The notes under the pieces: model-generated
What the model was told of the DNA's origin: nothing
What the model saw: the letters and a program-made list of their open reading frames with translations, nothing else
Database searches by the model: none
Position numbers and translations under genes: made by a program
Shown here: one piece after another, positions 1 through 36,285 of the stretch
Numbering within the stretch: position 1 is the stretch's first letter
How the letters are laid out: each line of letters opens with the position of its first letter
Source of the DNA: a virus
Reading direction: 5' to 3' (one strand)
Virus record (IMG/VR): IMGVR_UViG_3300046330_000062
Location: 1 to 36,285 of that record
Length of the DNA stretch: 36,285 nucleotides

Positions 1-2
1 CC

Positions 3-1322
3 TCCGCTACGAATGCCTCCAACAGTGCGACAGCTGCAAGCTCTAGTGCTACTACAGCAGCCTCTGAAGCCTCTGACGCAGCTGATTCAGCTACAGCAGC
101 AGCCGCTAGCGCTACCTCAGCCTCTACTGATGCTTCTACCGCATCAACACAAGCCTCCAACGCTGCCTCAAGTGCTTCTAGTGCCTCTACGTCAGCTTCG
201 ACAGCTACGACTAAAGCCTCAGAAGCTGCCACTTCAGCCACTAATGCTGCCTCTAGTGCAACTACTGCTTCAACAGCAGCTACTAACGCCTCTAATAGCG
301 CCACAGCAGCTGCTACATCAGAGACTAACGCAGCTTCTAGTGCTTCTAGTGCGTCCACTTCAGCCTCCAATGCTAGTGCTTCAGCTAGTACAGCTACTAC
401 TCAAGCTACTAATGCAGCTTCTTCAGCCACAGCAGCTGCTACATCAGAGACTAACGCAGCTAGTTCAGCAAGTGCAGCCTCTACATCTGCCTCTAACGCA
501 AGCACATCAGCCACTAACGCATCCAACAGTGCTTCATCAGCCTCTACAAGCGCCTCTAACGCAGCTACGTCTGAGACTAACGCAGCGGCCTCAGCTACCT
601 TAGCAGCTTCTTATACACCCTCTCAGACAGGAAATAGCGGTAAGTTTTTAACTACTAACGGTACTGCTACATCGTGGGGCACTCCTAGTTCCTCAGTTGC
701 TGACGGAGATAAAGGGGACATTACCGTATCTTCTTCCGGTGCTGTTTGGACGATTGATAATAGTGCAGTGACTACAGCTAAGGTAGCCGATGCAAATATC
801 ACAGCTGCTAAACTAGCTTCTGGAGCTGCTCGTTCAAACTTCGGCGCTGGTGCTGTGTTGCAAGTTGTTCAAACAGTTAAAACAAATACTTTTTCAACAC
901 AAAGCACAAGTTATGTTGACATTACTGGCTTGTCATGTTCGATAACCCCCTCCTCCTCTAGTAACAAAATTCTAGTGATGACAAATATTTCTATCCAGTC
1001 TCAAAACGCCCACGGAGGCGGGCTTATTCTTTTACGTGACAGCACTATAATAAATCAAGCAGACTCAGCGGGCAGCCGGAGGCGTTCTAGTTTTTCAGGG
1101 CATGGTTATACAGGGGATGCTTCAGGTGACACAATGATGCAACTTGCTGTTATCGGAACATACCTCGACAGTCCCGCAACGACTTCCTCTGTTACCTATA
1201 AAGTACAAGTTGTAAATAACGGTGCAGAAACGCAGTATATAAATTTTCAACGGGATGACACAGATTCAAATGATAGGACACGGTGTATATCTAGTATTAC
1301 CTTAATGGAGATAGCAGCATGA
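3..1322 (+). CDS. Tail fibre protein, C-terminal part (continues from 35932)
   Basis: Receptor-binding fibre candidate. The frame is open from base 3 and ends with TGA at 1320-1322. It has no start here because its 5' end lies at 35932-36285 at the other end of the window. Up to about base 610 it encodes uninterrupted 7-residue repeats of the type S-A-x-x-A rich in Ala, Ser, Thr and Asn, suggesting an alanine-type coiled coil. A linker follows, then a non-repetitive C-terminal domain of about 160 residues ending ITLMEIAA, an ending I recall from other phage fibres. Joined across the ends, the protein would be about 514 residues. A GTG at 768 is in the same frame and is an internal codon. The receptor cannot be predicted. 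Confidence 0.85.
   Translation, partial: SATNASNSATAASSSATTAASEASDAADSATAAAASATSASTDASTASTQASNAASSASSASTSASTATTKASEAATSATNAASSATTASTAATNASNSATAAATSETNAASSASSASTSASNASASASTATTQATNAASSATAAATSETNAASSASAASTSASNASTSATNASNSASSASTSASNAATSETNAAASATLAASYTPSQTGNSGKFLTTNGTATSWGTPSSSVADGDKGDITVSSSGAVWTIDNSAVTTAKVADANITAAKLASGAARSNFGAGAVLQVVQTVKTNTFSTQSTSYVDITGLSCSITPSSSSNKILVMTNISIQSQNAHGGGLILLRDSTIINQADSAGSRRRSSFSGHGYTGDASGDTMMQLAVIGTYLDSPATTSSVTYKVQVVNNGAETQYINFQRDDTDSNDRTRCISSITLMEIAA
6..131 (+). repeat. Terminal direct repeat, left copy
   Basis: Bases 6-131 are identical to 36160-36285 (126 bases), inside the fibre heptad region and in the same reading frame. Two of the five bases to the left (2 and 5) differ from the right copy. 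It can be assembly overlap of a circular map or a real terminal redundancy. Confidence 0.9.
300..461 (+). repeat. 36-bp exact direct repeat inside the fibre heptad region
   Basis: Bases 300-335 and 426-461 are identical (36 bp, starting GCCACAGCAG). They lie exactly 126 bases, or 42 codons (six heptads), apart. They sit within the heptad-repeat coding region and could drive in-frame expansion or contraction of the fibre shaft. Confidence 0.85.
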
Positions 1323-1579
1323 ACCATAAAGCTATTTATGCTCTCTACCCAAATGTCGTCAGTGTTGATGACAGTACCGGCGCTTTTGATGCACAAGGAA
1401 ATAAAGTAACTCTGGATACTCAAGCTATAAACGAATGGGTGAATCCAGAGGCATATAAGGCGCAGCGGTCAGCGGCGTACCCAAGCATTACTGACCAACT
1501 CGACTTATTGTATCATGGTGGATTGGACGCGTGGAAAACTGTAATCAAAGCCGTGAAAATAAAATATCCAAAGGTCTAA
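1319..1579 (+). CDS. Small fibre-adjacent conserved protein
   Basis: An 86-residue soluble protein directly behind the fibre gene. Its ATG overlaps the fibre stop codon (ATGA), and a GGAG sits about 8 bases upstream. The C-terminal half, with AYPSITDQLDLLYHGG and a final KYPKV, resembles a segment I recall at the end of phage tail-fibre accessory proteins (XkdW-like or tail assembly proteins). The position suggests a role in fibre assembly or as a fibre subunit, but the function is not established. No signal peptide or membrane segment is seen. Confidence 0.7.
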   Translation: MNHKAIYALYPNVVSVDDSTGAFDAQGNKVTLDTQAINEWVNPEAYKAQRSAAYPSITDQLDLLYHGGLDAWKTVIKAVKIKYPKV

Positions 1580-1582
1580 GAG

Positions 1583-1801
1583 ATGTCAGACCATTCTATA
1601 ACAACTGAAACAGGTATAGCCTTAGTAACTAAAGCAGCTCCTCCTGTGTCTGTAAGTCTAGCTACAGTGGCTGGTTATCAAGTATCAGAGCTAGTCTTAT
1701 GGACTACGCTGATATACACTGCTTTAATGATTGGACATAAAGTAGTACAAATCTATAAAGACATCACAGGAAATACATTTAAAAGTATTAACAAAGAGTA
1801 A
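1583..1801 (+). CDS. Putative holin, T7 gp17.5-like (class II)
   Basis: A 72-residue protein with one clear hydrophobic segment (about residues 35-53, LVLWTTLIYTALMIGHKVV) preceded by a moderately hydrophobic stretch and ending in a short charged tail. Length, position after the fibre gene and the pattern around the YTALMIGHKVV segment match the small T7 holin family (T7 gp17.5 has YTVVQIGAKVV at the equivalent place, from memory). It would form the membrane lesion that releases or activates the endolysin. A second, unrelated holin candidate lies at 10502-10993. The RBS is AAGGTCTAAGAG before the ATG. Confidence 0.7.
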   Translation: MSDHSITTETGIALVTKAAPPVSVSLATVAGYQVSELVLWTTLIYTALMIGHKVVQIYKDITGNTFKSINKE

Positions 1802-1824
1802 TAAATACTGTAGGATACGCAACC

Positions 1825-2022
1825 ATGGCAAGTACAAAGAAACAACAATCAGTTAAAGTAGGTAAAGTTATGGGTGAGTACAAAGAAGGTACTCTCCATA
1901 GTGGTAAAGGCGGTCCTGTCGTTAAGGATCGTAAGCAAGCAGTCGCGATAGCGCTCAGTGAGGCTAAGATGCCCCAACGTGGTGCACGTACAGCTAAGAA
2001 CAAGGCTAAGAAGGTCAAATGA
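1825..2022 (+). CDS. Small basic protein, DUF6496-like
   Basis: A 65-residue, strongly Lys/Arg-rich protein. The central region (KVMGEYKEGTLHSGKGGPVV followed by RKQAVAIALSEA) is the recognisable core of the phage DUF6496 family; the tail is nearly all Lys, Arg and Ala. The role is unknown. The charge suggests nucleic-acid binding, perhaps a virion or DNA-compaction protein (inference). An AGGA about 11 bases upstream supports the ATG. Its stop overlaps the next start. Confidence 0.75.
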   Translation: MASTKKQQSVKVGKVMGEYKEGTLHSGKGGPVVKDRKQAVAIALSEAKMPQRGARTAKNKAKKVK

Positions 2023-2354
2023 GCCGTCCTATTTCAGTAGGGTTGAACCTTACTGCTGCTACTCTGACTACTGTCTATACAGTTCCTACTGGCTATTACG
2101 CTAAGTGGAACTTGATGTACTTGTTCAATAATACTGGCTCTACTAAGAGTATTTCTGTGTACTGGCATGACTCTAGTGCAAGTACAGATATTTACGTTAT
2201 GGATAGTGGAGTAGCTTCTAAGACTTACGTACGTATGGACGGTGGAGCTTATGTGGTCATGGAAGCGGGCGACACAGTCATGATGACAAGTGAAGCAGGT
2301 AGTTCATTTAGCACTATCTGTACCTTTGAGTTATTCAAGAAAGAGGGCATCTAA
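2019..2354 (+). CDS. Small beta-rich virion-associated protein
   Basis: A 111-residue protein with alternating Thr/Val/Tyr-rich strands (TTVYTVPTGYYAKWN, later MEAGDTVMMTSEAGSSF), consistent with a compact beta-sandwich such as a decoration, head-fibre or tail-knob component. It starts within the stop of the preceding gene (ATGA) and sits just ahead of the tail adaptor, so a structural role is likely. No specific family can be named with certainty. Confidence 0.65.
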   Translation: MSRPISVGLNLTAATLTTVYTVPTGYYAKWNLMYLFNNTGSTKSISVYWHDSSASTDIYVMDSGVASKTYVRMDGGAYVVMEAGDTVMMTSEAGSSFSTICTFELFKKEGI

Positions 2355-2356
2355 GG

Positions 2357-3007
2357 ATGGCTACGTACCTAGAAACAGTAAATAACGTACTCCGTAGGTT
2401 GCGAGAGCCTACGGTGTCCAGCGTCAATGAGTCCAACTACTCAGCTATGATTGGTGTCTTTGTTAATGACGCTAAGCGTGAAGTAGAGGATGCTCATGAT
2501 TGGAACGTACTCTCTGACACCTTGACAGCTAATACCTCAGCTGGTATTTTTAACTACGTTTTGGTAGGCTCAGGTAATCGTTTTCGTGTCATTGATGTCT
2601 TGAATGATTCCAATGATACTGAGCTTCGTTATGCCCCGACTAAGTGGATGAACAAGCAGTTCCTGTTGACTAATACTCAATCTGCTGCTCCTTTGTTCTA
2701 TAACTTCAACGGTGTGGATAGCAACTACGACACACAAGTAGATATTTACCCTGTCCCTGATACAGTCTATGCTCTCCGCTTTAACTTGATTATCCCTCAA
2801 GCTGACTTGGTTTCAGACACTACTCGTATCCTAACCCCTCCTCACTTGGTGTCTCAGTTGGCTTACGCTAAAGCTATTGCTGAACGTGGTGAAGACGGTG
2901 GTAACTTATCCTCTGAGGCTTACGCCTTGTACAAGATGTCTCTAGCTAACGAAGTCGCTATTGAGCGTAATCGTTACGAAGAAGAGATGAACTGGGTTGC
3001 CCCATAA
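2357..3007 (+). CDS. Head-tail adaptor (tail tubular protein A-like)
   Basis: A 216-residue protein starting MATYLETVNNVLRRLREP, the typical opening of gp11/gp4-type adaptors that dock under the portal ring of podoviruses. Helical N- and C-terminal regions (EVAIERNRYEEEMNWV at the end) flank a beta-rich centre (residues about 65-150). It lies immediately before the larger tail protein, with a TAATG overlap, the same order as T7 gp11-gp12. Assignment rests on family-like sequence plus order. Confidence 0.75.
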   Translation: MATYLETVNNVLRRLREPTVSSVNESNYSAMIGVFVNDAKREVEDAHDWNVLSDTLTANTSAGIFNYVLVGSGNRFRVIDVLNDSNDTELRYAPTKWMNKQFLLTNTQSAAPLFYNFNGVDSNYDTQVDIYPVPDTVYALRFNLIIPQADLVSDTTRILTPPHLVSQLAYAKAIAERGEDGGNLSSEAYALYKMSLANEVAIERNRYEEEMNWVAP

Positions 3008-4560
3008 TGGCAGAGCAATTAGTAGCCTCTTCCATCGCTGCTCCCGGCTTTATGGGGGTAAATACTCAGGATAGCTCTGTTACCCTTGAGTCAGGCTTTG
3101 CCACACAAGCCCTTAACTGTGTAATCGACAAGTTTGGTCGTATCGGTGCTCGTAAGGGTTGGACTGCTAAACATGCGTCGAATAGCGACCTAAGCACCGC
3201 ATCTATTAAGGCGATTGGTGAGTTGATCGGTAATGACGGCACTTCTTACACCATCGTAGCGGGTAACAATAAGCTCTTCAAGTTGAGTGGTTCGACGCTC
3301 ACGATGCTAACCTACGGTGGTGGCGGTACAGCTCCTACGATTACAGACAGTAACTGGCAGATGGCTGCTTTGAATAACGTCTTGTTCTTGTACCAAGCTG
3401 GTCATGACCCTCTAATCTTTGATCCTGCTGTCTCATCTACTACTTACCGTCGAGTTTCTGAGAAGTCAGGTTACTTAGGTACTGTATCCAGTAATAACTG
3501 TGCCATTGCAGCCTATGGACGTATCTGGTCAGCTAATAACTCTACAACTAAGAGCACCATTCAGTTCTCTGACTTGCTTGCTGGTCATGTATTGACTACA
3601 GGTTCAGCTGGCTCTATTGACGTATCTCAAGTGTGGCCTAATGGCTCAGACGAGATCACTGCCTTGGCTGCTCATAACGGCTTCCTCTACGTCTTTGGTC
3701 GTCGTCAGATCCTCATCTACGCAGGGGCTAAAAACCCTCTAGGATCTGGTACTGACGGTATGTATCTACAAGACCATATTAGCGGTGTAGGCTGCTGTGC
3801 TCGTGACTCAGTAGTGGTTACAGGCTCTGATGTACTGTTCCTGTCTGATTCAGGTGTTCGCTCCTTAGCTCGTACAGTGCAAGAGAAGTCAGCCCCTATG
3901 ACGGACATCAGTGCTAACGTACGTGATGACTTGGTACGTGATACAACACAGGAAACACTGGCTAACATCAAGGCTGTGTACTCTGATGTCAATGCTTTCT
4001 ACCTGATTACCTTCCCATCATCTTTTACAACATACTGCTTTGATATGCGTAATGTGTTGCAGAATGGTGCAAGACGAGTAACTACTTGGAGCTTGGTTCC
4101 TACAGCTCTGTTCTCTAACAGGGCTAAAGAGTTGTTTACAGGTCATGCTGGTTACGTGGGTAGTTACTTAGGTAACCTAGACAGAACAGTTACTTATCGT
4201 ATGGCTTACTACAGTAACCACTTCGACTTAGGGACACCTAGCTCAGTTAAGTTGCTCAAGAAAGTAGGCTTCACTATCGTAGGAGCCTCCGGTGTTGGTT
4301 TAGCTTTGAAGTACGGCTTTGATTACACCAACTCATATCGTTCATTACCCTTCTATCTAGGGACATCTAATCCCGATGAATATGGCATTGCTGAGTATGG
4401 TATCGCTGAGTATGAGACAGGTATTGTCTTTGATAACCAAAAAATTCAAGCTGGTGGTAGCGGTAATGTGCTTCAGATTGGTCTTGAAGTAGATATTAAT
4501 GATTTTGAAATTAGCGTTCAGAAGCTGGACGTATTTTGTAAGGTAGGACGCACACGATGA
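3007..4560 (+). CDS. Tail nozzle / tail tubular protein B-like protein
   Basis: A 517-residue beta-rich protein. Near the N-terminus it has GVNTQDSSVTLESGFATQALN, followed by a residue stretch on identity and gene numbering (VIDKFGRIGARKGW) that is typical of proteins forming the distal tail tube of podoviruses. Repeated hydrophobic beta-strand pairs (for example LNNVLFLYQAGHDPLIFDP) suggest a propeller-like body. It follows the adaptor gene with a one-base overlap and precedes the collar-domain fibre, supporting a role as the tail nozzle. The size is smaller than T7 gp12 (about 790 residues). Confidence 0.7.
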   Translation: MAEQLVASSIAAPGFMGVNTQDSSVTLESGFATQALNCVIDKFGRIGARKGWTAKHASNSDLSTASIKAIGELIGNDGTSYTIVAGNNKLFKLSGSTLTMLTYGGGGTAPTITDSNWQMAALNNVLFLYQAGHDPLIFDPAVSSTTYRRVSEKSGYLGTVSSNNCAIAAYGRIWSANNSTTKSTIQFSDLLAGHVLTTGSAGSIDVSQVWPNGSDEITALAAHNGFLYVFGRRQILIYAGAKNPLGSGTDGMYLQDHISGVGCCARDSVVVTGSDVLFLSDSGVRSLARTVQEKSAPMTDISANVRDDLVRDTTQETLANIKAVYSDVNAFYLITFPSSFTTYCFDMRNVLQNGARRVTTWSLVPTALFSNRAKELFTGHAGYVGSYLGNLDRTVTYRMAYYSNHFDLGTPSSVKLLKKVGFTIVGASGVGLALKYGFDYTNSYRSLPFYLGTSNPDEYGIAEYGIAEYETGIVFDNQKIQAGGSGNVLQIGLEVDINDFEISVQKLDVFCKVGRTR

Positions 4561-5303
4561 CAGATTATACAAAAGTAACGGACTTTGCAGCTAAGGATGC
4601 ATTGTCTACTGGCAACCCTGCTAAGATTGTCAAGGGTACTGAGATTGACGATGAACTGGTAGCTATCAGCGGTGCAGTAGCCTCTAAAGCTGATAAAGCT
4701 AGTCCTACGTTCACAGGAACTCCAGCAGCCCCTACAGCCTCTTCTGGTACGTCTACAACCCAACTAGCTACTACTGCCTTTGCTATGGGTGCAGCAGCTC
4801 TTGTGTCTCCAGCCGGTGAACTCAAGATGTGGCCCACAGCGACAGCTCCTACAGGCTTCTTGCTCTGTACTGGTGCAGCTGTTAGCCGTACTATCTATGC
4901 AGCCTTGTTTGCTGTTATTGGTACTACCTTCGGTGCTGGTGATGGTACGACTACCTTTAACCTTCCTGACTTTGATAATCGACTTCCTATCGGAGCCGGC
5001 GACTTGTACGCTGTTGGAGCTACAGGTGGCTCTAAAGACGCTATTGTTGTAAGCCACACTCATACAGACTCGGGACACTCCCACTCTACTTATGGTTCTG
5101 AGAGTGGGTATCGACACGCAGTTAGAGCAGGTGTTGATGCAATTATCGACGGTTCTTCTGGTTCTTCAAGTCCTGACGACGCGCATTACAACGCTTCAAG
5201 CCGAACCGATTCAGCTACAGCTAATATTTCAACAACAGGTGTATCAGGCACAGACGCTAACTTGCCTCCTTATTTGAGTGTTTACTTTATCATTAAAACG
5301 TGA
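4557..5303 (+). CDS. Short tail fibre with phage tail collar domain
   Basis: A 248-residue protein overlapping the preceding stop (ATGA). The N-terminal 80 residues form the attachment part, with SPTFTGTPAAPTA, a motif common in short fibres. Residues about 85-145 form a phage tail collar domain (MWPTATAPTGFLLCTG, then FGAGDGTTTFNLPDFDNRLP). The C-terminal part is His-rich (SHTHTDSGHSHS), as in metal-binding fibre tips. It probably acts in host recognition alongside the long fibre. Confidence 0.85.
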   Translation: MTDYTKVTDFAAKDALSTGNPAKIVKGTEIDDELVAISGAVASKADKASPTFTGTPAAPTASSGTSTTQLATTAFAMGAAALVSPAGELKMWPTATAPTGFLLCTGAAVSRTIYAALFAVIGTTFGAGDGTTTFNLPDFDNRLPIGAGDLYAVGATGGSKDAIVVSHTHTDSGHSHSTYGSESGYRHAVRAGVDAIIDGSSGSSSPDDAHYNASSRTDSATANISTTGVSGTDANLPPYLSVYFIIKT

Positions 5304-5317
5304 TATAGTACTTTTTA

Positions 5318-5608
5318 ATGAAGACACCGGTAGTAATAAGAGACAATTATGTAATGTATCTAGAGTGGTTCGATAGTCGTCTATGGTTCCACACAGATAT
5401 ATTCAAATGGACAGTAAGTATAAAAAGAGAGTTTATTAAAGATCTCAATACCCTTCAAAGCCTAATGCCTCTACCTTTGATAGCGTTAGTCACAGAAGAT
5501 AACAGTAAGTTAAGTAAATTTGGAGCCTCTGTAGGCTGGAGTAAAGGAAATACGATTATGACATTAAACAACGGCTCACAAGCTTACATTTACGAGTGGA
5601 GTAAATAA
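5318..5608 (+). CDS. Small protein at the T7 gp13 position
   Basis: A 96-residue soluble protein of unassigned family. The order of features (a WFHTDIFKWT segment, a basic helix with IKREFIKDL, a hydrophobic ALV strand, then KLSKFGASVGW) recalls the small GNAT-like internal virion protein A (gp13) of T7, and the gene sits directly before the ejection proteins as gp13 does. This is a positional and pattern inference only. The ATG at 5318 has no obvious Shine-Dalgarno sequence; a second ATG at codon 13 is possible. Confidence 0.6.
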   Translation: MKTPVVIRDNYVMYLEWFDSRLWFHTDIFKWTVSIKREFIKDLNTLQSLMPLPLIALVTEDNSKLSKFGASVGWSKGNTIMTLNNGSQAYIYEWSK

Positions 5609-5609
5609 T

Positions 5610-6533
5610 ATGGGTGATTTAGTCGCAGCAGCAGCTCCTATTGCAGGTGCTTATTTTGGTGGTCCTACAGGAGCTATGATTGGTTCAGCTATTGGTGGAG
5701 CCTTAGCGGGTGGTCAAGGTGTAGCTCAAGACAACCGTAACCTTCAGCAAGCTGCTCAGATGAGCCAGTTCCGTCCTGTAGGTGTTACCACTAACTTCGG
5801 TACATCTAACTTTGGCTTCGATGACCAAGGTAGATTGAATCAGGCTGGTTATAACCTGTCTCCTCAGCTTCAAGGCTATCAAGACCAATTAGCTGGTATG
5901 ACAGGTCAAGGCTTACAAGCAGGTCAAGGCTTGATGAGCTTAGGTCAGCAGTATCTGGGTGAGTCTCCTGATGCTGTACGTCAGCGTTATATCCAACAAC
6001 AGACTGCTTTGTTGGCTCCTGAGAATGAACAGACACTGGCAGGTATTCGTAATAACTTGTTCCAACAAGGTCGTGGTGGTTTAGCTACAGGTGCTACCAA
6101 CGAAGGAGGCTTAGCTGCTACTAACCCTGAGATGGCTGCTTATTACAATGCTTTGGCTAAACAACAAGCTCAACTAGCTGCCGGTGCTGAACAAGCATCT
6201 CAGAATCAGATTAAGTTTGGTCAAGGTCTACTTACAGACGCTTATAGCCCATTCACTGCTGGCTTAGGTGCTCAGAAGAATGTTGAAGGCTTAGGACAAC
6301 AAGCACTGACTTTAGGTACTGACATTGGGGCTATGTCTACAGGTGGCTCTCAAAAGGCTGGTTCTTTGTTGACAGAACAGACTGATCCTACTAACTATGC
6401 TTTGCAGAAGCTCTTAGGTAATCAACAGTTGATGTCCGGTATTGGTAACTGGTTTGGAGGCGGTCAATCCTCAATCGGGGGTGTAATGCCTAATATTGGC
6501 AGCTGGTATGACTCATCAGCCCAAGAGTTCTAA
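5610..6533 (+). CDS. Internal virion / DNA ejection protein, glycine-zipper type
   Basis: A 307-residue protein with an N-terminal glycine-zipper segment (residues about 12-36, GGPTGAMIGSAIGGALAGG), a pattern able to insert into or across membranes, followed by a long Gln/Ala/Gly-rich helical region. It is first of three consecutive genes at the place of the T7 internal core proteins (gp14-16), so it probably is ejected into the host envelope to form the DNA conduit. GGAG lies about 9 bases before the ATG. Confidence 0.65.
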   Translation: MGDLVAAAAPIAGAYFGGPTGAMIGSAIGGALAGGQGVAQDNRNLQQAAQMSQFRPVGVTTNFGTSNFGFDDQGRLNQAGYNLSPQLQGYQDQLAGMTGQGLQAGQGLMSLGQQYLGESPDAVRQRYIQQQTALLAPENEQTLAGIRNNLFQQGRGGLATGATNEGGLAATNPEMAAYYNALAKQQAQLAAGAEQASQNQIKFGQGLLTDAYSPFTAGLGAQKNVEGLGQQALTLGTDIGAMSTGGSQKAGSLLTEQTDPTNYALQKLLGNQQLMSGIGNWFGGGQSSIGGVMPNIGSWYDSSAQEF

Positions 6534-6551
6534 ATAAGGAAAGACACAATA

Positions 6552-7529
6552 ATGGCTACAGATAGCGTAATGGGGTTATTTGCTACTCCTGAACAACTAC
6601 AGCAACAACAGTATCAACAGGTTTTTGATCGTAATTTACAACTAGCTAAGCTGAATCCTCGTGAGCGTAACGTGGCTATGTTGGGTACTTCTGTGGATCG
6701 TCTAGGTTCTACTCTTGGCGGTGCTCTAGGTGGTCAAGATCCTCAGTTGCAGATGGCTACACAAGCTCGTCAGATCATGCAGGGTGTAGACCAAACAGAT
6801 GCTACTTCCCTGCGAAAGGCTGCTCAACAGTTTGCAAATATGGGAGATCTTCAACGTGCTAACGCCTTGGCTCAACAATCAGTGACTATTCAAGCTAAGA
6901 TTGATGAGAAGCAGGCTGGTCGTGAAGCTCAGTTGCAGATTGCTCGTGAACGTATCCAAGCTCAATTAGAAGCGGCTAAAGAGCGTGGAGCCACACAGTT
7001 ACAGATTGCACAAATGGCTCAAGACGGTCGTACACAGTTGGCTCAGCTTGCTGCTGCAATGAAGAGCGAAAAGGCTCCTGTGGCTGACGATAAAGCTGCT
7101 ACTCGTATTGGTCAAAACACAGTGTTTGAAAACCTCATTGCTGAAGGCACAGGTCTTACATCTGAGATCGACAAGAACAAAGACGCTTTCTCTTTATCTG
7201 GTCGAGGTACAGCCGCTTTCCAATCAATCTTTAACCCTAACGCTCCTGAAGTTAAGGTTAAATCTGATGTCGATTCTTATCTGAACAAAGCACGTAACGC
7301 TTACCTACTGGCAGCTAAAGGTACTCAGACAGAAGGTGATGCACAACGAGCATGGTCTGAATTTGCTGGTTCTCTTGACTTCTCTAGTGCTTCAGGTGCT
7401 AAACGATCTGTGGAACGTATTACTAAAGAGTTAGGCACACAAAAGAAAGCTAACGAAGCTTACTTGTCTAGTCGTGGACTACGTTCAGAAGGACAGCCTA
7501 ATAAGGTTAAGAAATGGAGCGACCTGTAA
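6552..7529 (+). CDS. Internal virion protein, helical, Gln/Ala-rich
   Basis: A 325-residue, almost entirely helical protein. Residues about 105-175 are rich in Gln, Arg, Glu and Ala with heptad-like spacing (QLQIARERIQAQLEAAKERG), predicting a long coiled coil. There is no signal peptide. It sits between two other presumptive ejection proteins and ends in the start codon of the next gene (TAATG). The probable role is a component of the internal core; no enzymatic motif is visible. Confidence 0.65.
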   Translation: MATDSVMGLFATPEQLQQQQYQQVFDRNLQLAKLNPRERNVAMLGTSVDRLGSTLGGALGGQDPQLQMATQARQIMQGVDQTDATSLRKAAQQFANMGDLQRANALAQQSVTIQAKIDEKQAGREAQLQIARERIQAQLEAAKERGATQLQIAQMAQDGRTQLAQLAAAMKSEKAPVADDKAATRIGQNTVFENLIAEGTGLTSEIDKNKDAFSLSGRGTAAFQSIFNPNAPEVKVKSDVDSYLNKARNAYLLAAKGTQTEGDAQRAWSEFAGSLDFSSASGAKRSVERITKELGTQKKANEAYLSSRGLRSEGQPNKVKKWSDL

Positions 7530-9652
7530 TGGATATTGAACTCCCTAACGGTACAGTTATTCAAGGTATTCCAGAAGGTACGTCTAAACAAGACATCATG
7601 GCTAAAGCTATCAGTGCTGGTTTAGCTGCAGCTACTGACTTTGGTCAAACTTCAGGTGAAGTACAACGAGGCCGTCCTACGATGGCTAATGATCCTCGTA
7701 TTGTTAAGGATACAGAATCGCGCCCATCTAACGAAGGCTTCTTAGACAAAGCTGGTCGTTTCTTGTCTACACCTGCTGGTATTGTCACTCCTGAAGAATT
7801 AGGAGGCTCTACTGCTGGACGTGTTGTGCAAGGTGTTTTAGATCCTTTGTTAGGCCTAGGTCAACTAGCTTCAAAAGCTATCGGTAACGACTCTGTGTCT
7901 CAGCGTATGCAACAGAACGAATTACGCTATCAACAAGCACGTAAGGAATCAGGCGCTGAAGGCGTTGACTTGGCTCGTTTGGCAGGTAGCGTAGCCAGCC
8001 CTGTTAACTATGTTGTTCCCACAGCTGGTGTAGGTTCTCTTGCCCGTTCAGCTGCTACTGGTGCTAGTTTAGCCGTTACACAGCCTGTGTACGGTACTGA
8101 TTATTGGTCTGAGAAAGGCATTCAAGCTTCTGTAGGTGCTGTGTTAGGCCCTCTGGCTGAATACGGTGTTAAGTTCTCAGGTAAAGTTTTGGACAAGATG
8201 AAAGGTTTGACCGAAGCAGGTCAGATGCAATATCTCCAAGATTTGCTTAATAAAACAGCAGGCGCTGAGCGAGACAATGTGGTTAAAGCTCTCGCAACTG
8301 TTAAGCCTATCGTTCCCGGTAGCCGTCCCACAGCTGCTGAGGCTTTGGTAGACATTCCTGAAGCTGCTGGTATTGCTGCCTTGCAAAAGGAAGTTGGTAA
8401 GAGTGGTGAAAGCGGTGCTATGTTGCTCCGTCGAGAAGCTGAGAATGAAGTCGCTCGTCAAGCACAGTTAGGCGTTGTTGCAGGAACTCCCGAGCAACGC
8501 GCAGCCGTTGAAGCAGCCCGTACAGCTACAGGCGATACCCGTGAAGCTGCTCTAGGTATGGCTGATACAGTTAAACAAGCCTATGACAGCATTACAGCTA
8601 ATGTTATGGGACAAGCTAACCGTATTATTGGCTCAAGGGGTAGTGAGTTTGTTACAGGCGTTGACGTACCTGTTACAAGCATTAGAGAAGCTGCTAAGGA
8701 AAGCACAACAAACCTTCTTAAGTATCAACGCACAGCTCTAGCAGATAATGGTTTCTTTCCATTAGAAGTTAAAGGTGTTGTAGGTCAGATTGATAAGGCG
8801 ATTGCTGGTGCTGACTCTGACTTGTCTAAGTCTGTTTTACAACTAGCTAAAGATAAAATATTGTCTAAAGCTGATGAAAATGGCTTGATTAGTTCTACTG
8901 ACTTATATCAGAACGTCCGTAAAACCTTGAACCAAGACATTCAAGCCTTGTTGACACAAGGTAATAAACCAGCTCAAGGTGGTATTCCACAGCAAGCAGC
9001 TAAGGCAGCAGGTAATGTTAAGTCTTTTATTGATGCTTCTTTGAACAAATCTTCTAATGGTTTGTGGGGTAAGTACATTGAAGACTTTGCTTCTCACAGT
9101 CAGAAACTGGATCGTATGGCTATTGGTGAAGCCCTACAGCAGAAGTTACAAGGTTCTTTAGGTAACGTAGAACGCGCTGGTGCTTTTGCTCAAGCTGTAC
9201 AAGACTCAGCAAGCTTGATTAAGAAGGCAACAGGAATGCCTCGTTACGAAAGCTTGAATAAGGTATTGACTACTGATGAGACAGCTGCTGTAAACCGTGT
9301 ACTGGCTGATGTACAACGCCAACAAAAAGGTGTGACTTTGTCAGGTCAGATCAAAGCTCCTGCTTTAGAGGTGTCTTCACCTGCTGAAAACGTAGGTCTT
9401 TTGAACCGTGCTTACACCTTGACAAAAGAAGTGCTTGGTTACATCACTCGTGGTAACGCTGAGAAGGCCCGTGAGTCCTTTGCTAAGTTGTCTTTGGAAC
9501 CTCAAGGTATGGCTGTGTTCATGCAAGCTGGTCCTATCACAGCTCAGCGTAAGTTTGTAGCTGCTTTGAACAAGGTATTGACACCAGAGCAACAACAGAT
9601 CTTGATTCAAGCAACGACTGTACAAGGCCCTGCACGTACTGCTGGTGAGTAA
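7529..9652 (+). CDS. Large internal virion protein
   Basis: A 707-residue protein. The start chosen is the ATG at 7529, overlapping the previous stop, because the product then opens with MDIELPNGTVIQGIPEGTSK, a conserved N-terminal module of phage virion proteins (beta hairpin plus short helix), and GGAG lies 9 bases upstream. An in-frame ATG at 7514 would add five residues. A hydrophobic stretch at about residues 150-200 (VASPVNYVVPTAGVGSLARS) is followed by a long helical region. It probably corresponds to the largest T7 core proteins (gp15/gp16) but is shorter and has no visible transglycosylase motif. Confidence 0.7.
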   Translation: MDIELPNGTVIQGIPEGTSKQDIMAKAISAGLAAATDFGQTSGEVQRGRPTMANDPRIVKDTESRPSNEGFLDKAGRFLSTPAGIVTPEELGGSTAGRVVQGVLDPLLGLGQLASKAIGNDSVSQRMQQNELRYQQARKESGAEGVDLARLAGSVASPVNYVVPTAGVGSLARSAATGASLAVTQPVYGTDYWSEKGIQASVGAVLGPLAEYGVKFSGKVLDKMKGLTEAGQMQYLQDLLNKTAGAERDNVVKALATVKPIVPGSRPTAAEALVDIPEAAGIAALQKEVGKSGESGAMLLRREAENEVARQAQLGVVAGTPEQRAAVEAARTATGDTREAALGMADTVKQAYDSITANVMGQANRIIGSRGSEFVTGVDVPVTSIREAAKESTTNLLKYQRTALADNGFFPLEVKGVVGQIDKAIAGADSDLSKSVLQLAKDKILSKADENGLISSTDLYQNVRKTLNQDIQALLTQGNKPAQGGIPQQAAKAAGNVKSFIDASLNKSSNGLWGKYIEDFASHSQKLDRMAIGEALQQKLQGSLGNVERAGAFAQAVQDSASLIKKATGMPRYESLNKVLTTDETAAVNRVLADVQRQQKGVTLSGQIKAPALEVSSPAENVGLLNRAYTLTKEVLGYITRGNAEKARESFAKLSLEPQGMAVFMQAGPITAQRKFVAALNKVLTPEQQQILIQATTVQGPARTAGE

Positions 9653-10389
9653 TGCCTCTCTTAATCCTTGCCGGTGCTCTCAAGGCTGTTGAGGCTATCC
9701 AGCAGGGATGTGAGCTTTATAAAGAATATAAAGGTACTGTCCTTAAAGCTAAAGCTACCTTTGATGAAGTCAAGGGTATAGCTACTGAGGTTACTGAGGT
9801 CAGTACAGGTATATGGGGATTCATTCAGAGTCTATTCAATGATCCACCTAAGAAGGCAGCTGTAGATGTTCCAATTAAGAAGGAAGCTCCGCAAGAGGTT
9901 GTTACTAAAAAGGCTCCTCCACCGCTAGAGTACGATGAACAGATAATAAAGAATGAACTAATCAAGAACTTGAAGGTATTCTTCAAGGCCATGATAGCCA
10001 TTCAGAAGAAGATAGAGACACAACAGCTACGTATAGACACTCAGTTTATTGAACCTGATGAGTTATTAGATGTCTCCCTTGACTTAGTTATAGCTAAGAA
10101 GGAGATGGAGAAGGCTCAGAAGGAAATTAGAGAGGTCATGATCTATCAGAGTCCTCCTGAGCTAGGTGCTCTTTACACAGACGTTATTGAAATGTTTGGA
10201 ATAGTACAGGAAAAACAAGAAATAACGCACTTGTTAACAATAAAACGCAGGAAAGAGGAAGTTCTTAGGAAACATAAGCTTATCTCTAAGATTAGACAGA
10301 GGATAGCATGGGTAATCGTAATGGCAATAGCGGTACTAGAAACATGGGGACTAACAATAGCGATTCTTCTAGCGAGACAATCTACGTAA
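9652..10389 (+). CDS. Coiled-coil protein with C-terminal membrane segment
   Basis: A 245-residue protein starting within the preceding stop (TAATG). The N-terminal third is helical, with a Pro/Lys-rich linker near residues 65-90 (KKAPPPLEYDEQ). Residues about 95-215 are charged helix, and the C-terminus has one membrane segment (IAWVIVMAIAVLETWGLTIAILL). This layout, next to a nested small membrane ORF and the holin and endolysin genes, suggests a role in lysis or in membrane interaction during ejection. It is not a recognisable Rz spanin. The function is unknown. Confidence 0.65.
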   Translation: MPLLILAGALKAVEAIQQGCELYKEYKGTVLKAKATFDEVKGIATEVTEVSTGIWGFIQSLFNDPPKKAAVDVPIKKEAPQEVVTKKAPPPLEYDEQIIKNELIKNLKVFFKAMIAIQKKIETQQLRIDTQFIEPDELLDVSLDLVIAKKEMEKAQKEIREVMIYQSPPELGALYTDVIEMFGIVQEKQEITHLLTIKRRKEEVLRKHKLISKIRQRIAWVIVMAIAVLETWGLTIAILLARQST

Positions 10390-10496
10390 GCTTTCTAGTG
10401 TTACTTACCTTACTGTTCTTTATTATTTTACCTTTTGAGTTGTATCTGTACATTGTAGTTAAAGATGCAGTAGAGTTTTGTTATAGGAGTAAGTAA
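10308..10496 (+). CDS. Small membrane protein overlapping the upstream gene
   Basis: A 62-residue ORF starting 82 bases inside the preceding gene in a different frame. An AGAGGATAGC ribosome-binding region sits just before its ATG. The first 25 residues are polar (Asn/Gly/Ser/Thr-rich), followed by a hydrophobic segment (about residues 26-52) and a short basic tail. The overlap plus RBS is reminiscent of nested Rz/Rz1 genes, but there is no lipobox, so a spanin assignment is not supported. It could be a small holin-like or antiholin-like protein (inference). Confidence 0.55.
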   Translation: MGNRNGNSGTRNMGTNNSDSSSETIYVSFLVLLTLLFFIILPFELYLYIVVKDAVEFCYRSK

Positions 10497-10501
10497 ATAT
10501 T

Positions 10502-10993
10502 ATGAATGAGTTAATGAATATCCTCAAAGGAGCTGCACCTGCTCTTGCTACGATTGTAGCTGGACCTCTAGGGGGCATGGCTGTAAAGGCTATGGCTGAG
10601 AAACTAGGTGTAGAGGAGACTGTTGAGGCGGTGGCTGCACACCTTACAGCTAACCCTGAAGAAGCTTTGAAGCTTGCTGAGATTGATTTGAAACAGTTTG
10701 AATTGGAAGTACAGGATCGTGACTCAGCTCGTAAGGCTCATTTGGCTATTGCAACCAGCCCTGACGCACATTGGCTTGAAAAGCTCGTTGTACCTATCCT
10801 TGCTTTGGGCACTGTTGGTCTTTGTTTTCTCTTGATTGGTGTCTTATTGTTTATCAATATCCCTGACAGCCAAGAGAATATCATTATCTATGCTTTAGGT
10901 TTTATCACTAGCGCAGCAGGACAAGTACTTAGCTACTTCTTTGGTTCAAGTCAAGGCAGTAAAGATAAAAACCAAGCATTGAAAGGAAAGTAA
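10502..10993 (+). CDS. Putative holin, 3TM family
   Basis: A 163-residue protein. A short hydrophobic N-terminal segment (residues about 9-28, GAAPALATIVAGPLGGMAVKAM) is followed by an amphipathic region, then two strong membrane segments at about 95-118 and 127-148 (IYALGFITSAAGQVLSYFFG). This arrangement, including the conserved-looking ELEVQDRDSAR stretch before the membrane part, matches the 3TM holin family of gene transfer agents and phages. It directly precedes the endolysin gene. AGGAG lies about 12 bases upstream, a long spacing, so ATG at codon 5 is a possible alternative start. Confidence 0.75.
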   Translation: MNELMNILKGAAPALATIVAGPLGGMAVKAMAEKLGVEETVEAVAAHLTANPEEALKLAEIDLKQFELEVQDRDSARKAHLAIATSPDAHWLEKLVVPILALGTVGLCFLLIGVLLFINIPDSQENIIIYALGFITSAAGQVLSYFFGSSQGSKDKNQALKGK

Positions 10994-10995
10994 CC

Positions 10996-11448
10996 ATGCA
11001 CTTATCCGAACATTTTAGCCTTGAAGAGGCAACCTACAGTGAGACTGCTGTACGTCAAGGTATCGACAATCAACCTTCTACTCTTCAATTAGAGAACATG
11101 AAGATTGCTGCTGCTAAGCTTGAACAGTTACGTGCTGTTACTGGTCCTCTGAAGATTAACTCTTGGTTACGTCTACCAGCCGTTAACGTGGCTGTTGGAG
11201 GCTCTAAAGTCTCTTCTCACATGGATGGATGGGCTATTGATGTATCTAGCTCTAAACTGACTCCTCTCCAACTGTGCCAAGAAGTACAGAAGGCAGGTAT
11301 CAAGTTTGACCAGATGATCCATGAGTTTGGTCGTTGGATGCACATCTCTTTTGCCCCTGAGATGAGACAACAAGAACTGACTATCTATCGCCCTGAGAAC
11401 AAGTATAAAGCTGGTATCTTGACGGAAGAACAGTATCACAAGGCGTAA
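10996..11448 (+). CDS. Endolysin, peptidase M15-like
   Basis: A 150-residue cell-wall peptidase candidate. The M15/VanY-type zinc signature is present: S-x-H-x-x-G-x-A-x-D as SSHMDGWAID (His75, Asp82), and a second His in RWMHISF (His116). The N-terminus has the LSEHFSLEEATYSETA segment usual in M15_3 proteins. It would cut peptide cross-links of peptidoglycan (D-Ala-D-Ala carboxypeptidase or L-Ala-D-Glu type). It carries no signal peptide, so export through the holin just upstream is expected. It is the last plus-strand gene before the convergent terminator. Confidence 0.85.
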   Translation: MHLSEHFSLEEATYSETAVRQGIDNQPSTLQLENMKIAAAKLEQLRAVTGPLKINSWLRLPAVNVAVGGSKVSSHMDGWAIDVSSSKLTPLQLCQEVQKAGIKFDQMIHEFGRWMHISFAPEMRQQELTIYRPENKYKAGILTEEQYHKA

Positions 11449-11461
11449 GCCGTAAAGCCTG

Positions 11462-11521
11462 ATGTATCTTAAATGATACATAAAGCCTCTAATGTTCGAT
11501 TTAAGATACATTAGAGGCTTT
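11462..11521. terminator. Convergent terminator with competing hairpins
   Basis: A perfect 13-bp stem (11482-11494 with 11509-11521) around a 14-base loop is followed by TTCTGTTTCT. It ends the rightward unit after the endolysin gene and can also act on the leftward unit. Two further pairings share its bases: a 13-bp match between 11462-11474 and 11499-11511, and a small hairpin of 11463-11468 with 11475-11480. The T-run is better on the plus strand, so termination is probably stronger for rightward transcription. Confidence 0.85.
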
Positions 11522-11533
11522 TCTGTTTCTACA

Positions 11534-11686
11534 TTACACGAACAATAGAGAGACAGTGAAGAATCCTAAGTGGATCATGACACAGCTACAGAACTGATAT
11601 TCATCCTCATCAGTCTCCACTACTGCTTCATCACTCTGTTGTATTCCTACAACAAAGCCTCCTGCCCATGAGAAGTCAACTACCAT
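11534..11686 (-). CDS. Hypothetical 50-residue protein, last gene of leftward unit
   Basis: A small ORF of unknown function. The ATG at 11686 is chosen because AAGGTGG lies 7 bases upstream and it overlaps the end of the preceding gene by 11 bases; an in-frame GTG further upstream lacks such a site. The product has a Gly/Val/aromatic N-terminal part (VVDFSWAGGFVVG), an acidic middle and a hydrophobic Cys-containing C-terminus. No family recognised. Confidence 0.5.
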   Translation of the reverse strand: MVVDFSWAGGFVVGIQQSDEAVVETDEDEYQFCSCVMIHLGFFTVSLLFV

Positions 11687-11864
11687 GCTTATCCACCTTT
11701 TCGCTATTATGCCAAACCGTGACACTTTCTACAAGGAACATCCTGCTGCAGCTAAGCTCTCCTAAGGCTTTATCCAAGACAGCATGAGCATCTAAAACAG
11801 CTCCTCGAGTATCACGAGTCGTAACTAGTTTGATGTTTACATCTAGTTCCACATAATTTACCAT
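11676..11864 (-). CDS. Hypothetical 62-residue protein downstream of glutaredoxin
   Basis: A small soluble ORF overlapping the end of the glutaredoxin gene by 7 bases (start inside ACATGGTAA), with AAAGGATG about 6 bases before its ATG. No recognised domain. The tight coupling to the redox gene suggests co-expression rather than a known shared function. Confidence 0.55.
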   Translation of the reverse strand: MVNYVELDVNIKLVTTRDTRGAVLDAHAVLDKALGELSCSRMFLVESVTVWHNSEKVDKHGS

Positions 11865-12049
11865 GTTTCATCCTTTGAGTAGATCATGTAAGGCACTGAA
11901 CGCACAGTAGGGAATTTCTCCTTAAAGGCTTCAATGGTCATATCCTTGCCTAACAGAATCTCGACATATTCGACACCTTCGGCTTTGAGTTTAGCCTTCA
12001 ATGTATCACATCCGGGACAGTTTGGTTTAGAGTATACGATTGTTTTCAT
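11858..12049 (-). CDS. Glutaredoxin / NrdH-like redoxin
   Basis: A 63-residue thioredoxin-fold protein. The redox active site is C-P-G-C at residues 11-14 (YSKPNCPGCDTLK), and the cis-proline motif is present as SVPYM at about residues 51-55. It is short but complete for a phage NrdH-type redoxin. Located directly downstream of the class II ribonucleotide reductase on the same strand, it most likely re-reduces the C-terminal cysteine pair of that enzyme. The start follows an RNA hairpin (12058-12071) rather than a classical Shine-Dalgarno sequence. Confidence 0.85.
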   Translation of the reverse strand: MKTIVYSKPNCPGCDTLKAKLKAEGVEYVEILLGKDMTIEAFKEKFPTVRSVPYMIYSKDETW

Positions 12050-12057
12050 CTTTTAAA

Positions 12058-12071
12058 GCCCCCGAAGGGGC
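12058..12071 (-). promoter_or_regulatory. TTCG-tetraloop hairpin between RNR and redoxin genes
   Basis: On the minus strand GCCCC-TTCG-GGGGC forms a 5-bp G/C stem closed by the very stable UUCG tetraloop in the RNA, followed by TTTAAAAG and the redoxin ATG at 12049. With only a short U-tract it is probably not an efficient terminator. It may set the ratio of reductase to redoxin by partial termination, RNA stabilisation or RBS control (inference). Confidence 0.6.
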
Positions 12072-12079
12072 GTCCTTTC

Positions 12080-14017
12080 TTAGCGGATTGGGCAAGCACC
12101 AGTCGAACATTCAGCATCGTCAAGACCAATATTAGCCTCGTCAATAGCCGTGATAGTACGTGTATTGGCAACCAGCTCATTATACTGTTCCTCAGTGATC
12201 TCTTCCAACGGAGCTTGCTTGAAGCCGTGCTCTGAGTGTAACAGGAAAGACAATGACTTGTGGTTTGTCTTGTAGTTCTTCTTGAGGTACTTCTTGATCT
12301 CAGGCAGCTCTTCAGGACGATAGTACACAGTACAAGACACGGAGTTATCGCTCCAGACTTCCTGCAACCACTTAACTGTTTCCAGCTGAGAGATAGCTGT
12401 CATGTCCTTAGCCAACACAGCATGGTCTGGATGACGGAAGGGGAAGCTTACAACCACTGTTGAACGATCTTCAGTGCCGTCAAAGTTTTGCTGATACTCT
12501 ACATGGTAGCCATGGTCCTTACAGACCTGAACCAACGAGTGATTAGAGCTGATACGGATACGACGAATCATGAATCGAGCATAAGCAGGATGACAACCGG
12601 GAGTCACGCCGGGCAACAAAGACAAAGTACCTGAAGGCTTCACAGTGGTCAGTTTGATTGACTTATTGAAACCGTTCTTAGCACTGTACTCATTGTCGTA
12701 TTCACGGATCTTACCGTATGTCTCGTTCAACCATGATTTCTGTTCTTCGGTACATTGCAAGACGCCTGTGATACCAATACCCATTCGCATGTTCTCGTGA
12801 ACGATAGCCTCTGTGACCTTTTGGTGACACTGGAGCGCCAACGAGTGCTTGTTAATACGGTACAACAAAGTGCAGACATCAAGAAGCTCTTCTTTGCTAG
12901 AGATATTAGGCAAGAACACTTCTGCAAGGCAACAGGTTTCACCGTCAGCCAAAGACTGCTCAGCACATGGGTTATAGCCTTGTACTTTGGGATCTGGATA
13001 CTGAGTTTCACCCAATCGTCCGATCTTTCGTGAGAGCTTGAGGTTGATGAGGCCGTAAGGTTCGCCTTTGCCTTCATAACCATCCCAGAAGAAGTCGTGC
13101 AGATCTCCAATATCGTGACACACGACTGAGTTGTTGGACATGGCTCTCCATGAGGGGATATTGCCCAAGTCCCATCGCTTAGCAAGTAGATATTCCACAT
13201 CGTCAGCATCTCCAATAGCAATCTGAGCACTTCGACGCACGTTACCTGCAACGACAACAGCACCGATAATGTTCATAATGTCCAAGCAATCAACAGGACG
13301 GAGCTGCTTACCTGCACGTTTCTCCAAGACCTTACTGATCTGCTCAATACCCCACACCAAATCCTCTGGACCTGAAGCTGTACCGCCAAAGCCTTTGATA
13401 GGAGCGCCTTTAGAGCGAATCAGTTGTGTCGAGTAGCTAAAAGTTTGCTTACCTGAGCTGTGAGCCAAGAAAGCAGCTTTGAGCGTCTTACCAAGAAGAG
13501 CAACCCAGCCTTCACGACTGTCAGGGACAATAAAATCAGCCCCACTATCGCTAGAACGAATAGGGCACTTAAAATCAAGATTAACTGGAGGAAGTTTATT
13601 AACATTTTCTTTCTGAATATTGTAGCCAACGCCTGAGCCAAGCATCAACATATCCATAGCCCAAGTGAACGGCTCCACAGGCTTATCCACTGTACGGAAA
13701 GCACAGTTTTGAAGGCTAGAGAGGCCCAACTTATCCACTGTGTCCGTACCTAACTGCCACCAGAAACGACCTGCTACAGAGCCTTTAAGACCTAAGAGGT
13801 AGTTACGCAGTCGTTGTTCTTCATCCTTAGAGAAGCCGCATTTGAGCTGCTCATCACAGGCTTTAATGACACGTTCTACGGTGTCAGGAAACTCTTCTGT
13901 AGGGCTGTTGATGTCGTTCTCATCCAAGCGGCGAGCATAGGTACGCTTGTATGTCAAATAGCCTACTGAAGACCAAGGAGTACCCACTTCATACATATCT
14001 TTTGTCGTATCGTTCAT
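12080..14017 (-). CDS. nrdJ: Class II (adenosylcobalamin) ribonucleoside-triphosphate reductase
   Basis: Reduces ribonucleoside triphosphates to dNTPs with a cobalamin-generated thiyl radical. The 645-residue protein matches the monomeric Lactobacillus-type enzyme: Cys105 in LQNCAF (redox partner), NPCAEQ at 349-354 with radical Cys351 and Glu353, Cys362 exactly 11 residues later (second redox Cys, same spacing as C408/C419 of the L. leichmannii enzyme), and a C-terminal Cys637/Cys642 pair with four residues between, as in C731/C736. All catalytic residues appear intact. It is shorter than the bacterial enzyme (about 740). Needs host B12. The start overlaps the preceding stop (ATGA); the redoxin follows. 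Confidence 0.93.
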   Translation of the reverse strand: MNDTTKDMYEVGTPWSSVGYLTYKRTYARRLDENDINSPTEEFPDTVERVIKACDEQLKCGFSKDEEQRLRNYLLGLKGSVAGRFWWQLGTDTVDKLGLSSLQNCAFRTVDKPVEPFTWAMDMLMLGSGVGYNIQKENVNKLPPVNLDFKCPIRSSDSGADFIVPDSREGWVALLGKTLKAAFLAHSSGKQTFSYSTQLIRSKGAPIKGFGGTASGPEDLVWGIEQISKVLEKRAGKQLRPVDCLDIMNIIGAVVVAGNVRRSAQIAIGDADDVEYLLAKRWDLGNIPSWRAMSNNSVVCHDIGDLHDFFWDGYEGKGEPYGLINLKLSRKIGRLGETQYPDPKVQGYNPCAEQSLADGETCCLAEVFLPNISSKEELLDVCTLLYRINKHSLALQCHQKVTEAIVHENMRMGIGITGVLQCTEEQKSWLNETYGKIREYDNEYSAKNGFNKSIKLTTVKPSGTLSLLPGVTPGCHPAYARFMIRRIRISSNHSLVQVCKDHGYHVEYQQNFDGTEDRSTVVVSFPFRHPDHAVLAKDMTAISQLETVKWLQEVWSDNSVSCTVYYRPEELPEIKKYLKKNYKTNHKSLSFLLHSEHGFKQAPLEEITEEQYNELVANTRTITAIDEANIGLDDAECSTGACPIR

Positions 14018-14370
14018 TTATTGTCATTCTCATTGTTAAGGTGTTGAAGGAAAAGCATACAGCAAATAGCGTGTGCCAGATGCGAAAGCCCCGTTTCACT
14101 ATCAGTATCAGATTCAGTCTTATAAGCGATTAGGTGACGCATTGCTGCATTCCAGTATCGCTCATCAGCGTTATCCACATACTGCCAGTTGTTCGGGGCG
14201 TATTTTTTGGACCCGAATTCTAGCACTTTTACTACCTCTTGTAAAGCCCCGAAGGGCATTAAACTCCAATTTAATTTACCTGAATCATACTTTAAACCTT
14301 TAGTTTTAACTTCTTCAGGAATGGATAGCGAAGCCATATACTCTTCCACTTCTCGAATTGTTGGTTTCAT
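14014..14370 (-). CDS. dATP/dGTP diphosphohydrolase N-terminal domain-like protein (DUF5664)
   Basis: A 118-residue protein with GLKYDSGKLNWSLMPFGALQ, EFGSKKYAPNNWQYV, and later AMRHLIAY and SHLAHAICCMLFL, the typical sequence blocks of the phage dGTP_diPhyd_N/DUF5664 family, related to MazG-like pyrophosphohydrolases. It probably hydrolyses a (d)NTP to adjust the pool for replication. The ATG at 14370 lies directly after the metallophosphoesterase stop and the stop overlaps the RNR start. An upstream in-frame start would add 21 unrelated-looking residues, so it is not chosen. Confidence 0.75.
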   Translation of the reverse strand: MKPTIREVEEYMASLSIPEEVKTKGLKYDSGKLNWSLMPFGALQEVVKVLEFGSKKYAPNNWQYVDNADERYWNAAMRHLIAYKTESDTDSETGLSHLAHAICCMLFLQHLNNENDNK

Positions 14371-14371
14371 C

Positions 14372-15130
14372 TTATGAGTACTTTCGTTGTAAGTATTCAA
14401 TGGAAAGGAAAAGCTCATCAAAGTGCCCATCATCTACCTCATTCATGATGAGAAGACCACGCCAATGACGGTTACTTAACTGATCCATGTAGTCTTCATC
14501 ATGAAGATAATAACTACCGGCAACAATAGCACAAATAGGTTTACCATCAGCTCGTTTACCGTAGGCTACCTGTTTTCCTTGTTGATGGCCCGCAACACAA
14601 GACATGTGGAGCTTACTAATAATAGCAGCGGGAGAAGCAGCAGGGCGTCCCATTGCACCCACAGGCCAAAAGTGACTGAAGCCAACACCGTTAATAAACA
14701 CAGGATGTAAGAACTCATGTACTTCCCAATCTTTCAAGTCTAAGTCATCATAAGTCAGTAGCCCTTCAAGCATAGGATTGTTGTTAACAGCCCTAGTGAG
14801 TCGGTTCTCATGGTTACCCTTCAAGAAGACCATACGAGGCTTGTAAGGCTTGTGCTTGGACTTCTTCTGGGTCTCCTGAAGCTCTTTGAGAGGCTTTAAG
14901 AGCACTTCCATGCCCTTATTACCAGCCTCTACGTCAGCTAGGTAGCGTTTACCTTCAAAGTACTTGCTACCGGCTTTGTCGTGACTACTGAGACTAGGAA
15001 AGTCCCAGTGATCTCCTAAGTGAACTACCACATCAGGGCGGTACTCACAGATAGCTTTACCAGCCCATTCGAGATGTTCTTGTGGAGCATCAGGCTTACA
15101 CTGGGTATCAGGAATTGCTAAGATCCTCAT
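14372..15130 (-). CDS. Calcineurin-like metallophosphoesterase
   Basis: A 252-residue protein with the dimetal phosphoesterase blocks in order: Asp8 (IPDTQ in place of the usual D-x-H), GDHWD at 39-43, GNHE at 105-108, and GH at 181-182 (VAGHQQG). The Gln in block I instead of His occurs in phage members I recall. It acts on phosphoesters, possibly nucleic acid ends or cyclic nucleotides; the substrate is unknown. It sits among nucleotide-metabolism genes and overlaps its upstream neighbour by 4 bases. Confidence 0.85.
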   Translation of the reverse strand: MRILAIPDTQCKPDAPQEHLEWAGKAICEYRPDVVVHLGDHWDFPSLSSHDKAGSKYFEGKRYLADVEAGNKGMEVLLKPLKELQETQKKSKHKPYKPRMVFLKGNHENRLTRAVNNNPMLEGLLTYDDLDLKDWEVHEFLHPVFINGVGFSHFWPVGAMGRPAASPAAIISKLHMSCVAGHQQGKQVAYGKRADGKPICAIVAGSYYLHDEDYMDQLSNRHWRGLLIMNEVDDGHFDELFLSIEYLQRKYS

Positions 15131-15636
15131 GCGTACAAGTCCTCAGGAGCACCTTCAAAACTAGAAAGATACAGATCAGGGTGTGCCAGTAATACTTGTT
15201 GAAGTAGATCATCGTTCAAACAACGACTATAACCAGCACACTCAGTGTCATTCAAAGGGGAGGTAACTGAGTAGTAGACCTTCTCTTTGATGTTGTAGCC
15301 GTAATGAGCTTCCATAGCATCCAAGACATTATCCAAGACTTCCATCCAAGTACCTTCATGAGGTTCAACAAGGACTGTATGGACAGGCTTTAATGTCTCA
15401 CCGTACTCATCGATCCACTCAGGTGTGTACATCTCAAAAGCCCAGTAACCATCATCGTGCAGCTTAGGGTCTTCTTCTACGAATGCTACAGGCTTAGTTA
15501 GCAGTGAGTTAATCTTCTCAAGCTGTTGAGTAAAAAACATCTTAGTCTTCTCTACGCTTCGCTCAAACATAGTCGTTTCCTTCTGTGGTTGGTTAATGAT
15601 TTCATGGAAATACTGTTCCAAGGCTTTATGTGTCAT
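15127..15636 (-). CDS. Hypothetical protein, 169 residues
   Basis: A soluble acidic protein of unknown family. It has a basic helical N-terminal part and a mixed domain with repeated acidic/aromatic motifs (DDGYWAFEMYTPEWIDEYG). The ATG at 15636 is preferred: GGAG lies 6 bases upstream and it overlaps the previous stop by 11 bases. An internal ATG at 15570 has an even better AAGGAA site, so a shorter product of 147 residues is possible. Co-transcribed with the phosphoesterase (ATGA overlap at its end). Confidence 0.6.
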   Translation of the reverse strand: MTHKALEQYFHEIINQPQKETTMFERSVEKTKMFFTQQLEKINSLLTKPVAFVEEDPKLHDDGYWAFEMYTPEWIDEYGETLKPVHTVLVEPHEGTWMEVLDNVLDAMEAHYGYNIKEKVYYSVTSPLNDTECAGYSRCLNDDLLQQVLLAHPDLYLSSFEGAPEDLYA

Positions 15637-15829
15637 TGAAGTCTCCATCTAGAGGGTGATAGACAACCCACTGTGTCTCAAAGATCCCGTTACCGTAGTC
15701 TTTAGTCACTGGTGAGGTTTCTATCATTCTACACCCTAATCGAGGATGATCTACAACGTACACTTTGTAACCCTTCGTCCAATCTGGGATGAACATAGGA
15801 GGTTTATAGTGAACTATTAGCTTTGCCAT
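15626..15829 (-). CDS. Hypothetical protein, 67 residues
   Basis: A small ORF between ThyX and the next gene, overlapping both (26 bases with thyX, 11 with the following gene). Its sequence (KPPMFIPDWTKGYKVYVVDHP, then GIFETQWVVYHP) suggests a small beta-sheet protein. No family or motif is recognised. Likely real because it is fully embedded in the coupled chain of genes. Confidence 0.6.
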   Translation of the reverse strand: MAKLIVHYKPPMFIPDWTKGYKVYVVDHPRLGCRMIETSPVTKDYGNGIFETQWVVYHPLDGDFNDT

Positions 15830-16457
15830 CGTTGAAAGCCTCCATTACATTAGGAAAATGTTCTTCTAAGATCTTAGCACACTGTAAAGCCACTTCTCGG
15901 TGTTCTTTCTGAGTGGCTACATCAGTACGAATATCGACATAGTGGAGCCAAGAACGCAGAGTACCGTTCATGTACATACGAGAGACAGTTAAGCCTTCAG
16001 GTAGGAACACACGCGCACACTCTTTAGCGATACCTTTATCCAATGCTGCTGAGTACAAGAATTTAGCTTCCTCTACCAAGCGACGCTGAGCACCTTCAAA
16101 CCAGTTCTGAATACTGATGTCATCAGTGTACAAGCTGTTCTGACGGTTCTTAGTGTCCTGCATACGAGCTTGAGAGTTCTGAATGAACCCCTCAGAGACT
16201 GCGTAACGCTGTGAGAACTCTTGGAAGGAGAAGCTACGGTGACGTAAGATCTGACGAGCTACATCACGTGTAGTTTCAATCTCCATACACACGTTAACCA
16301 TCTCAAACGGGCTCCAGTGCTTGTTCTTAATAAGGTACTTGAGTAACTTGGTCGCAGAGGCAGGGTTGTCCTGATTTGCCGGATTTGACACACGGGCCAT
16401 ATACGCAATCTTCTGTTCCGCTTCCGGTGTTACCCACACTAGCTTGACTTGACTCAT
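15804..16457 (-). CDS. thyX: Flavin-dependent thymidylate synthase ThyX
   Basis: Makes dTMP from dUMP using methylene-tetrahydrofolate, FAD and NADPH. The 217-residue protein carries the ThyX signature RHRxxS at residues 72-77 (RHRSFSFQEFSQRY) and the usual upstream SPFEM segment, plus SWLHYVDIRT near the C-terminus with the RTD-type substrate contacts. The ATG at 16457 is used because AAGGAAAG precedes it; an upstream TTG in frame adds seven residues. Its 5' part overlaps a small ORF in another frame by 131 bases. Confidence 0.93.
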   Translation of the reverse strand: MSQVKLVWVTPEAEQKIAYMARVSNPANQDNPASATKLLKYLIKNKHWSPFEMVNVCMEIETTRDVARQILRHRSFSFQEFSQRYAVSEGFIQNSQARMQDTKNRQNSLYTDDISIQNWFEGAQRRLVEEAKFLYSAALDKGIAKECARVFLPEGLTVSRMYMNGTLRSWLHYVDIRTDVATQKEHREVALQCAKILEEHFPNVMEAFNDGKANSSL

Positions 16458-16599
16458 CGTATTTCTTTCCTTCCTCAATTCCCATTTTCAATGCTGTAAT
16501 GATACCTAAGCTAAGAAGCTGTACACGCTCTTCATCAGTCATGTCAAACTGATAAGACGCGCTACCGTCCTCATTCTCCTTGATTAATACGAGTTCCAT
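16327..16599 (-). CDS. Small phage protein extending into thyX in another frame
   Basis: A 90-residue ORF. The first about 50 residues (MELVLIKENEDGSASYQFDM and then GIITALKMGIEEGKKY) look like a conserved short phage protein and occupy unique DNA. The last about 40 residues are read from the 5' end of thyX in another frame, are Cys/Gly/Ser-rich and look unlike a domain. A lost stop codon near the thyX start would explain this. It overlaps the endonuclease gene by 29 bases at its start. Confidence 0.65.
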   Translation of the reverse strand: MELVLIKENEDGSASYQFDMTDEERVQLLSLGIITALKMGIEEGKKYDESSQASVGNTGSGTEDCVYGPCVKSGKSGQPCLCDQVTQVPY

Positions 16600-17026
16600 C
16601 GCTTACCTTTCGTCTGCGTTCAATTATCCATGAATCCGGAATCTCTTTATCAGAGTAAAGAAACCCATTCTTGTTGCACCAATCAGCATAAGAGGTTCGA
16701 GAACCTTTGTTGAGCTTCTGTTTACTGTTAGAAAAGATAAATCTAATGTCCAAGTGTGGTTGTTGCCTTTTAATCAGCATGTGTTTCTTACGGTCTGCTA
16801 TGAGGAAGCGTCCCTTAGTCTCCACGATGATTCCGTTATCTAGCACAAAGTCAGGAGTATATTGATGTTCACTCGCTGGCTTGATGTACTTGATCTTCAT
16901 CTCTTCGTAGGTGAAAGGAACACCCGCTGAAGTAAGGGCTTTAGCGACATCTTCTTCAAGACCGCTACGCCACCCATGCTTCAAAGCATTAGCTCTTTTT
17001 GAGCTTGTTGTCTTACGAGTTACCAT
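16571..17026 (-). CDS. Endonuclease I, Holliday junction resolvase (T7 gp3-like)
   Basis: Resolves branched DNA before packaging and degrades host DNA in T7-like phages. The 151-residue protein aligns by eye with T7 gp3: WRSGLEEDVAK with catalytic Glu24, YTPDF with Asp59, and VETKG with Glu69 and Lys71, followed by DRKKHMLIK and the DIRFIFSNSKQKL segment. All catalytic residues of the PD-(D/E)xK core are present. The ATG at 17026 follows AAAGG with 7 bases spacing; an adjacent GTG in frame is less likely. Confidence 0.92.
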   Translation of the reverse strand: MVTRKTTSSKRANALKHGWRSGLEEDVAKALTSAGVPFTYEEMKIKYIKPASEHQYTPDFVLDNGIIVETKGRFLIADRKKHMLIKRQQPHLDIRFIFSNSKQKLNKGSRTSYADWCNKNGFLYSDKEIPDSWIIERRRKVSDGTRINQGE

Positions 17027-17258
17027 CACGAGCCTTTAACATTGCATCTGCAAACTGGTAAGCATCTACAGCTAGTTCTTCAAGAATAACCATGTGTTCG
17101 GGATTACGAGGCTTGCCTGTAGGTTCCCATTCTAAACCTGACAGATACAAAGACATCATCGCCTTAGCAGCAAAGTAATCACGTAATGTCATTCCTTTAT
17201 GGTCTGAATGGTGTTTGTTATGTCCATTCATGCTCACTGGGAGTGGAAAAGCATTCAT
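17013..17258 (-). CDS. Conserved phage hypothetical protein, 81 residues
   Basis: A small helical protein with MTLRDYFAAKAMMSLYLSG and AVDAYQFADAMLKARDG at the end, a sequence pattern seen in many phages and prophages but without known function. The start overlaps the metallopeptidase stop (ATGA); ATG at codon 10 is an alternative start. The end overlaps the endonuclease start by 14 bases. Confidence 0.7.
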   Translation of the reverse strand: MNAFPLPVSMNGHNKHHSDHKGMTLRDYFAAKAMMSLYLSGLEWEPTGKPRNPEHMVILEELAVDAYQFADAMLKARDGNS

Positions 17259-17539
17259 AGTTTCGTTCTTTCATACTGATGTAACAAAGCACCGAAGGCA
17301 TCAACGAATACCTCATCGTGCTGTGTATGCCCCATAGAGAACATAATAGCGTGTACGAGTTCATGGCAGAATGTTTGTTCAGTGAAGTTCTTGTTCATAC
17401 CTGATCGAAGATAAATCACTTGTACAGCACAAGCACACTTACCGTACTCACTCAAGTCCTCTACGTACTTGACTGTCCATTGACACCCAACAAGGTAGAA
17501 AGATAAGGGCACATTTGGTTTGGTGTTCTTCGAAGCCAT
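17255..17539 (-). CDS. Zinc metallopeptidase-like protein (HExxH)
   Basis: A 94-residue protein with the zinc protease motif HELVH (about residues 59-63; FCHELVHAIMFSMG) and a downstream acidic segment DEVFVDAFGALLHQ that may supply a third ligand. It resembles small SprT/ImmA-type phage proteins. The substrate is unknown; a role in host protein cleavage or DNA-repair peptidase activity is conceivable. The ATG at 17539 overlaps the HNH gene stop (TGATG); an adjacent TTG is possible. Confidence 0.65.
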   Translation of the reverse strand: MASKNTKPNVPLSFYLVGCQWTVKYVEDLSEYGKCACAVQVIYLRSGMNKNFTEQTFCHELVHAIMFSMGHTQHDEVFVDAFGALLHQYERTKL

Positions 17540-17985
17540 CAAGACATGCTTTCTTCAATAAGTTGATCTTTTGCTTTACGAGCTGCAATTATAGCGTCAA
17601 CTCGATGTTCAAAAGTACCAACATACTTCTGACCAATACGCGCTCTCCAACCTTTACCGTTTTTAGACACACTCAAAGCTCGGTTATTTAGAGCGTTAAC
17701 TGTACGAGAAACTTGACGAAGGTTTTCAATACGGTTATCTAGCTTGTCCATGTTGATGTGGTCAATATCCATATAAGGATCAGGCCAAACACCCCTATGT
17801 AAATACCAGACAACATGGTGTGCCATGCGTAGTTTACCTTCACAATAGACTACACGGTATCCCTTAGCTGTTACATGTCCACATTCAGTGCCCACAAGAC
17901 ACTTCTTACGTGGGTTTAACCAAATAAGTTTACCGTCCGGTGTGTATTGAATTTGCTCTTCTACTTTTCGATTGGAAGCTGCCAT
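17539..17985 (-). CDS. HNH homing endonuclease
   Basis: A 148-residue free-standing HNH nuclease. The core is at about residues 55-95: AHHVVWYLHRG, MDIDHINMDKLDNRIENLR, matching the His-Asn-His pattern, with a C-terminal AP2-like DNA-binding region (WRARIGQKYVGTFEHRVDAI). It cuts specific DNA, typically in a related phage, to promote its own spread. It sits between the exonuclease and metallopeptidase genes, overlapping the exonuclease end by 25 bases, consistent with insertion at that boundary. Confidence 0.88.
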   Translation of the reverse strand: MAASNRKVEEQIQYTPDGKLIWLNPRKKCLVGTECGHVTAKGYRVVYCEGKLRMAHHVVWYLHRGVWPDPYMDIDHINMDKLDNRIENLRQVSRTVNALNNRALSVSKNGKGWRARIGQKYVGTFEHRVDAIIAARKAKDQLIEESMS

Positions 17986-18677
17986 CTATCGTTCTCCTTT
18001 CTCTGTAAATATAACAGATTCAAGTTTTCATCGACACGAAGTTGATTACCATCGTAAGCTTTGAGACAAGCGTCATAGTACTCCCTTTCAGTTTTACAAT
18101 CCTGTAGAAGCTTCTCTGCCTTCTTAGGTCCAATGCCTTTCAAGCCAATGATGTTGTCAGTACGATCCCCTGTGAGCACCTGTGTGAATAAGTTACGAAG
18201 ACCTTCTTCCTCAGTAACGTAGTATTCTTCATGCTTCACAAAGTTGTAATGCCAACCTGCGACTTGGTCTAGGTCTTTGTCAATGGAGACAATCCATCCA
18301 CCTGTCTTAGTAGCCTCAGTAGCCACTGCATCGTCTGCTTCTGAACCCTCTACCAGTTCTGCACCAAGGCGCTGGAGATGTTTACGAATAGCATCATAAT
18401 GCACTGGCCTCTTAGCGTCCTTACGGTTGCCTTTGTAAGGCTCAGTGACTGCTAGTTCATTGCGATAGTTACCCTTACCAGTGATGTACGCTTTGTAGTC
18501 ATCACATTTGAGGTCTTGGTAAACAATCTCATTGACTAACTTAGTCACTCTGCCTAAACAAATCTCTTCTAAGACATCCTCGGAAGCAAAACCAACTTTG
18601 TACACCAAAATGTCCGCGTCGATTATTGCCAGCCGAGGCTTAGGAGGCAGCTCGTTACTTACGAGGGTCTGCTGCAT
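17961..18677 (-). CDS. 5'-3' exonuclease (FEN/T5-T7 gp6 type)
   Basis: Degrades DNA from 5' ends and removes primers; in T7 the counterpart is gp6. The 238-residue protein has the family's acidic metal ligands: IIDADIL (Asp20, Asp22), EADDAVA (Asp115/116), DKDLDQ (Asp133, Asp135) and TGDRTDNI (Asp171, Asp174), followed by a helix-hairpin-helix GLKGIGPKKAEKLL. The ATG at 18677 overlaps the upstream gene by 23 bases without a clear RBS, suggesting translational coupling; a TTG at 18704 is the alternative. Confidence 0.88.
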   Translation of the reverse strand: MQQTLVSNELPPKPRLAIIDADILVYKVGFASEDVLEEICLGRVTKLVNEIVYQDLKCDDYKAYITGKGNYRNELAVTEPYKGNRKDAKRPVHYDAIRKHLQRLGAELVEGSEADDAVATEATKTGGWIVSIDKDLDQVAGWHYNFVKHEEYYVTEEEGLRNLFTQVLTGDRTDNIIGLKGIGPKKAEKLLQDCKTEREYYDACLKAYDGNQLRVDENLNLLYLQRKENDRWQLPIEK

Positions 18678-18837
18678 CTTGTACGTTTTTAACGAGATGC
18701 TCAACAGCTGTAGCTGTGTATGGTTGGTCTTTGTCGTTCATTGAACCACCCAAGGTAACCACATCAGCAACAACTGCTACAGGAATCTCAACAACAGAAA
18801 CTGCTGCTTTAACAACGGAGTTTAAGATACTGAACAT
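18655..18837 (-). CDS. Conserved small phage protein
   Basis: A 60-residue protein of a type often found in phage replication modules: a hydrophobic, Val/Ala-rich N-terminal half (VVKAAVSVVEIPVAVVADVV) and a polar C-terminal half ending DAADPRK. The N-terminal part may be membrane-associated, though it lacks a full-length transmembrane core. The function is unknown. It lies between the putative SSB and exonuclease genes and touches both. Confidence 0.65.
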   Translation of the reverse strand: MFSILNSVVKAAVSVVEIPVAVVADVVTLGGSMNDKDQPYTATAVEHLVKNVQDAADPRK

Positions 18838-19253
18838 TACAGAGCCTCGTCATCCGCAGTAGCTGATTCAGGGACGTAAGTCTTAACTTCAGTCACCATG
18901 ATTGTCTTCACTGATGGAGCATTACCGTGCTTAGCTGACATACGGTGTGTGTATGAACCAACGATAGCTACGCACTTAGAGCCGTTACCGAGAGCATCAA
19001 TGGCAACTTCTTTGAGGTTGTCATCTGTAGGCTTGAACAAGTATTTGCTCTTAGCGACAATGAAGTTACCTTGTGATTCCTTATGCTTGACTTTGATACC
19101 CAAGCTTGTGAGCTTAGCTGCATCATCATCGCTGATGTTACCGATGGTGCACTCATACTTGTCGTTGTCTGTGTTGAATGCTGTGTTGAACTCAGCCATC
19201 CACTTAGTCCAGAAAAGTTCCCCAGAGATTTTTACAGGTTTAAGGTCGCTCAT
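18837..19253 (-). CDS. Putative single-stranded DNA-binding protein
   Basis: A 138-residue protein of probable OB-fold type: beta-strand-rich body (YECTIGNISDDDAAKLT, GNFIVAKSKYLFKP, KCVAIVGSYTHRM) and an acidic, flexible C-terminus (ADDEAL), the arrangement expected of T7 gp2.5-like SSBs that bind replication partners by the acidic tail. It is placed next to the exonuclease and upstream polymerase genes. AAGGAT precedes the ATG at 19253. Identification is by pattern and context only. Confidence 0.5.
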   Translation of the reverse strand: MSDLKPVKISGELFWTKWMAEFNTAFNTDNDKYECTIGNISDDDAAKLTSLGIKVKHKESQGNFIVAKSKYLFKPTDDNLKEVAIDALGNGSKCVAIVGSYTHRMSAKHGNAPSVKTIMVTEVKTYVPESATADDEAL

Positions 19254-19257
19254 TTGT

Positions 19258-19725
19258 TTATCCTTCAAAACAGTTTTGTGATGCTACAGGGTGTAGCGTT
19301 TTCTTTGCGGTTAAGTAAGCTTGTTTAGCTTCTTCTTGTGTATCAAAATAGCCAAGAAATTTACTTACCCCTTTTACCATGATTCTAGCATCATAGCGTT
19401 CTTTTCGTTTATTAAAACCTTTTCTTTTTACATTCTGGCTATTTTCAGATTTTGTAACTTCTCGAAGATTTGTAAAAACATTATTTGCTCTGTCATGATC
19501 AATGTGATCAATAAATAACAGTGGAAGTTGTCCTGTTACATACAACCAAGCAAGACGATGGGCGAGATGCGGTGTGTTCTTTATCTTGATTTGAACATAG
19601 CCGTCCGATCTCGTAAAACCAGCCTTCTTTCCTGCATATCTTCCTTGTTTCCAAGTAAATATCCCAGTTTCTTGGTTGTACTCTAACAACTTTTTTAACT
19701 CATTTGATGATGGAGGATCACTCAT
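19258..19725 (-). CDS. HNH homing endonuclease
   Basis: A 155-residue free-standing HNH nuclease, the second in this region. It has the core LAHRLAWLYVTGQLP, FIDHIDHDRANNVFTNLRE, and a C-terminal AP2-like part (YDARIMVKGVSKFLGYFD). Its neighbours on both sides are replication genes. AAAGGAAAAG upstream of the ATG gives it a strong RBS and a hairpin (19770-19784) precedes it, so it forms a small self-contained cassette. Its divergence from the 17539 copy suggests a separate arrival. Confidence 0.88.
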   Translation of the reverse strand: MSDPPSSNELKKLLEYNQETGIFTWKQGRYAGKKAGFTRSDGYVQIKIKNTPHLAHRLAWLYVTGQLPLLFIDHIDHDRANNVFTNLREVTKSENSQNVKRKGFNKRKERYDARIMVKGVSKFLGYFDTQEEAKQAYLTAKKTLHPVASQNCFEG

Positions 19726-19769
19726 TCTTTCTTTTCCTTTTAAGGATTGGGCTTTCGCCTTACTGTAAA

Positions 19770-19784
19770 AGTGACGAGGTCACT
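19770..19784 (-). terminator. Weak intrinsic terminator or intercistronic hairpin
   Basis: On the minus strand AGTGAC-CTC-GTCACT (6-bp stem, 3-base loop) is followed by TTTAC. The stem includes the stop codon of the upstream small gene. It precedes the HNH cassette, so it may reduce read-through from the methyltransferase unit. A weak terminator at best. Confidence 0.45.
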
Positions 19785-19965
19785 GTAAATAACTGCCTTC
19801 TCGACGAGAGACAGCCTCTGCTTCATCCTCAATGTAATCAAGGGCCGCTGAGAGCACCAAGTATACATCGAGAATATCCATATCTGCTGAATGGTGAATC
19901 AAGAAACTCTCATCACTTATGTTCAACAGAATCTGTTGGGTTACTTTCGGTTCAAGGGGTTTCAT
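19780..19965 (-). CDS. Hypothetical acidic protein, 61 residues
   Basis: A small acidic, probably helical protein (DMDILDVYLVLSAALDYIED) of unknown function. Its ATG lies 14 bases before the end of the methyltransferase gene, with AAAGTAGAAA upstream. Size and overlap with the methyltransferase suggest it is co-expressed with it; no motif is recognised. Confidence 0.55.
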   Translation of the reverse strand: MKPLEPKVTQQILLNISDESFLIHHSADMDILDVYLVLSAALDYIEDEAEAVSRREGSYLQ

Positions 19966-20650
19966 TTTCTACTTTCATTATAGCCTTACCAATCAGTTCA
20001 GGTATAAAAGGAATAACAGCATTACCTAACTGTTTAAGTCTGTCCACCCTTTTGGGAACCCCATCATCCACTCTATGAAGACAGGATGACATTTTCCACC
20101 AATCCTTGCCGACAACGATGGCGTGTTCCTCGTAAATTCTGCTGGATAAGCTCCTTCCTTTGCTAGATGACACGTTGGGGTAGGCAATAATCCAGACTCT
20201 GTCCCTTTGATGCGGAGCGCCAATGGAGGCAGCGGAGATACAATGCCATTGTGCATCATACCCGATCTCAGCGAGTGTCCTGAGAACTGTTTCCAATCCT
20301 CTAGAGCGAAGCACTGAGACGTTTTCAATGATTGCGTATTTAGGTTTGATTTCATTGATGAGTCGTTGGAACTCGAACCACAATCCTGACCGTGCTCCTG
20401 CAAGACCTTTACCTGTCCCTGCTGTGGACAAGTCTTGACAAGGGAAGCCTCCACATATAACGTCAACTGCTCCAACATCTTCTCCTTTAAGTTTCTCAAC
20501 ATCTTCAAAGATAGGTACAGAAGGCCAGTGTTTCTGAAGAACTAACTTAGCTTTTTTGTCTATCTCACAAAACGCTACAGTCTCCATACCAGCTTTTTCT
20601 AAACCAATACTGAAACCACCTACACCACTAAACAAATCTAGCACTTTCAT
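19952..20650 (-). CDS. DNA (cytosine-5) methyltransferase
   Basis: Adds methyl groups to cytosine, probably to protect phage DNA from host restriction. The 232-residue protein has the C5-MTase motifs in order: I DLFSGVGGFSIGLE (residues 5-18), IV GGFPCQDLS with catalytic Cys71, VI ENV at 109-111, VIII QRDRVW at 148-153, and X LGNAVIP at 208-214. The target-recognition region is short. No restriction partner is present, so it is an orphan. A second frame is open through much of the gene (20026-20478, separate entry). The stop of the DNA polymerase gene and this start share a base. Confidence 0.92.
   Translation of the reverse strand: MKVLDLFSGVGGFSIGLEKAGMETVAFCEIDKKAKLVLQKHWPSVPIFEDVEKLKGEDVGAVDVICGGFPCQDLSTAGTGKGLAGARSGLWFEFQRLINEIKPKYAIIENVSVLRSRGLETVLRTLAEIGYDAQWHCISAASIGAPHQRDRVWIIAYPNVSSSKGRSLSSRIYEEHAIVVGKDWWKMSSCLHRVDDGVPKRVDRLKQLGNAVIPFIPELIGKAIMKVENETP
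20026..20478 (-). CDS. Candidate overlapping gene inside the methyltransferase
   Basis: A 150-residue ORF on the same strand, one base downstream in phase, lying wholly inside the methyltransferase gene. Its ATG at 20478 follows AAAGGAG, though only 3 bases away. The product contains SGMMHNGIVSPLPPLALRI, GTESGLLPTPTCHL and a C-terminal FIEWMMGFPKGWTDL. From memory these blocks occur as standalone or C-terminal parts of phage methyltransferase-linked proteins. The GTESGLLPTPT block is the frame-shifted reading of the RDRVWIIAYPN region. It may be an overlapping gene or a relic frame of an ancestral longer enzyme. Not experimentally supported. Confidence 0.4.
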   Translation of the reverse strand: MLEQLTLYVEASLVKTCPQQGQVKVLQEHGQDCGSSSNDSSMKSNLNTQSLKTSQCFALEDWKQFSGHSLRSGMMHNGIVSPLPPLALRIKGTESGLLPTPTCHLAKEGAYPAEFTRNTPSLSARIGGKCHPVFIEWMMGFPKGWTDLNS

Positions 20651-22365
20651 CAGTGAGTTTCCCTCCAGTTACGGCCTACCTTGTATTCCCCATCGAGAGG
20701 GCAACGTAGATTATACGCTAGACCTGCATCAATGATTGCTTGCTTACCTGCTTGACCTACTAAGTCAGCTATATCTGCTTTGCATTCTATCTGAAATTCA
20801 TCGTGGACATTTGCGGTAAAGCGAGCATCCCAATTATTCTTCTTGATTGTCTCATTTAAGATACACAGTGCCTTCTTCATGACGATTGCACCTGCCCCTT
20901 GAAGCAAGCTATTGAGTGCCGCATGTTCAGAACGAACCCAAATCTTGCGACCATCAAGCCCCGGTACAGAGCCCTTGCCCGCATATACGGATACCTTATC
21001 ACGTAGACGCTTGAGTGCGGGAGTCCCTTTAAGAAAGGAATCGATGAGCTTTTGTCCATCCTTAGCACTACCGCCGACAATCGCTCCAATCTTCGCCGGC
21101 CCTGCCCCGTAAAGCCACGCGTAGCAAAATGTCTTCGCTTGGTCACGTGTTTGTAAGCCGGCTGCTTTTTGATTAACCGTGTGGACATCCGTACCGTCCT
21201 TAGAGCTTCCCTCGGTGACAGTCTTGACATACTTCTCATCCTTCATGTAATGAGCCAACATACGTAGCTCTAAACCACTTGCATCACATCCAACTAGGAC
21301 GTTACCTTCCTCGACTGTCCAGCACTGACGACATTCAGGGCCATAGGGTGAGCCTGAGTTAGGAATCTGAGCCATGTTAGGTTTCATGTGAGTCATACGG
21401 CCTGTTACAGCTCCATTAGTAATCACACGTCCATGTACACGCCCATCAGAGCCTATAACTTCTAACCATGACTCAATCTGAGCGATACGCTTTTGAAGCA
21501 TCATATACTCAGCAAGGAGTCCTGCAATAGGATACTTCAAACCCATAAGAGTACCTTCATCAACGATGATTGAACCCTTCTCGGTCTTCTTAGTAGGCTT
21601 CCAACCTAAGCCGATAAGTTTCTCAGCGATCTGCTGTCTGCTCGCAGGGTTGAAGGTAATAGTCTCACTCTTGAGTTGCTTACCTGTCTTCTCTGAGAAT
21701 CTCTCAACCTCATAGGGTGGATAGAGTTCCTGCATCTTGTCGTAGATGACTCCCATCTTGAGTTTCAAATCAGACAAGAGACAAGTAGCGTGAACTACAT
21801 CGAGCTTGAATCCGTTTTTCTCTTGCTTGTTGATGATTGCCGCTACAGAATGTTCCAAGTGTACAGAATCACGAGAGAAACCTTTAGAGTCAATCTCAGC
21901 TTCTAAGTGGTTGAAGACCCGCACAAGCACGTCAACGTCCCGCTTACAATAATGCTCAAGCAGAGCCATGTGAGGATTGTCATAACATTCTCCTTTGTAC
22001 TCTTGTTTACGGTTGTTTAACCATTCCCAGACACGTTCGTATTCAATCTTCGCCAGCTTCAGTGTCTCTCCCCAACTTGCGAGACTGTGTCCGTTTTCTC
22101 TTGTTGGTTCGATCAAGCGACTTACCACCAGAGGATCGTAAGCTTTCTTCAAACCAATCTTCGTCCCCCAAACCTTGTTGAGCACGGGAAAGTCGAACGA
22201 GATCCCGTTGTATGCGATCAACTGTGAGGCCTTTTCTAAGTAGGCCGTTAGTCCACTTGGATTGCTCCATACGATTGTTTCTCCTGTTTGGATGTCTTGA
22301 GTAACTGCTAAGTGAATCGTGTTGTGATCCATAGAAGTTTCAATATCCACTGCGATTTGTGTCAT
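20650..22365 (-). CDS. DNA polymerase, family A (T7-like) with 3'-5' exonuclease
   Basis: Replicative polymerase of 571 residues (T7 gp5 has 704). N-terminal exonuclease: DIE at 7-9, YNGISFDFPVLNK (Exo II), and HYCKRDVDV at 138-146 (Exo III), so proofreading looks intact. Polymerase: motif A CDASGLELRML with Asp361, motif B RDQAKTFCYAWLYGAG at 407-422, motif C NVHDEF with His521/Asp522. The O-helix residue equivalent to E. coli Phe762 is Tyr415, the T7-like state that tolerates dideoxynucleotides and is associated with lytic phages. A thioredoxin-binding loop is not evident. Confidence 0.95.
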   Translation of the reverse strand: MTQIAVDIETSMDHNTIHLAVTQDIQTGETIVWSNPSGLTAYLEKASQLIAYNGISFDFPVLNKVWGTKIGLKKAYDPLVVSRLIEPTRENGHSLASWGETLKLAKIEYERVWEWLNNRKQEYKGECYDNPHMALLEHYCKRDVDVLVRVFNHLEAEIDSKGFSRDSVHLEHSVAAIINKQEKNGFKLDVVHATCLLSDLKLKMGVIYDKMQELYPPYEVERFSEKTGKQLKSETITFNPASRQQIAEKLIGLGWKPTKKTEKGSIIVDEGTLMGLKYPIAGLLAEYMMLQKRIAQIESWLEVIGSDGRVHGRVITNGAVTGRMTHMKPNMAQIPNSGSPYGPECRQCWTVEEGNVLVGCDASGLELRMLAHYMKDEKYVKTVTEGSSKDGTDVHTVNQKAAGLQTRDQAKTFCYAWLYGAGPAKIGAIVGGSAKDGQKLIDSFLKGTPALKRLRDKVSVYAGKGSVPGLDGRKIWVRSEHAALNSLLQGAGAIVMKKALCILNETIKKNNWDARFTANVHDEFQIECKADIADLVGQAGKQAIIDAGLAYNLRCPLDGEYKVGRNWRETH

Positions 22366-22366
22366 G

Positions 22367-22513
22367 TTACTTTAAGTTCAAGAATAGCCCGATCTGGGCA
22401 AATGAGTATCCTAACCACATGATACCAGCCCCCATGTCACCTTTTAGCCACTGTAGTACGCCTACAACACTGTAACCTACACCGATGGTTCCCACGATAA
22501 TCATTTCAATCAT
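22367..22513 (-). CDS. Small membrane protein, 48 residues
   Basis: A micro-ORF between the primase-helicase and polymerase genes, starting inside the primase stop (ATGA) after GGAGG. It has two hydrophobic stretches (IIVGTIGVGYSVVGVL and IMWLGYSFAQIGLFLNL) separated by a short polar turn, predicting a hairpin membrane protein. Function unknown; it might tether replication to the membrane or modulate host functions (speculative). Confidence 0.7.
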   Translation of the reverse strand: MIEMIIVGTIGVGYSVVGVLQWLKGDMGAGIMWLGYSFAQIGLFLNLK

Positions 22514-24132
22514 AACTCCTCCATTGTTACTTCAATCATTCTACCTGTATCCATATCGTACTTTAATGAGCAAGCTGGCCCAGTGAGTCCGTTGTACCTG
22601 TTCTTTGCAACTGCTACCTTGGTAGTGTGACGTACTTCAGGGTCTTCACTCATGGAGTTTCGTTCAAGAGTGATAACAGCATCGGACAACTGAGCAATAG
22701 CACCAGAGCCACGTAGCTGAGATAAGGATACCGCCGAACCATCTTCATGCCCTTTGTCAGTGTTAGGTCGTTTAAGGTGTGATACGCAGATTAAGGTAAT
22801 ACCTGTCTCTTGTACCAGTGTACGCAAGCGAGTCATCAAGACATCAATAGACTTGCGCTCATCATTCCCATCCATACCAGAAACAACGAGGCTAATATGA
22901 TCGAGAAAGACAACGCGACAGTCACAAGCACGTGCCATATATCGTATACGATTGAGTACATTATCAATGGCAAGAGAGCCAAAATGGTCAAAGAGAAAGA
23001 CACGATTAGTTCCGAGTGTAGCATCGAAAGCCTCCTTCAATTCTTGTTCTGTGACGGGAGTATCTGGCAAATGGAGTTTCTTATTTGCGTGCAGAGACAT
23101 GATGGATCTTGCAGTCTTTCGCACCGATTCCTCAAGGAACATGCCTCCAACGTTCCATTTAGTTGTTTCAAGAATCCGATAAAGGATTTCTCGTAAGAAC
23201 TGTGATTTCCCCAACCCACTCCCTGCTGTGACAGTGATAAGCTCTGCGCTTCGTAGTCCATACAAGAGTTCGTTGAGCCCTTTGAAGGGATAGAAGGCTT
23301 CTGCAACGGGCTCAGGTGTAGATACGCTGTCCCAAAGGGAGCTTGCGGCGATGATGCCATCGGGTACATAACTTTCAGCTCGCCACCACTGATTAACGTA
23401 TTCAACCCCTCTGCCGGCAGATAGATAATCGCATGCATCTTTGCACTCCTTCAAATGTTTAACAATCTTAACCTTGTTACCGAACAACTCTGCAACTTCC
23501 TTAGCTGCCTTCTGTCCAACTTCATCGGCATCGAAGCAGATAACGATAGTCTCGAAACTATCTAGGTACTCATACTGAGCCTTGCAGTCTTTAACAGCCG
23601 CTGAAGCCCCATTACGGATGCTCACAGTAGGCCATTTTGATCCTGTCATCTGATATGAAGCCAAAGCATCTAACTCACCTTCTACGATGGTGATGTACTT
23701 ACCTGCTTTTTGAAATAAGTTCTGTCCAAAGAGAGTAGCTTTGTTGAAGTTCCCTGAAATAGAGAAGGTTTTGTTAGCTACATTACGGATCTTCTCAGCT
23801 ACCTTAGCACCTGTCTCATCAAAGTAAGGATAGTAATGAAGTCCTGAATATACATCTTGTGTAACACCAAAGTATTCGCACGTATCACGTGAGATACCTC
23901 GATCTACGATAGCCTTAACTTCCCCTTGTGTCTTCATTGTAAATACTTTCGTTTTTGTAGGTACTTGTTGATAAGTACTAACGTTTTGTGATTCATCTGA
24001 GGCCAGTGTGTACGTATTGCAACTAAAGCAAAACTGATGACCATCATCATAGATGGATGAACAATCAGAGCCACCACAATGCTCACAAGGGCCATGACGT
24101 AAGAACTTAGAAGCAACTTTTAGATTGCTCAT
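22510..24132 (-). CDS. DNA primase-helicase (T7 gp4-like)
   Basis: Unwinds DNA and makes primers at the fork; 540 residues (T7 gp4A has 566). In order: zinc-binding domain Cys16, Cys19, Cys35, Cys38; TOPRIM domain with VEGELDA at 150-156 and DAD at 201-203; RecA-like helicase with Walker A GSGLGKS at 304-310, FLEES at 332-336, Walker B VVFLDH at 407-412 and a later VSHLKRP. All essential motifs are present, so both primase and helicase activities are expected. It lies directly upstream of the polymerase gene. Confidence 0.95.
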   Translation of the reverse strand: MSNLKVASKFLRHGPCEHCGGSDCSSIYDDGHQFCFSCNTYTLASDESQNVSTYQQVPTKTKVFTMKTQGEVKAIVDRGISRDTCEYFGVTQDVYSGLHYYPYFDETGAKVAEKIRNVANKTFSISGNFNKATLFGQNLFQKAGKYITIVEGELDALASYQMTGSKWPTVSIRNGASAAVKDCKAQYEYLDSFETIVICFDADEVGQKAAKEVAELFGNKVKIVKHLKECKDACDYLSAGRGVEYVNQWWRAESYVPDGIIAASSLWDSVSTPEPVAEAFYPFKGLNELLYGLRSAELITVTAGSGLGKSQFLREILYRILETTKWNVGGMFLEESVRKTARSIMSLHANKKLHLPDTPVTEQELKEAFDATLGTNRVFLFDHFGSLAIDNVLNRIRYMARACDCRVVFLDHISLVVSGMDGNDERKSIDVLMTRLRTLVQETGITLICVSHLKRPNTDKGHEDGSAVSLSQLRGSGAIAQLSDAVITLERNSMSEDPEVRHTTKVAVAKNRYNGLTGPACSLKYDMDTGRMIEVTMEEL

Positions 24133-24464
24133 GCTTCAGTACCTATTGCTCGGATTGCATAAGCACAGTCTTTCAAGGTTGCTCTTTGCAGTTGTCGGCT
24201 TTCAGAACCACCGTACAAATTCAACCCTTCACACACCTTTGCACACGCCTCACGCTCTTTCTCAATCGCAGAAGCAACGGCTTTATCAACAGCCATTCGT
24301 GTAATTTCAACGCAATGCTCTGCCATTTCTTTTCGCTCTTTAGACGCTGTCTCTGCTGCTACAAGTGTAGCAAAAGCCTCCAACGATTCTAAAGCGTTAC
24401 CGATTTCTGAAGGATAAAACTTAGCTTTTTCGGCCATTTCAATGATTTCATTTTGTAGCATCAT
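24129..24464 (-). CDS. Hypothetical helical protein, 111 residues
   Basis: A soluble, Ala/Glu/Lys-rich helical protein with ACAKVCEG near the C-terminus, a block found in many phage proteins of unknown function. It overlaps the primase start by 4 bases. Two consecutive ATG codons are possible starts (24464 or 24461), the latter having the better AAAGGG spacing. No enzymatic motif seen. Confidence 0.6.
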   Translation of the reverse strand: MMLQNEIIEMAEKAKFYPSEIGNALESLEAFATLVAAETASKERKEMAEHCVEITRMAVDKAVASAIEKEREACAKVCEGLNLYGGSESRQLQRATLKDCAYAIRAIGTEA

Positions 24465-24684
24465 TCAACCCTTTACAAACATCAATGTCTAACTCAAAGA
24501 CTTTCAAGCCTAGAAGCTTCTTACTACCTTCACGCTTAGGTGTCTTCAAAACTACAGCTTTAGCGTACTTAGCACGTTTAAGCTCGTTTTGACGCTTCTT
24601 AGCATCTTCTGTGTGCATACGACGCTTAGGTTGTACATACTCAAAAGGCCAACACTCTTTGATGTGAATAGATTTAATAATCAT
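24448..24684 (-). CDS. Hypothetical basic protein, 78 residues
   Basis: A Lys/Arg-rich protein (KKRQNELKRAKYAKAVVLK) with a hydrophobic C-terminal part (LLGLKVFELDIDVC), which could bind nucleic acid or a host factor. The ATG at 24684 has GGAG 8 bases upstream and overlaps the previous gene by 11 bases; the TTG one codon earlier is ignored. No family recognised. Confidence 0.55.
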   Translation of the reverse strand: MIIKSIHIKECWPFEYVQPKRRMHTEDAKKRQNELKRAKYAKAVVLKTPKREGSKKLLGLKVFELDIDVCKGLNDATK

Positions 24685-24934
24685 CAATCAACTCCTGTCG
24701 TGCGCCACAATCATCACATTGTCCGTAGTTCCAATGAGCTTGTCGATACATTGGGCCGCCACAGGCATCACATTGCCATTCAGAGTCATCGTGGTCAATT
24801 TCGTTATCTTCATGTTCATCGTGTTCGTTCATCGTCTTTTTCTTTCCAAAGATTATATCCCAATTGTTACTGATCTTGCTTGCGTCTTCCTTACGACGCC
24901 CTGAACCTTTTCCACCGTCACCATGTGTGCTCAT
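24674..24934 (-). CDS. Zinc-ribbon protein with acidic linker
   Basis: An 86-residue protein. The N-terminal block MSTHGDGGKGSGRRKE and following NWDIIFGKK are typical of a small phage protein family. An acidic His/Asp-rich linker leads to a zinc ribbon, CDACGG then CDDCGA (four Cys). The ATG at 24934 is chosen because the conserved block starts there and GGAGG lies about 11 bases upstream; an in-frame upstream codon is not used. A regulator or RNA-polymerase-binding role is possible but not shown. Confidence 0.7.
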   Translation of the reverse strand: MSTHGDGGKGSGRRKEDASKISNNWDIIFGKKKTMNEHDEHEDNEIDHDDSEWQCDACGGPMYRQAHWNYGQCDDCGARQELIDDY

Positions 24935-25176
24935 AGCTTCACATCCTCCCACTTAGACAAGTCCTGAATGATATCAGCTAGAACGCTCTCAGAGAGTCCT
25001 TTGTAGGCTTGGTAGCCTTGGGTACTAGCCTTCAGAGATTCGAGCATTAAACAGGCATCCAAGCCTTTTAAAGCACACTTGTACGCGAAGACCTGCTCAG
25101 GTTTAGACAAATCATACGACAATGTTGCCGTTCCCGCCGCACGGCTTGATGCTTGCTTCTTGTTCTTAAAGTTCAT
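24931..25176 (-). CDS. Hypothetical protein, 81 residues
   Basis: A soluble mixed helical protein (DLSKPEQVFAYKCALKGLDA) of unknown function, starting from an ATG with AAAGGTAG upstream and ending in the start of the zinc-ribbon gene (ATGA). An 84-base gap upstream contains two hairpins, so it may begin a sub-operon. Confidence 0.6.
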   Translation of the reverse strand: MNFKNKKQASSRAAGTATLSYDLSKPEQVFAYKCALKGLDACLMLESLKASTQGYQAYKGLSESVLADIIQDLSKWEDVKL

Positions 25177-25216
25177 TTCAATGCTACCTTTATCAAAGTT
25201 AATACAAATACGAATA

Positions 25217-25249
25217 AGCTTATTATCATAAGCTACGCCCTTTCAGGGC
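25217..25249 (-). promoter_or_regulatory. Two tandem hairpins in an 84-base intergenic gap
   Basis: On the minus strand, in transcription order, GCCCT-GAA-AGGGC (25249-25237) is followed by AGCTTAT-GATA-ATAAGCT (25234-25217). Both stems are perfect (5 and 7 bp). There is no strong U-tract. They may be an attenuator, RNA processing sites or a stabilising structure between two early genes; which one is open. Confidence 0.55.
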
Positions 25250-25260
25250 TTCAAGACTAA

Positions 25261-25482
25261 TCACCATGTTTTGTTCCCCATAGCAGCCCTCAAGTCACCT
25301 ATGACTTTATCGTATCCATAGACAACAATCAATTCCACAAAAGCATTCATTGTGTGAACGTAATGTGCTTCCTCTAAGTCGTTCGACGTAAGGTCTTCCT
25401 CAATGATTGAAGACAAAGGGTATGCCTTTACGTTTTGTTGTTGTTCCATCATGTCAATGGCTAACTGTTTCATTTTTCCCAT
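25261..25482 (-). CDS. Hypothetical protein, 73 residues
   Basis: A small soluble protein with an acidic middle (SIIEEDLTSNDLEEAHYVHT) and a C-terminal helix (YDKVIGDLRAAMGNK). The start follows GAGGGG, a good RBS. No recognised domain. Part of the early gene block; the gene follows a 27-codon micro-ORF. Confidence 0.6.
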   Translation of the reverse strand: MGKMKQLAIDMMEQQQNVKAYPLSSIIEEDLTSNDLEEAHYVHTMNAFVELIVVYGYDKVIGDLRAAMGNKTW

Positions 25483-25494
25483 GTTATCCCCTCT

Positions 25495-25578
25495 TTACTT
25501 TAAAGTAGTTTTAAAGATAAACAATAAAGTAGTATTTACTTTAATGAATGCTTTAATGTCATAGAAGTTAACTTGCAT
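25495..25578 (-). CDS. Micro-ORF of 27 codons, Thr/Lys/Phe-rich
   Basis: A very short ORF fitting exactly between two genes, with GGAG 6 bases before its ATG and a TAA just before the RBS of the next gene. The product is hydrophobic with basic residues (KVNTTLLFIFKTTLK at the end), and the DNA is unusually AT-rich with repeated ACTTTA-type words. It may be a real microprotein or a leader that couples translation to the next gene. Confidence 0.4.
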   Translation of the reverse strand: MQVNFYDIKAFIKVNTTLLFIFKTTLK

Positions 25579-25580
25579 AG

Positions 25581-25841
25581 TTACTCCCAAGAGTCTTTGG
25601 AGTCTTCTCTAAAGCTAGTTAGTGTATCGAAGTCTTCTAGGGAAACCTCTGTGTCCAGATCGTCTTCTGGTCCCGTGTCAAAGTCTTGTTCAGTCATCAA
25701 CTCTTTGCGGTCAATGGTAGGAATGATTGTCTTTACATCTTCAAAACAAACTTTACATAAGTCCAAGAACTTAAATGTCACAGCGTGTTTGCGTGTTGCT
25801 TCGAAATCACTGAGCAAACGATCACAATTTAAACAATGCAT
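25581..25841 (-). CDS. Zinc-finger-like phage protein
   Basis: An 86-residue protein with an N-terminal zinc-binding pattern CLNC (residues 3-6) and CKVC (residues 29-32) and the block DRLLSDFEATRK, which I recognise from small phage proteins of unknown function. The C-terminus is very acidic (EDDLDTEVSLEDFD), like a transcription-related tail. AAAGG precedes the ATG by 8 bases. A host-modifying role is possible. Confidence 0.65.
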   Translation of the reverse strand: MHCLNCDRLLSDFEATRKHAVTFKFLDLCKVCFEDVKTIIPTIDRKELMTEQDFDTGPEDDLDTEVSLEDFDTLTSFREDSKDSWE

Positions 25842-25922
25842 TTTAAGGGCCTTTCAGGTGTTAGGGTGTTGTGGAGTTAGTCCAGAGGCTTTGAGGGCCT
25901 TCTAGCATGGTTTTAATCGATT

Positions 25923-26054
25923 CTAGATATGGTTTGACACCATAGGTGCATCAGGGACTTGCTGTCTCTGTTGTTTTTCGTATTGCTTAACCTGTTCAGC
26001 AGTCCAGGGGATAGCAGGAAAGGGTGGAAAGGGTGGAAAGGGAAAGACTACCAT
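25923..26054 (-). CDS. Micro-ORF of 43 codons with Phe/Pro repeat
   Basis: A short ORF starting inside the stop of the 19-codon ORF upstream (CTATGGTAG). The N-terminus is a Phe/Pro repeat (FPFPPFPPFPAIPW) followed by a Gln/Lys-rich helix. The Pro-rich segment looks like a binding ligand rather than a folded domain. There is no clear RBS, so it would depend on coupling to its neighbour. About 80 bases beyond its end precede the next gene and contain nothing obvious. Confidence 0.45.
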   Translation of the reverse strand: MVVFPFPPFPPFPAIPWTAEQVKQYEKQQRQQVPDAPMVSNHI

Positions 26055-26107
26055 AGGTCGTGCTCGATGATTAGGTCAACAAAGTAACCTATAACAATTA
26101 TTGTCAT
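26048..26107 (-). CDS. Micro-ORF of 19 codons (possible leader peptide)
   Basis: A 19-residue hydrophobic ORF (MTIIVIGYFVDLIIEHDLW) with AAAGG 8 bases before its ATG. Its stop overlaps the next micro-ORF start, so it may act as a coupling leader. Too short for confident functional assignment. Confidence 0.35.
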   Translation of the reverse strand: MTIIVIGYFVDLIIEHDLW

Positions 26108-26108
26108 T

Positions 26109-26471
26109 TTAATTGCCTTTCAATGTAGGGAAAGAATCCAAAGGGTTAACCCCTCCAAAATAGGTATCTTGAAGCATTGTAGAGGGTTTTTCATCGTCAA
26201 TATACACAGTCACAGGCGCATAATTGTGCCTCTCATACGCTAGATCATAAGCGTGATCTTCATTGTTAGCCTCTAGCGTGTAGTCGTCCATATAATTGCC
26301 GTTAGTATCTTCAACGTATACATTATAGGTTTTCATAGTTGTTTTATCTTCCATCATGTAAATCTCTCCACAGTTAGTGCATACGATAGCACCGATTAAG
26401 CCCACATTAGCGTGATCCCAGTCTTTAGAGCCACATTTAGGACAGCTGCTCATAGACTTCGCTTCGCTCAT
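26109..26471 (-). CDS. Zinc-ribbon protein with C-terminal extension
   Basis: A 120-residue protein. Residues 8-36 form a zinc ribbon (CPKCG and CTNCG), followed by a mixed domain of about 75 residues (TYNVYVEDTNGNYMDDYTLE and later TVYIDDEKPS). The ATG overlaps the stop of the upstream zinc-ribbon gene and follows GGAGG. The ribbon half resembles the upstream gene, so the two are probably duplicates. Role unknown; possibly inhibition or modulation of host transcription. Confidence 0.7.
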   Translation of the reverse strand: MSEAKSMSSCPKCGSKDWDHANVGLIGAIVCTNCGEIYMMEDKTTMKTYNVYVEDTNGNYMDDYTLEANNEDHAYDLAYERHNYAPVTVYIDDEKPSTMLQDTYFGGVNPLDSFPTLKGN

Positions 26472-26626
26472 AAATCACCTCCATAAACGTACCCACATTC
26501 TTCGCATATCTTCGCTGTTGTCTCAATACCTGCCACTTCACAGTTTAGCCAGTCATAGTCAGCACAGCCGCACATAGGGCAAGGTTGTTCTGTTGGTTCT
26601 TGTTCTCGTTGTTGTTCTTCATTCAT
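26468..26626 (-). CDS. Small zinc-ribbon protein
   Basis: A 52-residue protein built from a Glu/Gln-rich N-terminus and a single zinc ribbon, CPMCG at residues 16-20 and CEECG at 41-45. It is too small for a 60-codon cut-off but fits perfectly: its ATG lies inside the upstream stop and its TGA overlaps the next ATG. Similar in pattern to the downstream ribbon gene. Confidence 0.75.
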   Translation of the reverse strand: MNEEQQREQEPTEQPCPMCGCADYDWLNCEVAGIETTAKICEECGYVYGGDL

Positions 26627-26871
26627 AAGTCCACTCCCAAAGCGTATTCAATACCCTCAACTACATCACCAAAGTTATCCCATTCCCTCATGTAATCTAG
26701 ATCATCACCTGCCTCTTTATTAAGCATAGGTGAATACTTTTCCATTACCTTCTTGGCTTCATTGAGAAGATAGACCAATTCATCACGTGTTGAGACTAGT
26801 TCATCACACAATGGATTACCTTCAGCCCATAAGCGACGTTCTAAGGCTATGAAATTGTTATTGTTTAGCAT
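26623..26871 (-). CDS. Hypothetical helical protein, 82 residues
   Basis: A soluble protein, mostly helical by eye (STRDELVYLLNEAKKVMEKY), overlapping its upstream neighbour by 7 bases and the zinc-ribbon gene by 4 bases. No family recognised. The acidic C-terminus (VVEGIEYALGVDL) and early position fit a host-interaction protein, but this is only inference. Confidence 0.6.
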   Translation of the reverse strand: MLNNNNFIALERRLWAEGNPLCDELVSTRDELVYLLNEAKKVMEKYSPMLNKEAGDDLDYMREWDNFGDVVEGIEYALGVDL

Positions 26872-27104
26872 GATGTTTTATCCTCTTCTGTTACCCTTGC
26901 AAAGTGTGCTCTAGTGCTTTCAATGAAGTCTACAACTTGGTTCAATGTGAAGTGCTCTACAACTTGCCATACTGTGATTTGCTCATGAGTCCATTGTTCA
27001 TTGTCATCATCACCGAGCATTAGATCAATAATTTCCCCATATGAGAGATTTTCAGGATAATCGCTAAGCCACTCATTAAGTGCGAATTGTTCTGATTTTT
27101 TCAT
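26865..27104 (-). CDS. Hypothetical acidic protein, 79 residues
   Basis: A small acidic protein with two helical stretches (FALNEWLSDYPENLSYGEI, FTLNQVVDFIESTRAHF) separated by an acidic loop (GDDDNEQW). Unknown function. Overlaps the next gene by 7 bases. Confidence 0.6.
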   Translation of the reverse strand: MKKSEQFALNEWLSDYPENLSYGEIIDLMLGDDDNEQWTHEQITVWQVVEHFTLNQVVDFIESTRAHFARVTEEDKTSC

Positions 27105-27119
27105 TGTTTAACCCCTTAA

Positions 27120-27452
27120 TTAGAATACTTGATAGACAATCTGACCATCATCAGTCTCACCTAGCATGATAGTGGCTGATTCTAGAAAATCTTTGACTTG
27201 CTGAGTAATTTCATCATCATTTTCATTGATATCTACTTCAATGCCGTAGTTTTCAGCAATGCTCAAAGGCGTATCGACGTTAAAGTCGCAACAAATTGCA
27301 ACTACGTCTAATTCTAATTCTTCACCCGTTGATTCTTCGTATTCTTCGAGATAGTCAAAGATAACACGAAGGGCTGAATAGCCAAAGCCGTCATAGCGGT
27401 CAAAGCGTTTGAATGCGTCAATGAAGTCATTGAAAGATACTGATTGTTTCAT
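27120..27452 (-). CDS. Conserved acidic phage/plasmid protein
   Basis: A 110-residue acidic protein (SFNDFIDAFKRFDRYDGFGY, ALRVIFDYLEEYEESTGEEL, VVAICCDFN). This sequence type is widespread on phages and plasmids, without known function. The ATG at 27452 follows AAGGA by about 8 bases; an upstream in-frame start extends into the leader and is not favoured. Highly acidic early proteins can mimic DNA (for example anti-restriction proteins), which is worth testing but not shown by any motif. Confidence 0.7.
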   Translation of the reverse strand: MKQSVSFNDFIDAFKRFDRYDGFGYSALRVIFDYLEEYEESTGEELELDVVAICCDFNVDTPLSIAENYGIEVDINENDDEITQQVKDFLESATIMLGETDDGQIVYQVF

Positions 27453-27529
27453 GGTGCTGATCCTTAGCAAGATAGTGCGACAATGCACTGCAAAGGGCTA
27501 GCGTGTAACCCTTCACGGTAGATTGTAAC

Positions 27530-27856
27530 TTACGCTGTTAAGGCTTGAATGTTTGCCTTAGCTTCTTTTATGGCTGATTGAACCATATCCGAATAATAGT
27601 CGTTATCTTTTACGAATTGCATTGGTGATTCATACAAACATCCGCCGAGATAATCAGTGCCTAGTTCAATACCTTTTTTAAAGGCTTGAACACGTGCGAC
27701 AAACCACTCATATTTCCCATTGTCGATATCTTCGCAGATTTGCGATGCATCTTCGGGCATGAAGTGGTCACGTGGGTGTGTGTGTTCATACGTGGTAGAG
27801 AATACAATGTCGAAGCCGTCGATTGTTTCTTTGTGGTGTGTTGTGTATTGTTGCAT
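27530..27856 (-). CDS. Conserved hypothetical early protein, 108 residues
   Basis: A soluble protein with the pattern ICEDIDNGKYEWFVARVQAF, then KGIELGTDYLGGCLYES, which I recall from other phage early regions. No catalytic motif is evident. Its leader (27857-27874) closely resembles that of the gene at 28034-28252, and both are preceded by a paralogous membrane micro-ORF. This indicates a duplicated cassette in which the following genes have diverged. Confidence 0.7.
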   Translation of the reverse strand: MQQYTTHHKETIDGFDIVFSTTYEHTHPRDHFMPEDASQICEDIDNGKYEWFVARVQAFKKGIELGTDYLGGCLYESPMQFVKDNDYYSDMVQSAIKEAKANIQALTA

Positions 27857-27896
27857 GATGTATCGATCCTTGATAAGTAGTTGAACAGTTATTAGT

Positions 27897-27971
27897 TTAA
27901 GTAGTCATCCACACCACCACAATAGCGATAGCGTAGAGCCAGTATAATACGGTTTGAGATACGTTAGACAT
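27897..27971 (-). CDS. Membrane micro-ORF A, 24 residues
   Basis: A single-pass membrane microprotein (MSNVSQTVLYWLYAIAIVVV). AAAGGG lies 7 bases before the ATG. It is a paralogue of the micro-ORF at 28292-28372: both begin MSN and end in an AI-VVVW segment followed by two or three polar residues. Confidence 0.6.
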   Translation of the reverse strand: MSNVSQTVLYWLYAIAIVVVWMTT

Positions 27972-28033
27972 AGTAAATCCCTTTGTTTGTCGTGATTGAT
28001 GGTTGTAACTGGTCTTTTTGTCGTGTATTTGCT

Positions 28034-28252
28034 TTACAAGGCAGGAATATCAAAGATCAAACCTTTAGGCCCGTGAAGTTGGACAAGGTTCTTAGCAGTG
28101 AACGACCTACAATGCGCTGGGCGCTCTAAGTACTCAGAGAACTCTTTGAGTGCCTGCTCTGGTGTGGCTCCTGTACCCTTGATGCTATGGTGTGTACCAT
28201 TAATGCAGTCGTTATGCCACACGATAACTTTATAAGCGAAGATGTCTTGCAT
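28034..28252 (-). CDS. Hypothetical early protein, 72 residues
   Basis: A small soluble protein (YKVIVWHNDCINGTHHSIKG, then PEQALKEFSEYLERPAH) of unknown family; the His/Cys content could bind a metal. The start lies 7 bases after AAGGAT within a leader that is nearly identical to that of the gene at 27530-27856. It is the first larger gene downstream of the presumed leftward promoter. Confidence 0.6.
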   Translation of the reverse strand: MQDIFAYKVIVWHNDCINGTHHSIKGTGATPEQALKEFSEYLERPAHCRSFTAKNLVQLHGPKGLIFDIPAL

Positions 28253-28291
28253 GATGATTCGATCCTTGAATAGTTAATGTGAGTGTGTAGT

Positions 28292-28372
28292 TTAAGCGGT
28301 TAACCATACCACTACAATAGCGATAAACCCTAATATGTAGATGATGGTGTCAGTGAGTTGGTTATTAGACAT
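28292..28372 (-). CDS. Membrane micro-ORF B, 26 residues
   Basis: A single-pass membrane microprotein (DTIIYILGFIAIVVVWLTA) with AGGAAAG 9 bases before its ATG. First ORF of the leftward unit, about 70 bases from the candidate promoter start. Paralogous with the micro-ORF at 27897-27971. Confidence 0.6.
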   Translation of the reverse strand: MSNNQLTDTIIYILGFIAIVVVWLTA

Positions 28373-28451
28373 GGTGTTTACTTTCCTAGTTTGGGCCACA
28401 AGAGCCTGTTGATGATGCAGTTTACTTAGCAGATACCGTGCCAACACAGTA

Positions 28452-28480
28452 TTTATAGTACTTTACTATACATTATTGAA
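28452..28480 (-). promoter_or_regulatory. Candidate leftward sigma70-type promoter
   Basis: On the minus strand the -35 is TTCAAT (28480-28475) and the -10 is TATAAA (28457-28452), 17 bases apart. The -35 match is weak and the -10 good. It would start RNA about 70 bases before the first micro-ORF. The bases AAAGTACTATA overlapping the -10 also occur in the promoter at 33291. Confidence 0.5.
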
Positions 28481-28542
28481 TACAGGACATATGTTGGAAT
28501 ACTTTAATGTACTCTGTTGCTATTAAACAACGCTTTAATGTG

Positions 28543-28589
28543 GTGCATTGTTACCTAATTTGGTGCATGATTGCACCTTGATAGTGCAT
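28543..28589 (+). repeat. Three GTGCAT repeats at about 20-base spacing, with a palindrome
   Basis: GTGCAT occurs at 28543, 28563 and 28584, spaced by 20 and 21 bases, close to two turns of DNA. The middle copy is part of a perfect palindrome, GGTGCA-TGAT-TGCACC (28562-28577). The arrangement fits binding by a dimeric protein on one face of the helix, as an operator or origin element. Confidence 0.6.
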
Positions 28590-28723
28590 TAGCTTGGCAT
28601 AAGTATTGCTAGATAGTTCCATAATAGGTGTCTCTATAGCGTGCTTCATAGCCCTTCACTCTTTTCCTTTACTGACTACTGAGTCATTAGCTAACTAAGT
28701 TAGTGCTTACTAACCTGCAAAGA

Positions 28724-28978
28724 CCTATGAAGACATGGGGGGAGGGGGAGGCCTGTTGTGTTTACTTTTGTGGATACCTCCTAAATACACAAAAAAGGGC
28801 ATGGAAGTACTGCCTAAAAAAGAGGCAATAAAGTCAATAAAGACAACAACTTATGATTTAATTGGGGACAGGTTAGATCATGGGTGATAATGCTAAGACA
28901 ATCTGTACACAGGAGCCCTTGTAAGCAATGGCATAGATCTCATGAGTCCTATGAAGTTGACACAAGAGCCCTATGAAG
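28724..28978 (+). repeat. Three CCTATGAAG direct repeats
   Basis: Identical 9-base copies at 28724-28732, 28948-28956 and 28970-28978. The last two are 22 bases apart and each is followed within a few bases by a GACA word, which the first also has. Possible iterons or activator sites. Confidence 0.5.
28737..28751 (+). other. G-run (G6-A-G5-A-G2) in AT-rich DNA
   Basis: Fifteen bases of G with two A interruptions. It stands out sharply from the surrounding AT-rich sequence and could form a G-quadruplex or a strong RNA structure, or act as a protein site. Confidence 0.5.
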
Positions 28979-29009
28979 ATAGTAGACATAATTACGTAGT
29001 AATGTAAAT

Positions 29010-29027
29010 AAATAGACAAAATAGACA
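29010..29027 (+). repeat. Tandem AAATAGACA repeat before a promoter
   Basis: Two contiguous 9-base copies (29010-29018, 29019-29027) end 8 bases before the candidate -35 at 29036. The position is that of an activator or UP-like element. Confidence 0.45.
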
Positions 29028-29035
29028 GAAAAGAC

Positions 29036-29064
29036 TTGACTTTTAAGATTTTATATGATACGCT
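29036..29064 (+). promoter_or_regulatory. Candidate rightward promoter with extended -10
   Basis: TTGACT, 17-base spacer, TACGCT, with TGA directly before the -10 (extended -10 type). It points toward the terminase genes. Confidence 0.45.
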
Positions 29065-29168
29065 CAACCTTATGCGGGAACAAGTAAAACAAGACAGTAA
29101 GTAGAGACTCTAAAGTTCCTAGGACGACATGAAGAACATAGGTGTTAAACGTAGATGTTAAATACTTC

Positions 29169-29197
29169 TTGACTTCTTACTGTTAATGTTGTACATT
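29169..29197 (+). promoter_or_regulatory. Candidate rightward promoter
   Basis: TTGACT, 17-base spacer, TACATT (5 of 6 and 4 of 6 matches to sigma70). It lies about 150 bases before the first rightward gene, in tandem with the candidate at 29036. Confidence 0.45.
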
Positions 29198-29325
29198 AAG
29201 GTGGTATTAATAATACATACTTTATGTCTACCTTTAAGACTTGATATCTTAAGCATAGAGCTAGTCATTAAGCTACCCATTAAAGCTACTCTATAGTAGA
29301 GTTGTTATGTCTATTTTTTAAAGTA

Positions 29326-29350
29326 AGTGTTCCTAAAAGGAGAAAACACT
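29326..29350 (+). promoter_or_regulatory. RBS-sequestering hairpin before the first rightward gene
   Basis: AGTGTT (29326-29331) can pair with AACACT (29345-29350), and inside it CCT (29332-29334) with AGG (29338-29340). The inner pairing covers the Shine-Dalgarno AGGAG, so the structure may throttle translation of the DUF5710 gene or be an RNase site. Confidence 0.4.
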
Positions 29351-29352
29351 GT

Positions 29353-29526
29353 ATGAGAATTGAACTCAATGTTCCTTACAACGATAAGGATAAAGCTAAA
29401 GCCTTAGGTGCTAAATGGAATATGTCTACCCGTAAGTGGTACGTTCTTAGTCCTAAAGACTTAAAGCCATTTGCTCAGTGGATGTCTACTGACGTTAAGG
29501 CTTTCTATAGGACTAATCATGTCTGA
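29353..29526 (+). CDS. DUF5710-like small protein
   Basis: A 57-residue protein matching the DUF5710 pattern: RIELNVPYNDKDKAKALGAKWN followed by a K-W-Y-V segment. This small domain occurs fused to, or next to, nucleic acid enzymes, so DNA binding is plausible. The ATG at 29353 is chosen because AGGAG lies 10 bases upstream and the domain begins exactly there; a longer in-frame ORF adds a basic non-conserved leader. Its stop overlaps the small terminase start. Confidence 0.75.
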   Translation: MRIELNVPYNDKDKAKALGAKWNMSTRKWYVLSPKDLKPFAQWMSTDVKAFYRTNHV

Positions 29527-29908
29527 GTCAGAAGTCGTAAAGCGTAAGGCGGGTAGACCTAAAAAGTCAGAACTGGCTACAAAAAAGAAAGGCAATCGTG
29601 AGCTTCGAGGTCGTCCTGCTGGCGATAAAGCTATTATGGATGAGTTTAAACAGCGCATGCTCACGTCTCCTAAAAGTGCTAGGGTCTTAGAGGCTATCTT
29701 CGATGCTGCCTTAGATCCTGAACACAAGGCTCAGAGTGCAGCATGGAAGCTCATAGTGGACAGGATCGTACCTGTGTCTTCATTTGAACAAGTTAAACAA
29801 GGCGGCGGTATGCCGTCTATCTCAATTAACATTAGCTCCTTAGGCGCTACTCCTGTAATTGAGACATTAGACGATGTAACTGATACAGAATATAGGGACG
29901 TAGAGTAA
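29519..29908 (+). CDS. Small terminase subunit
   Basis: A 129-residue protein directly before the large terminase. It starts with a basic region with KRKAGRPKKSE and RGRPAGD (AT-hook-like, DNA-binding) and continues with a helical part with MLTSPKSARVLEAIFDAALD. It probably recognises the packaging site and loads the motor, as in T7 gp18-type proteins. The ATG at 29519 overlaps the DUF5710 stop; an in-frame codon at 29471 is inside that gene and unlikely. The last base is shared with the next start. Confidence 0.75.
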   Translation: MSESEVVKRKAGRPKKSELATKKKGNRELRGRPAGDKAIMDEFKQRMLTSPKSARVLEAIFDAALDPEHKAQSAAWKLIVDRIVPVSSFEQVKQGGGMPSISINISSLGATPVIETLDDVTDTEYRDVE

Positions 29909-31170
29909 TGGCTAATCTAAACTGGTCATTGCTTCCTTGGCAAGTAGAAGTGTGGCAAGATCCTCATCGTTTTAAGGTCATCGCTGCTGGTCGTCGATGT
30001 GGTAAATCAAATCTATCAATTAAAAAAATTATTGCCGCTGGCCTTGAAGCTCCTGCTGGCTCTGCTGTTTTGTATGTTGGACCCACGCAGTCTCAGGTTA
30101 GACAGATTGCTTGGGAAGCTATTCTCGAACAAGGCAGGGAAGTAATCAAGTCTGCTCATGTGAACTCGTTAGACATTACCCTTGTCACGGGCGTAAAGAT
30201 TCATCTGCGTTCAGCTGAGAACCCTGATACCCTTCGTGGTCTGAAGCTACACTTTGCTGTTATCGATGAAGCTGCGTTTATCAAGGATGACAACCTCTGG
30301 TCAAGGATTATCCGTCCTGCCTTGTCTGACTTGAAAGGTGGAGCTTGGTTTATCAGTTCTCCTAGTGGACGTAACTGGTTCTATGATTTGTACAAGGTGG
30401 GTCAGAATCAGGAAGACGTAGATTGGAAGTCGTGGCATAAGACTACTTTTGACAACCCAACTATTGACCCAGCTGAGATTGAGTCAGCTAAAAAGACATT
30501 AAGTTCCTTCTCGTTTAAGCAGGAGTTTTTAGCCAGTTTCGATAACGCTGGTCAGGATGTCTTTAAAGAAGAATGGTTAAAGACTAAACCTGAACCCGCT
30601 TATGGTGAATATGTCGTAGCAATCGACTTGGCTGGCTTTGAGGAAGTAGGTAAGAACCCTAATGCGTCTAAGTCTAGATTAGATGAATCTGCTATTGCTA
30701 TTGTAAAAGTAGAAGACAACGGGGACTGGTGGGTAGAGAAGATTGAAGCAGGGCGCTGGGACATTAAAGCCACAGCGTCTAAGATTCTCGCTGTTATCCG
30801 CGACTACCGCCCTATTGCTGTAGGTATTGAGAAGGGAGCGTTGAAGAACGCTGTAGCGCCTTTCTTGAACGATCTGATGCGTAAGAATAATGTTTATGTG
30901 CATATATCAGATCTTACACATGGTAATAAACGAAAGCAGGATCGTATTGTCTGGTCCTTACAGGGCAGGTTTGAACACGGGCGTATCTCGTTCAATGAGG
31001 ATGTAGATTGGTCTGAAACCTTTGACCAGATTTGTATGTTCCCTACAGCAGGGGTTCACGATGATAGGGTTGACGCTCTTTCGTATATCGATCAAATCGC
31101 CATCACAAGCTATCAAGCCGATTACGAAGAAGATGATTGGGAAGCTTTAGACGATATAGCAGGCTACTAA
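29908..31170 (+). CDS. Terminase large subunit (ATPase/nuclease)
   Basis: The DNA-packaging motor; 420 residues. Walker A is AAGRRCGKSN at 26-35, Walker B is VIDEAAF at 118-124 with Asp120/Glu121, and the coupling motif is SSPSGRN at 150-156. The C-terminal RNase H-like nuclease has Asp240 (VVAIDLAG), Glu308 (GIEKGA) and the Asp385/386/389 cluster (HDDRVDALS). All motor and nuclease residues are present. It starts in the small terminase stop (TAATG) and is followed by a strong promoter and the portal gene. Confidence 0.93.
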   Translation: MANLNWSLLPWQVEVWQDPHRFKVIAAGRRCGKSNLSIKKIIAAGLEAPAGSAVLYVGPTQSQVRQIAWEAILEQGREVIKSAHVNSLDITLVTGVKIHLRSAENPDTLRGLKLHFAVIDEAAFIKDDNLWSRIIRPALSDLKGGAWFISSPSGRNWFYDLYKVGQNQEDVDWKSWHKTTFDNPTIDPAEIESAKKTLSSFSFKQEFLASFDNAGQDVFKEEWLKTKPEPAYGEYVVAIDLAGFEEVGKNPNASKSRLDESAIAIVKVEDNGDWWVEKIEAGRWDIKATASKILAVIRDYRPIAVGIEKGALKNAVAPFLNDLMRKNNVYVHISDLTHGNKRKQDRIVWSLQGRFEHGRISFNEDVDWSETFDQICMFPTAGVHDDRVDALSYIDQIAITSYQADYEEDDWEALDDIAGY

Positions 31171-31174
31171 TCTC

Positions 31175-31203
31175 TTGACAAAGTAAACCTTTTACTGTAT
31201 AGT
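31175..31203 (+). promoter_or_regulatory. Strong sigma70-type promoter before the portal gene
   Basis: A perfect TTGACA -35 (31175-31180), 17-base spacer and a TATAGT -10 (31198-31203). The portal ATG at 31236 is about 26 bases from the expected start of transcription. The best promoter match in the window. Confidence 0.8.
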
Positions 31204-31235
31204 GACGTTTAACTAAGTAGGAATACCTAATAAAT

Positions 31236-33254
31236 ATGGAAAATATGGATAACAACGAAGGAACAAAGTGGCAGGAGCCATCTGAGTCCGATAAAGAACT
31301 TACGGCCTTCGTTGTGGATCATTGTGACCGATGGCGCGACTATAGGGATACTAATTATCTCGACCAGTGGCAGGAATACGAACGAATTTTTCGTGGACAG
31401 TGGGCTGCCGAAGACAAAACACGCGAAAGCGAGCGCAGCCGTTTAGTTTCCCCTGCAACGCAGCAAGCGGTTGAAACCCGTCACGCAGAGATTATTGAGG
31501 CCGTTTTTGGACAAGGTGACTACTTCGACATTGAGGATGATCTCCAAGACGTTAACGGTAACGACATCGATGTAGAGCTTCTCAAAGCTCAGTTGATGGA
31601 AGACTTCGATAAGGACAAGATTCGTAAGAGTATCGATCAGATTGAACTCATGGCTGAGATCTACGGTACAGGTATTGGTGAGATCGTTGTTAAGGATGAA
31701 GTAGAGTACAAACCGGCTACTCGCCCTATCCCCGGTGTACAAGGTCAAGCTGCTATTGGTGTTGAAGAAGTTAAGCGTACAGCAGTTAAGATTGTTCCTG
31801 TCAACCCTAAGAACTTCCTGTTTGACCCTAACGGTACATCCATTGAAGAGTGTATGGGTGTTGCCATCGAGAAGTACGTATCCATGCACAAGATCGTCAA
31901 GGGCATGGAAGACGGTATCTATCGCAAGGTAGACATTGGACCTATGTACTCTGAGGATAGCTTGGAAGCTACTCAGGAGTCCACTCAGTTCAAAGATGAC
32001 AAGGTTAAGCTCCTGACGTACTACGGCCTAGTGCCTCGTGAGTACCTCATGCAGTTGGAGAACGAAGAAGCTGAGGTTGTAGACCTATTCCCTGAAGACT
32101 CCACAGCTGACGACTACGCTGACTTGGTGGAAGCTATTATCGTTATCGGTAATGACTCGATGCTCCTGAAGGCAGAAGAGAATCCTTACATGATGAAGGA
32201 CCGTCCTGTTATCTTGTATCAAGACGACACAGTTCCTAATCGTTTGTTGGGTCGTGGTACGGTCGAGAAGGCCTACAACATGCAAAAGGCAGTGGACGCA
32301 CAGATCCGTAGCCATTTGGACTCTCTGGCCCTTACAAGCGCTCCTATGATCGCTATGGACGCTACTCGTCTACCTCGTGGTGCTAAGTTTGAAGTGAAGC
32401 CCGGCAAAGCTATCCTCACTAACGGTGCTCCTCAAGAGATTTTGTTCCCTTTCACCTTTGGTCAGACAGGTACAGGCAACCTAGCTACCTCTAAAGAGTT
32501 CGAGCGTATGCTTCTCCAAGCTACAGGTACTCTAGACTCTCAAGGTATGGTGTCTTCTGTATCTCGTGATGCAGGTCAAGGCGGTATTTCGATGGCTGTA
32601 GCCTCGATTATCAAGAAGTACAAGCGTACCTTGACTAACTTTCAAGAAGATTTCCTGATGCCTTTCATCAAGAAGGCTGCTTTCCGCTACATGCAGTTCG
32701 ATCCTGAGCGTTACCCCTCAGTTGACATGAACTTTGTGCCTACAGCTACGTTGGGCATCATGGCTCGTGAGTACGAACAACAGCAGTTCATTGCTCTGTT
32801 GCAGACTCTTGGCCCTAATACCCCTGTTTTACCTGTTATCTTGAAGGGTATCGTTGCTAATAGCTCCTTGAGCAACCGTTACGAGATGATGACTGAGCTG
32901 GAGAAGATGTCACAGCCTAATCCAGAGCAACAGCAGATGCAAATGATGCAACAACAACTCCAGTTGCAGACAGCTCAAGCTCAGTTGGCTCTCGTGCAAG
33001 CTCAAACAGCTGATAAAGCTGCTAATGCTCAGCAAACACAGGTTGAGACACAGATGATGCCTGTTGAACTGCAAGCAAAGATGGTTCAAGCAGCTTCTAC
33101 TAATTTGAATCAAGGTGATGACTTCGAACGTCGCTTGAAACTAGCTGATTTGATGCTCAAAGAGAAGAATGTAAACCTAAAAGTAGCAGATATTGCTTCA
33201 AACGAGCGCATCGCTGCTATGCAAATGGTAAATAAGCAAAATAAATTACAATAA
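31236..33254 (+). CDS. Portal protein (head-tail connector)
   Basis: A 672-residue protein that forms the dodecameric DNA gateway. The N-terminal part has the family-like RDTNYLDQWQEYERIFRGQW, and further on SRLVSPATQQAVETRHAEI. The middle contains the stretch KAVDAQIRSHLDSLALTSAP. The C-terminal 90 residues are Gln-rich helix, as often in podovirus portals that extend a barrel. It lies between terminase and scaffold genes. Two ATG codons close together (31236 and 31245) are possible starts. Confidence 0.88.
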   Translation: MENMDNNEGTKWQEPSESDKELTAFVVDHCDRWRDYRDTNYLDQWQEYERIFRGQWAAEDKTRESERSRLVSPATQQAVETRHAEIIEAVFGQGDYFDIEDDLQDVNGNDIDVELLKAQLMEDFDKDKIRKSIDQIELMAEIYGTGIGEIVVKDEVEYKPATRPIPGVQGQAAIGVEEVKRTAVKIVPVNPKNFLFDPNGTSIEECMGVAIEKYVSMHKIVKGMEDGIYRKVDIGPMYSEDSLEATQESTQFKDDKVKLLTYYGLVPREYLMQLENEEAEVVDLFPEDSTADDYADLVEAIIVIGNDSMLLKAEENPYMMKDRPVILYQDDTVPNRLLGRGTVEKAYNMQKAVDAQIRSHLDSLALTSAPMIAMDATRLPRGAKFEVKPGKAILTNGAPQEILFPFTFGQTGTGNLATSKEFERMLLQATGTLDSQGMVSSVSRDAGQGGISMAVASIIKKYKRTLTNFQEDFLMPFIKKAAFRYMQFDPERYPSVDMNFVPTATLGIMAREYEQQQFIALLQTLGPNTPVLPVILKGIVANSSLSNRYEMMTELEKMSQPNPEQQQMQMMQQQLQLQTAQAQLALVQAQTADKAANAQQTQVETQMMPVELQAKMVQAASTNLNQGDDFERRLKLADLMLKEKNVNLKVADIASNERIAAMQMVNKQNKLQ

Positions 33255-33290
33255 AAGCCTACTTTTAGTAAATAAAGTAGTACTTAGGGG

Positions 33291-33319
33291 TTGACAAGTT
33301 CATTAAAGTACTATACAGT
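33291..33319 (+). promoter_or_regulatory. Sigma70-type promoter after the portal gene
   Basis: A perfect TTGACA at 33291-33296. A -10 is either TACAGT at 17 bases (33314-33319) or TATACA at 15 bases (33312-33317). It starts transcription of the small-protein, scaffold and capsid genes. Confidence 0.7.
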
Positions 33320-33348
33320 ACACCCTTATTAACTATTAGGTTCTCCAA

Positions 33349-33597
33349 ATGGATAAAGAACTACGAGATTTTTACGAGAATGCTTTCAACATGATGTCCA
33401 CTCAAGGGTGGAAAGATCTGATGGAAGACATTGAACGTGTAAAGAATAGCTACGACAAACTATCTGCTGTCACGGAAACACACCCATTAGACTTTCGTCG
33501 TGGACAGCTGGATATTTTGAACTGGTTATACGGCCTGAAAGGGTTGTACGAGAAGGCATACGAAGAAATTCAACTACAAGAAGAGGAGTCACATTAA
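33349..33597 (+). CDS. Conserved small podovirus protein, 82 residues
   Basis: A helical, acidic protein with LRDFYENAFNMMSTQGWKDL and RGQLDILNWLYGLKGLYEKA. The same pattern (FY..AF.MM.TQGWKDL, then GQLD.L.WL) occurs in small proteins near the portal and scaffold genes of many podoviruses. The function is not known; head assembly is suggested by position. First gene behind the 33291 promoter. Confidence 0.75.
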   Translation: MDKELRDFYENAFNMMSTQGWKDLMEDIERVKNSYDKLSAVTETHPLDFRRGQLDILNWLYGLKGLYEKAYEEIQLQEEESH

Positions 33598-33831
33598 ATG
33601 GCTCGTCGTATATTTGAATTTTTATGTGCTAACTCACACCGTACTGAGTCTTTGGTTGACGACAGTGTGCAGCACCTACATTGTAGTAAATGCGGCGCTG
33701 AAGCAGCAAAGATTATCAGTGCAATACGATTGAATTTAGAAGGTTGTACGGGCTCTTTCCCAACTGCCTCTGATTCATGGGTTCGTAAGCGTGCTGAAAA
33801 GCTTGCCCAAGAACAAAAAGCTAATTCCTAA
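33598..33831 (+). CDS. Conserved small zinc-binding-like protein, 77 residues
   Basis: Starts at the base after the preceding stop. It has IFEFLCANSHRTESLVDDSV, then CSKCGAEAAKIISA and GCTGSFPTASDSWVRKRAEK, a pattern conserved in podoviruses at this same place. The Cys pair suggests a zinc site (with the upstream Cys/His). Likely head-assembly or structural accessory; not known. Confidence 0.75.
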   Translation: MARRIFEFLCANSHRTESLVDDSVQHLHCSKCGAEAAKIISAIRLNLEGCTGSFPTASDSWVRKRAEKLAQEQKANS

Positions 33832-33915
33832 TTAGCGTAAGCGAACTCATAAGCTGTAAAGCCGAGTTTATTTTAAAGACTCCTAGAACCACGATAGTGG
33901 CAGGAAAGGGACGAT

Positions 33916-34689
33916 ATGTTAGTTGACAATGAAGAAGAGATGCAAGGTAGTTTTGACCAAGTAGGCGCTACTGACAACACTGAGCAAGTTATTACGGAGG
34001 CTCCTAAGGAACCTGAAGTCAAGGTCCCTGAGAAATATCAGGGTAAATCTGTAGACGACATTATCCGTATGCACCAAGAGGCTGAAAAGCTAATTGGTAA
34101 GCAAGCTCAAGAGGTCGGTGAGGTACGCAAACTTGCTGATGAATTGATTAAGCACAATCTCTCTGCTAAGCAACAAACTGTTGTAGAAGAGCCTGAAGTA
34201 GATTTCTTTGAAGATCCTCAGAAAGCAATTCGTAACACAGTCGATAAACATCCGGATGTACTCGCAGCGCGTCAAGCGACACAAGAGTTCAAACGTATGA
34301 ATATTCAACAGAAACTAGCTCAGACACATCCTGACTTTCAACAGATTGTTCAAGATACTGGCTTCTCAGAGTGGGTAAAAGCCTCTCCGATTCGCTTAGG
34401 TTTGTACGCTAAGGCTGATGGTGAATATGATTTTGACAGTGCCAATGAGTTGTTGTCTACCTTTAAACAGTTGAAGCAAGTTCAGACTAAGCAAGTCGCT
34501 GCTGTGGATAATACAGCGCGTCAGCAGTCACTCAAGGCAGCAAGTGTTGATACAGGTGGTACAGGTGAGAGTTCTAAGAAGGTCTATCGGCGAACCGACC
34601 TTATTCGGCTAAAGATGACAGACCCTGCACGTTATGAAGATCTGCAACCAGAGATCATGGCGGCTTATGCAGAAGGCCGTGTCAAATAA
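33916..34689 (+). CDS. Capsid scaffold / assembly protein
   Basis: A 257-residue, very acidic, Gln/Glu-rich helical protein. The first 50 residues are disordered-like and acidic, followed by EKYQGKSVDDIIRMHQEAEK, a segment typical of podovirus scaffolds, and a long helical body. The C-terminus is basic (KKVYRRTDLIRLKMTDPARY), as expected for binding the capsid protein. It precedes the major capsid gene. AGGAAAGGG is upstream of the ATG, next to a small hairpin CCAC-GATA-GTGG. Confidence 0.85.
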   Translation: MLVDNEEEMQGSFDQVGATDNTEQVITEAPKEPEVKVPEKYQGKSVDDIIRMHQEAEKLIGKQAQEVGEVRKLADELIKHNLSAKQQTVVEEPEVDFFEDPQKAIRNTVDKHPDVLAARQATQEFKRMNIQQKLAQTHPDFQQIVQDTGFSEWVKASPIRLGLYAKADGEYDFDSANELLSTFKQLKQVQTKQVAAVDNTARQQSLKAASVDTGGTGESSKKVYRRTDLIRLKMTDPARYEDLQPEIMAAYAEGRVK

Positions 34690-34722
34690 AAACACTATTC
34701 ATTTAATCAAGGACTTTTTAAA

Positions 34723-35679
34723 ATGGCACTCGGTACTAATCACGTAACCACTACTACAGCAGCTAACTTCATTCCAGAAATTTGGAGTGATGAAATTGCA
34801 GCTGCTTATAAGAAAAACCTCGTTGCTGCGAACCTCATCAAGAAGATGTCGTTCAAAGGCAAGAAAGGTGACACCGTTCACATTCCAGTTCCTACCCGTG
34901 GTTCTGCGTCTGCTAAGGCTGCTTCGACTCAAGTTACATTGATCGCTGCAACTGAAGGCGTTGTGGACATCTCGATCAACAAACACTATGAATATAGCCG
35001 TTTGATCGAAGACATCGTTGAAGCTCAAGCTCTCAGCTCTATGCGTCAGTTCTACACTGATGATGCTGGTTACGCTTTGGCTAAGCAGATTGATGGCGAC
35101 ATCATCCGTTTGGGTCGTTTGGCTAACGGTGGTTCTACTGGCGCTCGTTACGGCTCTGCCTTTATCGGTGGTGACGGTACTACAGCGTTTGACTACACTG
35201 CTAACACCAACACTGGTAACGCTTCTGCTTTGACTGATGCTGCTATCCGTCGCACTATCCAACGCTTGGATGACTCTGACGTTCCTATGGACGGTCGTTT
35301 CTTCATCATCCCTCCTTCAAGCCGTAACACCTTAATGGGCTTGGCTCGTTACACTGAGCAAGCATTCGTTGGTGAAGCTGGTTCTGGTAACACCATCCGT
35401 AACGGTGAAGTGGGTAACTTGTACGGCATGGGCGTGTTCGTGTCTAGCAACGCTGACTCTGCTTCCGCTACTGCTGCTTACCCTGATTCTGGCACTGCTA
35501 TCGCTCGTGTCTGTTTGATGGGTCACAAGGACAGCTTCGCTTTGGTGGAGCAAGTGGGTATCCGTTCACAAACTCAGTACAAACAAGAATACCTCGGTAC
35601 TCTGTTCACTGCTGATACTTTGTACGGTGTTGGCGAGTTGCGTGACTACGGTGCAGTTGCACTGGTTGTCCCAGCTTAA
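34723..35679 (+). CDS. Major capsid protein
   Basis: A 318-residue HK97-fold capsid candidate. It begins MALGTNHVTTTTAANFIPEIWSD, then has VHIPVPTRGSASAK, INKHYEYSRLIEDIVEAQAL (the spine-helix-like part), and ends with LRDYGAVALVVPA. Codon use shifts to a more regular, C-ending pattern in the 5' and central parts, in line with very high expression. It lies between scaffold and a strong hairpin terminator, as T7 gene 10 does. AAGGAC lies about 9 bases before the ATG. Confidence 0.92.
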   Translation: MALGTNHVTTTTAANFIPEIWSDEIAAAYKKNLVAANLIKKMSFKGKKGDTVHIPVPTRGSASAKAASTQVTLIAATEGVVDISINKHYEYSRLIEDIVEAQALSSMRQFYTDDAGYALAKQIDGDIIRLGRLANGGSTGARYGSAFIGGDGTTAFDYTANTNTGNASALTDAAIRRTIQRLDDSDVPMDGRFFIIPPSSRNTLMGLARYTEQAFVGEAGSGNTIRNGEVGNLYGMGVFVSSNADSASATAAYPDSGTAIARVCLMGHKDSFALVEQVGIRSQTQYKQEYLGTLFTADTLYGVGELRDYGAVALVVPA

Positions 35680-35690
35680 TAGCTAAACTG

Positions 35691-35720
35691 AAGGGGCTGT
35701 CTCAAAAGGACGGCTCCTTT
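35691..35720 (+). terminator. Hairpin terminator after the capsid gene
   Basis: Stem 35691-35701 with 35709-35719 (11 bp with two G-T pairs), loop of 7 bases, then TGGCTTG. It lies 12 bases after the capsid stop, like the T-phi terminator of T7. The poor U-tract suggests incomplete termination, letting the following tail genes be expressed at a lower level. Confidence 0.7.
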
Positions 35721-35746
35721 GGCTTGTCTAGTGAGAGGTATAAATA

Positions 35747-35929
35747 ATGGCTAAGTTTAAGTGTATTGTTAGCGGTAACGTGATTGAGTTCACTAACCAA
35801 GTAGATATTGACTCTATGGTTGGTCATGAGGGTTATATTAAGCTGGAAGAACAGGAAGCTCCTGTCCCTGCTAAAAAGGCTGGTCGTCCTGCTAAGGCAG
35901 TTGAAGTAACTCCTACTGAAGGAGAATAA
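35747..35929 (+). CDS. Small conserved protein downstream of capsid, 60 residues
   Basis: A small protein with FKCIVSGNVIEFTNQVDIDS then an acidic and Ala/Lys-rich tail (AKKAGRPAKAVE, an AT-hook-like GRP). This type is common immediately after phage major capsid genes. Unknown function, probably structural or head-associated. The start follows AGAGG with about 8 bases spacing. Confidence 0.7.
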   Translation: MAKFKCIVSGNVIEFTNQVDIDSMVGHEGYIKLEEQEAPVPAKKAGRPAKAVEVTPTEGE

Positions 35930-35931
35930 TT

Positions 35932-36285
35932 TTGGCTATCTACCGTGGTCCGGGTGGCGCAGGTGATGCCACAGGTGATGCTACTAATGCCTCAGCCTTA
36001 GCCTTAGCAGCTAAAAACGAAGCTCAAGCCTCAGCTACCTCTGCTGCATCATCGGCGACAGCAGCGGGAAACTCTGCAACAGCTGCGGATGCTTCAGCTA
36101 CCTCAGCAGCCACACAAGCGACCAATGCAACAGGTTCAGCTACCTCCGCTGCAACTTCGGCTACGAATGCCTCCAACAGTGCGACAGCTGCAAGCTCTAG
36201 TGCTACTACAGCAGCCTCTGAAGCCTCTGACGCAGCTGATTCAGCTACAGCAGCAGCCGCTAGCGCTACCTCAGCCTCTACTGAT
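35932..36285 (+). CDS. Tail fibre protein, N-terminal part (continues at base 132)
   Basis: The 5' part of the long tail fibre gene. A TTG start at 35932 is chosen: it follows GAAGGAG by 7 bases and gives MAIYRGPGGAGDATGDATN, the usual start of podovirus fibres of this type (virion-binding part). Heptads rich in Ala/Ser/Thr follow and the frame is open to the window end. The last 126 bases repeat bases 6-131, so it continues into the gene at the left end. Full length on joining about 514 residues. Confidence 0.85.
   Translation, partial: MAIYRGPGGAGDATGDATNASALALAAKNEAQASATSAASSATAAGNSATAADASATSAATQATNATGSATSAATSATNASNSATAASSSATTAASEASDAADSATAAAASATSASTD
36160..36285 (+). repeat. Terminal direct repeat, right copy
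   Basis: Identical to 6-131. The left end reads cctccgct directly into acgaatgcc, whereas here 12 bases (36151-36162) lie between the same words, as though the left end came from a variant with an in-frame 12-base deletion. Confidence 0.9.

Follow-up and report, generated by a model that had tools for sequence, protein, structure and literature searches.

A phage DNA (cytosine-5) methyltransferase probably made as two polypeptides from overlapping reading frames

The window analysed here, the whole 36,285-nucleotide stretch of viral DNA, carries two overlapping reading frames that probably encode a single DNA (cytosine-5) methyltransferase as two polypeptides. We give this reading, including the predicted assembly and activity of the pair, a probability of about 0.86. 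The longer chain, alpha, is a Dcm-type C5-cytosine methyltransferase of 232 amino acids (19952..20650, minus strand) with the large domain (motifs I-VIII) and motif X. The shorter chain, beta (150 amino acids, 20026..20478, minus strand), is read in frame +1 relative to alpha and is predicted to be the small, target-recognition subunit, based on its open frame, its substitutions, its match to phrog_1008 and its homologues. The sequence data show beta to be a genuine, conserved gene, and its constrained part falls exactly where ordinary C5-methyltransferases carry their recognition domain and motif IX. A two-polypeptide C5-methyltransferase with a separate motif IX is already known, and an 'internal gene' has been annotated in Paenibacillus phages. 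The placement of recognition in beta, the widespread occurrence of the arrangement and the change of frame of motif IX between lineages are new here. Long overlapping genes on the same strand are often doubted in prokaryotes; beta has a clear likely function, strong dual-coding statistics and hundreds of relatives. The overlap explains why both frames resemble methyltransferase families, and it shifts the probable seat of specificity away from the large protein that is annotated and onto a small one that is overlooked.

The ATG of alpha overlaps the TGA that ends the DNA polymerase gene (TGATG). Motifs I, IV (PCQ), VI (ENV), VIII (RxR) and X were all found in alpha, in this order, as in C5-cytosine methyltransferases. 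The catalytic cysteine of motif IV lies in PCQ (20435..20443, minus strand), where P70 and C71 are invariant and Q72 is at least 90% conserved. Motif X is represented by LGNAV (20015..20029, minus strand), with an invariant N210 and, in the model, a helix that follows at residues 215-230. Despite this set of motifs, the recognition domain and motif IX were not found in the alpha chain. A Pfam search matched alpha to PF00145 (DNA_methylase, 2e-50) over profile positions 1-168 of 324 only, TIGR00675 was matched over 1-168 of 329, and the alignment to M.HhaI covered residues 13-173 of that enzyme. Bacterial alphas are equally short on PF00145 (e.g. 4-169 and 5-166), whereas ordinary enzymes from the same genomes reach about 323. 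The AF2 model of alpha (pLDDT 78, about 90+ in the large domain) is confident over most of residues 1-160, falls below 50 exactly at 161-209 and is confident again in the motif X helix. M.HhaI was its top Foldseek match in the PDB (163 columns, rmsd 1.5 A, 33-34% identity). The disordered segment coincides with the stretch over the recognition module and motif IX of beta. Residues 161-209 (20024..20170, minus strand) are unconstrained in the alpha frame and carry a beta-type substitution signature, as expected of a passive linker under these parts of beta.

Beta lies within an ORF of 160 codons (20026-20508, minus strand), one base downstream of the alpha frame. The first-pass annotation had pointed out this ORF, had quoted peptides from it as +1 readings of stretches of the Dcm gene and had proposed a start at ATG 20478 with AAAGGAG upstream; all three are present in the sequence. 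ATG 20478 is the best start for beta; L012 and L013, the two nearest relatives of the window, share it, as does L078. The putative ribosome-binding site AAAGGAG (20482..20488, minus strand) occupies the same place before the ATG in these three loci, and the conserved ATG of both L012 and L013 comes seven codons downstream of the final stop in the +1 frame. Across the wider family, the start codons of beta differ. The upstream part of the ORF (20479..20508, minus strand) is open and probably untranslated, its TTG being merely the first possible start codon.

The second frame is open far beyond what the alpha protein and its codon usage would produce. We exchanged the codons of alpha among synonymous positions, which keeps both protein and codon usage, and compared the longest open runs. 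The open run in the +1 frame of alpha spans 171 codons; the shuffles averaged 57, and one in 20,000 was as long, while the +2 frame is ordinary. Of 111 different alpha genes, 99 had a +1 frame that exceeded its shuffles at P <= 0.01, and four had a +2 frame that did so. The first-pass annotation had regarded stops in the second frame of related phages as evidence against a gene; instead, +1 stops were depleted across loci. In 27 landmarked loci that were fetched with alpha only and not selected for beta, the successive segments that begin 14 codons ahead of PCQ and run past motif VIII to the end of the variable region contained 0/0/0/0 stops in the +1 frame where 13/35/38/30 were expected, and the motif IX block contained one where 19 were expected. 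Outside beta, +1 stops were in excess, both before it (88 versus 65 expected) and after it (69 versus 34). As the same depletion is seen in loci fetched with alpha, it was not produced by searching with beta.

The positions at which substitutions accumulate show which frame is constrained. Position 3 of beta codons falls on position 1 of alpha codons, and position 3 of alpha on position 2 of beta. Selection on alpha only would thus place most changes at alpha position 3, and selection on beta only at alpha position 1. We divided the gene into seven segments (start-PCQ, PCQ-ENV, ENV-VIII, variable, IX, IX to the beta stop, and after beta) and calculated the ratio of changes at alpha positions 3 and 1 (p3/p1), leaving out L064, in which alpha is frameshifted. 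For 29 independent viral pairs, which share no sequences but, like the bacterial pairs, belong to one family and were compared pair by pair, the ratios were 2.8, 2.7, 1.6, 0.68, 0.61, 2.7 and 2.5. The same segments in 24 bacterial pairs gave 2.1, 2.3, 1.6, 0.85, 0.46, 2.3 and 1.5. In phages and bacteria alike, the interval in which the signature changes over to the beta frame is exactly the one that separates alpha motifs VIII and X. The ratio for the variable region, 0.68 in the viral pairs, was 0.38 in close pairs and ranged from 0.31 to 0.85 across tests. Beta is therefore the main coding frame in the variable and motif IX stretch, where the alpha reading is passive, and both frames are constrained from motif VI to motif VIII. 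In the first 50 residues of beta, up to ENV, stops are avoided, yet the frame-flip signature is absent.

The window itself shows the same pattern. In comparisons with L012 and L013, the changes at the third position of alpha codons, taken per codon along the gene, were 0.49-0.51, 0.35-0.40, 0.08, 0.02 and 0.46-0.51. The value thus starts at 0.49-0.51 before beta, is suppressed to 0.02 in the variable and motif IX stretch and returns to 0.46-0.51 past the beta stop (Fisher 7e-6 and 5e-7). A synonymous-site comparison of this kind had been proposed by the first-pass annotation, which offered either a true overlapping gene or two methyltransferase-related families that arose from each other by a change of frame. 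The overlapping gene is borne out by the open-frame statistics, the conserved start, the relatives and the synonymous suppression in the clade of the window. Each of the three results that the annotation had listed as refuting was looked for, and none was seen. The other suggestion does not hold as worded; a frame change does belong to the history of the locus, but it took place between domains of one enzyme, with recognition and motif IX displaced.

Three blocks of beta stand out by their conservation. SGMMHNG (20245..20265, minus strand) lies over GYDAQW of alpha, in the ENV-VIII segment where p3/p1 is 1.6 and both frames are constrained, and its G73 and G78 are at least 90% conserved. LLPTPT and KEGAYPAEFTRNTPSL (20092..20190, minus strand) form the predicted target-recognition module; P99, T100 and P101 are at least 90% conserved and the beta frame is constrained. 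The third block, CHPVFIEWMMGFPKGWTDL (20035..20091, minus strand), is motif IX, with an invariant M139, at least 90% conservation of P132, E136, P142, W145 and T146, and a p3/p1 of 0.61. The C-terminal peptide EWMMGFPKGWTDL of beta is thus motif IX, and DDGVPKRVDRL of alpha is largely its out-of-frame shadow. We named the block motif IX from its position and because the same block precedes motif X within one chain in 13 loci. Profile comparison agrees weakly: in an hhalign comparison of beta with full-length C5-methyltransferases, the sole match fell on their motif IX and was short (17 columns, P 0.028). Beta of the window carries one recognition module, KEGAYPAE, which was seen in 64 loci; the KEGAYPAE and KDNGKSPAE modules are the last before motif IX in the loci listed.

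A database search, also suggested earlier, found homologues of beta in phages, plasmids and bacteria, with 108 phage records matched. The beta ORF matched phrog_1008 ('DNA methyltransferase') at 3.5e-21, with the best stretch at residues 9-120 of the 160-codon ORF. Pfam and NCBIfam searches with beta gave nothing convincing, and sequence searches of the PDB with beta and with a beta profile gave no match. The AF2 model of beta is poor (mean pLDDT 53.5, confident over residues 120-150 only), and a Foldseek search with it found no matching fold in the PDB. Despite the poor model and the absence of PDB matches, we infer from the sequence that beta probably takes the small-domain fold. The poor model would fit a domain that folds solely against its partner, although this is a guess.

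Scans of viral contigs returned 57 loci with alpha as the query and 80 with beta. Of 148 loci, 135 have the motif IX block of beta in frame +1 relative to alpha. Bacterial and archaeal genomes, when scanned, gave at least 357 confirmed relatives; among the 80 of these that were examined, 75 had beta in the +1 frame and five had the motif IX block in alpha. In a sample of Gammaproteobacteria, seven of 185 genomes, counting the centre genome, gave a match, one of which was broken by stops. The 13 loci in which LNPxWVEWLMGFP is read in the alpha frame and is followed by motif X (viral L042, L045, L047 and L049-L053; bacterial L196, L199, L207, L218 and L226; L094 was set aside) still have the recognition region in the +1 frame. 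They serve as a natural control (12 distinct sequences, six independent pairs), in which p3/p1 was 3.8 in the motif IX block, an alpha-type value, and 0.44, a beta-type value, in the variable region. As the variable region stays beta-type in these loci, recognition remains encoded in the +1 frame even where motif IX has left it. The start of beta seems to be later here, at an ATG that directly follows two stops. In L094 (1335-1982), the frame changes between the recognition module and motif IX, probably through one recent indel, which would reflect a broken gene or an assembly error. A third arrangement was found in mycobacteriophage Wizard007 (L005, 1128-2223), where recognition, motif IX and motif X (IGNGVVVQQA) are all in the +1 frame; gp76 contains motifs I-VIII, and gp75 contains recognition modules with motifs IX and X.

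Most relatives have one to four PTP modules. Up to four in tandem were observed in beta of L014, L036, L038, L040, L114, L148 and others, and the modules recur in differing combinations across beta proteins, as if shuffled. We consider it somewhat probable that this is an old, large family of phage and bacterial C5-methyltransferases that keeps an exchangeable recognition domain and a catalytic domain in different frames, with the frame returning at one of three points depending on lineage (before motif IX, after it, or never). Specificity modules could then be swapped or stacked within one frame, and the catalytic chain would run across them as a linker.

In the mechanism that we propose, ribosomes would start beta at ATG 20478 through the internal AAAGGAG on the same mRNA. 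Alpha (motifs I-VIII and X) would supply the large domain, and beta (recognition and motif IX), moved to the other frame, the small one. The frame-0 reading of alpha between motifs VIII and X would be a floppy linker, beta would dock on alpha as the small domain and read the target sequence, and the pair would methylate the phage's own DNA. By analogy with orphan phage methyltransferases generally, this methylation would most likely guard against host restriction.

Internal initiation has a competitor in programmed +1 frameshifting after motif VIII, which would yield a catalytic-recognition fusion. Motifs I-VIII, recognition and motif IX follow one another as they do in a normal single-chain enzyme, and in Wizard007 motif X is in the +1 frame too, both of which would suit a frameshift. 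We nevertheless regard it as unlikely. The avoidance of stops begins 14 codons ahead of PCQ (0 versus 37 expected), far upstream of a useful shift point, and in near relatives a Shine-Dalgarno sequence and an ATG closely follow the last stop. A second shift back would also be required, because motif X is in the frame of alpha. Finally, the loci with motif IX in alpha have +1 stops after PCQ, and their +1 frame becomes open only further on, immediately behind a double stop and an ATG.

The other two readings concern beta itself. It could be real but have a separate role, for example as a regulator, a DNA mimic or an anti-restriction protein, with alpha a complete enzyme alone. The lack of a convincing match to Pfam, NCBIfam or the PDB is in keeping with this, but alpha is without two parts that known C5-methyltransferases need, a recognition domain and motif IX, and beta provides them in the right order. 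The motif IX block of beta moreover stands in the alpha chain, before motif X, in 13 loci, and M.EcoHK31I is a precedent for a divided enzyme (PMC3404938). A separate role thus seems as improbable as frameshifting. That the second frame is a mere shadow, in which conserved alpha residues and codon bias fake a family, is considerably less probable still. SGMM..NG and GLLPTPT do sit over conserved alpha motifs in the ENV-VIII segment, where both frames are constrained. However, the +1 frame is without stops while the +2 frame is normal, substitutions in the variable and motif IX stretch favour the third position of beta, and the signature follows motif IX when it switches frame. Substitutions at the third position of beta are beyond the reach of selection on alpha alone and therefore contradict a shadow. 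A spurious ORF was likewise rejected on stop statistics and codon positions.

Among known enzymes, the two-subunit methyltransferase that we propose is closest to M.EcoHK31I, whose small gene reportedly lies inside the large gene in another frame. As described in PMC3404938, which cites Lee, Kam and Shaw 1995, M.EcoHK31I (YGGCCR) has motifs I-VIII, motif X and a predicted recognition domain in its larger subunit and motif IX alone in a small polypeptide. Alpha likewise resembles a large subunit with motifs I-VIII and X, and motif IX is in a separate, smaller polypeptide, beta; the likeness lies in this division of the motifs. Unlike the recognition domain that the same account predicts in the larger subunit of M.EcoHK31I, recognition here is placed in the small subunit by the codon positions (p3/p1 0.31-0.85). 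The phage gene pair also differs in having no restriction enzyme gene identified alongside. M.AquI (CYCGRG) is likewise one enzyme in two polypeptides, split in the variable region, with motifs IX-X in the small one (PMC3404938). The window differs from M.AquI in having motif X (LGNAV) in the alpha frame, and gp76/gp75 of Wizard007 is the M.AquI-like arrangement of this methyltransferase family. M.HhaI and M.HaeIII share the division into a large and a small domain (PMC3404938). Unlike alpha, their single chains hold the recognition domain and motif IX.

The closest annotated counterpart is the pair g55 and 'g55 internal gene' of Paenibacillus larvae phage Shelly (NC_041909), the latter being beta. 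One gene of this pair is likewise nested in the other, their relative frames are those of beta and alpha, and PTP modules and LNPEWVECLMGFPIGWTD are present; Shelly has more than one PTP-type module where the window has one, and its record gives the overlap no function. Multispecific C5-methyltransferases of Bacillus phages carry tandem recognition domains. Several relatives of the window similarly have two to four tandem recognition-like modules between motifs VIII and IX, but in this family it is the overlapping frame that encodes them. Papers on the Paenibacillus phages assign the internal gene no function, and a description of the arrangement as widespread, or an explanation of it, was not found in the open-licence literature searched, where absence proves little.

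Among the phage and plasmid records L001-L008, L010 and L229-L233, usually one frame is listed: alpha in L003, L004, L006, L008, L010 and L230-L233, beta in L001, L002 and L007, and both in L005 and L229. The E. coli RefSeq matches list a DNA cytosine methyltransferase and not the second subunit. Most phage records inspected thus miss one subunit, which offers a concrete fix for annotation pipelines.

Around the methyltransferase, the window encodes ribonucleotide reductase, exonuclease, DNA polymerase A and primase/helicase (12080-14017, 17961-18704 and 20650-24132, minus strand), a set that constitutes the T7-like replication module of a phage. Downstream of the methyltransferase, an ORF at 19258-19725 (minus strand) matches HNH_3 endonuclease (2.6e-15), has a weak AP2-like tail and likely encodes a homing endonuclease.
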